64,000 bases of DNA from Hahella sp. KA22 (GTDB lineage Bacteria; Pseudomonadota; Gammaproteobacteria; Pseudomonadales; Oleiphilaceae): assembly GCF_004135205.1 (NCBI RefSeq), contig NZ_CP035490.1, forward strand, positions 5,819,501 through 5,883,500. The letters run 5' to 3'. Of this stretch, positions 1 through 64,000 are shown piece by piece (within the stretch, counting starts at the first letter, position 1; each line of letters begins with the position of its first letter). A program made the position numbers and the translations under genes. The notes under the pieces are model-generated. The model ran no database searches. It saw nothing but the letters and a program-made list of their open reading frames with translations, and had not been told where the DNA came from.

Positions 1-29
1 CCTTCATGCACTGCTGACGGGCGACCACA

Positions 30-521
30 ATGCGAGTCCATCCTCCGACTCTATTAATCCTTAGCATAGCCGCCCTCACGCTGATGACGGAACAGGGCGC
101 TGCGACGGAGCTGTCCGCCTGTGAATCCGAAAGAGAAAAAATGACGCAAACATTAGGCGCCGTTTTCAAACCTTATCTCAGAAAACATGAGTCTCTGGCC
201 AGCCAACGCGGCAATATAATCGACTTGAAAGTCAGCCTCAACGGCTGGGTGGAAGACATTGCGCAATGTTATCGCAACGTCTACGCAGAAAGAGGCGCCC
301 CGGAAGACGATAATGTCCTGAATAACGGTTTGCACTGGGCGGGAGCGCTCACCGAATTTCATGAACTGGTGAAAACCCTGAATCGTCAGCTTCAAACCGA
401 AGCCCAGAAAAAAGCTGAATCTCTAAGCGAAAAAGATCCCACCTTCCGCCACCTCCTGCAACAAGTCCTCCTCCCCAACTTCCCGCTACAAGCGGAAAGA
501 TCGGGGGGAGAATTTATTTGA
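30..521 (+). CDS. secreted protein of unknown function
   Basis: A 163-residue protein with a hydrophobic N-terminus (LLILSIAALTLM) followed by small residues (GAATELSA), which reads as a Sec signal peptide with cleavage near residue 25. The mature part is mostly helical and charged, with Cys residues near the start (SACESE) and in the middle (IAQCYRNV) that could form a disulfide. I recognise no domain. No strong ribosome binding site precedes the ATG, and an upstream ATG at position 6 stops after three codons. It is followed by a 105-200 nt gap and the NfeD gene on the same strand. Function unknown; a periplasmic location is inferred from the signal peptide only. Confidence 0.65.
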   Translation: MRVHPPTLLILSIAALTLMTEQGAATELSACESEREKMTQTLGAVFKPYLRKHESLASQRGNIIDLKVSLNGWVEDIAQCYRNVYAERGAPEDDNVLNNGLHWAGALTEFHELVKTLNRQLQTEAQKKAESLSEKDPTFRHLLQQVLLPNFPLQAERSGGEFI

Positions 522-701
522 GCCAGAACCCCGCCATTCTGGATAATGTTCTGGCGACCTCTGCAGAAGTCGAGTTAATCTGCTAATACTGATATCAATT
601 AATGGCGCAGCAAGAGCACCCACGCCATGGCCAAGGATATGCGATTAAGTTCGCTTGCAATCCGGCGCAGGACGCCGACCGCTTCGGGGTTGTGTTTTTG
701 T

Positions 702-2087
702 ATGCAGCTTCCCGCAAGATTGTTTTGGCTGCTCTATTTCGCGATCTCCGCTTCTTTCTTCTTTTCGTCTTTTACCGCAGAAACCCTGGCCGCAGAAACA
801 AGCGGTGTGAATGCATCCGCCAAACACCCGCCGCAGGTATGGACCCTTGATATACAGGGAGCTATAGGACCCGCCAGTGCGGATTTATTCATGCGCGCAT
901 TAGAAGAGGCGAATGAAGCCGGGGCGTCTCTCTTTCTGTTGCGACTGGATACTCCTGGCGGTTTGGACAAGTCCATGCGCGATATGATTCAGGCGATTCT
1001 GGCTTCTTCCACTCCAGTCGCCGCCTACGTTTATCCCAAAGGCGCCAGAGCAGCCAGCGCCGGAACTTACATTCTGTACAGCTCTCATGTCGCCGCCATG
1101 GCGCACGCCACCAATCTGGGAGCCGCCACGCCGATATCAATCGCCGCCCCTTCATCCTCGCCATCAAAGCCTGACAGCGATGCAAAGGGCGACGAGAAAG
1201 GGCTAAGTACGCTGGAACACAAGCAGATCAATGACGCTGTCGCCTATATCCAGGGCTTGGCGAAACTGCGCAGGCGTAACGCAGAGTGGGCGGAACGGGC
1301 CGTGCGCGACGCCGCCAGCTTGAGTGCGGAAGAGGCGTTGCAAATGAACGTCATTGATATGATGGCGGATTCAACAGAGCAACTGCTGACCCAACTGGAA
1401 GGGAGGCAGGTCAACCTTGATAACGGCGCTGTAACCTTAAAGCTGTCTGGATATGAGTTGCATCCTGTCGAACCGGATTGGCGCCACCGCTTCCTGGCTG
1501 TCATCACCGATCCCAGCGTCGCTTATATCCTGCTGCTGATCGGCATCTATGGATTGCTGCTGGAAGCCTACAATCCTGGCGCAGCCCTGCCCGGCATCCT
1601 CGGCGCCATTTGTCTGCTGATAGGCCTGTATGCATTACAGCTGCTGCCTATCAGCTACGCGGGATTGGGGCTCTTGTTACTGGGCGTCGCGCTGATGACG
1701 GCGGAGAGCTTTGCTCCCAGCTTCGGCGCATTGGGTTTAGGCGGCGTGGCGGCGTTTATTCTTGGCTCCGTCATGCTGATGGACACGAAATCTCCCGCCT
1801 ACCAGATCGCCCTGCCCGTCATCATCGCCGTGGCGGCCCTATCCGTCCTGGTGCTCAGCGTGCTGCTGCACTTCGCCTTGAAATCCCGAAAACAGGCGGT
1901 GGTGTCCGGTGTGGAAACTCTTATCGGTTCACAGGCGGAAGCTATCGCCGACTTTGAAGGGAGCGGCCGGGTCGCCGCCCAGGGACAACTATGGATGGCT
2001 TATTGCGACACGCCGGTATCGCAAGGCCAAAAACTCAGAATCACAGGAATACAGGGACTGACCCTGCAAGTGGAGGCTATCCCATGA
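702..2087 (+). CDS. nfeD: NfeD-family membrane serine protease (ClpP-like class, long form)
   Basis: Long-form NfeD: an N-terminal ClpP/S49-like protease domain, a four-helix membrane region (residues about 265-395) and a C-terminal NfeD OB-fold. Counting from the ATG at 702, the nucleophile Ser119 lies in RAASAGTY, and Lys174 in HKQIND is the likely general base. Between them sits an extra Ser/Pro/Lys-rich loop of about 18 residues. The frame is open from 627, but starting at 702 gives a clean signal peptide ([19 protein letters not shown]) and is preferred. The gene overlaps the slipin start by ATGA, as in STOPP-type operons, where the archaeal homologue cleaves the stomatin-like partner near its C-terminus. 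Likely role: membrane protein quality control. The family is certain; the start is less so. Confidence 0.9.
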
Positions 2088-2842
2088 TCGCTTACGTTGT
2101 TTTGGCGCTGGTTATTATTGCGCTCGCCCTGCTGCTGACGATGTTTCGAGTCATGCGCGAGTATGAGCGCGCAGTGGTGTTCTTGCTTGGTCGTTTCTAT
2201 AAGGTGAAAGGGCCCGGACTGATCGTTATCGTGCCCATCATTCAACAAATGGTGCGCGTCGATTTAAGGATTGTCGTCATGGATGTGCCGACACAGGATG
2301 TAATATCCCGGGACAACGTCTCGGTTAAGGTCAACGCCGTGGTGTACTACCGGGTGCTGGACCCGCAGAAAAGCGTGATTAACGTGGAGAATTACAACGA
2401 GGCCACCAGTCAACTGGCGCAAACCACGTTGCGTTCAGTGCTTGGTCAGCATGAGCTGGATGAAATGCTGGCGTCGCGGGAGGAGCTGAATGAGGATATC
2501 CAGCGCATCTTGGACGTCCAGACCGACGGCTGGGGCATCAAGGTCTCCAACGTAGAGATCAAACATGTGGACCTGGATGAACGCATGATTCGCGCTATCG
2601 CCAAGCAGGCGGAAGCGGAGCGTATTCGGCGCGCCAAGGTGATTCACGCCACCGGCGAGCTGGAAGCATCGGAAAAACTGCGCGAGGCCGCTTCGATTCT
2701 CGCCAAGCAGCCGCAAGCGATTCAGCTGCGCTACCTGCAGACGCTCACGGAGATCGCCAGCGACAAAACCAACACCATCGCTTTTCCACTACCACTGGAA
2801 ATTCTCAAGGCTTTCGGCATTCAGGAGAATGAGTCCAGCTGA
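2084..2842 (+). CDS. slipin / stomatin-like SPFH-domain membrane protein
   Basis: A 252-residue slipin. One N-terminal membrane helix ([19 protein letters not shown]) is followed by the SPFH domain starting at [14 protein letters not shown], with the typical [20 protein letters not shown] strand region and a C-terminal coiled-coil segment rich in AEAER. The start is fixed by the ATGA overlap with nfeD; in-frame codons upstream belong to the nfeD reading region. The protein oligomerises at the inner membrane and is the usual partner or substrate of long NfeD proteases. Translational coupling with nfeD supports a shared complex. No terminator with a T-tract was seen after it; a short inverted repeat (CCCTGA/TCAGGG) spans the convergent junction with the next gene. 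Confidence 0.93.
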
Positions 2843-2880
2843 CCTCCCCCATCAAGCCTGACTCGCCCCTGAAAACCGAC

Positions 2881-3426
2881 TCAGGGCATGGATTCCAAAC
2901 AGGGATAGTCGGATAACTTCTGCAATACGTTGAATTGCGTCGCTGTAGCGGTTTTTATCTGATAAGTCACTTGCAGGCCGCCAAAGTCAAATTGGGCTTG
3001 GCCGGAGGTGTCCGACTCGGGCGTAATCCGCGCTTGCCCAAGGAAACGAAACAACGCCCACTCCCCCAAGAAGTCATACCGTCTACGGTCGCCGTTCAAC
3101 GTTTCTACTTCCACGTATGCGTCCGGATTGCTCGCTGGCCAGGAGAACTCGGACCAAAATCTCGGTCCGGGCACTGAAGCCGCCTCGACTTCCCCGATTA
3201 CAATGCGAATCCGTCGAATTGACGGAGACATCGTCAAAGGCTTAAGACTCACTCTGAAACCAGCCTTTGATGCGGTTTCAGAAGAAGCCGCCGAACTCGT
3301 TACCGGAGACGTGGACAACGCCGCCATGACGTCGTCTCGATAGCATCCAACCTCCGCCGCCATCGCGTTCAGACAGTTTCCTGTAAGCAAAGCAGCCCAC
3401 CCAAACGCCTTCAACAGGAACCTCAT
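2881..3426 (-). CDS. secreted protein of unknown function
   Basis: A 181-residue protein with a probable signal peptide (FLLKAFGWAALLTGNCLNAMA, cleavage near AMA-AEVG). The mature part looks beta-rich, with alternating hydrophobic strands (RIRIVIGEVEAAS, DAYVEVETLNGDRRRYDF, AQFDFGGLQVTYQI). Cys residues near the start (EVGCYRD) and end (DYPCLESMP) of the mature chain could pair. I do not recognise the family. It converges on the slipin gene with a 38-nt gap and has no operon partner. Confidence 0.65.
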   Translation of the reverse strand: MRFLLKAFGWAALLTGNCLNAMAAEVGCYRDDVMAALSTSPVTSSAASSETASKAGFRVSLKPLTMSPSIRRIRIVIGEVEAASVPGPRFWSEFSWPASNPDAYVEVETLNGDRRRYDFLGEWALFRFLGQARITPESDTSGQAQFDFGGLQVTYQIKTATATQFNVLQKLSDYPCLESMP

Positions 3427-3627
3427 TTACGCCCGCTTCTCACACAAAAAAGAGACAGAAAATCACCTATAAACCTACCCATTGCCAAGCCCGCCGCAGG
3501 ATAGCATTATTGGCGAATCGATTTCAGAAACGGCGAAAACCGCCTCAAACAAAAAGCAGGGAAGCCCGTCACCACTACCTTCCCTGCCGTCATCCCTACA
3601 AAAAGTTATAACGAGAAAATTGCAATA

Positions 3628-4080
3628 ATGACTACGAAAAAAACGGTTCTACTAAGCATGAGATTGCTTGTGGATATCGATAACAACGCTAAAGAAGAAC
3701 AGGCGCTCAACGCTATTGAAGAAAAAGCTCGAGAGCTGTTTGGTGAAGCCAATTTCGATTTATTATTTAAAAACTCAAGCACATTGAACGAGAGAATCGA
3801 TTGCGATAAATGCTGTGTCTGCGGCATTTGGGTTTATGACAAAAATGCCCAATGGTCCGCCGGTGACCTCTATGATCTTTCTCCTGGCATCAAAATTCAC
3901 TCGGATATGTTCTGCTCATTTTGCGAGCCGCCACGTCCCCCGATGATTTCTGATGAAGGCGCCAATGAATGGACCTCAGAGCCTATAAACATAGAGTGGG
4001 AAAATAGCTGGGGAAGACCTGTAAGAAATTCACACAGCAGAAGCTCGGGCGCAGACGATTGGGGCGGCGGGAGCTGGTAG
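3628..4080 (+). CDS. small Cys-rich (probable zinc-binding) protein of unknown function
   Basis: A 150-residue cytoplasmic protein with no signal peptide. Four cysteines form two CxxC-type knuckles, CDKCCVCG at about residues 55-62 and CSFCEPP near residue 92, spaced as in a zinc ribbon or treble clef. The N-terminal 50 residues are helical and acidic. The C-terminus is low-complexity and ends in DDWGGGSW. The region is visibly AT-richer than its neighbours, as in recently acquired genes. There is no operon partner. Metal binding is inferred from Cys spacing only. Confidence 0.6.
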   Translation: MTTKKTVLLSMRLLVDIDNNAKEEQALNAIEEKARELFGEANFDLLFKNSSTLNERIDCDKCCVCGIWVYDKNAQWSAGDLYDLSPGIKIHSDMFCSFCEPPRPPMISDEGANEWTSEPINIEWENSWGRPVRNSHSRSSGADDWGGGSW

Positions 4081-4107
4081 TACGTTTGGTTTGAGGGATA
4101 AGCCCTC

Positions 4108-4533
4108 TCAGCGCTCAAACTTCGTCGATAACACAATCGACGACATGGTTTTTTCGATGCCTTCTATTTCACCAATGTGATCCAGCACTTCATCGATCTG
4201 TTCCGTGGTTTCCGCGCGGATCAGGGCGATGAAGTCGTACTGTCCATTGATCGTGTACAGCGACCGCACCTCGTCAATGCGTCGCAGCGCCGTCTCCACC
4301 TGCTTGTTCAGTTTCGGATTGATTTCGATCATCACCTGGGCGCTGATGCGCTTCTTCTCATATTCCTTATCCAGACGCACGGTATAGCCGCGAATGACGC
4401 CTTCCGCCTCCAGCTTGGCGATGCGTTCATGTACTGCTGTGCGGGACAGGTTGAGTTTTCTCGCCAGTGACGAAGTGGCTTCTCGCGCGTTCGCCTGCAA
4501 CAGATCGAGCAAACGTTGATTTTTTTCATCCAT
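4108..4533 (-). CDS. Lrp/AsnC-family transcriptional regulator
   Basis: A 141-residue Lrp/AsnC regulator. The N-terminal winged HTH (DEKNQRLLDLLQANAREATSS, then LNLSRTAVHERIAKLEAEG) is followed by the RAM ligand-binding domain (IRGYTVRLDKEYEKK through IGEIEGIEKTMSSIVLST). Such proteins usually form dimers to octamers and sense an amino acid. It is divergent from the lysine-degradation genes across a 133-bp gap that holds phased TTCGTC repeats, so autoregulation and control of the neighbouring catabolic genes by lysine or an intermediate is a reasonable inference. The ligand cannot be read from sequence. Confidence 0.92.
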   Translation of the reverse strand: MDEKNQRLLDLLQANAREATSSLARKLNLSRTAVHERIAKLEAEGVIRGYTVRLDKEYEKKRISAQVMIEINPKLNKQVETALRRIDEVRSLYTINGQYDFIALIRAETTEQIDEVLDHIGEIEGIEKTMSSIVLSTKFER

Positions 4534-4561
4534 ATGACGATTTCACTACAGATATAGATAT

Positions 4562-4589
4562 TTCGTCTAAATTTATCAGTAAATTCGTC
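4562..4589. promoter_or_regulatory. phased TTCGTC direct repeats, candidate Lrp-type operator
   Basis: TTCGTC occurs at 4562-4567 and again at 4584-4589, 22 bp apart, or about two helical turns. A related GACGAT, the reverse complement of ATCGTC, lies at 4536-4541 next to the regulator start. AT-rich DNA separates the copies. Lrp-family octamers wrap DNA at helically phased sites, so this is a plausible operator for the divergent regulator, placed just upstream of the promoter for the lysine genes. This is pattern evidence only. Confidence 0.4.
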
Positions 4590-4599
4590 ACTATGACAG

Positions 4600-4629
4600 T
4601 TACAATCCGACATCTGCGCCTCCTATTAT
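4600..4629 (+). promoter_or_regulatory. sigma70-type promoter for the lysine-degradation genes
   Basis: A -35 candidate TTACAA (4600-4605) and a -10 candidate TATTAT (4624-4629) are separated by 18 bp. They lie about 40 bp upstream of the dehydrogenase ATG at 4667, which has an AGGAG ribosome binding site at 8 nt. The weak -35 directly below the TTCGTC repeats fits an activated promoter. Confidence 0.45.
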
Positions 4630-4666
4630 AGATTTATTCATCCAATAACAATTAGGAGAGGCACAT

Positions 4667-5788
4667 ATGAAACCCATCGTTGTTGTAGGCGCTGGTAAAA
4701 TCGGCTCAATGATCACGGATTTCCTGAACAGCACTGGCGACTACAAAGTCACGCTGGTAGACCAGAATCAGGACGCGCTGGACCGCATCGCCGAAGAAAT
4801 TCCCGGCATCTCAACTGTGAAGGCGAACGCCTCTAACCAGCAGGAAATGGAAGCCGCCTTCAAAGGCCACTTCGCCGTTATCAACTCCTGCCCATTCGAT
4901 ATCAGCGCATCCATCGCTCACGCAGCCGCCGCGCAGCAAGTTCACTACCTTGACCTGACCGAAGACGTCGCCAGCACCCGTCTCATCAAGTCACTGGCGA
5001 AAGACGCCAAATCCGCGTTCATTCCTCAGTGCGGGCTGGCTCCTGGCTTCATTTCCATCGTGGCTTATGATCTGGCGCGCCACTTCGACTCCTTGCATAA
5101 CGTCCACATGCGTGTCGGCGCACTGCCCAAGTTCCCCTCCAACGCGTTGAAATACAACCTGACCTGGAGCACCGACGGGCTGATCAACGAATACCTGAAC
5201 CCTTGTGAAGCCATCGTTAACGGCCAGTTGCGCGAAGTTCCTCCGATGGAAGAGCTGGAGCACTTCTCTCTGGACGGCGACGATTACGAAGCTTTCAATA
5301 CTTCTGGCGGCCTGGGCACGCTGTGCGAAACCCTGGAAGGCAAAGTGTCCAACCTGAACTACCGCACCGTGCGTTACCCTGGTCACCGCGACGTCATGAA
5401 GCTTCTGCTGAACGACCTGCGTCTGGGCGAGCGTCGCGACCTGTTGAAAGAAATCATGGAATCCGCCATCCCTGTCACCATGCAGGACGTTGTATTGGTA
5501 TTCGCCAACGTTAGCGGCGTGAAGAACGGTCTGTTCCTGCAGGAAACCTTCGCACGTAAGATTTACAGCCGCGAAATCAACGGTAAACTGCGTAGCGCCA
5601 TCCAGATCACCACCGCATCAGGCATCTGCGCTGCGCTGGACCTGCTGGCGGAAGGCAAACTGCCGAGCCAAGGCTTTGTACGTCAGGAAGATATCCGCTT
5701 CGAAGACTTTATAAACAACCGTTTCGGCCGCAACTATATGGAAGACGACGGGAAAAACCCTTCGGCTTCAGTGCGTCGCGTAGCCTGA
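4667..5788 (+). CDS. saccharopine dehydrogenase family oxidoreductase, probable lysine 6-dehydrogenase
   Basis: A 373-residue enzyme with an N-terminal Rossmann fold (VVVGAGKIGSMI) typical of the saccharopine dehydrogenase NADP-binding family, followed by the family C-terminal domain (QCGLAPGFISIVAYDLA, YPGHRDVMKLLLNDL). Its length and the absence of a fused lysine-ketoglutarate reductase domain fit lysine 6-dehydrogenase or a stand-alone saccharopine dehydrogenase. Both yield 2-aminoadipate 6-semialdehyde. The next gene oxidises that product and a third gene acts further down the pathway, so a role in lysine breakdown is well supported by context. Which of the two reactions it performs is not settled. 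RBS AGGAG lies at 8 nt. Confidence 0.85.
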   Translation: MKPIVVVGAGKIGSMITDFLNSTGDYKVTLVDQNQDALDRIAEEIPGISTVKANASNQQEMEAAFKGHFAVINSCPFDISASIAHAAAAQQVHYLDLTEDVASTRLIKSLAKDAKSAFIPQCGLAPGFISIVAYDLARHFDSLHNVHMRVGALPKFPSNALKYNLTWSTDGLINEYLNPCEAIVNGQLREVPPMEELEHFSLDGDDYEAFNTSGGLGTLCETLEGKVSNLNYRTVRYPGHRDVMKLLLNDLRLGERRDLLKEIMESAIPVTMQDVVLVFANVSGVKNGLFLQETFARKIYSREINGKLRSAIQITTASGICAALDLLAEGKLPSQGFVRQEDIRFEDFINNRFGRNYMEDDGKNPSASVRRVA

Positions 5789-5898
5789 TCAAATATGGGC
5801 GCGGCGACCCCGCGCCCCGACATCAGGACAGGTAGCGAACCAGAAGCTCGCTACAAGGACCACCAAACGCACTTACGACTCTTTACGGGAGGACCGCT

Positions 5899-7401
5899 AT
5901 GAATATCCAAGAGATTTTTTCAGCCCTGGGCATGGACCAGGGCATTCTTGCTTCAGGGGACTACAAAATCAGCTCCCCGGTTGACGGCAAAGTGATCGCC
6001 AACCTGAAACTGGACAGCAAAGACGAAGTAGAAAAGAAAATCGCCGCCGCCGCAGACGCCTTCAAAGCCTGGCGTCGCCTGCCCGCTCCTCAGCGTGGCG
6101 AGCTGGTGCGTCTTTACGGTGAAGAACTGCGCAAGCACAAAGAAACTCTGGGCGCCTTGATCACGCTGGAATGTGGCAAGATCATTTCTGAAGGCCAAGG
6201 CGAAGTACAGGAAATGATCGACATCTGCGATTTCGCCGTCGGTCTGTCCCGTCAACTGTACGGTCTGACTATCGCATCCGAGCGCCCCAATCACGCACTG
6301 CGCGAATCCTGGCACCCAATGGGCCCAGTCGGAGTTATTTCCGCGTTCAACTTCCCCATGGCGGTTTGGGCATGGAACAGCGCACTGGCGCTGGTGTGCG
6401 GCGATCCTGTGATCTGGAAACCTTCCGAGAAAACGCCTCTGTGCGCCCTGGCCTGTCAACATCTGCTGGATAAAGCCATCGCTCGCTTCGGCGAAGCGCC
6501 AGAAGGCCTGTCCAGCGTCATCATCGGCGAACGTGAAGTCGGCGAACAATTGGTTGACGACAAGCGCGTACCTTTGATCAGCGCCACCGGCAGCTGCGCC
6601 ATGGGCCGCGTAGTCGGTCAGCGCGTCGCGGCTCGCTTCGGCAAATCCATTCTGGAACTGGGCGGCAACAACGCCATCATCGTGGCGGAATCCGCTGACC
6701 TGGACATGGCCACCCGCGCCATTGTTTTCGGCGCAGTCGGCACCGCAGGCCAACGCTGCACCACCACTCGTCGCGTCTTCGCTCATGATTCCGTATATGA
6801 CGAATTGCTGGGGCGCCTGAAGGCCGCTTATAAGCAACTGCCTATCGGTAACCCACAGGAAGCCGGCACGTTAATCGGTCCGCTCATCGACGGCCGCTCT
6901 TACGAACAAATGGAGCAGGCGCTGGCTGACGCCAAAGCAAAAGGCTGTGACGTTTACGGCGGCGGACGCGCGCTGGAAAAAGAGTTCCCACAGGCTTACT
7001 ACGTGAACCCCGCGATTGTGGAAGGCGGCAACGCGCTGACCAACAATGCTCACGAAACCTTTGCGCCGATCCTGTACTTCTTCCGATACTCTGATCTGGA
7101 AGACGCGATTGAACGTCAGAACGATGTGCCACAAGGTCTGTCTTCCGCTATCTTCACTCTGAACATGCGTGAAGCGGAACTGTTCACCTCCGCGGTGGGC
7201 AGCGACTGCGGCATCGCCAACGTCAACGTCGGCACCAGCGGCGCTGAAATCGGCGGCGCATTCGGCGGCGAGAAAGAAACCGGCGGCGGTCGCGAGTCCG
7301 GCTCCGACTCCTGGAAGGCGTACATGCGCCGCTCCACAGCGACAGTAAACTATTCGTCCGAGCTGCCGCTGGCCCAGGGCATTAAGTTCGATCTCAACTA
7401 A
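5899..7401 (+). CDS. amaB: ALDH7-family L-aminoadipate-semialdehyde dehydrogenase
   Basis: A 500-residue aldehyde dehydrogenase of the ALDH7 (antiquitin) group. The catalytic Cys lies in GTAGQRCTTTRR, the general-base Glu in SILELGGNNAI, and the N-terminal catalytic Asn in SAFNFPMAVW. The NNAIIV and GQRCTTTRR signatures separate ALDH7 from other families. It converts 2-aminoadipate 6-semialdehyde (in equilibrium with piperideine-6-carboxylate) to L-2-aminoadipate with NAD(P)+. It lies 110 bp downstream of the dehydrogenase on the same strand, with GGGAGG before the ATG, and is followed by a strong terminator. The symbol follows Pseudomonas usage for this activity. Confidence 0.92.
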   Translation: MNIQEIFSALGMDQGILASGDYKISSPVDGKVIANLKLDSKDEVEKKIAAAADAFKAWRRLPAPQRGELVRLYGEELRKHKETLGALITLECGKIISEGQGEVQEMIDICDFAVGLSRQLYGLTIASERPNHALRESWHPMGPVGVISAFNFPMAVWAWNSALALVCGDPVIWKPSEKTPLCALACQHLLDKAIARFGEAPEGLSSVIIGEREVGEQLVDDKRVPLISATGSCAMGRVVGQRVAARFGKSILELGGNNAIIVAESADLDMATRAIVFGAVGTAGQRCTTTRRVFAHDSVYDELLGRLKAAYKQLPIGNPQEAGTLIGPLIDGRSYEQMEQALADAKAKGCDVYGGGRALEKEFPQAYYVNPAIVEGGNALTNNAHETFAPILYFFRYSDLEDAIERQNDVPQGLSSAIFTLNMREAELFTSAVGSDCGIANVNVGTSGAEIGGAFGGEKETGGGRESGSDSWKAYMRRSTATVNYSSELPLAQGIKFDLN

Positions 7402-7421
7402 GCCTTTGCTGAGTTGACTTG

Positions 7422-7446
7422 AAAGGAGAGCTTCGGCTCTCCTTTT
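7422..7446 (+). terminator. rho-independent terminator after the ALDH7 gene
   Basis: A 10-bp stem (AAAGGAGAGC / GCTCTCCTTT) with a TTCG tetraloop lies 20 nt after the stop codon and ends in a short T run. Confidence 0.85.
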
Positions 7447-7810
7447 GACATCCGCGCCAGGACGCGCGGTTCGACAGGTCAGGATTTTCCTTATTGGTTT
7501 AACGCTTATTAACATGGCAATGATATTGGCATGTTAATAGCCCGGCGCATGGATGCGCCTGCGCGGCGACTAGCTGCGGGAGACAGGGTCTGACATGTGC
7601 AGGCCCTGTCGTGCGGACAAATAGAAGGAAGCTATTTGTCCGCCTGATTAATATACCGATGATGTACGGGAAGCTGTTTCCGACTGTGCGCCTGTAACCG
7701 GACTTCGACCGAAGCCGGACCTCCTCCTCTTCTTCCAGAACGCCTCAGGCGTCTGGACGCACGCCGGTCAGACAAACGTCAGTATTATTTTCAGGATTAC
7801 GAGCCGTACC
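7447..7810 (+). other. long intergenic region with a palindrome and multiple hairpins upstream of hglS
   Basis: No gene is seen here. A 29-bp near-palindrome with arms TTAACATG and CATGTTAA (7509-7537) looks like an operator. Downstream lie a GACAGGG/CCCTGTC hairpin (7582-7610), a perfect 12-bp stem (arms 7613-7624 and 7632-7643, loop AAGGAAG), a bulged CCGG..CTTCG/CGAAG..CCGG hairpin (7698-7718) and a small ACGCC/GGCGT hairpin. None has a T-tract, so they look like leader structure rather than terminators. I could not match it to a known riboswitch class. Confidence 0.5.
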
Positions 7811-8854
7811 ATGCAAACTACTGCGCTTTTCAAACTATTGTCTTCGCTGACTGACGCCGCCAAGGCTCAGCAATTGCTTGATTCCGTCCAACTGCACCCC
7901 ATTTTCGCCCAGCCTCACCATGACGACGAGCCGCTCAATCGCGCCGTCATCGCCCAGGCGATGAATATGATGTTGTTCGATGATTTGTTAGAGCGCGTGC
8001 CGGAAGGCAAACAATACGTGGCGGAAAAGCTGGCGTCTGGAGAGAAAGTCGTATTCGACCACGGCGCGCTGCGCACCGTAGCCTGGGAAAACCAGGCGCT
8101 GCCGATGGGTTATAAAGCGTTCGCGCGCATCCTGGAGCCTCTCGGCTTCACCGTGGCCGGACAGTATCCATTGCCCAAGCTGAAAATGTGCGGCTTCGTC
8201 TACACGCATGCGGACCTGCCCCACGATATCGCCCAATACTTCGTCAGTGAGTTGTACCCGGAACAATTCACCAAATCTTTCCAGGACGCTGTTGACCGAG
8301 TGGTGTCCGTGTCTTCCGATCCATTGACGCCGCGCTCCGCGGAGCTATTGCAGAAACTGGCTGCAAGCAGCGCGCTGTCACTGGCGGACGCGGCGGAATT
8401 GTTGCCCAACCTGTTGCAGTGTTTTGACCGTCAGCACGGCGTGCCTCACCTGCACGACTATCTGGCGCTGCGGGAAGAGTCCGCGGAAATGGCCTGGATC
8501 TCCACTGAAGGCAACGCTTTCAACCACGCGACCGATCGCGTGGGCGACATTCGTCAACTGGACGCACAGCAGCGTGAGCTGGGTCGCCCGATGAAGGATG
8601 AAATTGAAGTGGCGCGCAACGCCAACATCATGCAGACCGCTTATCGCGCCACCAAAGTAAAACGCCAGTTCAAAACGGATCAAGGCGTCGAAACCCATGA
8701 GGTTCCCGGCTCCTTCTTTGAATTCATTCAGCGCAACGATATCGATGAGAGCGCTGAAAAGGGCATGGACCTGCGCTTTGACAGCAGTAACGCCCAAGGC
8801 ATCTTCACCATGACTCGCGCCGTTACGCATACGGCCGAGACAGCGGAATGCTAA
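7811..8854 (+). CDS. hglS: DUF1338 family 2-oxoadipate dioxygenase/decarboxylase
   Basis: A 347-residue DUF1338 protein of the VOC-like metal-enzyme fold. Landmarks are FDHGALRTV near residue 80, which carries a metal-ligand His, GFVYTHADLPHDIAQYFVSEL, and GNAFNHATDRV (about residue 235), with a C-terminal Glu region (FFEFIQRNDI). Characterised members convert 2-oxoadipate to D-2-hydroxyglutarate with Fe(II) and O2. This is the last specific step of the bacterial aminoadipate route of lysine breakdown. The two upstream genes make L-2-aminoadipate; the aminotransferase giving 2-oxoadipate is not in the window. The gene follows a 409-bp gap and a terminator, so it probably has its own promoter. 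Confidence 0.88.
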   Translation: MQTTALFKLLSSLTDAAKAQQLLDSVQLHPIFAQPHHDDEPLNRAVIAQAMNMMLFDDLLERVPEGKQYVAEKLASGEKVVFDHGALRTVAWENQALPMGYKAFARILEPLGFTVAGQYPLPKLKMCGFVYTHADLPHDIAQYFVSELYPEQFTKSFQDAVDRVVSVSSDPLTPRSAELLQKLAASSALSLADAAELLPNLLQCFDRQHGVPHLHDYLALREESAEMAWISTEGNAFNHATDRVGDIRQLDAQQRELGRPMKDEIEVARNANIMQTAYRATKVKRQFKTDQGVETHEVPGSFFEFIQRNDIDESAEKGMDLRFDSSNAQGIFTMTRAVTHTAETAEC

Positions 8855-9023
8855 CTCCAGCATATTGAAGAATTAGCGCACATCGTCACTCCGGCCAGGC
8901 TTTGCAAGCCAGCGGCCTGGACCGAGGTTGGCCATGTGCGCATTTTTTCGCTTATGTTCGGCCGGTCAGGCTATACTCCCCTCCTCGATTAACCCCGACA
9001 ACACAACGCTTACAGACTTCGCC

Positions 9024-9554
9024 ATGCACGCGACAGGAATCGGCGACTCACGCCCATTGCTCATTCTTTACCCCCCTCACCGCCCGCCCATGCCTCAGTA
9101 TGAGCAGTTGCAGGACTATCGTTGCGGCATCTCTGGAGAAACGGAAGTCATCATCCAAGAGACAGGCAATCATTGGCGCAAGATTTTTTCCATCTTCGCC
9201 AAGATAACGCAGGAGCTGTTGTTTCCAGAGGAAGACTGGCGTGAGGTGCGGGACAGGCGCTTATTCACGGAAGGCGGCGCGACGGCGTTGCTGTTTCAAC
9301 AACACCTGCTGGAGACGCCAACAGATCGTCAGCCTCCTGTTCACCTTATCGGGGGACAGCAATTCGCGGAAGGGTTCTCAACGCTCCCGCAAACGCCTCA
9401 AGCATTGCAGGAAGACAGTCGCATCCTGCGAGCGGGAAACGTTTATCTGACGCCCTATCTGGACTACCGGCAGTTTCCCAATGCGCTGATAGCAACGCTG
9501 CTCGCAGACATAGAGCGTCAAGGGTTTGCGACGGCTAGGCCGTCACTGGCTTAA
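9024..9554 (+). CDS. conserved hypothetical protein
   Basis: About 176 residues, with no signal peptide or membrane helix. Features include an N-terminal beta segment (SRPLLILYPPH), a central conserved-looking block (IIQETGNHWRKIFSIFAKI) and a C-terminal helix (FPNALIATLLADIERQGF). The frame is open from 8928 (TTG/ATG), but the ATG at 9024 better fits a soluble domain start; neither has a clear ribosome binding site. The last 20 bases overlap the convergent M48 protease gene. I recognise it only as a small soluble protein of unknown role. Confidence 0.6.
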   Translation: MHATGIGDSRPLLILYPPHRPPMPQYEQLQDYRCGISGETEVIIQETGNHWRKIFSIFAKITQELLFPEEDWREVRDRRLFTEGGATALLFQQHLLETPTDRQPPVHLIGGQQFAEGFSTLPQTPQALQEDSRILRAGNVYLTPYLDYRQFPNALIATLLADIERQGFATARPSLA

Positions 9555-12015
9555 TCTCCACTTTCAGAGGCGGAACCCCCAGTTTTTCTTCTTCCTGCAA
9601 ACACTGCAGCGCCAGTTCTGAAATAGTGCGGCGATAAGCATAACGCATCACGCGCAGACAACGGTCGCTGATCTGGAAAATCGCTCCGGCATTCAGCTCA
9701 TCCAGCTTCTCCTCTGGATTTACGCCCCAATTTACGGCGAACTCCGCCAGAGTCTGCTCTTTGCTGGTGGAAAAACGCAGGTCGATATTGGCGGAGATCT
9801 GATGGAACTGACGCAGATACTCCCTCGCCAACTGCACATGCCGCGCCGCCGCCTGAGCGAAAAATTTGGGGCGCTCTTCTTCGTCCTGGCGGAACAGGGC
9901 GTCAAGCGCCGCCATGCATAACGGCAGGCTGTCCCAGATATCCCGCAATAAAAACAACTGACGGAAAGTGTTGTACAACGACTCCGCCCGCGCCTTGTCA
10001 TCGGCGGACATCTGCGCCATCGCCAGATGCATGCGCTGCGCCACATAGGCGTCCAGACAGCGACTTAACTCGCCCGCCATCCGTTTCACTTCCGTACGTC
10101 GATCATCCAGACTGCGTTGCACAGAACCGATATCGCCCGCCTTCACGCCAAAATCAGCGGCGTCGATGTTAAAACCCGCCTCCACATACGCCAGCCCGAC
10201 CTGAGCCGCCTCCATATGCTGATAGGCTTCCCAATACAGCTCCATTTGCGCCGTAGCGCGCGGAATCTGGCCGCGCAGTTCGGTCACGGCCCCAGCCAGG
10301 TCCACCTCCGTCGGCGTAGCGTTAAACGGCTTCATCAGGCGCATGGAGAACAAGTCGGCGAAGTAGCGCTTCAAGGCTTCTTCCGACTCATTCATTTTCG
10401 AGTGAACGTCCCTGATTTCCTCGAAGGAGCACAGGTACTGTTCCGGCTTCTCCAGCCCCATTGAGTTATAAATGCGCAACGTGACGATTTTGCACAAAGC
10501 GTCAAAGTCCGGCATCAACTCAGTGGCGGGAAATTCATCGATCCAAACCGGCTCATAACCAAGAGATTCCGCATGGGCGATACGGTCGTTGTCCGCCGGA
10601 TGCGTATCCCAGACATTGGTCTGGCGCTCATCCATTTTCGCCCGCACCGCGTCGATTTCTTCCTGGGATAACTCAGCCGCCAGCTGCGCAATGGTTTGCG
10701 GCAAGTTGTCGATCAGGCGGTCTTCGTTCCAGGCGGATTGCCAGATCTCATCTCTGCGTTGCTGCGACATGGACATATTCCACAACGCCACCGCCGTACT
10801 CTGAAAGGTTTCGCTGCCCGCAACCCAGCTTTCGTATCGATCGGCGTCGTACTCCATCTCCCGGGACATCCAACGGGTGACGCGCAGGTTAAACAAGAAC
10901 AGGTATTTCAGAATCAGGCGCGTGCCTTTGATCATACCCTGCGCGGCGATCAGCGCCACATCCAGGGCAAAAATCGGGGAATACTCCCGCCACTTGCTCA
11001 AGCGACGATCCCAGGCGTCGGGATAGAAGGCCCGGCTCGCCATCCAGGCGTTGGCGGTGTTGACGATATAGTTGGCGATCATGGCGTTGCGTTGCGCAAA
11101 GTGCCCGAACTCATGCCCTAATACGCCAATGAATTGCCGACTGTTCATGCCCGCCAACAGCGGCAGGCCGACTGTCAGGGTCAAACGTCCCTGAAACAGG
11201 CTCAGCAGTCCTTTTTCCGGGGCGACGTGAGCATTGACCTCGCCATCCACGTAGATTTTCACCGGGGCCGGCAAGCCCATGCGCTCGGTGAGCAGCTGCA
11301 CCAGTTGATAAAAGCGGCGATACTTTTTCGGATTCAACTCCAGAGTGCGGTTTTCGTAGTCGCGACCAAAGAACGGCTTCAGCAGGAACAAGGCGAACAC
11401 GGTTCCCAACAGAACCGGTACGAACAGCATCAACGTCCCCATCGCATTGGTTTTACGCACCGCCAGAATATCCGGGATACTGATCCCGTACCAAACCGTT
11501 CCCACTATCGCGCAGATTGTCAGGCTGATGTAAATCAAAGGCGCTATCAGGCTCAACAAGGTCACGCTGAACAGCCCCAGTTTATAAGCTGTGGTTACCG
11601 GTAGTTTGGGAATGGGTTGGTGCAGACGCTTCTTCGCCAGGGCAAGCACGTCTGTCTGTATGTCGGCGTCTTTGGCCGGCTTGGCGCCACTGGCCGTCGA
11701 TGAGACTGCGCTTTTGGCGGTCTGTGCGGTTTCTGTCGGCTGCGGTTGCGCGGGCTTCGTCGCCACGTCCCCGGAGGGACAAGGCTGCAACGTCACCGCC
11801 AGTCCCAGGCGAACAAATAAGGCCTGATATTTTCTGGCGTCCGAAGATGACAAAGATTTCTTGATCACCACCGCCCCCGTCAACAGACGCTCGACTTGCG
11901 CGTTCGATAACTTCAAACGCGCAACGAGATTATCTCGCACCTGACGCTCTTCGAAACCGGAAAGAATTTTACCCTGGCTGATAACATTGAATTGGGGGGA
12001 AGCAGGTGCGCTCAA
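9535..12015 (-). CDS. large M48-family membrane metalloprotease
   Basis: An M48 peptidase of about 826 residues. The zinc motif is VLGHEFGHFAQRNA (HEFGH), with a downstream Glu in MSREMEYDADRYE. Two or more membrane helices precede it (LGLFSVTLLSLIAPLIYISL and LMLFVPVLLGTVFALFLL). A cytoplasmic N-terminal domain of about 90 residues (QFNVISQGKILSGFEERQVRDN) is linked by an Ala/Thr/Gln-rich stretch. The C-terminal 350 residues are helical and show no family I know. I chose the TTG at 12015 because AAAGGA lies 8 nt upstream; the open frame extends to another TTG at 12051 without a ribosome binding site. HtpX-like membrane quality control is plausible, but the protein is more than twice the length of HtpX. 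Confidence 0.88.
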   Translation of the reverse strand: MSAPASPQFNVISQGKILSGFEERQVRDNLVARLKLSNAQVERLLTGAVVIKKSLSSSDARKYQALFVRLGLAVTLQPCPSGDVATKPAQPQPTETAQTAKSAVSSTASGAKPAKDADIQTDVLALAKKRLHQPIPKLPVTTAYKLGLFSVTLLSLIAPLIYISLTICAIVGTVWYGISIPDILAVRKTNAMGTLMLFVPVLLGTVFALFLLKPFFGRDYENRTLELNPKKYRRFYQLVQLLTERMGLPAPVKIYVDGEVNAHVAPEKGLLSLFQGRLTLTVGLPLLAGMNSRQFIGVLGHEFGHFAQRNAMIANYIVNTANAWMASRAFYPDAWDRRLSKWREYSPIFALDVALIAAQGMIKGTRLILKYLFLFNLRVTRWMSREMEYDADRYESWVAGSETFQSTAVALWNMSMSQQRRDEIWQSAWNEDRLIDNLPQTIAQLAAELSQEEIDAVRAKMDERQTNVWDTHPADNDRIAHAESLGYEPVWIDEFPATELMPDFDALCKIVTLRIYNSMGLEKPEQYLCSFEEIRDVHSKMNESEEALKRYFADLFSMRLMKPFNATPTEVDLAGAVTELRGQIPRATAQMELYWEAYQHMEAAQVGLAYVEAGFNIDAADFGVKAGDIGSVQRSLDDRRTEVKRMAGELSRCLDAYVAQRMHLAMAQMSADDKARAESLYNTFRQLFLLRDIWDSLPLCMAALDALFRQDEEERPKFFAQAAARHVQLAREYLRQFHQISANIDLRFSTSKEQTLAEFAVNWGVNPEEKLDELNAGAIFQISDRCLRVMRYAYRRTISELALQCLQEEEKLGVPPLKVEIKPVTA

Positions 12016-12228
12016 ATCGACATCCTTTGTGGAGGCAGCAAAAGGCGGCAATTTTATGCGCCGAAGCTGATATTTTCTAATCTTTTTAGTTGTTTTTACG
12101 CGAAGAAGTGTAACTGGCGCAGCCGGATTTATGAACAGTAAGCCGGGTATTTAAGACAAGCATCGCTTGAACTCTGATAACTGCGTCAAATCGACTATTT
12201 TTTCTTTAAGTCCTATTCATTGCGAACC

Positions 12229-13821
12229 ATGCGGAAATTGTTCATGAAAACACCAGCGGCTTTCAGCGCTCTCTTAATACCACCTTTCTTGCTGACCGGC
12301 TGCGCCGCTTCACTGGAGGATGTCCGCGAGGCGCCCGCCAGCCTGAAGCTCTCCCCGTTCACAGAGATTAAAACGGATTTCGTCCACCACTGGACGCAAA
12401 AGGTCCATCCTTTTAGCGGCGCAGCGGTGCTGGACATGGATGGCGACGGCAAGGAAGAGATTTTTGTGGGTGGAGGCGAAGGACAGGACGACGCTTTGCT
12501 CAGCCTCAGGGATGGCGAATTACGCAATATTATTCAGGACACCGGATTATCCGCATCGGCGGCCACCTATGGCGCGACAGCGATGGATATGAACGCCGAC
12601 GGCGAAGTGGACCTTATCATCGCTCGCAACGACGGCGTCTATTTGTACTTGAACAACGGCGGACGCTTCACGGCGCAAAAGCTGCCGGTTCAATTGCCGG
12701 ACAATACCGTCTCCTTCGCCGTCACTGTCTCCGACATTGATCAGGATGGCGACGGCGACCTTTATATCAGCAACTTTATCTCCTTTGACGCCTTCAAAAG
12801 CGCCACCTTCAACGACCCCGGCCATGCCCGCGCCAACATTCTGCTGCGCAACGACGGCGATCTGAAGTTCACCGACATTACCGCGCAGTCCGGAACTGCA
12901 TCGCTGCAAAACACCTTTCTATCTGTCTTTGTCGACCTCAACGGCGACCGCCTGCAAGACCTGGTCGTGGCGCAAAACACGGGAGAAGTGGAAATATTCA
13001 GAAACCTGGGGGATGGTCGTTTTGAATCCGTTCCCACCCACTCCGGGTTTGGCTTCTGGATGGGGCTGGCGGTGGGAGACATTGACCGCGACGGCGATCA
13101 GGATCTGTTTTTCACCAATATCGGCAACTCCATCCCGGAGTTTCTCACCAGCGGCGACCTGCGCGATGACCAGCGTCAGGACAGCGAATGGTTGCTATTG
13201 CGAAACGAGGGAGACTTCCGCTTCACCGATATGACCGAACCTTATCAGTTAACCGGCTACGGCTTCGCCTGGGGGGGCGTATTTGAAGACATCAATCTGG
13301 ACGGAGAAATGGATCTGCTGGTGGCGCAGAACTACATTAAATGGCCGATTCACAAGGTCAGCAAACTGGCGGGCAAGGCATTTTTGCAACTGCCGACTGG
13401 AGTGGGCCACGCCACCGGTTTTTTCCAGGCTGACAACCTGGAGCTGGACAACCCCTGGTTCGGCCAGTCTCCCGTTATCCTAGACCTGAATGGCGACGGA
13501 CGCCCGGATATCGTCTGGTTAAACATGGACGGTCCCGTGCGGGCTTTTCTGAACACCACAGAGGCCAACTTCATCGCCCTGCAGCTGCCGGATTCACCTG
13601 AATGGTCAGGAGCCGAAGTCACAATCGAAATGGAGGATGCGCGCAGTTATACCCGACAAGCGACATCCGCAGTGGGCCTGATGACAGACCAAAGCCCCCG
13701 TCTTGTTTTCGGTATCGGCGCCAGAGAATCCGCCACCCGTATTGTGGCGCTGAAGCCCGATGGCAAGCGCCTGGAATTGACGAACCCGAAGATTAATACC
13801 GTGCTCTCTCTGAGCGAATAG
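12229..13821 (+). CDS. FG-GAP/VCBS repeat lipoprotein with C-terminal ASPIC/UnbV domain
   Basis: A lipoprotein of about 530 residues with lipobox LLTGC. It contains repeated Ca2+-loop FG-GAP blades: DMDGDGKEEIFVGGG, DMNADGEVDLIIA, DIDQDGDGDLYIS, DLNGDRLQDLVVA, DIDRDGDQDLFFT, DINLDGEMDLLVA and DLNGDGRPDIVWL. Seven blades predict a complete beta-propeller. The last 80 residues resemble the ASPIC/UnbV domain often found after such propellers. The ATG at 12229 is preferred; 12244 is also possible and a TTG at 12220 less so. It is a membrane-anchored periplasmic or surface propeller, ligand unknown. It is followed by an EF-hand lipoprotein, so two Ca2+-binding lipoproteins sit side by side, though the 391-bp gap argues against one operon. 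Confidence 0.85.
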   Translation: MRKLFMKTPAAFSALLIPPFLLTGCAASLEDVREAPASLKLSPFTEIKTDFVHHWTQKVHPFSGAAVLDMDGDGKEEIFVGGGEGQDDALLSLRDGELRNIIQDTGLSASAATYGATAMDMNADGEVDLIIARNDGVYLYLNNGGRFTAQKLPVQLPDNTVSFAVTVSDIDQDGDGDLYISNFISFDAFKSATFNDPGHARANILLRNDGDLKFTDITAQSGTASLQNTFLSVFVDLNGDRLQDLVVAQNTGEVEIFRNLGDGRFESVPTHSGFGFWMGLAVGDIDRDGDQDLFFTNIGNSIPEFLTSGDLRDDQRQDSEWLLLRNEGDFRFTDMTEPYQLTGYGFAWGGVFEDINLDGEMDLLVAQNYIKWPIHKVSKLAGKAFLQLPTGVGHATGFFQADNLELDNPWFGQSPVILDLNGDGRPDIVWLNMDGPVRAFLNTTEANFIALQLPDSPEWSGAEVTIEMEDARSYTRQATSAVGLMTDQSPRLVFGIGARESATRIVALKPDGKRLELTNPKINTVLSLSE

Positions 13822-14053
13822 TAATGCTTAGCCGGCGGCCAGGCGCAGCGTCTTCGCCCAGCCGCCAAACTCTTCCGCTAATCCTCTGCTTCCCTCTGTT
13901 GCCTTTTTGCAACTCGTAACTCATTGATATTTATGACATTACCAGCATAGTCGCCGCCGCCGTCTCTTTTCTGCGACTTTCAGCCACCTTTTCACTCGCA
14001 GCAAAATCCACCGAACACAATTAATCAATTGTTTTTAAAGGAATTTTAAAAAC

Positions 14054-14068
14054 TGGCGCCGAACTTGA
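14054..14068 (+). promoter_or_regulatory. candidate sigma54-type promoter element
   Basis: TGGCGCC-GAAC-TTGA matches the sigma54 -24 element and spacing, but has GA instead of the conserved GC at -12. It lies about 145 bp upstream of the EF-hand lipoprotein ATG. A sigma70 reading of TGATATACC in the same spot is equally possible. Confidence 0.25.
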
Positions 14069-14080
14069 TATACCTAGGGC

Positions 14081-14212
14081 GAAACACGCTGAGGCTAAGC
14101 AGCCCGGCTACCTCAAGAAGGGAGAGGTTAACAGGAGGAGCCTTGAATCCGCACATTCAAGCCAGTCTCCTAGTAATGGAAACAAGGACACCAACTTAGT
14201 AGGTATTAGAGT
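14081..14212 (+). other. structured 5' leader of the EF-hand lipoprotein gene
   Basis: Part of a 391-bp gene-free gap. Three hairpins follow in series: GCTG/CAGC (14088-14103), ACCTC/GAGGT (14110-14128), and a larger one with outer arms AGGAG/CTCCT and inner arms CTTGAAT/ATTCAAG around CCGCAC (about 14133-14171). No T-tract follows any of them, and the ATG of the next gene lies 41 nt further on. The upstream half of the gap (13822-14050) shows no gene, only AT-rich DNA. No known riboswitch class was recognised. Confidence 0.4.
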
Positions 14213-14674
14213 ATGAATAAAGCACTCGCAATCGTAACCGCGTCATTCCTGGCAGCACTGACTGCTTGCTCTGACGAAACCAGCGTTCAAACAGAACAAC
14301 CTGTGGCGGAGCAACAGCCTCAAACTGAAATGAGCGCCCCAGTGCAAATCACTGAAGCGCCCGCCAGCTCCGACCAGTACGCAGGTCCAGCGGTAGAGCA
14401 GGTGTTTTCGTACCTGGACACTGACCGCAACAGCGTCATCAACAAAGAAGAAGCCGCAGCTGACTCCAGCATTAACGAAGCATTCGCCCAGATCGATATC
14501 GATCAGAACGGCGAAATCAGCCGCGATGAATTTGTAGTGTACAGCGGTGAAGCCACTGCAGCCGGCTCCAGAGCTGGCCAGTTATACCAAGCGGAACCTC
14601 AGCCTGAAATGGCTGTAGATCCAGCAGCTCCGGCTGATGCGCCGGTAGATCTGGAAACCGCTCCCGCCGAATAA
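14213..14674 (+). CDS. EF-hand lipoprotein
   Basis: A 153-residue lipoprotein. The signal peptide ends in lipobox LTAC. A Gln/Pro/Glu-rich linker is followed by two EF-hand loops, DTDRNSVINKEE (about residues 71-82) and DIDQNGEISRDE (about 97-108), and a Pro/Ala-rich acidic tail. Position 5 of the first loop is Asn and position 6 Ser in place of the usual Gly, so that site may be weak. The second is canonical. The role is unknown, and a Ca2+-responsive envelope protein is inferred. The long structured leader suggests regulation after transcription. Confidence 0.85.
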   Translation: MNKALAIVTASFLAALTACSDETSVQTEQPVAEQQPQTEMSAPVQITEAPASSDQYAGPAVEQVFSYLDTDRNSVINKEEAAADSSINEAFAQIDIDQNGEISRDEFVVYSGEATAAGSRAGQLYQAEPQPEMAVDPAAPADAPVDLETAPAE

Positions 14675-14688
14675 GCGGCGACAGTTTC

Positions 14689-14745
14689 AGCCAAAGCGTG
14701 CGTCTATAAGTTAAATCCGGGCGCTACTTGACGCACGCTTTGGCT
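14689..14745 (+). terminator. 16-bp perfect inverted repeat after the EF-hand gene
   Basis: Arms AGCCAAAGCGTGCGTC (14689-14704) and GACGCACGCTTTGGCT (14730-14745) flank a 25-nt loop, starting 14 nt after the stop codon. The following bases are CCTTATCTC, not a T-tract, so this is an atypical terminator or an mRNA 3' stabiliser. Confidence 0.45.
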
Positions 14746-14809
14746 CCTTATCTCAGCCTCTTACTCTCTGCTACACCGGTCTCCTGACTCAGTTCCCCTG
14801 CTCACGCCT

Positions 14810-15280
14810 TCACTTCCAGGCATCTAACTCCACCACGACTTCCGTTTTCACCGAATTAGCGATAAAGCAGCTTTCATGCGCGCGATGATGCAACGCTTCA
14901 AGCTCCTCACGAGTCGGCCTGACTGAGCCGGAAAATTCGACGCGGGGACGCAGCCTCACCTGAGTCATCATCATGACGCCTTGCTCGTTTTTGGCCAGCA
15001 CGCCAATAGCGGGGTCCTCATAGCTGTCCACCACGAACTTGCGCTTCGCGGCGTAAGCCAGAAAAAACAACATATGGCAGCTGGAGAGCGAAGCGACGAA
15101 CGCTTCTTCAGGGTCAACGTTTTCAGCGACAGAAAAGGGTAAAGGGACAATATGCGGAGACGCGGAAGCGGGAATTCGAACGCCGCCGTCAAACTCCCAT
15201 TCATGCCCGCGACTATATTGATTGGAGAGAAAATCCTGCGCGCCTCGAAGCCAGCGCACGGTGGCGAAATACTCGGACAT
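14810..15280 (-). CDS. OsmC-family protein
   Basis: A 156-residue OsmC/Ohr-fold protein. The two redox Cys are in SLSSCHMLFFL (about residue 69) and the C-terminal HESCFIANSV (about 139), separated as in the family. Family members reduce organic hydroperoxides or related thiol-reactive compounds. The ATG at 15280 has GGAGG 5 nt upstream; an in-frame GTG two codons earlier overlaps that site and is rejected. The gene stands alone. Whether it belongs to the OsmC, Ohr or YhfA subgroup cannot be told here. Confidence 0.9.
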   Translation of the reverse strand: MSEYFATVRWLRGAQDFLSNQYSRGHEWEFDGGVRIPASASPHIVPLPFSVAENVDPEEAFVASLSSCHMLFFLAYAAKRKFVVDSYEDPAIGVLAKNEQGVMMMTQVRLRPRVEFSGSVRPTREELEALHHRAHESCFIANSVKTEVVVELDAWK

Positions 15281-15286
15281 CCACAC

Positions 15287-15674
15287 CTCCTTGAATCAGC
15301 CAAATGAAACGCGCGCCGAACCGACGACGCGCCTATGCCGTGAAGGAGAATGTTAACAGACTTTTTCGATCAGCCGCTCTCTGGTCGCCACCACACATCG
15401 GCCTCCTCAAATATAGAGCACTTTTTATACGCCAATACGGCCAAACGAGACAATTAACTGGCGAAATACGCCATTCACCTCCCGATTTTTCAGGCTTTTT
15501 CTTTTTAGATACGTTAGTTACGTACGTTTGCAAAATATGAGCAGAAATACACCATCGACCAGCAATAACTGAGCTATATTTGAGCAATATTCGATCATCT
15601 CGCACGCGCCCCACACTTCTCAATCTCGTCCTAATGGCATGACGTCACATTCTGATTTCGGCAGGAAAACTGAA
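15287..15674. other. AT-rich intergenic region without a supported gene
   Basis: This gap separates the divergent OsmC and HD-GYP genes. It contains AT-rich stretches but no convincing coding frame, hairpin or promoter that I can single out. A 78-codon open frame from 15304 has no ribosome binding site and an unconvincing composition. Confidence 0.4.
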
Positions 15675-17030
15675 ATGAAGCAATACGATCCGACAACGCC
15701 CGATCACTATACGAATCATCTAGCGGAGGTGAACGAGACCAATGCGGTAATCGCTACTGAGGACATATACAACAAGGACGGGATGCTGCTGGTTAAAAAG
15801 GGGCTGGCCATCAAACCGGAAGTCGCGCGCAGACTGCTTAACCACAAACTGGTGAAGCCGCTTGAAGTGTCCGTCAATGTGGACGACGCCCTATTTGGGC
15901 AGGAAATTCACCGCGACATTCATCAAATGTTCGATCGTTTCGAAGGACTGCTGGAGATTCATTCGTCCATGCGTCTGGAAGCCAGCCTTATCGAGGTGTG
16001 CGAGAAGTATGGCGGCTACGATCTGCTGGTGCAGAAAGTTACCGTTCTGAGCAAACGATTGCCGAAAGAGTACCAAAAGGGCCTGTTCTGTGCGTGGTTA
16101 AGCTTCGCCATGGCGACACGCCTTAATCTGAGTAACGAAGAGCGCGAAGCGGCTTTTATGGCGGGACTGGCTCACGACGCCGGTATGCTCCACATTGATC
16201 CACAAATCGTCGCCAAAACCGGCGAGTACACGCCGGAAGAATGGCGCGCCATGCAGAGCCACACGCTCATTGGCGACCTGTTTCTTTCCTATATCAAAGA
16301 GATCCCTGCCGTCACCCGTCGCGCAGTCAAAGAACATCATGAACGCGCTGACGGCAGCGGCTATCCCGCCGGTCTGTTTGAAGACAGCCTGTGCATTGTC
16401 GGACAGGTGGTGGCGATGGCGGATGCAACCTACGCCATCTGTGAGAAGCGCCGCTTCAATGACAAAATTAATCTCGGCGAAGTTATGCCGGTCTTTCAGA
16501 TCGACAGTTCTTTCTTCCCCAATCAGGTGCACATGGCGCTCATGTCCGTACTGCGTCAGGTGAATCACGCCGCTACTCAACTGAATATTTCAGGCGACCT
16601 GAGCAGCATGTCGGCGCAGCTCATGGAAAAGCGGCAAATGCTGGAAGGCGTGGTGGAGAGCATCTATGCGCTGCGAGAAACGCTGGCGGAGAGAGAGCAC
16701 ATCAAACGCATGCGGGTCGCCAAAGTGAAAATAGATCGTCTGTGGACTCTGGTCACGCGCTCCGGCATGTTGAGCGCGCCTCTCGGCCGCTGGTTGCAGC
16801 ACGTAGTGGAGAATCAGATCATTCAGACTGTCAGCCGTGAAATCGTGGAAATGGACCTGATGTACCAGGAGCTGCAGTGGCAGCTGAAACAATTGGGAAG
16901 AGTGCTGTATCTCTATCTGGAGGAAGAGAAGAAAATTACTCCCGAGCTTAGAAAAGCGCTGGCCAATTCCATCAAAATTCTCGATATGGGCGCGCCTAAG
17001 TCCATGGAAAAGGCGGAAAAAGTAGCCTAA
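15675..17030 (+). CDS. HD-GYP domain protein, probable c-di-GMP phosphodiesterase
   Basis: A protein of 451 residues from the ATG at 15675 (AGGA 9 nt upstream; the frame opens at 15639 without a site). The HD motif lies in AGLAHDAGML (about residue 168) and the GYP signature in EHHERADGSGYPAGL (about residue 222), so the metal-ligand and GYP residues appear intact. The N-terminal 120 residues resemble the domain found before HD-GYP in some gammaproteobacterial proteins. The C-terminal 150 residues are helical. There is no membrane segment or receiver domain, so it is a soluble enzyme. Expected role: hydrolysis of c-di-GMP to pGpG/GMP. It stands alone. Confidence 0.87.
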   Translation: MKQYDPTTPDHYTNHLAEVNETNAVIATEDIYNKDGMLLVKKGLAIKPEVARRLLNHKLVKPLEVSVNVDDALFGQEIHRDIHQMFDRFEGLLEIHSSMRLEASLIEVCEKYGGYDLLVQKVTVLSKRLPKEYQKGLFCAWLSFAMATRLNLSNEEREAAFMAGLAHDAGMLHIDPQIVAKTGEYTPEEWRAMQSHTLIGDLFLSYIKEIPAVTRRAVKEHHERADGSGYPAGLFEDSLCIVGQVVAMADATYAICEKRRFNDKINLGEVMPVFQIDSSFFPNQVHMALMSVLRQVNHAATQLNISGDLSSMSAQLMEKRQMLEGVVESIYALRETLAEREHIKRMRVAKVKIDRLWTLVTRSGMLSAPLGRWLQHVVENQIIQTVSREIVEMDLMYQELQWQLKQLGRVLYLYLEEEKKITPELRKALANSIKILDMGAPKSMEKAEKVA

Positions 17031-17635
17031 GACAACCCAGTGGCGGACGTCGCTTCATCGTGCGTCCGCTGCGCCAGTTCGATTCACGCCCTCCTCTTTT
17101 TTAAACCTCTTCTTGCCGTCAGGCTGTTTTTCGGGGCGCTTTTCTTAACACTATCCTAGCGCTCCAACCACGCGCCCTATCCGGGCGCACAACTAAAGGA
17201 AATAGATGTCTAACGTGCACGACAAGGCGCGCAAAATCACTCTGCAATCGTCATCAAATTAATGTGTCACCTAACGTAACAGAATGATATATAAAAAATT
17301 TTAATGAAACTAAGAAAATTAATTCCTATCCAATTGTATAGATCTGAACTATGCTAATTCATAAGCGGAATACTTCATGCAAGTGGTGTTGGGGCGCATT
17401 CAGAAACGTTTTCTCACATCTGTTCAGCGGAGACGCCCGCGGGCGCGCTGAAAAAATGTCAGGAAACTTGTCTGCAGGCCAGACGCAGCCGAAAGGGGCG
17501 CATATAAAGCTCCAAAGAGGCGCATGATGACCCTGTCTGAGCAAGGCGAAGCCGCCAGTCCACGATAGCCGGTCACTGATCATGTCGACGTTTTAGCGCC
17601 ACTAAGCGAGCTATTCATCACAAGAGGGGGCCTAT
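17031..17635. other. 605-bp intergenic region upstream of prkA
   Basis: Apart from a possible 18-codon ORF at 17206 no gene is seen. The middle (17240-17350) is very AT-rich. Two stretches have the invariant GG-N10-GC of sigma54 promoters: 17461-17475 (AGGAAACTTGTCTGC) and 17496-17510 (GGGCGCATATAAAGC). Both deviate elsewhere from consensus. In E. coli the homologous yeaGH genes are induced on nitrogen starvation through NtrC/sigma54, which gives these weak matches some interest. Confidence 0.3.
17206..17262 (+). CDS. possible 18-residue peptide ORF
   Basis: ATG at 17206 is preceded by AAAGGA at 6 nt and encodes MSNVHDKARKITLQSSSN before TAA. The ribosome binding site is better than that of many real genes nearby, but so short a frame can arise by chance. 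It lies about 370 nt upstream of prkA, so a leader-peptide role is only a possibility. Confidence 0.2.
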   Translation: MSNVHDKARKITLQSSSN

Positions 17636-19558
17636 ATGAGCATCTTCAGTCAATTCGCCAGTCGATACGACTCACGCAAGGAAGAAGAGTACACGTTGGA
17701 GGAGTATTTGGAGATCTGCAAAAAGGATCGCACCGCTTATGCGTCCGCTGCAGAGAGAATGCTTCTCGCCATCGGCGAACCGGAACTGGTCGACACATCC
17801 CGCGACCAACGGTTAAGCCGCATCTTCTCTAACAAAGTCATCAAACGTTACCCCGAATTTGAAGAGTTCTACGGCATGGAAGAGTGCGTGGAACAAATAG
17901 TGTCGTTTTTCAAACATGCGGCGCAGGGATTGGAAGAGAAGAAACAGATTCTCTATCTGCTGGGTCCGGTCGGCGGCGGTAAGTCCTCTCTGGCGGAAAA
18001 GTTGAAGAGCCTGTTTCAGAAACAGCCCTTCTACGCCATCAAGGGTTCCCCTGTATTTGAATCGCCGTTAGGCCTGTTCGACCCGGCGGAAGACGGCAAA
18101 ATTCTGGAAGAGGAATATGGCATTCCCAACCGCTATCTGCGCTTTATCATGTCGCCCTGGGCGGTGAAACGCCTGCATGAATACAATGGCGACATCAGCA
18201 AGTTCAAAGTGGTCAAACTGTATCCCTCCATTCTTAATCAGGTCGCCGTATCAAAAACCGAACCCGGCGACGAGAATAACCAGGATATCTCCGCCCTCGT
18301 TGGTAAAGTCAACATTCGCATGCTGGAAGATTTTCCTCAGCACGATCCTGACGCCTACTCTTTCTCCGGCGGACTCAACAAAGCCAATCAGGGCATGCTG
18401 GAATTCGTGGAGATGTTCAAAGCTCCGATCAAAGTATTGCACCCATTGCTGACCGCTACTCAGGAAGGCAACTACAACACGACTGAGGGTATGGGCGCGG
18501 TGCCGTTCGAAGGCATCATTATGGCTCACTCCAACGAATCGGAGTGGCAGACCTTCCGCAACAACAAAAACAATGAGGCGTTCCTGGACCGAATTTATAT
18601 CGTCAAAGTGCCTTACTGTCTGCGGGTGTCCGAAGAGGTCAAAATCTATAAGAAACTGCTCAAGCACAGTTCGCTGGCCGGCTCGCCCTGCGCACCCGAC
18701 ACGTTGGGCATGCTGGCGCAGTTCTCCTGTCTTTCCCGCATCAAAGAGCCGGAAAACTCCAGTATTTACTCAAAAATGAAGGTGTACGATGGTCAGAGCA
18801 TCAAGGACACCGACCCCAAAGCCAAGTCGATTCAGGAGTACAAGGACTCCGCCGGCGTCGACGAGGGCATGGACGGACTGTCCACCCGTTTCGCCTTCAA
18901 GATACTATCCAAGGTGTTCAACTTCGACACCACGGAAGTGGCCGCCAACCCGGTGCATCTGTTGTATGTGCTTGAGAAGCAGATCGAACAGGAGCAATTC
19001 CAGCAGGAGACTCACGACCGCTACCTGCGCTTCATCAAAGAGTCTCTGGCGCCGCATTATGTCGAGTTTATCGGCAAGGAAATTCAGACCGCCTATCTGG
19101 AGTCCTACTCCGAGTATGGTCAGAACATCTTCGACCGTTATGTCACCTACGCCGATTTCTGGATTCAGGATCAGGAATACCGCGACCCTGAAACCGGCGA
19201 AATCTTTGACCGCGCGGCCATCAACGACGAACTGGAGAAAATTGAGAAGCCAGCCGGCATCAGCAATCCAAAAGACTTCCGTAACGAAGTCGTCAATTTT
19301 GTGCTGCGGGCGCGGGCCAGCAATAACGGCAAAAACCCGTCCTGGCTCAGTTATGAAAAACTGCGCACCGTGATCGAGAAGAAAATGTTCTCCAACACGG
19401 AAGACCTGTTGCCGGTCATATCGTTCAACCCGAAAGCGTCCCAGGAGGACCAGAAGAAACATCAGGAATTTGTGCGGCGCATGATCGAGCGTGGCTATAC
19501 TGAAAAACAAGTGCGTTTACTTTGCGAGTGGTATCTACGGGTTCGCAAGTCGCAATAA
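17636..19558 (+). CDS. prkA: PrkA-type serine protein kinase (YeaG family)
   Basis: A 640-residue PrkA. An AAA+ domain with Walker A GPVGGGKSS (residues 110-118) is followed by the PrkA C-terminal kinase-like domain. The length matches E. coli YeaG. It is first in the conserved prkA-yeaH-spoVR cluster, with AGAGGGGG before the ATG and 14 bp to the next gene. YeaG is linked to survival under sustained nitrogen starvation and stationary phase; the Bacillus homologue functions in sporulation. Its substrates here are unknown. Confidence 0.95.
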   Translation: MSIFSQFASRYDSRKEEEYTLEEYLEICKKDRTAYASAAERMLLAIGEPELVDTSRDQRLSRIFSNKVIKRYPEFEEFYGMEECVEQIVSFFKHAAQGLEEKKQILYLLGPVGGGKSSLAEKLKSLFQKQPFYAIKGSPVFESPLGLFDPAEDGKILEEEYGIPNRYLRFIMSPWAVKRLHEYNGDISKFKVVKLYPSILNQVAVSKTEPGDENNQDISALVGKVNIRMLEDFPQHDPDAYSFSGGLNKANQGMLEFVEMFKAPIKVLHPLLTATQEGNYNTTEGMGAVPFEGIIMAHSNESEWQTFRNNKNNEAFLDRIYIVKVPYCLRVSEEVKIYKKLLKHSSLAGSPCAPDTLGMLAQFSCLSRIKEPENSSIYSKMKVYDGQSIKDTDPKAKSIQEYKDSAGVDEGMDGLSTRFAFKILSKVFNFDTTEVAANPVHLLYVLEKQIEQEQFQQETHDRYLRFIKESLAPHYVEFIGKEIQTAYLESYSEYGQNIFDRYVTYADFWIQDQEYRDPETGEIFDRAAINDELEKIEKPAGISNPKDFRNEVVNFVLRARASNNGKNPSWLSYEKLRTVIEKKMFSNTEDLLPVISFNPKASQEDQKKHQEFVRRMIERGYTEKQVRLLCEWYLRVRKSQ

Positions 19559-19572
19559 AGTGAGGGTCCATT

Positions 19573-20877
19573 ATGGGTATGACCCACATCATCGACCGTC
19601 GACTCAATGGCAAGAACAAGAGCGCTATCAATAGACAGCGTTTCCTGCGCCGCTATCGCGAACACATCAAGAAAGCGGTGGCGGATGCGGTCAACAAAAG
19701 GTCCATCACCGACATTGACCGCGGGGAAAGCATTTCGATCCCCAGCAAGGATATCGGCGAGCCGACGTTCCGACACGGTAAGGGTGGCCGGCGTTCCGTC
19801 ACCCATCCCGGTAATAAAGAGTTCGTCACCGGAGACAGCATCCCACGGCCGCCAGGAGGCGGCGGTGGCGGCGGCTCCGGCCAGGGCAAAGCCAGCAACC
19901 AGGGCGAAGGCATCGACGACTTTGTTTTTCAGATCTCCCAGGAAGAATTTCTGGACTTCATGTTTGAGGATCTGGCCCTGCCCAATCTGGTGCAGAAGCA
20001 ACTGAAAGACACCTCCAACTACAAATTCGTCCGCGCCGGTTACACCACTCACGGCACGCCGGCCAAAATCAACGTCATTCGCAGTATGCGCGGCGCTTAC
20101 GCCCGCCGTCTGGCCCTGTCCGGCAACACCCGCAAGAAAATTTCCGACATGGAGGAGCAACTGGAAGCGCTGAAACGCACGCCGGAAACCCCGGACCCCG
20201 TATTCAGCAAAGAAGACCAGATCCGCGCGCTGGAAGAAGAGATCAAACGCCTGAAAGGCCGCGTACAGCGGATTCCTTTCATTGATGAGATCGATATTCG
20301 CTATAACCAGCACGTCAAACAGCCACAGCCCGCCACTGCGGCGGTGATGTTCTGCCTGATGGATGTGTCCGGCTCCATGAGCCAGACCCACAAGGATATC
20401 GCCAAGCGCTTTTTCATCCTGTTGTACCTGTTCCTGAAGCGCAATTACGAGAAGATCGAAGTGGTGTTTATCCGTCACCACACCAGCGCCAAAGAAGTGG
20501 ACGAAGAAGAATTTTTCTATTCACGGGAAACCGGCGGCACCATTGTCTCCAGCGCATTGCAGATGATGCGGGAGATCATGGAGGCGCGCTATCCCACTGA
20601 CGACTGGAATATCTACGCCGCGCAAGCCTCCGACGGCGACAACTGGAACGACGACTCACCCCGCTGCAGCAAGCTGCTGGCGGAGTCCATCCTTCCCTAC
20701 GTGCAATATTACTCTTACATCGAAATAACGCCCCACGAGCATCAGATGCTCTGGCATGAGTATGAAAAGCTCACCGAAGCCTTCCGGGAACGCTTCTCCA
20801 TGCAGCAAATCATGGATGTAGGCGATATTTACCCGGTATTCCGCAAGCTGTTCCAAAAGCAGGTGGACTATGCCTGA
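19573..20877 (+). CDS. yeaH: YeaH/DUF444 protein with von Willebrand A-type domain
   Basis: A 434-residue DUF444 protein. A polar N-terminus is followed by a Gly-rich linker ([14 protein letters not shown], about residues 93-106), a coiled-coil segment around residues 190-235, and a VWA-like domain with MIDAS DVSGS (about residue 262) in [12 protein letters not shown]. The downstream Thr/Asp residues ([11 protein letters not shown] and ASDGDNW) fit the metal site. It is always found beside PrkA and SpoVR. A scaffold or partner of the kinase is the usual inference. Its end overlaps the spoVR start by 8 bp. Confidence 0.94.
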
Positions 20878-22435
20878 AGCGATTGAACATACCGAAGCTA
20901 CTCCGCCTGCGGGTCGCAGGCCTATATCCGAAGGTTCCGAGTGGACCTTTGAGCTGATCAACCGTTATGACGAAGAAATTCGCAAATGCGCGGAAGAGTA
21001 CGGGTTAGACACCTACCCCAACCAAGTGGAGATTATCAGCGCTGAACAGATGATGGACGCTTACTCTTCCGTGGGCATGCCGGTGGGATATCACCACTGG
21101 TCGTTCGGCAAGCAGTTCCTGCAAACAGAGAAACTCTACAAACGGGGCCAGATGGGTCTGGCCTATGAGATTGTCATCAACTCCAATCCCTGCATCGCTT
21201 ATCTCATGGAGGAAAACACCGTGATGATGCAGGCGCTGGTTATCGCACACGCCTGTTATGGGCATAACTCCTTTTTCAAGGGTAATTACCTGTTCCGCAC
21301 CTGGACCGACGCCAGCGCGATCATCGATTACCTGATTTTCGCCAAAAACTACATCGCCCAGTGCGAGCAGCGTCACGGCGTCGAAGCGGTAGAGCAGATT
21401 CTCGATTCCTGCCACGCCATCATGAACCATGGGGTGGACCGCTATAAACGCCCGGCGCCCATTTCCGCTGCGGAAGAGGAGCGTCGACAACGGGACCGGG
21501 AAGAGTACATGCAGAAACAGGTCAACGACCTGTGGCGCACCATCCCTTCCAAACAAGGAGAAAAAGAAGCCCAAAAGAAACGCCGTTTTCCGTCGGAGCC
21601 TCAGGAAAACATCCTTTATTTCATTGAGAAAAACGCTCCGCTGCTGGAGCCCTGGCAACGGGAGATCGTGCGCATCGTGCGCAAGATCGCACAGTATTTC
21701 TATCCACAACGCCAAACTCAGGTTATGAACGAGGGGTGGGCCACCTTCTGGCACTACACCCTGCTTAACACGCTGTACGACAAAGGACTGGTGACCGACG
21801 GCTTCATGCTGGAATTCCTGCAAAGCCACACGTCCGTGGTGTATCAGCCGCCCTTCGACAGCCCCTGGTATAGCGGCCTCAACCCTTATGCGCTGGGCTT
21901 CGCCATGTTCCAGGACATCAAACGGATATGCCAGGAGCCCACGGAAGAAGACAAAGCCTGGTTCCCGGACATCGCCGGTTCAGACTGGCTGGAGACGCTG
22001 CACTTCGCGATGCGCAACTTCAAGGATGAGAGCTTCATCCTGCAATTCCTGTCGCCGAAAGTGATTCGTGACTTCAAGTTCTTCAATATTCTGGATGACG
22101 AGATGGACAGCGAGTACCACGTCACCGCCATTCATGACGACAACGGCTATCGCGCCGTACGCGAACAGTTGGCGCGGCAGTACAACCTGAGTTATCGCGA
22201 CCCGAATATTCAGGTGTGGGACGTGGACGTACGCGGCGACCGCTCATTAACCTTGCGGCATACGCCCTTTGATCGCGTCCCTCTGTACGAAAAAGACGTA
22301 TATGAAGTGCTGCGTCATGTTCACCGTCTGTGGGGCTTCGACATCCACCTGAACTCCGTAGACGGCGATGTCACGCTGCGCAGCTTCAGTTGTCCGCAAC
22401 ATGGCGAAGATGACGAGGACGACTCTCATGACTGA
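20870..22435 (+). CDS. spoVR: SpoVR/YcgB family protein
   Basis: A 521-residue SpoVR/YcgB protein with the conserved core [19 protein letters not shown] and a second His-rich block, [14 protein letters not shown]. These conserved His/Glu residues look like metal ligands, although no activity is established for the family to my knowledge. It overlaps yeaH by 8 bp and completes the prkA-yeaH-spoVR operon. The C-terminus is acidic ([10 protein letters not shown]). Confidence 0.94.
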
Positions 22436-22468
22436 CGCCGCCGACGGACCTGGATGGAGCCGGCGGCC

Positions 22469-22963
22469 ATGAACTTCCATTTCTGCCCTCTGTGCGGGGA
22501 CAACCTCACCACTCGCCAAATAGACGGCAAAGCGCGGCGTTGCTGCGCTTCCGATGGCTGCGACTTTGTTCACTGGGACAACCCGACGCCAGTCGTGGCG
22601 ATGCTGGTGGAGCATGATGGCGACATCATCCTCGCCCGTAATAAAACCTGGCCGCAAGGCATGCTGTCCATCCAAACCGGCTTTCTGGAGTCCGGGGAGT
22701 CGCCTGAACGCTGCGCCCTGCGCGAAGTCTCCGAAGAACTTGGGTTGACCGGAGAAAGCGCCAGCTTTATCGGCTATTACGCGTTCCATGAGCAAAACCA
22801 ACTGATCCTGGCGTTCCATGTGCGCTGCAACGGAGAAATCCAACTGGGCGACGAACTCGCCGAGTACAAGCGTATACCGCCGGAAAAACTCAAACCCTGG
22901 AATTTCGGCGCCGGTCTCGCGGTGCGCGACTGGTTGAGCAAGCAGGGATTGCTGGCGCTCTAA
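22469..22963 (+). CDS. Nudix hydrolase with N-terminal zinc ribbon
   Basis: A 164-residue Nudix protein. The Nudix box Gx5Ex7REUxEExGU is complete at residues 71-93 (GFLESGESPE, then REVSEELGL). An N-terminal zinc ribbon is formed by Cys6, Cys9, Cys26 and Cys31, as in NudC-like enzymes but without the longer NudC N-terminus. It lies 33 bp after spoVR and may be cotranscribed. The substrate is probably a nucleoside diphosphate derivative, which is inference from the fold only. The ATG at 22469 is chosen; a frame start at 22454 would add five residues. Confidence 0.88.
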   Translation: MNFHFCPLCGDNLTTRQIDGKARRCCASDGCDFVHWDNPTPVVAMLVEHDGDIILARNKTWPQGMLSIQTGFLESGESPERCALREVSEELGLTGESASFIGYYAFHEQNQLILAFHVRCNGEIQLGDELAEYKRIPPEKLKPWNFGAGLAVRDWLSKQGLLAL

Positions 22964-23002
22964 CCACCCTCTTTCTCATCACTCTTTTGAAAACTCGGTA
23001 TC

Positions 23003-23025
23003 GGCGGGCCTTAAGCCCGCCTTTT
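23003..23025 (+). terminator. rho-independent terminator after the Nudix gene
   Basis: A GGCGGGC/GCCCGCC stem with loop CTTAA is followed by TTTT, 40 nt after the stop. It probably ends the prkA-yeaH-spoVR-Nudix transcript. Confidence 0.85.
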
Positions 23026-23199
23026 GTGCGCTATGTATCACTGACCAGTCACTAACGTCATATTTTTACAATCCCGCCGTTCTCGCCCTCCCTATCATTG
23101 GAAGCGCTGAAACCCAATCGAGAGATCCCTCACTAGCTGGCGGCGACCGGCTGAGACATCGACGATTGATATCTTCATTGCTTAATTTAGGGAATCATT

Positions 23200-25527
23200 A
23201 TGCAAGCACGCTCTTATAAAAACGCGGTGGGACTACCGCTGAAAATACTTGTTTCATCCATGCTCCTTGTCGGTCAGGCTAGCGCAGACCAGCTGACCGA
23301 CTTCTCTATTCCAGCGGGAGAAGGCTTCTATAAAGACGTCCTGATCGACGGTGGACCTGGTATAACCGCTTCACCCATCAGACACTTCGAGTCCCTGGGT
23401 TTGTCCTATGAGACGCTAAGCTATGACGCCTACGACATTTTGACCGGTGAAGTGGACGAGGAAGACCGACAAGCCTTCATCGAAAAGTTCATCGGCTCAG
23501 ATATCGATCTTAATGGTCGTCTTCTATATCCCGATGGCGCGCCCCGTTATCGTATGTTGAATATCGGCGCGGCCTCGTTCTTGCGCACCTCAACAACACC
23601 GAGCGGCGGTAGCGTGCACATGGGCATACTCAACGAAATCTGGAATCCCGCTCAACGTAGCGGCGCCCAGAATATCCGGGACTTTGTGAAAAACGGCGGC
23701 GGGTATGTCGGCTTTTGCGCCGGCGCCAGTATGGCGGGCTCTTCCGTACACGGACTGCGCTTATATCCTGGTCAAACCTTGCCTTTGCCTGACTCCTCGG
23801 AGACGGTATACCTGACGAGCAGCCTTACCGATGTTCTCGGATTTAGGGAGGTTCCGTATGTTATGAGCAAAGGCGGTGGTTACATATATAAATCACAGTC
23901 CAACCAGTATCCTGAAGGCGTAGAAATCCTGGGGCGGACCGACCGATATCCAGCAGTCTGGAGCTGGCATGACCCAAGCAATCCTCATAGTGGAACCTTG
24001 GTGCTTAGCGGCCGACATCCTGAGCTAAGTCATGAAGAAAAAGCCGAGGAATTGACGAAAGCCATGTATGCGCTGGCGATCAAAGGCAGTCTGGACGGGA
24101 GCTATACGCCCCAAGTGCGCATCAAAGGCGATCTGGAAAACGGTCGCACCCGCTATATGGATGAGAACACCGGGTACTACGACGCCAGCCATATCAAGAT
24201 CGGCGACAAGCAGTATCACCACTTCAAGATCAACGTTGAAGATCCGCGTAAGAAGTACCTGACCATTGAGCTGAACGGCGAGTATGGCTACGACTTTAAC
24301 CTGTATCTGAAAAAAGGCGAGCCCGCCTTCGCCAATAACGCCGATGTGGCGCTCACTGACGCAGGGAACTACAAGACGCTGCAGATCGACAATCTGACTT
24401 ACGGGGAGTGGTACGTCAGCGTTGAAAACGCCACGTCTGTCACGGCGGATCGTCCCACTAACTCGGAATATTCCGGTCAGTTGGAAGTTCTTAATGGCGT
24501 CGCCTATGACATTACCGCCATCTGGGACAGAGAACCGCCCTGCCCCACCAGCATCAGTGACGTCAGTGCGGCGAATCCGGCTTTCGTTGGACAAAAGCTG
24601 CCAATCAGCTGGCGCGCCGAGTGCTTTGACGCGGGCAGCTACGCTACCGTAGATCTGGTCAAAGCCAGTAATGAAGCCAAAATCAAGACGATCACCTCCA
24701 GTGGCGGGCTTAACAACGGCGTCAACACCCTGGTCTGGAACGCGACCTACAACCAGGAGGGCGAGTACAAAATCCGCGTCAGCGACAATCTGAACTCGGG
24801 TAAAAAGAGCCTGAGCCCTGCTTTTGAGCTGAAAAAGCCGGAAATGCTGATCGCCCCTCCCGTCTCTTCCGGGGAAAAGCTGAGCGTCATCTGGCGCTGG
24901 ACTGGCGAGAGCAGTCACGTGAGCCTGGATTTATACCAGGGTAATACTCTGGTCACCAATCTTACGCCCAACTACGCTCAGAAGAGTGGAGCCAACTCGC
25001 TGGAGTTCGCCGCGACCTGGACCTGGAAGCCGGATGTGACCTACAAAGTCCGCATCAGAACCCGGGATCGCGCCAGCAATCTGGCGATGTTCAGCCCTGA
25101 ATTTAAACCGACTCTTAGCTCGAAAGTGACGGTTGATGGATTGGACGTAAACAGCGCTGGCGTAGGTGAAGTCATGCTGGACGGGTGCAATCCCGGGATG
25201 AAATGCCACCGCACGCTGACGTTCGCCAATCAGGGCGGCAAGAGCGCCAACCTGGCGCTGCAACTGAGCTATGTGGATGAGATTATCGCTAAAAGAAGCT
25301 GGGGGACTTACGGCCTGTCGTCGACTTGCCTCAGCAACGCCAGTAACGGCCAGTACGCCATGCAGCTGCCTCCAGGCGGCGCTTGCAACGTCGACCTGAC
25401 CTACTCCTGGCCGAAAGGTATTTCCAACGCCAGAGGCGGATACTTATCCATGAGTTCTTCTGACAGCGAAATTGAATTGCCCTCCCCAGGACAGAAAGGC
25501 GTGTTGCTCTGCGCGGACTGTCGCTAA
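23200..25527 (+). CDS. large secreted protein with BPL_N (class I amidotransferase-like) domain
   Basis: A 775-residue secreted protein with a signal peptide (ILVSSMLLVGQASA-DQ). Residues about 40-300 resemble the BPL_N/type 1 glutamine amidotransferase-like fold: the nucleophile-elbow Cys173 lies in GYVGFCAGASMAG, with His in SWHDPSN and SGRHPELS downstream. Residues about 300-430 look like a bacterial pre-peptidase C-terminal (PPC) domain (RYMDENTGYYDAS to YSGQLEV). Then come Ig-like modules with GANSLEFAATWTW-type strands, and a Cys-rich C-terminus (CNPGMKCHR, GACNV, LLCADCR). The substrate is unknown. The layout resembles secreted hydrolases with substrate-binding tails. It has its own terminator. 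Confidence 0.75.
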   Translation: MQARSYKNAVGLPLKILVSSMLLVGQASADQLTDFSIPAGEGFYKDVLIDGGPGITASPIRHFESLGLSYETLSYDAYDILTGEVDEEDRQAFIEKFIGSDIDLNGRLLYPDGAPRYRMLNIGAASFLRTSTTPSGGSVHMGILNEIWNPAQRSGAQNIRDFVKNGGGYVGFCAGASMAGSSVHGLRLYPGQTLPLPDSSETVYLTSSLTDVLGFREVPYVMSKGGGYIYKSQSNQYPEGVEILGRTDRYPAVWSWHDPSNPHSGTLVLSGRHPELSHEEKAEELTKAMYALAIKGSLDGSYTPQVRIKGDLENGRTRYMDENTGYYDASHIKIGDKQYHHFKINVEDPRKKYLTIELNGEYGYDFNLYLKKGEPAFANNADVALTDAGNYKTLQIDNLTYGEWYVSVENATSVTADRPTNSEYSGQLEVLNGVAYDITAIWDREPPCPTSISDVSAANPAFVGQKLPISWRAECFDAGSYATVDLVKASNEAKIKTITSSGGLNNGVNTLVWNATYNQEGEYKIRVSDNLNSGKKSLSPAFELKKPEMLIAPPVSSGEKLSVIWRWTGESSHVSLDLYQGNTLVTNLTPNYAQKSGANSLEFAATWTWKPDVTYKVRIRTRDRASNLAMFSPEFKPTLSSKVTVDGLDVNSAGVGEVMLDGCNPGMKCHRTLTFANQGGKSANLALQLSYVDEIIAKRSWGTYGLSSTCLSNASNGQYAMQLPPGGACNVDLTYSWPKGISNARGGYLSMSSSDSEIELPSPGQKGVLLCADCR

Positions 25528-25539
25528 CCCTTCTGACAC

Positions 25540-25562
25540 GCGGCGCCTAAGGCGCCGCTTTT
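25540..25562 (+). terminator. rho-independent terminator after the BPL_N gene
   Basis: An 8-bp stem GCGGCGCC/GGCGCCGC with loop TAA is followed by TTTT. It overlaps the last codons of the convergent solute-binding protein gene. Confidence 0.85.
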
Positions 25563-26344
25563 AACAGCTCATCCGTCGGCATCTGAGTATGGTGCCTGTC
25601 ATAAATTCTCCTGATCGCTCCTTCCTTCCACATCTCCGACAGGTTTTTGTTGAAGTTCGTCATAATACTCTCCGCATCAGGACGGCGACGGGAAATGATG
25701 AGATGCAGCCCGTTGACCTGCAAAGGCTTGGACAACACCCGAAAATGCTCCGGGTCTCCAAACAGGCGCTCAATGGTGGAACGCCCCACTCTCACGCCGA
25801 TTGGCACCAGATGCACCCGCTTGCTTTCCAGCAATTGGAAGCAGGTTTCCAGATCATTGGGAGTCCAGAGTCTGACGACGTCCTTATCCAGCAACGGTTG
25901 TACGCTCTCCAGGCTATAACCCAAAGGACGGCAAAGCACCAGACCAGCAAGGTCCTCATCGCTCGTATATTTGATTTCCTCGTCGCGACGAACGAAGAAC
26001 AGCTCCACCGTCACATACAAAGGGGAAGAAAAGTAAAAGGCGTCCACGCGGTCGCGGTCTTTGACATAGGGGAATGTGCCCAGCACGTCGCCTGCTTCCG
26101 CCAGACGGAACCCTCGGTTCCAGGGCAGGTACTCTATTTTCACGCCTGCGCCGCTGCGCTCCAGAACGGCTTGAATAATCTCCGTCACCAACCCGCCATT
26201 AGGCAGGTCTTCCCCACTGAAAGGGGGATAAGAGTCCTTTCCCGTCACCAGGGTATATTCCACCGCCTCGGCCCAGCCGCTGAGCAGAATCAGGCACAAG
26301 GCGCATCCGAAAGCTTGGCGCGCCCTTGTCAAATACAACGACAT
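25547..26344 (-). CDS. periplasmic solute-binding protein, family 3 (orphan)
   Basis: A 265-residue family-3 binding protein. A signal peptide (LCLILLSGWAEA) is followed by a typical first strand and ligand loop (YTLVTGKDSYPPFSGEDLPNGGLVTEII). No permease or ATPase gene is adjacent, so the transport partner, if any, lies elsewhere. Orphan proteins of this type may also feed sensor kinases. RBS GGGAG lies 9 nt before the ATG. Ligand unknown; amino-acid-like compounds are usual for the family. Confidence 0.85.
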   Translation of the reverse strand: MSLYLTRARQAFGCALCLILLSGWAEAVEYTLVTGKDSYPPFSGEDLPNGGLVTEIIQAVLERSGAGVKIEYLPWNRGFRLAEAGDVLGTFPYVKDRDRVDAFYFSSPLYVTVELFFVRRDEEIKYTSDEDLAGLVLCRPLGYSLESVQPLLDKDVVRLWTPNDLETCFQLLESKRVHLVPIGVRVGRSTIERLFGDPEHFRVLSKPLQVNGLHLIISRRRPDAESIMTNFNKNLSEMWKEGAIRRIYDRHHTQMPTDELLKAAP

Positions 26345-26464
26345 TTAGCCGGCTCCCTTGGTCGGTCTCAGGGTCTGAGAAGAAATACCTTAAGTATAGT
26401 CTCATGCAGACAGCCCGCCACGCGGGGTGCTATCGTTGCTCAGGGGGCGCCTTAAAGGAACTAT

Positions 26465-27361
26465 TTGTTTAACCCGGGAAATCAAACTCTTATGCGTTAT
26501 CAAACGCGTTTCGACAAGCCGCTGGAGCAGGAACTGCAGCGCTATCTGGAGAGCCTGATCAACGATCTGGCCCTGGAACTGATCAGAACCCGTTTCGACT
26601 TTGATTCCGCGGTGCACAACGCCCGCAAGCTGATCAAGGAGCTGCGCGCGCTGTTGCGACTGCTCAAGCCAGCCTGTCACGAAGCCCACGATGAGCTGCG
26701 GCAAACCCTGAGAACCGCCGCCCATGCCCTCGCCCCCTACCGCGATCGCTTCGTCATGCTCAATACCTGGAACAAATTCACAGCATCTCTTACCCCGCAT
26801 CCGGATATCGACAAAATCAGCGCGCGCATTCAGGCCGAAGCAGAGCGGGTTCCAGCGCCCGATCGAGAGAGAACCCAGAAGCTGCTGCAAGAAACCAACT
26901 GCGAGCTTTTGAAGCATAAGGATCTGCTGCAACAACGCCCCTGGTCCACCGACATTGACGCCGAATGGCTCAGCGCACGCCTGGCGCGTCTGTACAAACG
27001 CGGTCAAAACGAGTTCCAGCGCGTGCAGGGCGGCATCGACGCCGAAGACCGCCATGAGCTGCGCAAACGCCTGAAAGATCTGATGTACGCGCTACGCGTG
27101 ATCAAGCCAGTATGGAACAAATCGCTACGCCGCCTTCACAACGGTCTGAAGAAAGTCACCGAAGGACTGGGAGACGCTAACGATCTGAATCTGTTGGAGC
27201 ACGCCGTAGCGGATACAGACATCAGCGGGCGTGAACAGATACGTCTGGAATTATGCGCCGCACAGCAAGCGTTATGGGAAAAGGCGGACCAACAGGCCGC
27301 CCGTCGTTTCACCGATACTGATGAAAAATTCAAAGGCTTGATACACAAGCGGATTTCCTGA
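26465..27361 (+). CDS. CHAD domain protein
   Basis: A 298-residue stand-alone CHAD protein made of helices with conserved His and basic residues: VHNARKLIKELRALLRLL near residue 55 and HELRKRLKDLMYALRVI near residue 198. CHAD domains bind inorganic polyphosphate through this basic surface. No CYTH/ygiF partner is fused or adjacent. Two starts are possible: TTG at 26465 with AGGA at 5 nt, and ATG at 26492 with a poorly spaced site. I kept the longer form with low confidence in the start. Confidence 0.85.
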   Translation: MFNPGNQTLMRYQTRFDKPLEQELQRYLESLINDLALELIRTRFDFDSAVHNARKLIKELRALLRLLKPACHEAHDELRQTLRTAAHALAPYRDRFVMLNTWNKFTASLTPHPDIDKISARIQAEAERVPAPDRERTQKLLQETNCELLKHKDLLQQRPWSTDIDAEWLSARLARLYKRGQNEFQRVQGGIDAEDRHELRKRLKDLMYALRVIKPVWNKSLRRLHNGLKKVTEGLGDANDLNLLEHAVADTDISGREQIRLELCAAQQALWEKADQQAARRFTDTDEKFKGLIHKRIS

Positions 27362-27532
27362 GCTGTCACATCCCTGCAACGATCACCGCCTACACTAATT
27401 CCAACAGTGGCCGGAAGGGATTTCCACGCGGTTCGGCCGCTGATAAGAAGGCTCTGTAAAACATTCGGCTTCCTTAAACAGCGATCACCAAGTTTTAGAG
27501 CGACATTCAGGCTGCCTTTGCAGCCTTTTTTT
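27362..27532 (+). ncRNA. possible small RNA or long 3' region ending at a strong terminator
   Basis: Between the CHAD stop and the terminator at 27509-27532 lie about 150 nt without a gene. A -10-like TACACT (27391-27396) has no good -35. The transcript would be about 130 nt. It may simply be the 3' untranslated region of the CHAD gene. Confidence 0.2.
27509..27532 (+). terminator. strong rho-independent terminator
   Basis: AGGCTGC/GCAGCCT stem with loop CTTT, followed by an uninterrupted run of seven T. It points in the + direction, 148 nt after the CHAD stop codon. Confidence 0.9.
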
Positions 27533-27575
27533 ATGCCTAAAACTAACACGTCCAGGGGCAACACTCGCCCCTTGC

Positions 27576-28430
27576 TCACTCTTCCTTACGACGCACGAAG
27601 ATCGACAACGCCGCCAGTCCGCCGGAGCCCGCCATCAACAACAGAGACACGGCGTTCAGCACAGGTGTTGAACCTTCTCGCAGGCGATCAAACATGGCGA
27701 TGGTCAATGGCGCATCCGATCCCACCAGCATCAACGTGGTGTTGAAGTTTTCGAAGGACATCAGAAAACTGACGATGCCGGCGCCGACCAGCGCTGGTTT
27801 CAGGAATGGCAGCGTAATGGTGCGCAGTACGTCAAAATGGGACGCTCCCAGATTCAACGCCGCCTCTTCCAGACTGACGTCGAACTTGCGCAAGCGCGCG
27901 GAGATCACCAGGGTGGCTATTGTCGTGATGAACGCAAACTGCCCGATCACCACCAGAACCAGCCCCGGACGAAGCGCTTCCAGGTCATAGGAAAAGGTTT
28001 CCTCCACCCAGTTGGCGATGCTGCTGCTGAACACCAGCACCGACACCCCCAGAATCACTCCGGGAATCACCAGCGGGGTCAGCATCAACACATACAGCAG
28101 ATTTTTACCGGGAAAGTCATGTCGTTCGAACAGGAATGCGTTACAGGTGGCCAGCGCCAGGCTGACGACAGTGGTGCACACCGCCACCTGCAAACTTACC
28201 AGGATGCTTTCCAGCAGTTCAGTGTCGTGAAAGATGCCGAGCTGGGGCGATTTTTCTCCCAGAAACCAGCCCATCGTGGCGCCTTTCCAGGGCATCGCCG
28301 GAAACAGGGAATCATTGAACGCAAACACCGCCACCACCGTCAGCGGCGCAGCCAGATAAACAAAAAACGCCGCCACATAGGCGTGATAAGCGCCGCGAAA
28401 ATAGCGGCTGGACGGAATTGAGGCCAGCAT
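27576..28430 (-). CDS. potC: polyamine-type ABC transporter permease (PotC-like)
   Basis: A 284-residue inner-membrane permease with about six helices and the binding-protein-dependent transport signature EEAALNLGASHFDVLRTITLP, whose EAA loop contacts the ATPase. It is the last gene of the potD-A-B-C group. RBS AAGGAG overlaps the potB stop. Polyamine specificity is inferred from PotD-like and PotA-like partners and not from this chain. Confidence 0.9.
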   Translation of the reverse strand: MLASIPSSRYFRGAYHAYVAAFFVYLAAPLTVVAVFAFNDSLFPAMPWKGATMGWFLGEKSPQLGIFHDTELLESILVSLQVAVCTTVVSLALATCNAFLFERHDFPGKNLLYVLMLTPLVIPGVILGVSVLVFSSSIANWVEETFSYDLEALRPGLVLVVIGQFAFITTIATLVISARLRKFDVSLEEAALNLGASHFDVLRTITLPFLKPALVGAGIVSFLMSFENFNTTLMLVGSDAPLTIAMFDRLREGSTPVLNAVSLLLMAGSGGLAALSIFVRRKEE

Positions 28431-28440
28431 AAAAGGCTCC

Positions 28441-29301
28441 TTAGCTCATCACTTTGGTGAAGGACTGGCGCGACAGACGCAATCCAATCCAGACAATCAA
28501 CGAAGACAGGATCAGCAGCAATATTCCGAAAGCGGAACCCTGCTCCCAGTTAAACCGGGTAATGAACTGGGTGTAGATCTGTTCGGTGAACCAAAGGCTG
28601 TCTTTACCGCCCAGTAGAGTCGGCGTCAGGTAATTGCCCAGAGTGAGCATGAACACCACGATGCAGCCGCTGACGATCCCCGGCCCCGCATGGGGAATCA
28701 CCACGTCGCGCATGACCCGCCAGTGACTGGCGCCCAGGTCGTAGGCGGCCTCGATCAGGCTGTCGTCGAGGCTGTCCAGAGTGGACACCAGCGGCACCAC
28801 CATAAACAACATGGAGGTATACACCAGCCCCACCATAATGGTGGCGTCCTGATACAGCATCTCCACCGGGCCATCCACCCAACCCAGCCATTGCAACAGG
28901 GAGCTGAGCACGCCGGTTTCCCGCAACAGGATCATCCAACCGTAGGTTCGCACCAGTTCGCTAACCCAGAACGGCACCAGACACAACAGAAACAGCAGCG
29001 GCCGCAGCCTGCCTCGCGCCACCTTGGCGATATAAAAGGAAATCGGAAATGCAATCAGCAGCGTCAAAGCGGTCGCCATGATCGACATCACCGCCGTACG
29101 CATGAAAGTACGCCAATACAGCGGCTCCGTAAAAAAGGCGGTGTAATTGCTCCAGCTGAACGCATAGGTCCCGGCGGACACGCGCTCGCGTAGAGAGATC
29201 ATCGCCATGTCCACATGAGGTAGCGCAATCAGCAGCGTCAGCCACAATAGTATCGGCGTCAGCAGCAACGCCAGTCCGAATTTAAAGTGTTGGGGTTTCA
29301 T
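28441..29301 (-). CDS. potB: polyamine-type ABC transporter permease (PotB-like)
   Basis: A 286-residue permease with about six membrane helices and an EAA loop, EAAYDLGASHWRVMRDVVIP. It is paired with potC, which starts 10 bp downstream of its stop, and lies 8 bp after potA. The two different permeases form the channel of a spermidine/putrescine-type importer. Confidence 0.9.
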   Translation of the reverse strand: MKPQHFKFGLALLLTPILLWLTLLIALPHVDMAMISLRERVSAGTYAFSWSNYTAFFTEPLYWRTFMRTAVMSIMATALTLLIAFPISFYIAKVARGRLRPLLFLLCLVPFWVSELVRTYGWMILLRETGVLSSLLQWLGWVDGPVEMLYQDATIMVGLVYTSMLFMVVPLVSTLDSLDDSLIEAAYDLGASHWRVMRDVVIPHAGPGIVSGCIVVFMLTLGNYLTPTLLGGKDSLWFTEQIYTQFITRFNWEQGSAFGILLLILSSLIVWIGLRLSRQSFTKVMS

Positions 29302-29309
29302 GACGCCCC

Positions 29310-30446
29310 CTACACTGGAAAGCAGCTACATTGGCCAGCCGCCCAGGCCAGCTGCACCCGCTGGCCTTTGCCAATAGTGTGGAACATTGGCGTTTGCGGC
29401 AGCGCTACGGAAATCGACTCGCTGCTGTGGTCCAGACTCACCTGCACCTGACTGCGGGCGCCGTCGAACAACACCGCGTCCACCACGCCGCTGAAGCAGT
29501 TTTCGCCTCCACGCCCGGCGCCTGCATCACTATGCGACGACGTTGCCGTCAACTCAATTTTCACCGCCTCAGGCCGTAAGTAGACTTGCGCCTCCTGTCC
29601 CTGCTGCAGATTTTCCAGCGCGCCCTCCACACGAAACTGCAGCCCGCTCGCCGTGCGAATCGCCGCGCCATCTGAGTCACGGCTGACCAAGGTTCCGCGC
29701 CAGCAGTTGCTGTCGCCGACAAAGCTGGCGACAAAGGCCGTATCAGGCTGGTAATACAGTTCCTGCGGCGTACCGACTTGCTCAAAACGCCCTTTGTTCA
29801 TTACTGCAATATGGTCGGACATCACCAATGCTTCGGATTGGTCGTGGGTGATATAGACAAAGGTGGTGCCGAACTTTTCCTGTAAATGCTTCAGCTCTAC
29901 TTTCATCTGTTCGCGCAACTTCAGGTCGAGCGCGCCCAGTGGTTCATCCAGCAGCAAAACATCTGGTTTCAGCACCAGACAGCGAGCAATGGCGATACGC
30001 TGTTTTTGACCGCCGGACAGCTGGTCAATGCGCTTGCCGCCGGAATCCGGCAATCCCACCCGCGCCAACATATCCTTCACCGCCGTCTCAATCTCATGGC
30101 GCGGCGCTTTTCTACGGCGTAAACCATAGGCCACGTTTTCCGCCACCGTCATGTTGGGGAACAGCGCCAAGTGCTGAAACACCATATTCACCGGTCGCTT
30201 GTTCGGCGGCGTATCCAACACCGAGCGTCCCTTGATGAGAATATCCCCCGCGTCGGGTTGCTGAAATCCCGCCAGCATGCGCAGCAAAGTAGTCTTGCCG
30301 CACCCGGACGGACCAAGGATGGAAAAAAAACTGCCTTGAGGTATTTGGAAGGAGACGTCGTTCACTGCCGTAAAGGCGGCGAAATTTTTGCGGACGTTAC
30401 GACACTCAAGGTCGAAGGAAGTAGTGACTGGATCGGACATAGGCAT
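29310..30446 (-). CDS. potA: polyamine-type ABC transporter ATPase (PotA-like)
   Basis: A 378-residue ATPase: Walker A GPSGCGKTT, signature LSGGQKQR, Walker B VLLLDEP and switch His in VYITHD, then a C-terminal TOBE domain (about residues 300-375). Two start codons lie two codons apart (30446 and 30440). It follows potD after a terminator, so it depends on read-through or its own promoter. It energises uptake by PotB/PotC. Confidence 0.93.
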   Translation of the reverse strand: MPMSDPVTTSFDLECRNVRKNFAAFTAVNDVSFQIPQGSFFSILGPSGCGKTTLLRMLAGFQQPDAGDILIKGRSVLDTPPNKRPVNMVFQHLALFPNMTVAENVAYGLRRRKAPRHEIETAVKDMLARVGLPDSGGKRIDQLSGGQKQRIAIARCLVLKPDVLLLDEPLGALDLKLREQMKVELKHLQEKFGTTFVYITHDQSEALVMSDHIAVMNKGRFEQVGTPQELYYQPDTAFVASFVGDSNCWRGTLVSRDSDGAAIRTASGLQFRVEGALENLQQGQEAQVYLRPEAVKIELTATSSHSDAGAGRGGENCFSGVVDAVLFDGARSQVQVSLDHSSESISVALPQTPMFHTIGKGQRVQLAWAAGQCSCFPV

Positions 30447-30538
30447 ACTTACACACTGAAGTTGGTCGGCGCATGGCGACAGCGGACGCGCCCAACGACC
30501 ATATCATCAACCGGGCTTGCCTTTGTCGACCTCGCCAG

Positions 30539-30579
30539 AAAAAAAGCAGCCCGCCACGATACAAATGCATCGTGGCGGG
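30539..30579 (-). terminator. terminator between potD and potA
   Basis: On the minus strand an 11-bp stem (CCCGCCACGAT / ATCGTGGCGGG, loop of 8) is followed by CTGC and a run of seven T. It lies 31 nt after the potD stop and before potABC. Confidence 0.9.
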
Positions 30580-30609
30580 AGTTTCGTTATGACGACAGAG
30601 TAACGGGCG

Positions 30610-31680
30610 TTACAGTCTGGCGGCTTTCACCCGATCCAGAACCTTGCCTTCCATCTCTTCCAACCCGGGAGGAACCGGCGGATACCATTTGATGTTATCC
30701 ACGGCTTGCGCGGAGAAGCTTTCCTGGAACTGCTTTTTGAGGGTGGCGTTGACATACTCGTCGCTGCCTTTGGACGCAGTGAAGTTACCTGCGGATTCAG
30801 TGATTTTCGCGGCGATGTCCGGACGCATTACGAAGTTGATCCACTTATAAGCAGCCTCTTCCGCTTTGGTTTTACGCGGCAGCGCGAAGGTGTCGATCCA
30901 GCCCAGCGCTCCGGATTTCGGCGCCACGAAAGTGACGTCCGGCAATTCGCTGTTCAGCTTCCAGCCGCCGGAATCCCAGGCCATAGCCGCTTTGACTTCG
31001 CCGGAGCGAATCAGGTTGAGCAGGTCGTCGCCGCCGCTCCAGTAGGTTTTCACCGCGCCTTTACAGGAAATCAGCTTTTCTTCGACTTTATTCAGAATGG
31101 CCTGGTATTTGTTTTTGTCGTTGTAGGCGGAGAACGGGTCCTCGCCCATTGCGAAGGCGAATCCGATCAGCGTCGGACGCTTCAAGCGGTAAGACACGTC
31201 GCCGTTCAGGCCGGCGGCGCACAGGTCGGTGTAGTCCGCCACGGCAGGCGCGCTTTTACGGTTGACGATCAGGCCGCTGGTGCCCCACACGTGAGGAACG
31301 CCGTATACTTTGCCGTCCAGCTGCGTGTTCTTGCGGGTCGCTTCCAGCATGGAGGGAATGAATTTGTCAGCGTCGATTTTAGACAGGTCGATGGGTTTGT
31401 AGATGTTGAAGTCCGCCTGGGCGCTGGTGACGCGATCCTGGCTCGGCTGCGCCAGATCGAATCCGGAGCCGCCGGTGGCGCGCAGTTTGGAGATCATATC
31501 TTCATTGTTGGATTTGGTGACTTCCACGTCGATGCCGGTTTCCTTCTCGAACTGCGCCACCACTTCATCCGGAGCATAACCGCCCCAGGTCAGCAATCGT
31601 AAAGTTTCAGCATTGGCGACACTACTTGCCAAAGCGCCGATTAATAACGTCAGGGATGCTCTCTTAAATACTTTCTTCAT
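30610..31680 (-). CDS. potD: periplasmic polyamine-binding protein (PotD/PotF-like)
   Basis: A 356-residue binding protein with a signal peptide (LTLLIGALASSVANA). The family-1/PotD features are LTWGGYAPDEVVAQFEKETG, GFDLAQPSQD and a C-terminal SAQAVDNIKWYPPVP. It lies upstream of potA in the same direction, and the terminator between them would make potD mRNA more abundant than the transporter mRNA, as is usual for binding proteins. RBS AAGGAAAG precedes the ATG. Ligand expected: putrescine, spermidine or a related compound. Confidence 0.9.
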   Translation of the reverse strand: MKKVFKRASLTLLIGALASSVANAETLRLLTWGGYAPDEVVAQFEKETGIDVEVTKSNNEDMISKLRATGGSGFDLAQPSQDRVTSAQADFNIYKPIDLSKIDADKFIPSMLEATRKNTQLDGKVYGVPHVWGTSGLIVNRKSAPAVADYTDLCAAGLNGDVSYRLKRPTLIGFAFAMGEDPFSAYNDKNKYQAILNKVEEKLISCKGAVKTYWSGGDDLLNLIRSGEVKAAMAWDSGGWKLNSELPDVTFVAPKSGALGWIDTFALPRKTKAEEAAYKWINFVMRPDIAAKITESAGNFTASKGSDEYVNATLKKQFQESFSAQAVDNIKWYPPVPPGLEEMEGKVLDRVKAARL

Positions 31681-31886
31681 GATCTTTCCTTATTTCCCAG
31701 TAAAGCGCGGTACAAAAGACCCCGTCGCCGATTCAGGTCAGCAAACCACGTCAACCTAACAGTGTCATATGACTGAAATATGACAATTTATAGATGCTCA
31801 CCCACTGACGCAATCCCTGAGGAAGCGTGCTAAAATTATACGTTTTGTGATACTGCGATCTTTTATTGATCGCCAACACGATTGTT

Positions 31887-32261
31887 ATGCTCAGCGAAGA
31901 CTTCGATATTATCAGCGCCCGCCTCGCCGCCGATGCACTCAAACAGGTGCTGGCTGCGCGCACCCACAAGAAAAAAGTGTGGGGCCAGGTGATCGTCAGG
32001 CCCGGGCAATTGGGCGACGCGCTGCGTCTTCCCACCATCACTTCCGAATTAAACAGCAAAGTCGCCGTTCGCCGCGAACGCGGCCTGGAAAACTTCCAGG
32101 CGCTTTGGGACACCCTTTCCGAACATACCCGTCAGGCCGTGCTGCACAGCATCGGCTGGTATGATCCGAAAAACCTTAGCTGGGACGACAAACGCTCCAA
32201 CCGACGCCCGGTCAACAGCAACGAGACGCCGGAAGGCGCCGGCAACAACGACGCAGGATAA
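31887..32261 (+). CDS. small hypothetical protein
   Basis: About 124 residues from the ATG at 31887 (the frame opens at TTG 31866). It is soluble and basic. Its N-terminal part is amphipathic (LSEDFDIISARLAADALKQVL), the middle Arg/Lys-rich (RTHKKKVWGQVIVRP), and the tail polar (TPEGAGNNDAG). It shows no family I know and has no clear ribosome binding site. It lies between potD (divergent) and an oxidoreductase gene. Its composition fits the local codon use, so it is probably real. Confidence 0.5.
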   Translation: MLSEDFDIISARLAADALKQVLAARTHKKKVWGQVIVRPGQLGDALRLPTITSELNSKVAVRRERGLENFQALWDTLSEHTRQAVLHSIGWYDPKNLSWDDKRSNRRPVNSNETPEGAGNNDAG

Positions 32262-32386
32262 ACTCCACCGCGCCGCCAGATACTGGCGCCTGAACGCATT
32301 TGCGGTTATAAACTCCATGCCGCCGACGCATCTCAGCATAACCCGAGCGGCGTTTTGATTTCAGATCAGGTTGTCAGGAGCCCTTC

Positions 32387-33682
32387 ATGTCCCTCGCCAT
32401 TGCTTCAACGCCCACGCCCGCCGTCGCCGCGAATATTGCTTCGCCGCTGACATTGCCTTGCGGCGCCGTGATTCCCAACCGTATCGCCAAATCAGCGATG
32501 ACCGAGGGACTGGCGGACGGCGATGATCTCCCGACGCTGCAGCTTAACCAGCTTTACCAACGCTGGGCGGAAGGCGGAGCCGGACTGCTGATCACCGGCA
32601 ATGTCATGGTGGATCGCCGCTATCTGGAGCGCAGCGGCAACGTAGTGCTGGAGAATGCCGACGCCCTTTCCCGCTTTCGCCTGTGGGCGGAGGTAGTCAC
32701 CGAATGCGACGTTCATCTGTGGATGCAGCTCAATCATCCGGGGCGACAATGCTCCCGATTCAGCAATAGCAAGCCCGTCGCGCCTTCCGCCGTGCAATTG
32801 CGTATGGCGGGCAATTTCGCCATGCCCCGCGCCCTGCCGGACAGCGAGATCAAAGCCATTATCCGGCGCTTCGGCGTCAGCGCCGCCCTGGCGCGAGAGG
32901 CGGGCTTCACCGGCGTGCAGATACATAGCGCCCATGGCTACCTGGGCAGCCAGTTCTTATCGCCCCGGACCAACCAGCGCAAAGATGAATGGGGGGGCTC
33001 GCTGGAGAATCGCGCCCGCTTTCTGCTCGCGACCGTGGCGGAAGTCAGAGCGCAGGTTGGCGCCGACTTTCCCGTGGCGGTAAAGCTGAACTCCGCTGAT
33101 TTTCAGCAAGGCGGCTTCGCGATTGAAGAATGTGTAGAAGTCGCGCGCTGGCTGCAACAGGCCGGCGTGGATTTACTGGAGCTGTCGGGCGGCTCCTACG
33201 AAAACCCAGCTTTTCTGGCGACGGAAAGCGACAAGCGCCCCGCCGGAGCATGGCGTCGGGAGGCGTTTTTCCTGGAATATGCGGAAGCGGTCGCCAAAGC
33301 GGTGACGACGCCGCTGATGGTCACAGGCGGCTTCCGCAGCCGTCCGGGCATGAATGACGCCATCGCCGCCGGCGCCACACAGATGATCGGCGTCGCCCGC
33401 CCTTTCTGTACGGACCCGGACTTTCCCCGCAAGCTGTTCGCCGGCGCCATCGCCCGGACGCACCCGACAGAGAAAGAGCTGGCCCTGGCCGGCTATTGGG
33501 GACCTCAAAGTCCGTCCAAACTGGTGCGGGCGCTCAACAATCAAGCTCAGGCGGCCTGGTATTATCAGCAGATTCTGCATCTGGCCAACCGCCGTCAACC
33601 GGATCTCAACCTGGGACTCGTCGGCGCGCTGCGCAGTCACCTGCTGAATGAAATGCGCCACTCGCTGCGTCGCTCAAGGTAA
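32387..33682 (+). CDS. NADH:flavin oxidoreductase, Old Yellow Enzyme family
   Basis: A 431-residue FMN-dependent oxidoreductase of the TIM-barrel OYE type. It has PNRIAKSAMTEGLADGDD at the N-terminus, HLWMQLNHPGRQ for the flavin contact, and the diagnostic IHSAHGYLGSQFLSPRTN followed by DEWGGSLENRARF. The C-terminal phosphate-binding part is VTGGFRSR and GVARPFCTDPDF. It reduces activated C=C bonds or related electrophiles; the physiological substrate is unknown. No iron-sulfur or second flavin domain is present. It stands alone. Confidence 0.92.
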   Translation: MSLAIASTPTPAVAANIASPLTLPCGAVIPNRIAKSAMTEGLADGDDLPTLQLNQLYQRWAEGGAGLLITGNVMVDRRYLERSGNVVLENADALSRFRLWAEVVTECDVHLWMQLNHPGRQCSRFSNSKPVAPSAVQLRMAGNFAMPRALPDSEIKAIIRRFGVSAALAREAGFTGVQIHSAHGYLGSQFLSPRTNQRKDEWGGSLENRARFLLATVAEVRAQVGADFPVAVKLNSADFQQGGFAIEECVEVARWLQQAGVDLLELSGGSYENPAFLATESDKRPAGAWRREAFFLEYAEAVAKAVTTPLMVTGGFRSRPGMNDAIAAGATQMIGVARPFCTDPDFPRKLFAGAIARTHPTEKELALAGYWGPQSPSKLVRALNNQAQAAWYYQQILHLANRRQPDLNLGLVGALRSHLLNEMRHSLRRSR

Positions 33683-33795
33683 CCTGCTTAGCCGCTGTAA
33701 TTTAACGACTTTCAATCGCTTTTCCGATCCAGATCATGGATGAAAGCCGCATATTGGGCTAGATTGTTGTATTAGAGCGACAATAATAACCCCCA

Positions 33796-35556
33796 ATGAC
33801 AAGCGAGCGTTCAATTCCGGTGCTTTCCAACATACGGTGTCGCAGCGCATCCGTGGCGCCCCAAATTCTCGCCTCTGGAGTGCTCTGTCTCGCGTTGTGC
33901 GGCGAGGCCCTCACAGCTCCCAGGCTCTCGGAGGAAACCGTCTCCTATTGGTTGGACGGCGAGTTTTCCGTTTCCACTCTCAGCAAGAAAGAGCAAGCTG
34001 CGGAACTGGCCTGGTTTCATCAAGCCGCCGCGCCTTTTCGCGGCATGACCATTTATGTGGTGTCAGAAACCATCGACACGCACTGGTATGAAGCCAACAT
34101 TCTCTCCAAAGCCTTCGAAGACGTCACCGGCATCCGCGTCGTGCATGAAATCACAGGGGAAGATGACCTTGTCCGCAAACTGCTTTCGCAAATCGAAACC
34201 GGGATCAATATTTACGACGCTTTCATCAGTGATTCCGACCTGATCGGCGCCCACTATCGCAGCGGCGCGGTGGTCGCGCTCTCCGACTATATCCAGCAGG
34301 ACGGGGCCGCCGTCACACTGCCGACGCTGGATCTGCAGGACTTCATCGGCCTCAATTTCACCACTGCGCCGGACGGCAAGGTTTATCAGCTTCCCGACCA
34401 GCAATTCGCTAATCTGTACTGGTATCGCTATGACTGGTTCAACCGCAAGGACCTGCGTGAACGCTTTAAGCGTCTGTACGGCTATGAGCTGGGGGTGCCG
34501 GTTAACTGGTCCGCGTACGAGGATATTGCGGAATTCTTCACCGTCCATGTCAAAGAGTTGGACGGCCATCCAGTCTGGGGACACATGGATTACGGCAAAA
34601 CCGATCCCTCTCTGGGCTGGCGCATCTCCGACGCCTGGCTGTCCATGGCGGGCATGGGGGATCGCGGCATTCCCAATGGCGTTCCCGTAGATGATTGGGG
34701 CATCCGGGTGGAGGGCTGCCGCCCGGCGGGCGCCAGCGTAAAACGAGGCGGCGCGCTGGACAGCCCGGCGGCGAATTACGCCATACATAAGTTCGTCGAC
34801 TGGTTTAAATACGCGCCGCCTCAGGCGGCTAACCTGACATTCACTGAAGCCGGCGGCTGGGTTGGCACAGGGCAGATTGCGCAGCAGATATTCTGGTACA
34901 CCGCTTTCGTCGCCCAAGCCACGCAACCCGGCCTGCCTATCGTCAACGCCGACGGCACGCCCAAATGGCGCATCGCCCCTTCCCCGGTCGGCGCTTACTG
35001 GGAGGAAGGCATGAAGTCCGGCTATCAGGACGCGGGTTCCTGGACGCTGCTGAAAAATACGCCTGCAGACCGTCGTCGGGCGGCCTGGCTTTACGCCCAG
35101 TTCACCGTATCCAAAACGGTCTCCCTCAAGAAAACCCTGGTGGGACTGACGCCCATCCGCCTGTCGGACATCAACTCGTCAGTCATGTCTGAGAAGGCTC
35201 CCATGCTGGGGGGATTAGTGGAGTTTTATCGCTCCAACGCCCGCAACTACTGGACGCCGACCGGCTCCAATGTGCCCAATTACGCCAAGCTGTCCCCTTT
35301 ATGGTGGAAATATATTTCTCTGGCCCTGGAAGGAGCCCGCCCGGTGGATGAGGTCATGCAGGATCTCGCCCGTGCGATGGACCGAGGTCTGGACGCAGTG
35401 GGACGGGAAGAGCCCGGCGTCTGTTCACCCCGCCTGAATCCAGAGTCCTCCCGCGAGTTCTGGCTGAAAGCCCCGGGAGCCCCCAAACCGGAACGCAACG
35501 AACATCCTCCTGGAAAGACGTTAAGCTATGAAGAGTCAATCAAAGTCTGGAATTAG
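33796..35556 (+). CDS. extracellular solute-binding protein, family 1 (large, orphan)
   Basis: A 586-residue binding protein, long for the family. An N-terminal hydrophobic segment (ASGVLCLALCGEALTA) is followed by the periplasmic core (GMTIYVVSETIDTHWYEANI, FEDVTGIRVVHEITGEDDL, NIYDAFISDSDLIG). Several WYRYDWFNRKDL- and SWTLLKNTPADRR-like segments match sugar/glycerol-type binding proteins. No permease or ATPase gene is adjacent. It overlaps the next binding-protein gene by 29 bp, so the two are probably cotranscribed. The ligand is unknown. Confidence 0.82.
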   Translation: MTSERSIPVLSNIRCRSASVAPQILASGVLCLALCGEALTAPRLSEETVSYWLDGEFSVSTLSKKEQAAELAWFHQAAAPFRGMTIYVVSETIDTHWYEANILSKAFEDVTGIRVVHEITGEDDLVRKLLSQIETGINIYDAFISDSDLIGAHYRSGAVVALSDYIQQDGAAVTLPTLDLQDFIGLNFTTAPDGKVYQLPDQQFANLYWYRYDWFNRKDLRERFKRLYGYELGVPVNWSAYEDIAEFFTVHVKELDGHPVWGHMDYGKTDPSLGWRISDAWLSMAGMGDRGIPNGVPVDDWGIRVEGCRPAGASVKRGGALDSPAANYAIHKFVDWFKYAPPQAANLTFTEAGGWVGTGQIAQQIFWYTAFVAQATQPGLPIVNADGTPKWRIAPSPVGAYWEEGMKSGYQDAGSWTLLKNTPADRRRAAWLYAQFTVSKTVSLKKTLVGLTPIRLSDINSSVMSEKAPMLGGLVEFYRSNARNYWTPTGSNVPNYAKLSPLWWKYISLALEGARPVDEVMQDLARAMDRGLDAVGREEPGVCSPRLNPESSREFWLKAPGAPKPERNEHPPGKTLSYEESIKVWN

Positions 35557-36304
35557 CCCCATGACGCGACTGCTGGCCGCTTGCGTAACCTGGGTCCTGC
35601 TTCACGCCGCTCCCGCTCTCGCGGAAGGAGAGAAAATTCAAGTGCTGGCGTATGCGCAACCGCCTTTTATGGAGCTGCGCCATGACCGGCCCGCGGGTCT
35701 GGCTATCGACATTCTCAACATGTTGTTCCAACGCGCGGAGGTGGACTACAGCATTCTGTTTCTGCCGCCGAAACGCGCCTACGTCACCGCCTTGTCAGAA
35801 CCCAACAACTGCGTGCTGGCGATCGAGCGCAGTCAGGCGCGGGAAGCCTTGTTTCAATGGGTCAGCCCTATTCTCATCACCCGGCACGGTTTCTATTCCA
35901 ATCTGACGGACAATTACAATATCCGCACGCTCAACGACGCCAAGCCTCTGGTGATAGGCAGCTACCTGGGGAGCGGCGTAGGCGAGTATCTGGAGAAGCT
36001 GGGGTTCAATGTGGATCTCACTTCGAGCAATGACCTGAATATCCGCAAGTTACAGCTCAAACGGGTCAACCTGTGGGCCAGCGACACCGTTTCAGCAGCG
36101 GTGATCATCAATCAGAGCAGTCTTCCTATCAAGCTGGAGCATGTCTTCCTTACCACACTAAGGGCGATGGGCTGCAACCTGAGTACGTCGCCCACCCTGG
36201 TGGAGCGACTGCAAAACGAGCTGAAGAGCATGTATCAGGACCAGTCCATTCGGCAGTTGTATCGCAACTACCTGGGCCAGGACGCGGACTGGCTGAGCAA
36301 CTGA
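35528..36304 (+). CDS. periplasmic solute-binding protein, family 3 (orphan)
   Basis: A 258-residue family-3 binding protein. A signal peptide (LLAACVTWVLLHAAPALA) is followed by IQVLAYAQPPFMELRHDRPAGLAIDILN. Like the gene at 25547 it has no transporter genes beside it. The start at 35528 overlaps the upstream gene; an internal ATG at 35561 is equally possible. Coexpression with a family-1 binding protein is unusual and suggests a shared sensing or uptake role that the sequence does not reveal. Confidence 0.8.
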   Translation: MKSQSKSGISPMTRLLAACVTWVLLHAAPALAEGEKIQVLAYAQPPFMELRHDRPAGLAIDILNMLFQRAEVDYSILFLPPKRAYVTALSEPNNCVLAIERSQAREALFQWVSPILITRHGFYSNLTDNYNIRTLNDAKPLVIGSYLGSGVGEYLEKLGFNVDLTSSNDLNIRKLQLKRVNLWASDTVSAAVIINQSSLPIKLEHVFLTTLRAMGCNLSTSPTLVERLQNELKSMYQDQSIRQLYRNYLGQDADWLSN

Positions 36305-36324
36305 CGCCGCTTTCAGGCGGCGTC
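36303..36324. terminator. hairpin at the convergent junction
   Basis: An 8-bp stem GACGCCGC/GCGGCGTC with loop TTTCAG spans the stop of the binding-protein gene and the end of the RND gene. Its T-tract is weak (TTCG), so it may serve either strand poorly. Confidence 0.4.
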
Positions 36325-39300
36325 TTCGCGCAGGGCTTGGTTGGGGCGGAACAGCCGTTTCAGATCTTCGATGACCACGTAGTTCACCGGCACCAGCAGC
36401 AACGTCAGGAAGGTGGCGAACAATATTCCAAAGCCCAGTGACACCGCCATGGGTATCAAAAACTGCGCCTGAGTGGACTTCTCGAACAACAAAGGCATCA
36501 ATCCGATAAACGTGGTCAATGACGTGAGCATGACCGGGCGGAAGCGCGCCACGCCCGCATTCAGCACCGCGGTCATCAGATTGCCGCCGTTCTCCCGATC
36601 ATTGCGGTGCTTGTTGATGAAATCCACCAGCACCAGACTGTCATTCACCACCACCCCGATCAGCGCCAGCATTCCCAGCAAACTGGTCAGGCTCAGATCC
36701 ATCCCCATGATCCAGTGGCCGATCACCGCGCCAATGCCGCCGAACGGAATCACGGTCATGACGATCAACGGCTGAACGTAGGATTTGAATGGAATCGCCA
36801 ACAAGCTATAAATCATAAACAGCACAAACAACAGCCCCCATTTGAGACTGCCGAAGGACTCCCGCTGTTCTTTCGCCTCGCCTTCCCAAGTGTATTGAAT
36901 ATCCGGATGTTGCAGCATCAGGTCGTCGAGGAAACGGGTCATGTCTTCCTGCAAGGCCAGCATATTGGTGTTCTGCTTATCGATATCCGCGCGCACGTTC
37001 ATGGTGCGGTAGCGGTCAATGCGATAGATCGTGGTGGGACTCAGGCCCGGCTTGAGTTCAGCGATTTCGCCCAGCGGAATCAAGCGCCCGTCAGAGGCGG
37101 CGATACGCAGGCTCTGCAAATCGCTGACGGATTGTCGATCGGAGCGAGGATAGCGCACCATGACGCGCACGTCGTCACGCCCCCGCTGGATACGCTGCAC
37201 CTGGTAGCCATAAAACGCCTGCCGAATCTGATTGATGACGTCCGCCCTGTTCAATCCTAACGCGTAGGCCTCAGGCTTCAGTTCCACCTGCAGCTCTTCT
37301 TTGCCGTCAGACAGGCTGTCGGTAATGTCGAACACTGTGGGATAGCTCGCCAGTCGCGCTTTCACCTGCTCTCCCACCGCCTCCAGCGTCTCGAAATTAT
37401 TACCGGAAAACTGAATGTCGATGGGGTCGGACACCCGCCCGATCTCAGCGCGGAATGTCAACGATTCGGCGCCGGGGACCACGCCGATCAAACGACGCCA
37501 TTCGTTGACCAGTTCATTGCTGGTGACCGCCGTGTCCCGCTCTTCCGGCGCCACGATCTCGAAGATCACTCGCCCGACATGGGAACCGCTGGAGCCGCCG
37601 CTGGTGGCCAGTACATCCAGGATCAGATCTTCTCCCGTCTGCGGATCGCGATACTTCTCCTTGAGCTTGAAGGCGGCATCCGCCATTTTGGAGACATAGC
37701 GATCCGTCACCTCAAAAGGCGTGCCCTGAGGCATGGTCAGCGACGCCCTGGCGATCTCGCTCTGTACTCTCGGGAAGAACACGAAGTTGATCCAGCCGGA
37801 AGCCACCAGCGTGCTCAGCAGGATAAAAGAGCCTACTGCGAACGACAAAAACAGGTAACGATTACGCAGGGTCCAGTGCAATACCGGGTGATAGTAGCGC
37901 AGAATCGCGTTTTCAAATCCGTCCGCAAAGGCGCGCTGCCAGCGCTCCAGGCGCGATCCGGCATTGGGATCGGGATTGATGCGCACATGCTTCAAGTGTG
38001 CGGGTAAGATGAGTTTGGACTCGATCAGCGAGAACACGAAAATCGGCAGCACCACCACCACAATCTGCGCGAATAACTGACCGCGTACGCCCTCGATAAA
38101 GGCGATGGGCATAAAGGCGGCCATGGTGGTCAGCACCCCGAATGTAACCGGCGCCGCCACTTCCTGGGTGCCCTGAATCGCCGCCTGCAAGCCGTTTTCC
38201 GCGCGCCGCAAGTGGGTATAAACGCTTTCGCCGGTGACGATGGCGTCGTCCACGACGATCCCCAGCACAAGAATAAAAGCGAACAAGGTAAAAATGTTAA
38301 GGGTGACGCCAAAGTACGGCATCACCAGGAACGCCCCCATAAAGGAGATAGGAATGCCGCAAAAAACCCAGAACGCCACCGATGGCCTCAAGAACAGCGT
38401 CAACAGCAGCAGCACCAGAATACCGCCCTGGATCGCATTGTCCGTCAGGGTCTGCAGACGTTTTTTCACCAACTTGGAAAAATCACGCCAATAGGTCAGT
38501 TCTACCCCGACTGGCAGGCTGCTCTGCTTACGCTCGATATACTCTTTGACCTTGTCGGCGACGCCAATGGCGCTTTGATCCCCCACCCGGAACACATCCA
38601 CAAACGCCGCCGGTTGACCGTTGAAACGGGTGAGCACGCGTCCTTCTTCAAACCCGTCCACGACGGCGGCCAGATCTCTGACGCGCACGAAACTGCCGTC
38701 GCGCTGGGTCAGTACGACGATGTCTTCAAAGTCATCGCGGCGGTAGGCCTGACCTTTGGAACGAATCAAAACCTCTCCGCCATCGGTCTGGATATTGCCC
38801 GCCGACACGTCCAGGGAACTTTTGCTGATAGCCTGGGCGATGGTTTGCAGCGTAATGCCGTAGCGTTGCAGCGTCGCCTTGGGTACTTCAATGGAGATTT
38901 CATAGTTGCGCACGCCATCCAGGGCCACCTGAGTGACGCCATCCAGGCGCAACATGTCATCGCGCACATGCTCCGCCAGCGTACGGATTTCCGACTCGGG
39001 ATACGGCCCGGCGATAGCGACGGTAATCACTTCCCGGGTATGCTGCGCCAGACTGATAACCGGTTTTTCCACGTCCCCCGGAAAGGAGTTGATGGAGTCC
39101 ACCCGGCTTTTCACATCCGCCAGCAGCTCACGGGGATCATAGTCGCTGTCCACTTCGACCGTGACCGATGCGCTGCCCTCAGAGGAACGGCTGACAATTT
39201 TCTCAACGCCCTCCAGGTCCTGCACCGCTTCTTCAATTTTGACGCTGACGCCCTCCTCCACTTCTTCCGGAGTAGCGCCGCGAAGCGAAACGGAAATTGA

Positions 39301-39432
39301 GATGGTGGAGGGTTCAACAGAAGGAAATACTTCCAAGGGCAGGCGATGACTCAAAGACCCCAGCCCCAAAGCCAGGATCGTCAGCATCAACAGATTGGCG
39401 GCGACATGATTACGAGCGAACCAGGCAATCAC
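36313..39432 (-). CDS. RND-family efflux permease (AcrB-like)
   Basis: A 1039-residue RND transporter with twelve membrane helices and two large periplasmic loops. The first helix follows MIAWFARNHVAANLL, and the proton-relay Asp pair is in LGIVVDDAIVTGE. It lacks the C-terminal extensions of heavy-metal exporters and resembles the multidrug HAE group. It overlaps the adaptor gene by 4 bp. No outer-membrane TolC partner gene is in the window, so a shared TolC is expected. Substrates are unknown. Confidence 0.93.
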   Translation of the reverse strand: MIAWFARNHVAANLLMLTILALGLGSLSHRLPLEVFPSVEPSTISISVSLRGATPEEVEEGVSVKIEEAVQDLEGVEKIVSRSSEGSASVTVEVDSDYDPRELLADVKSRVDSINSFPGDVEKPVISLAQHTREVITVAIAGPYPESEIRTLAEHVRDDMLRLDGVTQVALDGVRNYEISIEVPKATLQRYGITLQTIAQAISKSSLDVSAGNIQTDGGEVLIRSKGQAYRRDDFEDIVVLTQRDGSFVRVRDLAAVVDGFEEGRVLTRFNGQPAAFVDVFRVGDQSAIGVADKVKEYIERKQSSLPVGVELTYWRDFSKLVKKRLQTLTDNAIQGGILVLLLLTLFLRPSVAFWVFCGIPISFMGAFLVMPYFGVTLNIFTLFAFILVLGIVVDDAIVTGESVYTHLRRAENGLQAAIQGTQEVAAPVTFGVLTTMAAFMPIAFIEGVRGQLFAQIVVVVLPIFVFSLIESKLILPAHLKHVRINPDPNAGSRLERWQRAFADGFENAILRYYHPVLHWTLRNRYLFLSFAVGSFILLSTLVASGWINFVFFPRVQSEIARASLTMPQGTPFEVTDRYVSKMADAAFKLKEKYRDPQTGEDLILDVLATSGGSSGSHVGRVIFEIVAPEERDTAVTSNELVNEWRRLIGVVPGAESLTFRAEIGRVSDPIDIQFSGNNFETLEAVGEQVKARLASYPTVFDITDSLSDGKEELQVELKPEAYALGLNRADVINQIRQAFYGYQVQRIQRGRDDVRVMVRYPRSDRQSVSDLQSLRIAASDGRLIPLGEIAELKPGLSPTTIYRIDRYRTMNVRADIDKQNTNMLALQEDMTRFLDDLMLQHPDIQYTWEGEAKEQRESFGSLKWGLLFVLFMIYSLLAIPFKSYVQPLIVMTVIPFGGIGAVIGHWIMGMDLSLTSLLGMLALIGVVVNDSLVLVDFINKHRNDRENGGNLMTAVLNAGVARFRPVMLTSLTTFIGLMPLLFEKSTQAQFLIPMAVSLGFGILFATFLTLLLVPVNYVVIEDLKRLFRPNQALREDAA

Positions 39433-40637
39433 TGCACGTCTCCAACCGCTGCGTCAGCAGGCTTTTCTCCGTTGCGGCGCGCCACCTTTTCCGATTCGTT
39501 CTGCGCGCGTTTGATACGCACGCCGCTATTGACCTGTCCCAGCGGGGTGAGAATCAGTTCGTCGCCCGCCTGCAGCCCTTCGCTGATCAGCGCGGACTTC
39601 CCGCTCTGCCAGCCGATCTCAATGCTCTGCCGGTGCAACACCTCCCCTTTGGCGATGTACACATAACTGCCCTGATAAATGGATGAAACGGGCACAACCA
39701 AGGCTTCCGGCAAGCGCCGGCCCTGAATTTCCGCACTGACGTACTGACCTATTTTTAGAGGATATCGATTCGTGTCCTGAAGCCCGAAAGGGTCATCAAT
39801 CTGAGCGACTACATAAAGCTGCTGAGTGGTAGCGTCAATGGCGCCTTCCGTACGCACTATCTTACCGCGCCATTTTTCTTTCGAGCCGGCGAGGTTATTA
39901 AAAATCGTCACTTCTGGCGGCTCGCCTCCCCGACGCTGCTCAGGCAGGTCGATAAATCCCAGATCGGTATTGTTGAGAGGCAGGCGCACTTCAACGTAAT
40001 CCGTGGCGTAGATTTCCGCCAGTGTGGTCTGCGGCGACACGACTGAACCCAGATCCACCTGTTTCTTCAGCACGCGGCCCGCGTAGGGCGCTTTGATTTC
40101 GGTCCGCTCCAGATTGATGCGCGCCTGCGTATGTTGGGCGATCGCCGTTTGCACCCGGGCCTGAGCCGCTGCCAGCTGCGGCTTGCGCAACGCCAGATCC
40201 GAGGCGTTTTTGACGCCGCCGATTTTTTCCCAGTCCTTCTTCGCCTGCCGCACTCGCGCTTCTTCCTCCGCCAGCGCCAACTTCGCTTCCGTTACGGCGC
40301 CTTCAGCAATGCGCAATTGCACCTGATAGTCCACGGGGTCAATTTTCAGCAGCACCTCGCCTTTGACGAAGAAACCGCCATCACGAAGGTTTGGCGACAC
40401 CTCGATCACCTGACCGGACACCTGGGCGACAATGGAGCTTTGCGTACGCGGTTGCACAATGCCGAACGTGGAAATACGTACTGGAAACACTTCGGTTTGC
40501 AGCGTTTGGGTTTCAACGCTGATAGCGGGCTGCGGGTGCTCTTTTTGAGGCTTTGCCTGAGGTTTGAACTCAGTGGCGAGATAAGCAACGCCAACAAACA
40601 AGGCTAACACCGCTAACGGCAGGACTTTCTTTAACAT
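39429..40637 (-). CDS. RND efflux periplasmic adaptor (MFP/HlyD family)
   Basis: A 402-residue adaptor: an N-terminal membrane anchor (LPLAVLALFVGVAYLA), a lipoyl/barrel-sandwich half (IVAQVSGQVIEVSPNLRDGGFF), a helical hairpin (about residues 100-165), then a second lipoyl half (IKAPYAGRVLKKQVDLGSVV), beta-barrel and C-terminal domains. The ATG at 40637 has GGAAG 4 nt upstream and is chosen over the in-frame TTG at 40652, which overlaps that site. It is translationally coupled to the permease by ATGA and is first in the operon. Confidence 0.92.
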   Translation of the reverse strand: MLKKVLPLAVLALFVGVAYLATEFKPQAKPQKEHPQPAISVETQTLQTEVFPVRISTFGIVQPRTQSSIVAQVSGQVIEVSPNLRDGGFFVKGEVLLKIDPVDYQVQLRIAEGAVTEAKLALAEEEARVRQAKKDWEKIGGVKNASDLALRKPQLAAAQARVQTAIAQHTQARINLERTEIKAPYAGRVLKKQVDLGSVVSPQTTLAEIYATDYVEVRLPLNNTDLGFIDLPEQRRGGEPPEVTIFNNLAGSKEKWRGKIVRTEGAIDATTQQLYVVAQIDDPFGLQDTNRYPLKIGQYVSAEIQGRRLPEALVVPVSSIYQGSYVYIAKGEVLHRQSIEIGWQSGKSALISEGLQAGDELILTPLGQVNSGVRIKRAQNESEKVARRNGEKPADAAVGDVQ

Positions 40638-40867
40638 CTGACTTCCGGGCAACTGTCTGGTCGAGGGGGACTAGGCCTATTTATACGCCGAGGCGCAAAG
40701 CGGCGTCCACCGCGAACGCACAATGGGCGATTAACTTTGGTTAATTAAGTGTAGTGGGTTGGAACTGAATGGGTGGTGAATGGTTACAGCGAAAAAATAA
40801 AAGGAGAGCCGTAGCCGCAAGATATGACAAAGCGCAACCCAAAGACGAAGTCGCGCTCTGCTTAGAA

Positions 40868-41566
40868 TTATTGTGGATTGAGGACCATCTTCCAGCCGGG
40901 GAATGATACAACTGTATATGTGTATTGCTCTTCGTCATTTTCAGCAGGTGTTCCTGCATAGGCGTCATTTATTTGCGCCGTGATCAAGTCCATGGCGCTG
41001 TGTGGAACAATATCAGTCACATCCTGTCGGGTGTAAGGGTTAATAACTGAAACAACCTCAAATGAGACATACTTTCCGTCTCGCGGCGTGGTTTTTGATA
41101 TAAAAAAGGCCTGTCCCGCCTGGGCCAAATCCATAACCTTGCCCTGCAGATTGCCTTCCTCCTCTCCGTCCTCATGGACAATCAACCAGTCCACCACTTT
41201 CGCACTTGGAACGTCAATTCTGTCTCCGCTATTAAACTGGATCTCTCCAGCAGGTTCACTGGCAATAACGCCGACAAAAACATCCTCACGAATCTCCTGC
41301 AAGCGCACGAATATTTGTTCATAACTCACGCCCTGGTAAAGCTTTGTCACCACATAAAAAGACTTCTCGCTTTTTGAATGAAAGCGTTCCTTAAAATATG
41401 GGAGAGTCTCGCGAGCGCGGGCGACATATTTTTCCAATAGTCCCTTCAGCTCAAGGTCAATATTTGTAGGCGTGTCTTTATATTTAGATTCAGATTCAGA
41501 TTCAGCAGTATAAGCGACCGAAGAAATAAGCATGAAGACTATGAAAAGGAGGCTACGTTTTTTCAT
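40868..41566 (-). CDS. DUF2314-domain secreted protein
   Basis: About 232 residues with a signal peptide (LLFIVFMLISSVAYTA). A Ser/Glu run encoded by tandem GATTCA repeats follows, and then a DUF2314-like domain (ARARETLPYFKERF, VTKLYQGVSYEQIFVRLQEI, VDWLIVHEDGEEEGNLQG). The role of the domain is unknown. The ATG at 41566 is chosen; a GTG at 41575 is also in frame. Local base composition is AT-richer than elsewhere in the window, as for the next gene. Confidence 0.7.
   Translation of the reverse strand: MKKRSLLFIVFMLISSVAYTAESESESKYKDTPTNIDLELKGLLEKYVARARETLPYFKERFHSKSEKSFYVVTKLYQGVSYEQIFVRLQEIREDVFVGVIASEPAGEIQFNSGDRIDVPSAKVVDWLIVHEDGEEEGNLQGKVMDLAQAGQAFFISKTTPRDGKYVSFEVVSVINPYTRQDVTDIVPHSAMDLITAQINDAYAGTPAENDEEQYTYTVVSFPGWKMVLNPQ
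41487..41505. repeat. GATTCA tandem hexamer inside the DUF2314 gene
   Basis: Three copies of GATTCA plus one base encode the Ser-Glu run just after the signal peptide. As a 6-bp unit it keeps frame if copies are gained or lost. Confidence 0.6.
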
Positions 41567-41607
41567 AAGTATCACCCATAAACTATACCCGCCAAGCGAC
41601 AGGCTTA

Positions 41608-42174
41608 TTATTTACCCAGCTTCTTAGCTACATATTTATTCATGCTAACCATTTGTTTGTATTTTCTATTTCTTTCAACTAAGCCCCGAAATTCAGGCCG
41701 AAGCATATACCACGCAGAAAAGAGTGAAGGGATTGTGTATAAAAATAGAACAACCAATGCAAAGCGAATCAAATCTTCACTTTGAGTCAGCGCCCAAAAT
41801 ACTTGATAGAGTTCCAATACGCCAAGCAGTATGCAAAAGGCCCCAGCAATATAGACGGACCATTTGTGCAGCTTAACCACCCCGACAGTCAGGGCGAGCC
41901 CTACAAGTAAAAAAACAGTGCCCACTGTGTTTCCAGCTTTGGATGTCTCCTCAAGCAAAGAAGACAACATGATTTTGATATTACTCGAAAGCAACATGAA
42001 ACATAGAAGCATCCACACTGCGATGACGAATATCGGCCAAGGCCGCTTAACCGGCGCAAAGACGTTCTCATCGTCGGATTTCAAATCACTGGAGGGAGTA
42101 TTGTATAGATTATCGGACACGGCTTTATCCACCACTGGCTGCCTGAAACGAGCAGGCATTTTATTGGCGGACAT
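41608..42174 (-). CDS. small membrane protein of unknown function
   Basis: A 188-residue protein with about four membrane helices: WPIFVIAVWMLLCFMLLSS, AGNTVGTVFLLVGLALTVGVV, SVYIAGAFCILLGVLELYQVF and ALVVLFLYTIPSLFSAWYML. A polar N-terminal tail of about 45 residues precedes them, and a basic C-terminus follows. I do not recognise the family. It lies on the same strand as the DUF2314 gene with a 42-bp gap, in the same AT-richer patch, and may be cotranscribed. Confidence 0.65.
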   Translation of the reverse strand: MSANKMPARFRQPVVDKAVSDNLYNTPSSDLKSDDENVFAPVKRPWPIFVIAVWMLLCFMLLSSNIKIMLSSLLEETSKAGNTVGTVFLLVGLALTVGVVKLHKWSVYIAGAFCILLGVLELYQVFWALTQSEDLIRFALVVLFLYTIPSLFSAWYMLRPEFRGLVERNRKYKQMVSMNKYVAKKLGK

Positions 42175-42248
42175 GGCCTGTTAAAAGTATTTTTTGTGAC
42201 GAAACGTTTTCTTTTCCATCAAGAAATAGTGTGCGTTTCGTGCGGGTG

Positions 42249-42275
42249 GACTCCCTACACCTTGTGTAGGGAGTC
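42249..42275. terminator. perfect 12-bp hairpin between the GFA gene and the membrane-protein gene
   Basis: GACTCCCTACAC and GTGTAGGGAGTC flank a 3-nt loop (CTT). It lies downstream of the minus-strand GFA gene. There is no T-tract on either side, so termination is only a guess. Confidence 0.4.
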
Positions 42276-42300
42276 TCTTAGAAGAAGCTCCGCATGATCG

Positions 42301-42708
42301 TCACTCCACATCTGACCCCCGTCCCCCCAGATACTGAGGCAAGTCATCGCCAATCACGCACCATTTCGCCTTGGATGCGGTGTAAATGTGGTCTTTCGGC
42401 AGTTGGTCCGGTTCTTCGTCCAGGGTTCCCAGGGCGATGTCGATATAATCGGGATTGCTGAGAAACCTGAAGAACAGGCTGGAGCCGCATTGGGGGCAGA
42501 AGCCGCGCTCCGCCTTTTCCGATGAGCGGTATACTGCGATGCGGTCTCCACCTGCGGTCCAGGTGAAATTCGCCATGCTCACCACGCCGTAAGTTCCCGT
42601 CGCCGCGCCGTGGAACTTACGGCACTTGGAGCAATGACAGTGGGATACGTTTTCTTCAAAGGTCTTTACTTCATATTGCACGGCGCCGCACAGACAACTT
42701 CCTTTCAT
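42301..42708 (-). CDS. GFA-family (CENP-V/Gfa-type) zinc protein
   Basis: A 135-residue GFA-fold protein with the three Cys groups of the family: CLCGAVQYEV (residues 5-7), HCHCSKCRKFHG (about 24-29) and GFCPQCGSSLF (about 78-81). These bind zinc. The founding member was reported to form S-hydroxymethylglutathione from formaldehyde and glutathione, though this activity is disputed for the family. It sits next to S-formylglutathione hydrolase and class III alcohol dehydrogenase, so a part in formaldehyde handling is supported by context. Confidence 0.85.
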   Translation of the reverse strand: MKGSCLCGAVQYEVKTFEENVSHCHCSKCRKFHGAATGTYGVVSMANFTWTAGGDRIAVYRSSEKAERGFCPQCGSSLFFRFLSNPDYIDIALGTLDEEPDQLPKDHIYTASKAKWCVIGDDLPQYLGGRGSDVE

Positions 42709-42750
42709 ATCCCACTTATCTCCGAGTTTATTCAGGTTAACGATACATTC

Positions 42751-43596
42751 TCATCTATTTACGTCATTGAGCATCCTGTGGTGATGCTTCGCATGATCGC
42801 GAATGAATGTCTTAATGAAAAAGTAGCTGTGATCATATCCAGAGCGATAGTTCAGGGTCAGCGGAATGTCTTTCTCCGCGCAGGCGGCCTTCAGCAGCTC
42901 TGGGTTCAATTGCTCCGCCAGGAACTCATCCTTATCCCCCTGGTCCACCAGAATCGTCTTCACTTTCGCCCCGGATTCGATCAGCGCCACAGAATCATAG
43001 GCTTTCCAGTTTTCCTGGTCCGTTCCCAAATAGCCCGCCAAGGCTTTCTTACCCCAAGGGCAGGACATGGGTGCGCAAATCGGCGCAAAGGCGGAGACTG
43101 AACGGAATTTTTCCGGTTGCTTAAGCGCGATAGTCAGCGCGCCATGCCCGCCCATGGAATGGCCGAATACGCCAGTGCGCTCCGGGTCCATGGGCAGGTT
43201 GTCAGCCACCAGCGAGTACAGCTCTTCCGTCACGTAGGAATACATACGGTAGTTGGAACGCCAGGGCGCTTCCGTCGCATCCACGTAAAACCCGGCGCCG
43301 GAGCCAAAGTCATAGCTGAGATCTTCGCCGTCCAGGCCCACATTGCGGGGGCTGGTGTCAGGCGCCACCACGATAAAGCCGTATTCCGCGGCGGCGGATT
43401 CGACGTCCGCCTTCTGCACGAAGTTCTGGTCTGTGCAGGTCAAACCGGAAAGCCAGAACAAGGTGGCGCACTTTCCTTCCTCCGCAGCAGCGGGAACGAA
43501 TACGGAAAAAGTCATCAGACAACCGCAGGTTTCCGAGTCGTGCTGATAGCGGCGCCAATATCCGCCGTGGCATTTATTTTCCTGAATCAAGTGCAT
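42751..43596 (-). CDS. fghA: S-formylglutathione hydrolase
   Basis: A 281-residue alpha/beta-hydrolase of the esterase-D/FGH type. The catalytic Ser is in GHSMGGHGAL (about residue 147), the Asp in ILVDQGDKDEFL, and the His in GYDHSYFF near the C-terminus. The substrate-side motif LFWLSGLTCTDQNFVQKA is typical of FGH. It hydrolyses S-formylglutathione to formate and glutathione, the step after the dehydrogenase 18 bp upstream. RBS GGAGGAA precedes the ATG. Confidence 0.95.
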   Translation of the reverse strand: MHLIQENKCHGGYWRRYQHDSETCGCLMTFSVFVPAAAEEGKCATLFWLSGLTCTDQNFVQKADVESAAAEYGFIVVAPDTSPRNVGLDGEDLSYDFGSGAGFYVDATEAPWRSNYRMYSYVTEELYSLVADNLPMDPERTGVFGHSMGGHGALTIALKQPEKFRSVSAFAPICAPMSCPWGKKALAGYLGTDQENWKAYDSVALIESGAKVKTILVDQGDKDEFLAEQLNPELLKAACAEKDIPLTLNYRSGYDHSYFFIKTFIRDHAKHHHRMLNDVNR

Positions 43597-43614
43597 AGGG
43601 TTCCTCCCGGTGCG

Positions 43615-44757
<1,143 letters not shown>

Positions 44758-44966
44758 TTATGGATTCCAGTGAGACACTATAGGCGCCGTCAGAAGGCAT
44801 CGCAATGCCTGCAGTCGGCTTCGCGGCCCTCCACCAAAAGGCGTACTCATATGATTCAAAACGGGAATTGTTCGACATTCCTGACCACGCGCTGACGCAT
44901 TTCCCTTGCGAGACGTTGAACCCCAGACGGATACTGAGCGCGACTCAGGACGTCGCGGCCATCATC

Positions 44967-47675
44967 ATGATCCTCACAAGCAAACTGCAACCGCCTCAAC
45001 TTCCCGCGCAACTTTTGCCTCGGGACGCCTTACAGCAACGACTTGGCGGCATAATAAGAAAGCCGGTCACATTGGTGTCCGCGCCGCCGGGCTTTGGCAA
45101 AACCACGGCGCTGGCGCAATTTCTTCATCGCGAACAACTCCCCTACCTGTGGTACGCCCTGGACGAACAGGATAATGTCCCTGGGATTTTCTGGCGTTAT
45201 GTTTGCGCGGGATTCGAGTCCGTCTTCCCCAAAATCGGCCCGCGCAGCGCGCGCATCCTGTCTGTAGATGACGACGCCTTGAACGCTGTGCGCAGCCTGC
45301 TGGACGAGTTGACGCAACTGGGACGCACCTGGCGGCGTCCGGAAAGCATGCTGGTGGCGATTGATGATGTGCATTACCTCAACGACCCAGCCTTGTTACA
45401 GCAGCTGGACTACTTTCTGGATCATCTGCCGCCTTACCTTCATGTGGCTCTGATCAGTCGCACGATACCGGCGCTGCATATTCCCCGTCGTCAGGTCCGC
45501 GACAGCGTTCTGTTACTGAATGCGGAGCATCTGCGGCTCTCTGAAACCGAAGCGCCGCAATTCCTGCAAACCCGCCTGGGGATAAGCCTGGAAGCATCGG
45601 ATATGAAAAAACTGCATCGCCTTACCGAGGGCTGGATCGGCGCATTGCAACTGTATGGTTTGAACCTGCAGTCGCAACCCGCCAACCGGCTGCTGACATT
45701 AAGCGCGCAGCCAGAGAATGTGGCCGCCTATCTGGCGGAAGAGTGTTTTCAGCAACAGGACGACTGGGTGCAGACAGGTTTGTTGAATCTGGCCCTGGTT
45801 CCCCTTTTTAACCTGCAGCTCGCCAACCAGCTTTGTCCCGGCCTGGACGCCGCCTTGTTGCTGGAGACTTTGTTGAAGCGCCAGTTGTTTTTATCCGAAA
45901 CCAGCGCCGATGGAGCCTGGTATCGCTTCCACGATTTGTTGAGGGATTGGCTGCAATTGCGCAATCAAGACCGCCCGCCCGGGGAACTGCAAATGCTGCA
46001 TGGACAGGCCGCACAATGGTATGCGGAGCAAAGTTACTTTTTAGAGGCCATGGAGCAATGGACCCTTGCCGGCGACTGGGAGCAAACCGCTTTATGCGCA
46101 GGCCGCGCGCTGCCGGAAATTCTCCGTATGGGCCATTATCCGCTAGTAGCGCGACTACTGACGAAAATCCCCCACGAACAACTGCACCGTTATCCCAAGC
46201 TTTTGGTCCAGCGGGCGTTTTTACAATTGACGCGAATGCGCTTCTATGAAGTCGAGACTGATCTGGATCTGGCGGAGCGCTATGTGGACGCCATGCTGGA
46301 GCAGTCCCAAAATGCTCAGACACTGGCGCAGTTGAAACGCCAGTACGGGTTACAGGAATCCGAATCCGTCAGAGAACTGAAATGCATGATCATTCTCGGA
46401 CGCAGCCACATCGCCCGGATGACGGATAGACCCGAGCTCGCCACCGAACAGCTTGAGCAAACCCGCGACTTTCTTCCTGAACAGGACTCGCCCTTCACCG
46501 CCTGGCTGTTTCAGGGCCTGGGCGCGGACGAGTATATCCGCGGCTCGTTGCATGCGGCGCAATACCTGCTGATGCGCGCCCTGCGCAGTAGCCGCAAATA
46601 TGAAGAGGGTTTCTGCCTGCTCGCCACCTTATCCTGGTTAATTCCCGTGCTTCTGCAACAAGGTAAGCTGCAATTCGCCAAAGAACTCCTGGAGGAACAG
46701 CAGTCCTGGCTGGAAAGCCGCCACATGCACTGTTTGCCAAACTGGGGCGCCCTGCACTATCTACGCCTGTTGATTCTGCTTGAGCTGGAACAACCCGAGG
46801 CGGCCAATCAGGAGTTAGAGCGCCTGTGGGACGCCACCGACGACCGCGTCATGGCGGTGGACCGGGTCTACCATAAATGGGGCGAGCTCGCCCTGCGTCT
46901 GGCTCAGCAAGACTATCTGCAGGCGGAAAAGGCGCTGAATCAGTTGGACGCCTATTTTCAGCAGCATTTCAGTCAGTGGAATTTTGTCATCCCCAACCCC
47001 GCCACGCTCAAAGTTCTTCTCGACGCCTTATCAGGCAACCCTTTCCCCTTGGCGCAATGGGCTGCGGCTTATGATACCCAGGCGCCTATCGTCAATTTGC
47101 AACGGCAAACCATCGAACTGATGATGTACGTCCGCATCAGGATCTATCAGCAAGCGGACGAGCTGGACATACTTCAGGAACGGCTCAAGCTCATCCAGCA
47201 AGCTGGAAACCTGTACTTTTCTATTAATCTCTTGGTTCTGTGCTGCCTTAACGAATTGGCTCAAGCGCGCCCCAGCAGCGCGCGAGAGTTTCTCAGTCAG
47301 GCCGTAAACGCCGCCGCGCCTCTCGGCGTACGCCGTCCCTTCCAGGAAGAAATCGCCTTTCTGCAACCGCTATTAATGGATATGACGCGACGCGGACACG
47401 CTGCGACTTTTATCTCAGAACTGATGGCTTACTCGCCCTCTCAAGTCCGCCCGCAACACGGCCACAGCAGATATCCGTTAGTGGAAGAACTCAGCCAAAG
47501 GGAGACCACCATTCTGAATCACTTGTCCGCAGGGCGCAGTAATGAGGAAATCGCGGTCGCGCTGAACATCGCCGCCTCCACGGTAAAGACGCATTTGCGC
47601 AACATATACGCTAAACTGGGGGTGCGTCGCCGCACTCAGGCGCTGGCGATCGCAAGGGACAAAGGCTTGGTGTAA
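44967..47675 (+). CDS. MalT-type (STAND ATPase) LuxR-family transcriptional regulator
   Basis: About 902 residues. The family start LTSKLQPPQLPAQLLPRDAL is followed by Walker A SAPPGFGKTT and Walker B-like MLVAIDDVHYL, winged and TPR-like helical regions in the middle (residues about 380-800), and a C-terminal LuxR HTH (LSQRETTILNHLSAGRSNEEI, then AASTVKTHLRNIYAKLGV). The frame opens at 44805, but the family N-terminus begins at the ATG 44967, which lacks a clear ribosome binding site. Such regulators bind an inducer through the TPR part and ATP. It is divergent from the formaldehyde genes, so control of them is possible but unproven. Confidence 0.88.
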   Translation: MILTSKLQPPQLPAQLLPRDALQQRLGGIIRKPVTLVSAPPGFGKTTALAQFLHREQLPYLWYALDEQDNVPGIFWRYVCAGFESVFPKIGPRSARILSVDDDALNAVRSLLDELTQLGRTWRRPESMLVAIDDVHYLNDPALLQQLDYFLDHLPPYLHVALISRTIPALHIPRRQVRDSVLLLNAEHLRLSETEAPQFLQTRLGISLEASDMKKLHRLTEGWIGALQLYGLNLQSQPANRLLTLSAQPENVAAYLAEECFQQQDDWVQTGLLNLALVPLFNLQLANQLCPGLDAALLLETLLKRQLFLSETSADGAWYRFHDLLRDWLQLRNQDRPPGELQMLHGQAAQWYAEQSYFLEAMEQWTLAGDWEQTALCAGRALPEILRMGHYPLVARLLTKIPHEQLHRYPKLLVQRAFLQLTRMRFYEVETDLDLAERYVDAMLEQSQNAQTLAQLKRQYGLQESESVRELKCMIILGRSHIARMTDRPELATEQLEQTRDFLPEQDSPFTAWLFQGLGADEYIRGSLHAAQYLLMRALRSSRKYEEGFCLLATLSWLIPVLLQQGKLQFAKELLEEQQSWLESRHMHCLPNWGALHYLRLLILLELEQPEAANQELERLWDATDDRVMAVDRVYHKWGELALRLAQQDYLQAEKALNQLDAYFQQHFSQWNFVIPNPATLKVLLDALSGNPFPLAQWAAAYDTQAPIVNLQRQTIELMMYVRIRIYQQADELDILQERLKLIQQAGNLYFSINLLVLCCLNELAQARPSSAREFLSQAVNAAAPLGVRRPFQEEIAFLQPLLMDMTRRGHAATFISELMAYSPSQVRPQHGHSRYPLVEELSQRETTILNHLSAGRSNEEIAVALNIAASTVKTHLRNIYAKLGVRRRTQALAIARDKGLV

Positions 47676-47846
47676 GAAGCTGACGGCTTACATCGACGCC
47701 AGGATTTCCTGTCTATCACGCACTTTGAGTTTCATTCATTCGCCGCCGCTACGACACTCCATGTCGTATCAAAAGGTATCATTTCAGCTCTCCCTGAGAG
47801 AGCCCGTCATCCAATATTCGTCCAACTCACTGAAGATAAAAGGCTT

Positions 47847-48116
47847 ATGCAGTTCAAAGCAATTCTATTCATTGCGGCCTCATCGCTTTGCGCAACAGCG
47901 GCGGCGTCCACACTTAGGACGCAAGCCAATACTGGCGATCAGACGCCGATCCCGCTTGAAGCTGAGACCCAGTTACCAAGTGCGGACCTGCCGATATACC
48001 ACGCCAACGCACAGTCGGCGCCGCCACAGAATCTGGTCGCCCCAGAGCCGGCCTATCTCGCGCTTCTGGGGCTGGGAGCGATGGCGCTGTTTTTGCGCCG
48101 GCGCTCCACTCTCTGA
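47847..48116 (+). CDS. 89-residue PEP-CTERM-like secreted protein
   Basis: The N-terminus is a signal peptide (FKAILFIAASSLCATAAAS), then about 40 polar residues, then a C-terminus that fits the PEP-CTERM sorting signal: APEP, a hydrophobic helix (AYLALLGLGAMALF) and a basic end (LRRRSTL). In this system an exosortase recognises the PEP motif. No exosortase or EpsH-like gene is in the window. AAAAGG lies 4 nt before the ATG. The mature middle part is very short for a substrate, so this may be a minimal surface peptide. It lies after the MalT-type gene with a 171-bp gap. Confidence 0.6.
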   Translation: MQFKAILFIAASSLCATAAASTLRTQANTGDQTPIPLEAETQLPSADLPIYHANAQSAPPQNLVAPEPAYLALLGLGAMALFLRRRSTL

Positions 48117-48125
48117 CAAACGCCA

Positions 48126-48707
48126 TCAGGCGGCCTGTTTGCCATCGTATGGCCTCGTCTGACGCGCCCCTTGTAACGCCTGCGCCCACCAGACCAGTCG
48201 ATCCAGCATAATGTCCATGGACTTTTGCGCGCGCGCAGGGGCCAACAGTTCGCCATGCTCATCAAACTGCTCCCAGGCGCTGACGAAGCTGACGGTATCC
48301 CTTACAGTCACGGCATGCAGCTCCGCAAACACCAGACGTAACTGCTCCACCGCCCGCAGACCGCCGGAAATACCGCCATAAGACACAAACGCCACCGGCT
48401 TGGCGCGCCACTCGCTGTTCACGGAGTCAATGACGAACTTCAAGGGGGCAGGATAGCCGTGGTTATATTCCGGCGTCACAATGACGAACGCATCCGCCAG
48501 TCCCACACGATGGCATAACGCTTCGACCGCGGGAAGACGCTCACGTTGATGGTACGGGGGCAGCGCCAGTTCCGCCGGGTCAATCATATCCAGATTCAGC
48601 CCCTGACGATTAAGAATGCGCCCGCCGGCCCAGCGCGCCACTTTGTCGCAGAAGCGTCCTTCCCGAGTGCTGCCATAGATCAACGCCACGTTAATATCAC
48701 TGCCCAT
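48126..48707 (-). CDS. NADPH-dependent FMN reductase family protein
   Basis: A 193-residue flavodoxin-fold reductase with the flavin phosphate loop [16 protein letters not shown], the PEYNHGYP segment (EYN motif for the isoalloxazine) and the [16 protein letters not shown] loop. It is related to ChrR/ArsH-type and azo/quinone reductases, with NAD(P)H-driven two-electron reduction of FMN, quinones or metals. It is divergent from soxR, and a SoxR box sits in its promoter, so redox-cycling compounds probably induce it. Confidence 0.9.
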
Positions 48708-48746
48708 AAATCACTACTCCAAAGAGGTTGTTATCAAGTCTGCGGC

Positions 48747-48777
48747 AGTGTAAAACCTCAACTTAACTTTAGGTCAA
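48747..48777 (-). promoter_or_regulatory. SoxR-type promoter with 19-bp spacer and SoxR box
   Basis: On the minus strand -35 TTGACC (48772-48777) and -10 TACACT (48747-48752) are 19 bp apart, the over-long spacing typical of MerR-family activation. The spacer covers CCTCAACTTAACTTTAGG (48756-48773), which matches the classical SoxR box CCTCAAGTTAACTTGAGG at 16 of 18 positions. It reads toward the FMN reductase, and the soxR ATG lies 15 bp to the other side. Confidence 0.8.
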
Positions 48778-48788
48778 GAGGTATTTCC

Positions 48789-49250
48789 ATGGCGAAGCTC
48801 AACGCCAGTAACGCTTACAAAGAACTCAGCGTCGGCGAAGTGGCGAAGCGCAGCGGCGTCGCCGTTTCCACCCTGCATTTCTACGAATCCAAAGGATTGC
48901 TGAAGAGCAGTCGCAACTCCGGCAATCAACGCCGTTATCCAAGAGGCGTCCTGCGGAGAGTGGCGATCATCAAGGTGGCGCAACGCACTGGCGTACCGTT
49001 GTCAGCGATCAAAGAAGCTTTGTCGACTCTGCCCGAAGGTCGCGCGCCCAATGCGGCGGACTGGCGACGCTTATCAGAACAATGGAAACAAGTGCTGGAT
49101 GACCGAATACGCAAACTCACCCAGTTAAGGGATCAGCTGGACGACTGCATCGGTTGCGGTTGCCTGTCGATGGAGGATTGCCCGCTGCGCAATCCCTGGG
49201 ATGAATTGGCGGCGCAGGGCCCAGGGCCGCGCTTATTGGAGCAGGATTAA
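48789..49250 (+). CDS. soxR: redox-sensing transcriptional activator SoxR
   Basis: A 153-residue MerR-family SoxR. The winged HTH ([21 protein letters not shown]) is followed by the dimerisation helix and the [2Fe-2S] cluster Cys at 120, 123, 125 and 131 ([12 protein letters not shown]). Spacing agrees with E. coli SoxR at 119, 122, 124 and 130. The ATG at 48789 is preferred over upstream in-frame codons because it starts at the family N-terminus and lies just beyond the SoxR box. No soxS gene is adjacent; the divergent FMN reductase is the evident direct target. Confidence 0.95.
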
Positions 49251-49268
49251 CCCCGGCTAACGCCGGGG
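49251..49268 (+). terminator. hairpin after soxR
   Basis: CCCCGGC/GCCGGGG with loop TAAC starts directly after the stop codon; the downstream CGGTTAATCGTTTG is only weakly T-rich. Confidence 0.5.
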
Positions 49269-49295
49269 CGGTTAATCGTTTGTATACACTATTGC

Positions 49296-50237
49296 TCAGG
49301 GACGTTCGTGTAAAAACCAGCGGCGGGTTTTCATGAGCGAACGGGCGTGATCACGCAGGAGAACCCCCGCCAACGCCGTGGTGCAAGGCGCCAGCGCTTC
49401 CTGTTCAAAGGCCAGATCGAAGGATTCGAAAATATCCTTTGGGCCCGACCTGGCGTTGAACTGCAGCATGGTTCCGTAATGGGCCACCAGCTCTGCGCCG
49501 TACTTGTCATGCCAATGCCGCAACATGGCGATAGAGGCTTCCGACCCCACATTCTCAGCGCCGTACCAATGCATATACGCCAGCGCCTCCCAGGGTTTTG
49601 TCGTCGGCAACAGCATTAACGCCTGCGCCTGCCCCTGAGGCTCGTACCAGTCGATATGGTCACAATACTCGGGCTCCAGCACATCGCTGGCGCCTGAGTA
49701 TTGAATCTCCCATTCCAACATCCAGCGCTCGAATTCAAAGTAACTGGTGATCTGCTTCTCGGCGATCAATTTATTGATTTCATCCAGAGAGGGAACTTTG
49801 CCAAAACGCTCTTTGGTATGGCCGATACTGTACTCGAAATTCTCCTCCAGATCTTCAGAGTACAGGCGATTATGGGCGTCCAGGACCGCCTGTATGTCAG
49901 CCATTTCCGCGCCGGCGCAGATGGCCTGCGGCGAGAGATCCCTGTCTGCTCCCGACGGCTCCCATCCATAAGGACGGCGCATAAACGCATCCTCGTTGAG
50001 CACCGCCTCGCGCCAGCTGCCCGTATCATTCAACCAGCATGCATGCAACACCGGCCACATGCCGGTCTGATCGGAAATAGTACGAAACTCCGCCCACAAA
50101 TCCATCGCCTCCCCGGCGGTAATTTCAACAGCGAAGGCCTTCCGTGCAACGCCCGGCACATCCATCATCACGACTTCATGCTCGTCATAACCGATCCCAC
50201 TGAGAATCTCACATAACTGGTCTTCGGTTTCTAACAT
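49296..50237 (-). CDS. DUF4253-domain protein
   Basis: A 313-residue soluble protein. The last 110 residues (PTTKPWEALAYMHWYGAE, then LRHWHDKYGAELVAHYGTML and ALAPCTTALAGVLLRDHA) match DUF4253 as I recall it; the function is unknown. The N-terminal part (DQLCEILSGIGYDEHEVVMM) and the middle are acidic and Trp-rich. The ATG at 50237 has AAGGAAGG 7 nt upstream and is preferred over the start at 50255. It has no operon partner. The protein is predicted to be cytoplasmic. Confidence 0.78.
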   Translation of the reverse strand: MLETEDQLCEILSGIGYDEHEVVMMDVPGVARKAFAVEITAGEAMDLWAEFRTISDQTGMWPVLHACWLNDTGSWREAVLNEDAFMRRPYGWEPSGADRDLSPQAICAGAEMADIQAVLDAHNRLYSEDLEENFEYSIGHTKERFGKVPSLDEINKLIAEKQITSYFEFERWMLEWEIQYSGASDVLEPEYCDHIDWYEPQGQAQALMLLPTTKPWEALAYMHWYGAENVGSEASIAMLRHWHDKYGAELVAHYGTMLQFNARSGPKDIFESFDLAFEQEALAPCTTALAGVLLRDHARSLMKTRRWFLHERP

Positions 50238-50255
50238 TGCGCAACCTTCCTTCAC

Positions 50256-50621
50256 ATCTAACAGGTTCTATATGTGGCCGACTTTTTTCTCATATCTTGA
50301 GTTTAGTAGCAGGAAAACTTTAAACCAAACCCCAGCAGGCAATCCTATGTAAACGATTGTGTAATCTGCGCAATACCGCAGCCGCACAATCCCCACGGGA
50401 TATACTGAATTGAAAGCCAAGTCTTTGCAGATGAATCTATAGCGTCAGCCAATACAATGAAATCGGCTGATCGGACGCCATAGTAGAAGTGAGGCTAAAG
50501 AACGATTTATCGGGAAGGAAACCACGCAGAGTCACAACAGCTTTTATGGCGCTTTGTATTTAGCTGCGACAAGAAGATGAAAGAAAAGGCCCACTTTAAA
50601 GGGCCTTTATAAAACTGTTGC
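50256..50621. other. 366-bp intergenic region with a possible structured RNA
   Basis: No coding frame is seen. A -10-like TATACT (50401-50406) has no good -35. Downstream a long stem pairs CTATAGCGT-CAGCC (50437-50450) with GGCTG (50465-50469) and ACGCCATAG (50475-50483), with an internal loop. The region then runs to the terminator of the Spy-like gene. A + strand RNA of about 200 nt is possible, but nothing shows that it is made. Confidence 0.25.
50581..50608 (-). terminator. rho-independent terminator of the Spy/CpxP-like gene
   Basis: On the minus strand AAGGCCC/GGGCCTT (arms 50602-50608 and 50587-50593, loop of 8) is followed by TTTTCTTT. It lies 14 nt after the stop codon. Confidence 0.8.
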
Positions 50622-51080
50622 TTACCAGTCCCTTCCCCCGTGAAACCCGCGTTCGCCGTGTTTTTCTATAAACGCCACCAGCGTGGCTTTCTGTTCGGCA
50701 GTCAGGGTGCTGTGCAGCCGTGCAAGCGTTGGCAGTACGCTGGCGACCGCTTCGTTCATTTGCTGTTGATGCGCTTCGAATGCCGTCAGGATTTTTGCTT
50801 CATCCAGTTGCTCACTGTTGATCTGCGCGATCAGCAGCTCATGGGCGCCTTCCCGCTCTGATTTCATTTTTTGTTTCGCCGCCTGGATCTGCGTAAACAG
50901 TTCATCCAGGATGACCTGTTGCTCCGCATTGAGTTCGAGTTCATCGCTGACCCACTCCTTCGCGTGCTCCCAGCGTTTTTCAGGATCATAGCGACAGGCC
51001 ATCGCTCCTAAAGACATCGCGGCGACCAGTATCCACAACAGCGGTTTTCTGACGTATTTACCCATTTTCGTAGCGTTCAT
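50622..51080 (-). CDS. Spy/CpxP-like periplasmic protein
   Basis: About 152 residues with a signal segment ending in MSLGAMAC, so it may be a lipoprotein (lipobox-like AMAC). Two LTxxQ-like motifs, ELNAEQQ and TLTAEQK, bracket long helices, as in Spy/CpxP and zinc-resistance-associated proteins. The ATG at 51080 has GAGG 9 nt upstream. It is divergent from a CpxR/CpxA-like pair, exactly as cpxP is in E. coli. Likely role: periplasmic stress sensing or chaperoning. The C-terminus has a His/Gly-rich end (EKHGERGFHGGRDW) that might bind metal. Confidence 0.8.
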   Translation of the reverse strand: MNATKMGKYVRKPLLWILVAAMSLGAMACRYDPEKRWEHAKEWVSDELELNAEQQVILDELFTQIQAAKQKMKSEREGAHELLIAQINSEQLDEAKILTAFEAHQQQMNEAVASVLPTLARLHSTLTAEQKATLVAFIEKHGERGFHGGRDW

Positions 51081-51315
51081 AGCGCGTTTCCTCGTGATGT
51101 TTAACATGATGATCAACGTGCTCAGTGTAGGATTACGCTGGCGGGTATTCTTTTCACCGCGGTATCGGCTTGTTTCACTTTGTAACGATCTATCCTAATG
51201 ATAAAAAAGGGATTTTCTGACAGAGAGACAAATCCTTGAAACTTTGCCGCTACAGCGCCGGTTACAGTCGCACTATCATGTAATTCTGATTTCCCTTTTC
51301 CCGCTACGAATGCTT

Positions 51316-51996
51316 ATGAACTTGTTGCTGATAGATGACGATAATGATCTGGCGCGCCTGTTAAACCGCTACTTTCAACGTTTTGGCTGGGAGCTTCGAC
51401 ATGCTTCCGCGCCGTCAATCGCCTACGCGCAGTTAAAGCAAAGCCAGCCTGACGCGATTATTCTGGACGTCATGTTGCCGGAGGAAGATGGATTCGCCGT
51501 ATGTCGCAAGCTTCGCCATGACTACACGACGCCAATCATCATGCTGACGGCCCGCGGTGAAGTGACGGATCGCATCGTTGGCTTGGAGTTAGGCGCCGAT
51601 GATTATCTGCCAAAGCCCTTCGAACCACGGGAGCTTGCTGCGCGCATCCAGAGCATTACCCGTCGTCACGTCTCGGTGGAAAAGCCCTCACCCCTGATGC
51701 AGTTCCGCGATCTGGAGATTAACCCGACGACACAGGAGGCGCTTGTGGCTGGACGCCCGCTTACACTGACCACGTCCGAATTCCGCCTGCTTCAGTTATT
51801 CGCCTCGGCTCCCGGTAAAGTGTTTTCCCGCGACGAGATTATGAACAGCCTCAAAGGTACAGAAGTAGAGCTTTTCTCACGCGCGATCGATATTACGGTC
51901 AGCCGCCTGCGGCAAAAAATGAAGACAAAAAGCAAAAGGGAGTTCATAAAGACTGTCTGGGGAGCCGGCTACCGATTTGTCGGAGAAGCGCTGTAA
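51316..51996 (+). CDS. OmpR/PhoB-type response regulator, CpxR-like
   Basis: 226 residues: a receiver domain with phospho-acceptor Asp in AIILDVMLPEEDG and acidic pair LLIDDDND, switch Lys in DDYLPKPFEP, and a C-terminal winged helix (LTTSEFRLLQLFASAPGKVFSRDEI to KTVWGAGYRFVGE). The frame opens at 51244; the ATG at 51316 begins at the receiver core. It overlaps the kinase gene by one base (TAATG). Context with the Spy-like gene favours a CpxR-like role; orthology was not tested. Confidence 0.92.
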   Translation: MNLLLIDDDNDLARLLNRYFQRFGWELRHASAPSIAYAQLKQSQPDAIILDVMLPEEDGFAVCRKLRHDYTTPIIMLTARGEVTDRIVGLELGADDYLPKPFEPRELAARIQSITRRHVSVEKPSPLMQFRDLEINPTTQEALVAGRPLTLTTSEFRLLQLFASAPGKVFSRDEIMNSLKGTEVELFSRAIDITVSRLRQKMKTKSKREFIKTVWGAGYRFVGEAL

Positions 51997-53300
51997 TGCT
52001 CAAACACAAACGAAAGCGTCGTCACTCTCTGTCAGTCAGGCTGATTTTGATATTTTTGGCCACCGCCTTTGCAGTCCTTGTGCTCATCGCGGCGGCTTTT
52101 CAGAATATTTCGCAGGAACGCGCCCATGTTTTCTGGAAAGATATTTTTTCAGATTACTTTTACTCCCTCAGCAAAGACATTCAGCCCCCTTACGACTCGG
52201 CGTTCATAGCGTCCATAGAGAGCCGCACCCATACTCAAGTCAGCGTCCAGAATACCGATGGAGCTTGGGCGCACGAAACACCTCCGTTCGCCGGTGCAGA
52301 TCTTGAGTTCCGCGACGCTGGCGATGGCCGTATCGAATACACTCATTGGAGACGCTACTTTGTCCTGCGCATTCCGCGCCAAGACGCCACCATCTATTTC
52401 TACGCCAGACCATTTGAAGGCGAGAACGGCCTGACTTTCACCGGCATCGCCCTGCTGCTGTCGATCTTACTGGTGATCTTTCTCTGCTTTCTGAGCATTA
52501 AACGCTTACTCAAGCCTATCGGCTGGCTGACCCAGGCCGCGCAAAAGGTGGCTGGCGGCGACTTCCAGCAACGCATTCCCACTCTGAGGCAGGATGAGCT
52601 GGGACAGTTGAGCGACACCTTCAACACCATGTCCGCGCAGATTGAGTCCATGCTTAACGCCAAACGCCAGTTGTTGCTGGCTATCAGCCACGAGCTCAGA
52701 TCGCCTCTCACCCGAATGCGCGTCGCTGGCGAAATGATCGACGACGAAGCGCAACGCGATGAACTGGTGCGTGAAATACATCATATGGACAGACTGATCA
52801 CTGAACTGCTGGAATGCGAAAGACTGGAAACAGGCCATCACGCGCTCCAGTTGCACGACATCGACGCCGCCAGACTGTTATGCGAGCTGATCGATGAGCG
52901 CTTCGCCAGACAGCGCGCCTTGATCAGACTGGATTGCTCCGCAAACAACCAGGCGCACCTGGACCCTGTTCGCTTCAAACTGCTGGCGGCCAACCTGCTA
53001 GATAACGCGTTGAAGCATGGGGAGGGCAAGAATGTTGTCGCTAGTTGGCGACAACTACCGGATTACGGCGAATTGATTGTCGAAGACAAAGGACAAGGCG
53101 TCGAGTCGGAGCATTTAGCAGCGCTGACAGATCCCTTCTATCGCGGAGACCAATCACGCGCTCACACTGGCGGCCTTGGACTAGGCCTCTATCTATGTCG
53201 ACAGATCGCCAAAGCGCATGGCGGCGAACTGCGCATCGACAGTGAGAAAGGCAAGGGAACCCGCGTCACCGTGAGGTTCCCGTTAAACAGCGATCGTTAG
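51996..53300 (+). CDS. sensor histidine kinase, CpxA-like
   Basis: A 434-residue HAMP-containing kinase with two membrane helices (LIFLATAFAVLVLIAAAF and GIALLLSILLVIFLCFLSI) around a periplasmic loop of about 120 residues. Next come HAMP, the phospho-acceptor His in AISHELRSPLTRMR, and the ATPase motifs NLLDNALKHG, VEDKGQGVE and GGLGLGLYLC. It is coupled to the response regulator. The small periplasmic domain and the divergent CpxP/Spy-like gene fit an envelope-stress sensor. Confidence 0.93.
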   Translation: MLKHKRKRRHSLSVRLILIFLATAFAVLVLIAAAFQNISQERAHVFWKDIFSDYFYSLSKDIQPPYDSAFIASIESRTHTQVSVQNTDGAWAHETPPFAGADLEFRDAGDGRIEYTHWRRYFVLRIPRQDATIYFYARPFEGENGLTFTGIALLLSILLVIFLCFLSIKRLLKPIGWLTQAAQKVAGGDFQQRIPTLRQDELGQLSDTFNTMSAQIESMLNAKRQLLLAISHELRSPLTRMRVAGEMIDDEAQRDELVREIHHMDRLITELLECERLETGHHALQLHDIDAARLLCELIDERFARQRALIRLDCSANNQAHLDPVRFKLLAANLLDNALKHGEGKNVVASWRQLPDYGELIVEDKGQGVESEHLAALTDPFYRGDQSRAHTGGLGLGLYLCRQIAKAHGGELRIDSEKGKGTRVTVRFPLNSDR

Positions 53301-53301
53301 A

Positions 53302-54312
53302 TTACAGGCTGGGACATTTAGGAATCGCACAGGAGGCGGCAGTCTTGCGCGCCAGAATATTCGCCACATCCTTCGATGTTGTGGCGATAGTGGCGTCGTC
53401 AGGGGCCAGCGCACTGGCGCATTTCGCCGCTTCTGTCGCAACCTCGCACCCTTGCTGGGCAAGCGCATAAGACAGATTATTCCAGCCTTCCGCCTTCTGC
53501 GGTTGCAGCGCCACCAACTGTCGAAACGCAGCCTCCGCCACAGCGTAATCTTTGGCGGCATAGGCGAGATTGCCAAATCCCAGTTGCAAAATAACAGAGT
53601 CCGGCCAACGCTTCACCGCCGCGGCGTAAGTGGCGCGGGCCTGCTGCGGATGTCCGGTATTCGCTAAGTCCTGCGCCGCTTTAGCGACAGGAAAGGGCTC
53701 TCCTGTGGCGGGCAAATCTCCGGGAGGTAAAATGACCCGCGCCCAATAGCCGCCATTTTTCCAGGTGCGCTCAAAGGTGCGCAGCAACAGCGTTTCACGT
53801 TCAGTGACGCCTGAACGCAGAATGATTTCCGCGCTGCCGAAGTCATACCCTACCACTACCGCGAAATGCCAGACCGGACTCCAGCTCAACCCCAGGTTCT
53901 GAAACACCAAAACAGGGTGTCCCGCAGCCACTTCGCGCAGGATATTCTCCATTTCAGGCTGCAATGGATAGGCGAGTCGCCCATAGCTGCGGGCCGCCGC
54001 CACCATCTCCACCTGGAAACTCCCCTGCCGGTCCGGCACATACACCAAACCAACCAGATCGTCGGGAACAACAGGCTGTTCGGGCGCTGTCAGCACTGTC
54101 GCCAACGCCGCAGGGCCACACTGATATTCAGACTGAGGATAAAAAGGCGTTGCGGTAAGTTCCGCCTGAAAGGGGATATCGCTGGGCGGTTCCGCCATCA
54201 GCGCCGCCGACTGCGGTAAAGAACCACAGCCAGAGAGCGCCGCGACGATTACAACTATAATCGCCGCGGCCTTTGCGTGTATTTGCTTAAACAATGTCCG
54301 AACTACAAACAA
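53302..54312 (-). CDS. PA2778-family cysteine peptidase, C39-like lipoprotein with TPR
   Basis: A 336-residue lipoprotein (lipobox ALSGC, Cys29). The papain-like C39 domain has nucleophile Cys65 in QSEYQCGPAALATVL, His149 in SPVWHFAVVVGYD and Asp157. The C-terminal 130 residues are TPR-like helices (ATYAAAVKRWPDSVILQLGFGNLAY and AEAAFRQLVALQPQKAEGWNN). It is stop-to-stop close to the convergent kinase gene. PA2779 lies 37 bp upstream and is its constant neighbour in Pseudomonas. The start is a TTG. The role is probably proteolytic maturation of a periplasmic substrate. Confidence 0.9.
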   Translation of the reverse strand: MFVVRTLFKQIHAKAAAIIVVIVAALSGCGSLPQSAALMAEPPSDIPFQAELTATPFYPQSEYQCGPAALATVLTAPEQPVVPDDLVGLVYVPDRQGSFQVEMVAAARSYGRLAYPLQPEMENILREVAAGHPVLVFQNLGLSWSPVWHFAVVVGYDFGSAEIILRSGVTERETLLLRTFERTWKNGGYWARVILPPGDLPATGEPFPVAKAAQDLANTGHPQQARATYAAAVKRWPDSVILQLGFGNLAYAAKDYAVAEAAFRQLVALQPQKAEGWNNLSYALAQQGCEVATEAAKCASALAPDDATIATTSKDVANILARKTAASCAIPKCPSL

Positions 54313-54348
54313 CGTTTATCGCCAAACCGCATAGAAGCTCAGCGCACC

Positions 54349-54756
54349 TTAACGGCCGATGGGCTTGATAACCGGGAAAATATTGGTGGCGCCCAGTAGA
54401 TCCAGCACGATCAATATCACAAAAATAACCAGAATCACGCCCAAAGCAGAGCTGGCGCCCGCTGGCATTTCATTGATTTGCTTATTGAATTCCGCGATTT
54501 CATCCGCAGTCATGTTCGCCACGCGAGCTTCAACGTCTTCCTGGCTTACGCCCAGGCTCAGCAACACTTCTTTCGCCTCATCAGAGCCAGTAATGCGCAT
54601 AATCTGCTCGCGATCATAGTTTTGCTGCTCAACCTGAATCTGAGTATCAGTTGAGACCATCGCCGCACGCACCGCAGCACTCTGCAAGCTCAATACGAAC
54701 ATGCTCATGCTCAGCAATACAGCGGTAATTTGCTTAATCAGGCGTTTGGATTTCAT
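54349..54756 (-). CDS. PA2779-family protein, possible peptidase substrate
   Basis: 135 residues: an N-terminal signal segment (ITAVLLSMSMFVLSLQSAAVRA), then an acidic helical stretch (GSDEAKEVLLSLGVSQEDVEARVANM and TADEIAEFNKQINEMPAGA), and then a C-terminal hydrophobic helix (LGVILVIFVILIVLDLLGA). The ATG at 54756 has GAGGA 6 nt upstream. The acidic helix ending in AGA before a hydrophobic tail recalls a double-glycine-type leader, and a C39-like peptidase gene is next to it. That reading is inference; the pairing itself is a known gene neighbourhood. Confidence 0.85.
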   Translation of the reverse strand: MKSKRLIKQITAVLLSMSMFVLSLQSAAVRAAMVSTDTQIQVEQQNYDREQIMRITGSDEAKEVLLSLGVSQEDVEARVANMTADEIAEFNKQINEMPAGASSALGVILVIFVILIVLDLLGATNIFPVIKPIGR

Positions 54757-54918
54757 AGTCATTCCTCATTTCTTAAGTAAGAGATTCGTTGGAGTTATTA
54801 CTGCGACATCGCGTCGCGTTGACGAAAGAAACAGAATTCTAAGTGTCGCAACGGAATTACGAAAGTGCAAACGCCCTGCTGCGAGATATTTATTCACAAC
54901 AGGGCGCTTACATTATTT

Positions 54919-54942
54919 CCGACGCCGGACCTGCGGCGTCGG
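54919..54942. repeat. hairpin between PA2779 and the OmpA lipoprotein gene
   Basis: A 9-bp perfect stem CCGACGCCG/CGGCGTCGG with loop GACCTG lies 40 nt downstream of the OmpA-family stop. A second imperfect CGCCCTG/CAGGGCG pair lies further on. Neither has a clear T-tract. Confidence 0.45.
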
Positions 54943-54981
54943 CAGCTCAGGTTGCGCAATCCGTCGCGAACTCAGGGCTGA

Positions 54982-55491
54982 TTAGAGGCTCGCGCCCTGT
55001 GGAACGATTTCCACGCGACGATTCATCTGACGGCCTTGCTCATTTGAGTTTTCAGCCAGCGGTTGCTCTTCGCCGTGAGGAACCACTACGAAATCAACCT
55101 GTCCGGAAACCAGATTGCGCAATGCCTGTACGGTGCTGTTGGCGCGATCAGCGGACAGCTTGCGGTTGTAGTCTGCGGAACCTGTGTCGTCTGCGTGACC
55201 GTGTATTTCAACGCGGTTGTAGGCGCCTTCCTGGATGTAGCTCGCCCACTGCTGCAGGTCGCCTTGCTCGCCAGGACCAATCTTGGCGGAGTCAAAAGCA
55301 AATTCAATATTCGCGCTTGGCATTGGCGCGGCTTCCACTACTGGCTCTGGAGCCGGCTCAACCACAGGCTCTGGCTGGGCTGGTTCAATCACCACCGGCT
55401 CTTCAACTACAGGCTCCGGCTGGCTGGACGCACACGCGGACAGACCAATCACAGCAGCCGCCAACAAACTGAATTTAGACAGGTTTTTCAT
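54982..55491 (-). CDS. OmpA-family lipoprotein
   Basis: 169 residues: lipobox LSAC, a Pro/Glu/Val-rich repeated linker (EPVVE and EPAQPEPVVEPAPEP), and a C-terminal OmpA peptidoglycan-binding domain with EFAFDSAKIGPGE, EIHGHADDTGSADYNRKLS and NRRVEIV. It is Pal-like in outline. RBS GAGGAA precedes the ATG. It likely tethers the outer membrane to peptidoglycan. It is one of five adjacent minus-strand envelope genes. Confidence 0.92.
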   Translation of the reverse strand: MKNLSKFSLLAAAVIGLSACASSQPEPVVEEPVVIEPAQPEPVVEPAPEPVVEAAPMPSANIEFAFDSAKIGPGEQGDLQQWASYIQEGAYNRVEIHGHADDTGSADYNRKLSADRANSTVQALRNLVSGQVDFVVVPHGEEQPLAENSNEQGRQMNRRVEIVPQGASL

Positions 55492-55509
55492 GTTTTTTCC
55501 TCATTTCTA

Positions 55510-56001
55510 CTATCTAATTGCGGGGCAACCATTCCTTAGGCGGCTCCCTATCTTTGGGCGCCCGGTTAAATCACCAAGCGGTTTCTGTAATTCTCGTCCA
55601 CCAGTCCCTCTCCTCATCCTGAACTCTGTATGGGGCGTTATCCCCTCATCACGAGCCGGCTCAAAAGAGGGATCGGCTTCCTGGCGTTCTTCACAAGTCA
55701 GCAGTCGATTATCCACCCGGGACACTCCCTCGACTGAAAGCGCAACTTGCTCCGCCAGCACTTTTTCTATCGCGGTGTCGACATCGCCTTCCAATACCGC
55801 TCTGTCGCGAATCACCGTCACCTGGATTGCGAAGGCGCGCAATGCCGGGTTCAATAAATAGCGGGTTTGAATCACCCCTTCCTTCCAGCCTTCGGCGAAG
55901 GGGCTGCGTCCGTTGTCATTGGCTTTGGCGACTATCGTCGCAGTGGTAAGCGCCACCAGGACGAACATCTTTAGCCACTGCGTAACCGTTCTCGAACACA
56001 T
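55510..56001 (-). CDS. BON-domain periplasmic protein
   Basis: 163 residues with a signal peptide (MFVLVALTTATIVAKA). A BON-like core runs from ALRAFAIQVTVIRDRAVLEGDV to LSVEGVSRVDNRLL, as in OsmY-type proteins. The C-terminal 50 residues are polar and unstructured-looking. RBS GGGAGAA precedes the ATG. BON domains bind membranes or other envelope proteins; a stress role is inferred. It lies 18 bp upstream of the OmpA gene and is probably cotranscribed. Confidence 0.8.
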   Translation of the reverse strand: MCSRTVTQWLKMFVLVALTTATIVAKANDNGRSPFAEGWKEGVIQTRYLLNPALRAFAIQVTVIRDRAVLEGDVDTAIEKVLAEQVALSVEGVSRVDNRLLTCEERQEADPSFEPARDEGITPHTEFRMRRGTGGRELQKPLGDLTGRPKIGSRLRNGCPAIR

Positions 56002-56089
56002 ATTGCTTCTCCCTTACAGCCAACCCGACGGCCCCTCCCGGGCTCGTTAGCCTGTTCAGCTAAATAACTCTTTAGCACTACATTTAGCG

Positions 56090-56392
56090 CTACGAACTGA
56101 TCTCTGGCGTGGCGTCAGGCTTTACTGACGCCGACTTGTTATGCGCCGAAGACATAAAGTCCGCATACTCAACCAGGGAGATATCTCCGCTCCGATCCAT
56201 ATCGAACATCTCAAAAGCATCCATCAGATCCTGTCGATTCCGCGCCTCAAATCGGGTGATCAAGGCGTCTGCATCCTTGTCCATCTCCACGAATCCTGGA
56301 ATGGTGATGTCGAACTGATTATCGACTGTCGCCGCCTGCGCTCCGCTAACTGCAGCGCACAGCGCCAGAATTATGGTCAGCAGAGATTTCAT
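56090..56392 (-). CDS. EF-hand periplasmic protein
   Basis: About 100 residues from the ATG at 56392, which has GAGGAG 7 nt upstream (the longer frame to 56437 is rejected). A signal peptide (LLTIILALCAAVSGAQA) is followed by two EF-hand-like loops, DKDADALITRFE and DMDRSGDISLVE. The second is canonical. The role is unknown. It is the third Ca2+-binding-type envelope protein of the window, counting the propeller and the EF-hand lipoprotein. Confidence 0.82.
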   Translation of the reverse strand: MKSLLTIILALCAAVSGAQAATVDNQFDITIPGFVEMDKDADALITRFEARNRQDLMDAFEMFDMDRSGDISLVEYADFMSSAHNKSASVKPDATPEISS

Positions 56393-56739
56393 GATGCGGC
56401 TCCTCATAAGGTCGTGGACTAATAAAGTCATGGACAAGTTTCAGCAAATGGATGAACGACTTGGTTATCGCCAGTCCGATTAACAATACAAGAACACTAA
56501 CAATTTTCGATCCATAAAAAACTTAACCATTTAAAATCAAACAGTTAAAAACATTTTCATTTGTTAACGCTTTTTCCTCAGGCTTGTAAACTGTTGCCTA
56601 ACGGACACAGCCCATTTTGCGACAAACCCTATAATTCCATATATTTCAATAAGTTAATGTGTTGCTTTTTTGCAACTCTAGGAATGAAGAAGAAAACTCG
56701 GTATGGTTGCGAAAACTTTCCGGATTGCAAAAACGACCA

Positions 56740-58269
56740 ATGGGTTTTCCTTTTTACTCTATCTCTCTTACCCGGCAGTGGGCCCTGGGCATGCTGCTGG
56801 CGGTGGCGCCGCTGATCGTGGCGGTTGGCTACGCGATCTGGTCGATGGACAAGCACAACCGTCGCCAGAACGAATTGGTGGAATCCACCGCTGCGATTAA
56901 CCGGCAAATGTCAGCTTTACAAGAATTGGTGAAAGAACTGGAGCGCTCTGCACGCCAGTTTGTCGTCTTGCAGGACGCGCGATTCGAGAAAATCTATGGA
57001 GAGAAGTACGCCAAGCTGCAGGAGCAGGCGACGGCGCTGGAGCGTAACATCGGCTCCGCCAAAATGAGCGACATGGTCAGTCAGTTGCTGCGGGTCACCC
57101 ACCGGAGCGCGCTTTCCATCAACTCGCCAGCCAAGCGCGACGCCGCGCCTGAGCAACTGTCGACGCCCAAAGGGGTTGAAGCCGAAGAGACCCTCAATGA
57201 AGTCGTAGGACCCGAATTTGAAGCAAACAGTCTGGGGCGTCTGACGGCTATTTTTAACAGCGCGGCGGAGATTACCTCCAATATCACCGCTCTCGCCAAT
57301 GAGGCCATGAACGCCTCCCTGGCGGAGCAAAAAGAGGGCTTTCGCACCACCCAATGGTGGCTGGCGATTCTGGGCTTGCTCGCCCTGCCGGCCTCCTTTG
57401 TGATCATGGTGATCTGGTCCTACGTCATAACGCGCCCCCTGAATAACCTCTCGCAGACAATACGCCGCATCGGAGAGGGCGAACTGGAAGGCTGCGCCAA
57501 AGTGGAAGGACCTGAAGAGTTTCAAGTACTGGGAAAAAGACTGGAGTGGCTGCGTGAGAACCTAGAGCTGATCGAGCAACAGAAAAGCGCCTTTTTACGC
57601 CATGTCACGCACGAACTGAAAACCCCTTTGGCGGCGATTTTCGAAGCCAGCGCGCTGTTGACGGAAGAGATTCCCGGCCCACTGACCGGCGAGCAGAGAA
57701 AGGTGGTGGGGATACTGTTCGATAACGCCATCCGCTTGCAGGAAATGATACAACAGCTCCTGAATTTCAACAGCGTCCGCCTGGCCGCCGGCGGCCCGCG
57801 CCAAACGCTGGAGCTGCCTGAATTCCTGCATAAGTCGATTGAGCGCTACCGTTCGCTGGCTAACGCCAATCAGGTTTACATAGAAATTCCCAAGACGTCC
57901 ATTGCGGTGGAGAGCGACCCGGTTCTATTGGAGATGATCTTCAATAACCTGCTCAGCAACGCCATTCACTTTTCCCCACCCGGCAGCCGCATCGCTCTGG
58001 GATGGGGGAATGAAGACGCCGATGGCGAGCAGCCAGGATGGTGGCTGGAAGTTCGCGATCAGGGACCGGGGATTTCCAAACATGACAAAGAAAAAATATT
58101 CACACCGTTCTTCCAGGGCGACAATAAGCGTCAGGGAGCAACGAAAGGAAGCGGACTCGGGCTGGCGATCGTCGCCGAGTGCCTGCGCCATCTTGGCGGC
58201 GACATACAGGTCATGGATGAGGAGCCCAATGGGACCCGCTTTTATATCAGTTTCACGGATTACACATGA
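56740..58269 (+). CDS. glrK: sensor histidine kinase GlrK/QseE-type
   Basis: About 509 residues with two membrane helices (WALGMLLAVAPLIVAVGYAIW and WLAILGLLALPASFVIMVIW) around a helical periplasmic region, then HAMP. The H-box is FLRHVTHELKTPLAAI, with ATPase motifs NNLLSNAIHFSPPG, VRDQGPGI and GSGLGLAIV. The ATG at 56740 gives the family N-terminus, but no good ribosome binding site is seen; the frame is open from a TTG at 56659. It overlaps the next gene by ATGA. Gene order kinase-lipoprotein-sigma54 regulator matches E. coli glrK-qseG-glrR. Confidence 0.9.
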   Translation: MGFPFYSISLTRQWALGMLLAVAPLIVAVGYAIWSMDKHNRRQNELVESTAAINRQMSALQELVKELERSARQFVVLQDARFEKIYGEKYAKLQEQATALERNIGSAKMSDMVSQLLRVTHRSALSINSPAKRDAAPEQLSTPKGVEAEETLNEVVGPEFEANSLGRLTAIFNSAAEITSNITALANEAMNASLAEQKEGFRTTQWWLAILGLLALPASFVIMVIWSYVITRPLNNLSQTIRRIGEGELEGCAKVEGPEEFQVLGKRLEWLRENLELIEQQKSAFLRHVTHELKTPLAAIFEASALLTEEIPGPLTGEQRKVVGILFDNAIRLQEMIQQLLNFNSVRLAAGGPRQTLELPEFLHKSIERYRSLANANQVYIEIPKTSIAVESDPVLLEMIFNNLLSNAIHFSPPGSRIALGWGNEDADGEQPGWWLEVRDQGPGISKHDKEKIFTPFFQGDNKRQGATKGSGLGLAIVAECLRHLGGDIQVMDEEPNGTRFYISFTDYT

Positions 58270-58780
58270 CAGCATTGAACTCAAGAAAAGTGATTTTTTC
58301 CCTTGGCGTCGCCCTGGGCCTGTTGGTCCAGTCAGGTTGTAAAAACCTGGCTCTGGTGACGAACGCAGTGGGAGGCGATCCCAACTCGCCGCTGCTGCTT
58401 GAGCGGGTTCCCAACCCTGACCTCGCCGATATCCTTGAGCAACGCGACAAACATTGCCAAAGAAGCAAAGAAGCCCGTTCCCGACGCCTGGAGCGCATGG
58501 CGTCAAAACACCGGGCGGAGGCCTTTGAGACGATTATGATCGCCAGTTGCGAGCCGGATTATTATCCCGGCGTCATGCAAACCGCATTGCAGTCACTGCG
58601 TAAATATCAGGACTGGAACTGGGGCGCGCAGAGTTTCATCAAGCTCATGCAAGACGTATCCGACTCCCAGCAACGCATGCTGGCTTACAACCAGAAGTTG
58701 AAACTGAAACTCGAACAAACCATCGAAGCTATAGGCGCCATCGAAGAAGGCATTAACCAACGTACGGAAGAGTCTCCCAA

Positions 58781-58784
<4 letters not shown>
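58266..58784 (+). CDS. qseG: QseG-type outer-membrane lipoprotein
   Basis: A 172-residue lipoprotein (lipobox VQSGC). Two Cys follow in the mature part (DKHCQRS and IASCEPD), and the C-terminus is a long helix (KLKLKLEQTIEAIGAIEEGI). It sits between the GlrK and GlrR genes with ATGA overlaps on both sides. In enterobacteria QseG activates the QseE/GlrK kinase by direct contact, so the same is inferred here. Sequence conservation with QseG is mainly in position and layout. Confidence 0.8.
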
Positions 58785-60142
<1,358 letters not shown>

Positions 60143-60182
60143 ACCTCGCCGCCAGGAACAGCCTTCCTCTCTTTCTGTCTCA

Positions 60183-60204
60183 GGGGACGTCCATTGACGT
60201 CCCC
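60183..60204 (+). terminator. hairpin after the glrK-qseG-glrR operon
   Basis: A 9-bp stem GGGGACGTC/GACGTCCCC with loop CATT lies 40 nt after the stop codon. The tail TCATTCG is not T-rich. Confidence 0.55.
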
Positions 60205-60260
60205 TCATTCGTAAAACATTGAAACAGTTCGTACCTGCGGACTTCGTCGCCAAAACCCTT

Positions 60261-60269
60261 TGCTATACT
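60261..60269 (+). promoter_or_regulatory. extended -10 promoter element
   Basis: TGCTATACT is a TGn-TATACT extended -10. The -35 (near 60241) is weak. It would start the MauL-like/EAL/DUF3034 transcript about 85 bp upstream of the first gene. Confidence 0.5.
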
Positions 60270-60361
60270 GAAATTTATCAAGAGATTTAGGGTCTGTTGA
60301 CGTTTCGGCGTCGTCACTGCTGCGCTTGGGAAACCGTCAATCAAGGCGTGAGGAACGAAGT

Positions 60362-61123
60362 TTGGTAATTCCAAATGAGCGACGTGTAATCAGGGGCCGC
60401 ATCGACCCAGCCCGAGCCGCCACATCCCCCGTTCGTCCATGTCGAGCATTAGCGCTGGCGTTCGTCCTGGCGAGTCCGGCGGTCACGGCGCAAACGCTTC
60501 ATTTCCTGGCCTTAAGCGATCATGACGTTCCTGTGGAGAACGTGGTCATCAGTCTGCCAGCAGACCAAACACCCTCCCCCGCACCGGCTTATGCGGGAGC
60601 CCCCGCCATCATGGATCAGGTGAAAAAGCAGTTCCGCCCCAAGATTCTGGCTGTAGCGGCGGGAACTCAAGTTGCATTTCCCAACAGCGATAACGTGCGT
60701 CATCACGTCTACTCATTCTCTCCCGCCAAAGCATTTGAACTGAAGCTCTACAGCGGCCAGCCGGAAGCGCCTCTGCTGTTTCAGCAGCCCGGCGTCGTAG
60801 TGCTGGGGTGCAACATCCACGACAGTATGCTTGGCTACATCTACGTCGCGGAGACGCCCTACTTCTCCCAGACCGACGCATCCGGCAAAGCAACGTTGAC
60901 CTTCCCGGACGCCAAACCTGCGCCGCAGGACATTTTGGTCTGGAGCCCTGAACTTTCCATTGATTCTCAAACCATATTGCGACTGACTCTATCTGAACTC
61001 CCTACCAGCGCGGCGGACCGCGGCGCTTACATTATCCGACTGAACATGCAGGGAAATAGCGTGGAGCGCACGCAGAGCAAGTCCGGCTTCGGCGGTAAAT
61101 TCCGCAAGCAACAGCATGAATAG
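60362..61123 (+). CDS. MauL-type cupredoxin-like periplasmic protein
   Basis: About 253 residues with a signal peptide (ALALAFVLASPAVTA). A cupredoxin-like core has candidate copper ligands His in SDNVRHHVYSF, Cys and His in VVVLGCNIHDSM, and the Met that follows (CNIHDSM), the spacing of a type 1 site. Similar proteins are often annotated as methylamine utilisation proteins, yet no mau genes are here. Starts: TTG at 60362 with AGGA upstream, or TTG at 60326. It overlaps the next gene by 8 bp. Copper binding is inferred from the motif. Confidence 0.75.
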   Translation: MVIPNERRVIRGRIDPARAATSPVRPCRALALAFVLASPAVTAQTLHFLALSDHDVPVENVVISLPADQTPSPAPAYAGAPAIMDQVKKQFRPKILAVAAGTQVAFPNSDNVRHHVYSFSPAKAFELKLYSGQPEAPLLFQQPGVVVLGCNIHDSMLGYIYVAETPYFSQTDASGKATLTFPDAKPAPQDILVWSPELSIDSQTILRLTLSELPTSAADRGAYIIRLNMQGNSVERTQSKSGFGGKFRKQQHE

Positions 61124-63467
61124 TCTGCGTAACCAGATACTTCTGTTCTCCGTCAGCTTAGTCTGCGTGGCGTCGCTCACCATCCTCGGCGCCTACTGGA
61201 TATCTATCGGCCACTACACCAGCGACCGCATCAATCAGGACTTCAGCGGCGCCGCCAAGGTGTTTGGACAACTGCTTGAATCCCGCGAGGTGCAGTTGAC
61301 CACCACCGCCGAGGTGCTCACATCGGATTTCGGCTTCAAACAAGCTGTGGCCACCCGGGACACGCAGACCATCCAGAGCGTTCTAAACAATCACAGCGAG
61401 CGCATCAGCGCCGACCTGATGCTGTTGCTTGATCTAAGTGGAACCTTGCAGGCGTCCACTCAGGATTCGCCATCGCCTATCGCCAAGTTCGCCCATCAGG
61501 ATCTGCTGCGAGAAGCATTGACTCACAGCGGCGCGGCGGCCTTCGTCGCCTACCAGGGAGAGCTGTATCAGATGATCATTCTGCCGGTTTACGCGCCGGC
61601 GCCGATTGGGTTCGCCGCCATTGGCTTCCGACTGGACAGTGAACTGGCGGAAGAGCTGCGCCAAATCACCAATGTGCACATTTCCTTTGTGTGGCGAGAT
61701 CAAGGCGCCGCCAAAGTGGTGTCCACCCTGCCCCGCGACCAACTGGAAGAAGCGCTGCGCGCTCCGGAAACCATCCCTGATACGCTGCTGTCTCTGATCC
61801 AGCAAAAGCAAACCTTCAGCAGCAAACGCCGACCACTGTCGGGGATGGGCGACAACGCCATCGAGGCAGTACTGAGCGTGCCCCTGCATAACGCTTTCGC
61901 AGAATTCGCAATATTGCGCGACCGCATTCTGCTGATATCCGCGTTGACGTTCTTGCTCTCCATCGCCGGCAGCATGGTGCTGTCACACAACCTGACCAAG
62001 CCGCTTGGCCGCATGGTGAAAATCGCCAGTGACCTGTCTCGCGGCCAATATCGCAATCTCACGCCTATATCCATCGCCACCAGTGAAATCAAAACCCTGT
62101 TTCAGGCTTTCATCAAAATGGGCTCGGATATTGAAGAACGGGAATACAAAATTACCTATCAAGCCACCCATGACGGACTCACCGGCCTGTTCAACCGCAA
62201 CAAAGTCATCGCGGAAGTCGAAGACGCCCTCAGACGGCACAACGCCCCTTTCCTGATTATCAGCCTGAACATCAACGGCTTTAAAAACATCAACGACACC
62301 TTTGGCCCCAAAGTCGGCGACGACTGCCTGCGCGCAGTAGGCCAAAGACTGGTCGAGTTCATCCCCAAAAATCCTATCTGCGCGCGCCTGGGCGCTGACG
62401 AGTTTTTGTGTCTGGTGGATGTCTTTGGCAGCGAGAACGCCCGCGCCATCTGCGACAAGTTGCTGGCCCATCTGGCCCGTCCGTTTAAGGTGGATGACTT
62501 ACGCCTGACCCTGTCATTCAGCATCGGGGTGGCCCAATACCCCGAGCATGCGGCGGCGGCTGAGGAGCTGCTGCGTCGCGCGAGCATCGCTCTGGATAAA
62601 GCCCGCAGCGAACGTTGCGCCCTGCGCTTTTATGAATCTGGCGAAGACGAAGCCCACCTGCGCAGACTGCAACTGCTGCAAGACCTGAAGCTCGCCATTG
62701 CCGAAGATGACGGCCAGCTATGCATGTATTACCAGCCCAAGATGCATCTTGCCTCCGGCCGGGTCGACAAATGCGAAGCGTTGATTCGCTGGAGCCACCC
62801 CGAGCAAGGCTTTATTCCTCCGGATATCTTTGTGGAGCTGGCGGAGCAAGCCGGACTTATTGCTTCTCTCACCGACTGGGTGACGCGCACCGTCATCAAC
62901 CAGGTCGCAGAATGGCGTGACCAGGGTATCGACCTGCAAGCGGCGATCAACCTGTCAGCCCAGGACCTGGAGCGTGATGAGTTACTGGACAACGTACTGA
63001 ACCAGTTGGAGACGTTGAAGCTGCCCACTCGCGCCGTTTCCTTTGAGCTGACCGAAAGAGACATGATGAGCGACGCTGACCACGCCATCGCGCTCATGCA
63101 ACGTTTCCGGCAGCGCGGATTCACTCTGTCCGTAGATGACTATGGCATTGGCTACTCTTCCCTCTCCAAACTGAAGCAAATGCCGGTGGCAGAGATCAAA
63201 ATTGATAAAAGCTTCGTAATCCCTCTGGAACAATCCGCCAGCGACAAGATTATCGTCCGCTCCACGATTGAGCTGGGTCACAGCTTTAATCTCAAAGTCA
63301 TTGCAGAAGGCGTTGAAACTCAACGCAGTATGGATCTGCTGGCGGAAATGGGATGCGACTATATTCAAGGTTACTTTCTATCCAAACCCATGCCTGCAAA
63401 GGAACTGGCTCCATGGCTACGACAACGCGCGCAGCAACTTCCCACTCAAGCTTTCGGCAAGGTCTAA
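61116..63467 (+). CDS. membrane protein with periplasmic sensor, HAMP, degenerate GGDEF and EAL domains
   Basis: 783 residues: an N-terminal helix, a periplasmic sensor region (about residues 30-265), a second helix (RILLISALTFLLSIAGSMVL), HAMP, GGDEF and EAL. The GGDEF signature reads RLGADEF (residues 424-430) and lacks the second Gly, so cyclase activity is doubtful. The EAL domain keeps KCEALIRW (EAL near residue 553) and SVDDYGIGYSS, so it may hydrolyse c-di-GMP. It overlaps the cupredoxin-like gene by 8 bp and the DUF3034 gene by 55 bp, which argues for a single operon. Confidence 0.9.
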   Translation: MNSLRNQILLFSVSLVCVASLTILGAYWISIGHYTSDRINQDFSGAAKVFGQLLESREVQLTTTAEVLTSDFGFKQAVATRDTQTIQSVLNNHSERISADLMLLLDLSGTLQASTQDSPSPIAKFAHQDLLREALTHSGAAAFVAYQGELYQMIILPVYAPAPIGFAAIGFRLDSELAEELRQITNVHISFVWRDQGAAKVVSTLPRDQLEEALRAPETIPDTLLSLIQQKQTFSSKRRPLSGMGDNAIEAVLSVPLHNAFAEFAILRDRILLISALTFLLSIAGSMVLSHNLTKPLGRMVKIASDLSRGQYRNLTPISIATSEIKTLFQAFIKMGSDIEEREYKITYQATHDGLTGLFNRNKVIAEVEDALRRHNAPFLIISLNINGFKNINDTFGPKVGDDCLRAVGQRLVEFIPKNPICARLGADEFLCLVDVFGSENARAICDKLLAHLARPFKVDDLRLTLSFSIGVAQYPEHAAAAEELLRRASIALDKARSERCALRFYESGEDEAHLRRLQLLQDLKLAIAEDDGQLCMYYQPKMHLASGRVDKCEALIRWSHPEQGFIPPDIFVELAEQAGLIASLTDWVTRTVINQVAEWRDQGIDLQAAINLSAQDLERDELLDNVLNQLETLKLPTRAVSFELTERDMMSDADHAIALMQRFRQRGFTLSVDDYGIGYSSLSKLKQMPVAEIKIDKSFVIPLEQSASDKIIVRSTIELGHSFNLKVIAEGVETQRSMDLLAEMGCDYIQGYFLSKPMPAKELAPWLRQRAQQLPTQAFGKV

Positions 63468-64000
63468 GTCGTATTTGCCATCGATGGTTTTTCTCTCCTG
63501 GCGCAATCATTCAGATCTGCACCTTAATTAGCACCGCAGTTGTAATGCTTCCCGCCGCCCACGCCGGAGAAGGCAAAATACTGGCGGCGCCAGGCGTCAC
63601 GCAGATCGAAGGCAGCGCAGGCGGCGGCCTGACGCCCTGGGCGGTGTTGGCGGGCTATGCCTCCCGGGACGACATCGCCGGCAGCGTCTTCAGCTCCCGC
63701 GTTGGCGTCGACGACTATCGCCTGGATGTATGGGGCGGCGCGCTGAACTTCTATGACCGGGTCGAGGTCAGCGTCGCGCATCAGAAGTTTGACCTGAAAA
63801 AGGCTGGCGCGGAGATTCGCCAGGACATCTATGGCGCCAAAGTGCGCCTTTATGGCGATCTGATATATAGCGAATGGCCTCAGGTCAGCGCAGGCGTTCA
63901 GTATAAACGCCTGCAGGACACGGCGATCGCCAAGGCGGTCGGCGCCGCGGATGAGGAACATGGAACGGACTTTTATCTAACCGCCAGCAAGCTACACCTT
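63413..64000 (+). CDS. DUF3034-family protein, truncated by the window end
   Basis: An open frame runs from ATG 63413 to the last base without a stop, 196 codons so far. AAGGA lies 8 nt before the ATG, inside the preceding gene. The N-terminus is basic, then a hydrophobic signal (ICTLISTAVVMLPAAHA, cleavage near AHA-GEG). The mature part is beta-rich (LDVWGGALNFYDRVEVSVAHQKF, VRLYGDLIYSEWPQVSAGVQYK), as in outer-membrane beta-barrels of the DUF3034 family. It probably forms one operon with the two genes before it. Confidence 0.8.
   Translation, partial: MATTTRAATSHSSFRQGLSRICHRWFFSPGAIIQICTLISTAVVMLPAAHAGEGKILAAPGVTQIEGSAGGGLTPWAVLAGYASRDDIAGSVFSSRVGVDDYRLDVWGGALNFYDRVEVSVAHQKFDLKKAGAEIRQDIYGAKVRLYGDLIYSEWPQVSAGVQYKRLQDTAIAKAVGAADEEHGTDFYLTASKLHL

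Follow-up and report, generated by a model that had tools for sequence, protein, structure and literature searches.

PA2778 and PA2779 of Hahella sp. KA22 as a candidate periplasmic protease-substrate pair

The protein families PA2778 (PA2778 family cysteine peptidase, NF033920) and PA2779 (NF033919, DUF6627) bear names that carry no function, and none was found for either protein in the literature searched, where both are mentioned only incidentally, in connection with the BswR locus, in a promoter list and in a SNP table. A PA2779-family gene of P. stutzeri was chosen among candidate strong constitutive promoters (PMC10155442). Clear members of both families are encoded next to each other in a stretch of 64,000 nucleotides from Hahella sp. 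KA22 (contig NZ_CP035490.1, positions 5,819,501 to 5,883,500; hereafter the window). An earlier note on this DNA had read the two genes as a possible protease with a built-in substrate, in which a C39-like lipoprotein peptidase would free a small hydrophobic peptide from PA2779 in the periplasm. A periplasmic C39 peptidase as such is not new, because FapD, which is Sec-exported and encoded in the Fap amyloid operon of Pseudomonas, is already one; Fap secretion depends on its catalytic Cys (PMC5557850). The question raised by this locus is whether PA2779 could be the substrate of PA2778 and, if so, where it would be cut and which half would be the product.

Gene layout and pairing across genomes

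Both open reading frames lie on the minus strand where they had been placed before (Table 1). PA2779 is numbered here two residues higher than in the earlier note, which began at the second ATG (54756), so that its residues 100/101 correspond to 102/103. PA2778 combines a lipoprotein signal with a C39-like peptidase domain and C-terminal TPR repeats (NF033920 347.2, PF13529 36.6 and TPR_16 44.7 bits; curated cut-off for NF033920, 150), and PA2779 scores 127 and 123.7 bits against its two family models, above their curated cut-offs of 40 and 27. A PDB sequence search with the whole of PA2778 was swamped by TPR matches, and the AF2 models, built from 2-3 sequences, are of low confidence (pLDDT 54 and 57). 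In a scan of genome contigs for close relatives only Hahella sp. HN01 came up, with a PA2779 that is 99% identical.

Table 1. Features of the PA2778-PA2779 locus, with coordinates in the window
Feature	Coordinates	Strand	Remarks
PA2778 gene	53302..54312	minus	TTG start, 336 aa; NCBIfam NF033920 347 bits
TPR repeats, possible substrate docking	53401..53679	minus	TPR_16, TPR_14
C39-like peptidase domain	53713..54162	minus	NF033920 51-304, PF13529 55-160; profile matches 6mpz (LahT), 3k8u (ComA)
Asp157 (H+8), third residue of the earlier triad	53842..53844	minus	D in 81/99; otherwise R, E, N, A, Q, S
His149, presumed catalytic His	53866..53868	minus	99/99 paired copies
Asn139, near-invariant	53896..53898	minus	98/99
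Cys65, presumed nucleophile	54118..54120	minus	99/99 paired copies
Gln60, presumed oxyanion Gln	54133..54135	minus	41/41; aligns with Gln before Cys in 3k8u
Lipobox Cys29 (LSGC)	54226..54228	minus	Cys29 41/41; residue +2 is Gly
PA2779 gene, candidate substrate	54349..54762	minus	137 aa; NF033919 127 bits, PF20332 (DUF6627) 123.7 bits
C-terminal tail DLLGATNIFPVIKPIGR	54352..54402	minus	D121, T126, F129 conserved where tail present; tail absent in 20/121 short members
Hydrophobic helix	54388..54444	minus	Best 19-mer from residue 107, Kyte-Doolittle 3.05; helix in low-confidence AF2 model
MPAGA (99-103), putative site of a cut behind G102 or A103	54454..54468	minus	P100 110, A101 114, G102 118 of 121
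Fixed-length helical segment, residues 67-102, ending at P-A-G	54457..54564	minus	36 residues in 121/121, zero indels
Signal peptide, likely cut after Ala33 (between AVRA and AM)	54664..54762	minus	From sequence; AxA-type site recurs among relatives

The PA2778 gene converges with that of a HAMP histidine kinase (51996-53300, plus strand), the 3' ends lying 1 bp apart; with a response regulator (51244-51996, plus strand) and a divergent LTXXQ/Spy-like protein (50622-51116, minus strand) the kinase forms a trio of CpxPRA-like arrangement. Upstream of PA2779 (54982-56437, minus strand) an OmpA-family lipoprotein, a BON-domain protein and an EF-hand protein are encoded. Clustering of the neighbourhoods across loci revealed no conserved third gene beside the pair, and there is therefore no exporter common to the loci. 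Plasmids yielded zero matches to the pair and viral contigs a single partial match to PA2778.

The pairing itself, named as known in the earlier note, is strict. In three samples, which overlap and consist of related genomes so that p-values computed from their counts overstate independence, PA2779 was found in 94 of the 294 genomes of the order sample, 93 of which also contain full-length PA2778 (in the one exception, G466, the locus lies at a contig end); both full-length PA2778 and PA2779 occur in 121 of the 198 genomes of the family sample (pairing 121/121; the number for full-length PA2778 is that of the 146 genomes that gave a match, less the 25 in which the short form alone was found); and 40 of 40 genomes of the phylum sample with PA2779 above the cut-off carry PA2778 as well. 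Full-length PA2778 without PA2779 was not encountered in the order sample of 294 genomes. The genes of the 99 pairs that were fetched are without exception adjacent and on the same strand, PA2779 coming first, and the pair is widespread among the sampled Pseudomonadota. Any obligate partner would account for pairing and adjacency, and the pairing alone would also suit a chaperone, an adaptor or an inhibitor.

Localisation and active site of PA2778

Both proteins carry signals for periplasmic targeting, in agreement with the earlier prediction: the lipobox with Cys29 in PA2778 and an AxA-type signal-peptide site in PA2779. The standard lipobox pattern was recovered in 89 of 99 PA2778 copies, residue +2 never being Asp among these 89, and most of those printed among the other 10 have variant lipoboxes. 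Since residue +2 is Gly, sorting to the outer membrane is expected, and PA2778 is probably an outer-membrane lipoprotein that faces the periplasm.

The proposed catalytic triad Cys65-His149-Asp157 stands in part. All three residues are present in the window and Cys65 and His149 are retained in 99 of 99 paired copies (a count that includes L130, a copy with a displaced start that was read separately), but Asp157 occurs in 81 of 99 and is not the canonical Asp of C39 peptidases. The latter lies 16 residues past the His in the C39 domains of exporters (His101 and Asp117 in LahT; PMC6363468), whereas positions H+14 to H+18 are devoid of D, E and N in 90 of 99 PA2778 copies, and likewise in that of the window. 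The Gln-Cys-His arrangement of the C39 domains of AMS/PCAT exporters such as LahT and ComA aligns with Gln60, Cys65 and His149; PA2778 differs from these domains in its architecture (lipoprotein, C39 and TPR instead of a fusion to an ABC exporter), in the Asp at His+16, which most members lack, and in its candidate site, which is A-G and not GG, GA or GS (PMC6363468). Judged from the alignments, the active site of PA2778 consists of a conserved Cys-His with Gln60 and Asn139, the latter nearly invariant, and of a third residue that varies. Two points count against PA2778 as the processing enzyme of PA2779: most members lack the canonical catalytic Asp, and the candidate cleavage site is not a canonical C39 site.

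With FapD, a Sec-targeted C39 peptidase outside of an ABC exporter that is encoded together with candidate substrates and whose Cys is essential (PMC5557850), PA2778 shares an export signal (the lipobox) and a conserved catalytic Cys (99/99). It differs from FapD in being a lipoprotein with TPR and a single dedicated neighbour, and an outer-membrane secretion pore such as that of the Fap operon is not conserved at the PA2778-PA2779 loci.

TPR-less paralogues of PA2778 that have no PA2779 adjoining occur in the family sample (L093-L098, L181-L200), and Cys65 is lost in 26 of 26 of them, which has to be read as one suggestive contrast and not as 26 independent observations, since a single loss is compatible with the tree; His149 is lost in most. 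These paralogues without Cys65 are, by their sequences, likely pseudoenzymes. The loss of Cys65, and mostly of His149 and the TPR, in paralogues without an adjacent PA2779 supports PA2779 as a substrate of the intact enzyme. Many independent catalytic losses among the TPR-less paralogues were also considered, and rejected, as the tree permits one origin. A distant TPR and C39 protein with swapped domain order, in which Cys and His are kept, was found at L099:4116-7765; beside it are encoded a caspase-domain protein and an exported protein of 296 aa whose similarity to PA2779 is weak, and no PA2779-family member adjoins it.

A conserved Ala-Gly before the hydrophobic helix of PA2779

The acidic helical stretch that was said to end in MPAGA directly before a hydrophobic helix is indeed present, residues 34-102 forming an acidic domain with a net charge of -9 and the helix reaching a Kyte-Doolittle value of 3.05. 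Among 121 diverse relatives, R80 is found in all and E88 in 119, and length variation starts immediately past Gly102, at the end of the fixed-length segment. An alignment of homologues had been named beforehand as a check that could refute the idea, and in it the small-residue pair before the helix is kept, at frequencies (Ala101 114/121, Gly102 118/121) that place the site beyond chance. The conserved pair, expected to be GA or GG, is actually A-G, because the residue past Gly102 varies (G 63, A 23, E 14, S 11, Q 10) while Ala101 and Gly102 stay. Leaders cut by C39 peptidases have hydrophobic residues at -4, -7 and -12, followed by GG, GA or GS (PMC6363468). PA2779 has GA in the window and GG, GA or GS in 94 of 121 relatives, with E or Q past Gly102 in 24 of 121, and the three hydrophobic positions are found together in 18 of 121 for a cut after Gly102 and in 0 of 121 for a cut one residue later. 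The rule as a whole thus fails in either register, and the site, as read from sequence, is not a canonical double-glycine leader.

The best reading, to which we assign a probability of roughly 0.55, is that of a protease and its dedicated substrate, with the conserved A-G as the site; it builds on the observed pairing and adjacency, on the retention of Cys65 and His149, on the near-invariant Ala-Gly and on the fixed spacing up to it. After export of PA2779 via Sec and removal of its signal peptide, the C39 groove of PA2778, perhaps also its TPR, would bind the fixed-length helical segment. Cys65-His149 would then cut in a short loop, either behind Ala101-Gly102 or behind the residue that comes next, and the acidic helical domain would part from the hydrophobic segment at the C-terminus. 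LapG, which acts on LapA, is likewise a periplasmic cysteine protease that cuts beside small residues; protease family and substrate differ from PA2778 and PA2779, and this parallel serves as a lead only.

Alternatively, PA2779 could stay uncut as a membrane-anchored adaptor, chaperone or inhibitor of PA2778, whose substrate would then be a different one, with P-A-G as a hinge between the helix and a membrane helix. Pairing and adjacency are compatible with such a partner, and P-A-G falls into a predicted loop between helices in the low-confidence AF2 model; yet Q or E can take the place of Pro100, whereas Ala101 and Gly102 persist, and spacing is fixed up to Gly102 and free beyond. That Pro100 is kept less well than Ala101 speaks against a mere helix breaker and is more in line with the subsites of an enzyme than with a simple hinge. 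An uncut PA2779 is rather unlikely in our estimate.

The two halves of PA2779

If PA2779 is processed, either half, the helical domain or the C-terminal peptide, may be the active product, at about even odds. The release of a hydrophobic peptide, with the helical domain as its leader, was the direction taken by the earlier note and is possible as one of two; each direction on its own is improbable to a similar degree, their probabilities being shares of that given to processing and not additions to it. A peptide product accords with the conserved residues of the tail and with two cysteines of mature PA2779, 124 and 134, which occur together in 25 members, are both absent in 73 and are never found singly (0 cases), the pair having changed at least four times on the tree. 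Such an all-or-none pair suggests a disulfide-closed loop; a disulfide would place the tail in an oxidising compartment and in this way favours an exported peptide. Against a peptide product, the short members without a tail still keep the site, and neither an exporter nor any other gene is conserved nearby.

In the opposite direction of processing, the hydrophobic helix would be a C-terminal anchor or sorting signal, PA2778 would free or transfer the helical domain in a sortase-like manner, and orphan short paralogues of PA2779 would be further targets in trans. An anchor-like role of the helix is favoured by the 20 of 121 members that stop right past it (e.g. ...PAGGNISSTDFIIILLVIILVAIVL), orphan paralogues being among them. 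The orphans (L201-L216, L220) end at the hydrophobic helix and retain PAGG-like sites. They are located away from PA2778, and each genome in which one was seen has a full-length pair as well; three of their loci (L201, L211, L216) share a common neighbourhood of apparently housekeeping genes. Conserved D121, T126 and F129 and the paired cysteines would nevertheless be odd in a discarded anchor, and the basic C-terminal cluster of a sorting signal is lacking, the tail having a median net charge of -1 and most short members ending without a basic residue.

The candidate bond is precise and conserved, which makes the pair directly testable. Unlikely, though conceivable from the sequences, is a chromosomal periplasmic processing system of new layout, in which an outer-membrane C39-like lipoprotein would cleave the helix-A-G site of a Sec substrate dedicated to it and would act in trans on dispersed short paralogues made up of the same recognition helix, PAGG and terminal hydrophobic helix. 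If confirmed, PA2778 and PA2779 would represent a second periplasmic C39 system, here with a defined substrate, as opposed to FapD, the target of which is described as unresolved (PMC5557850).
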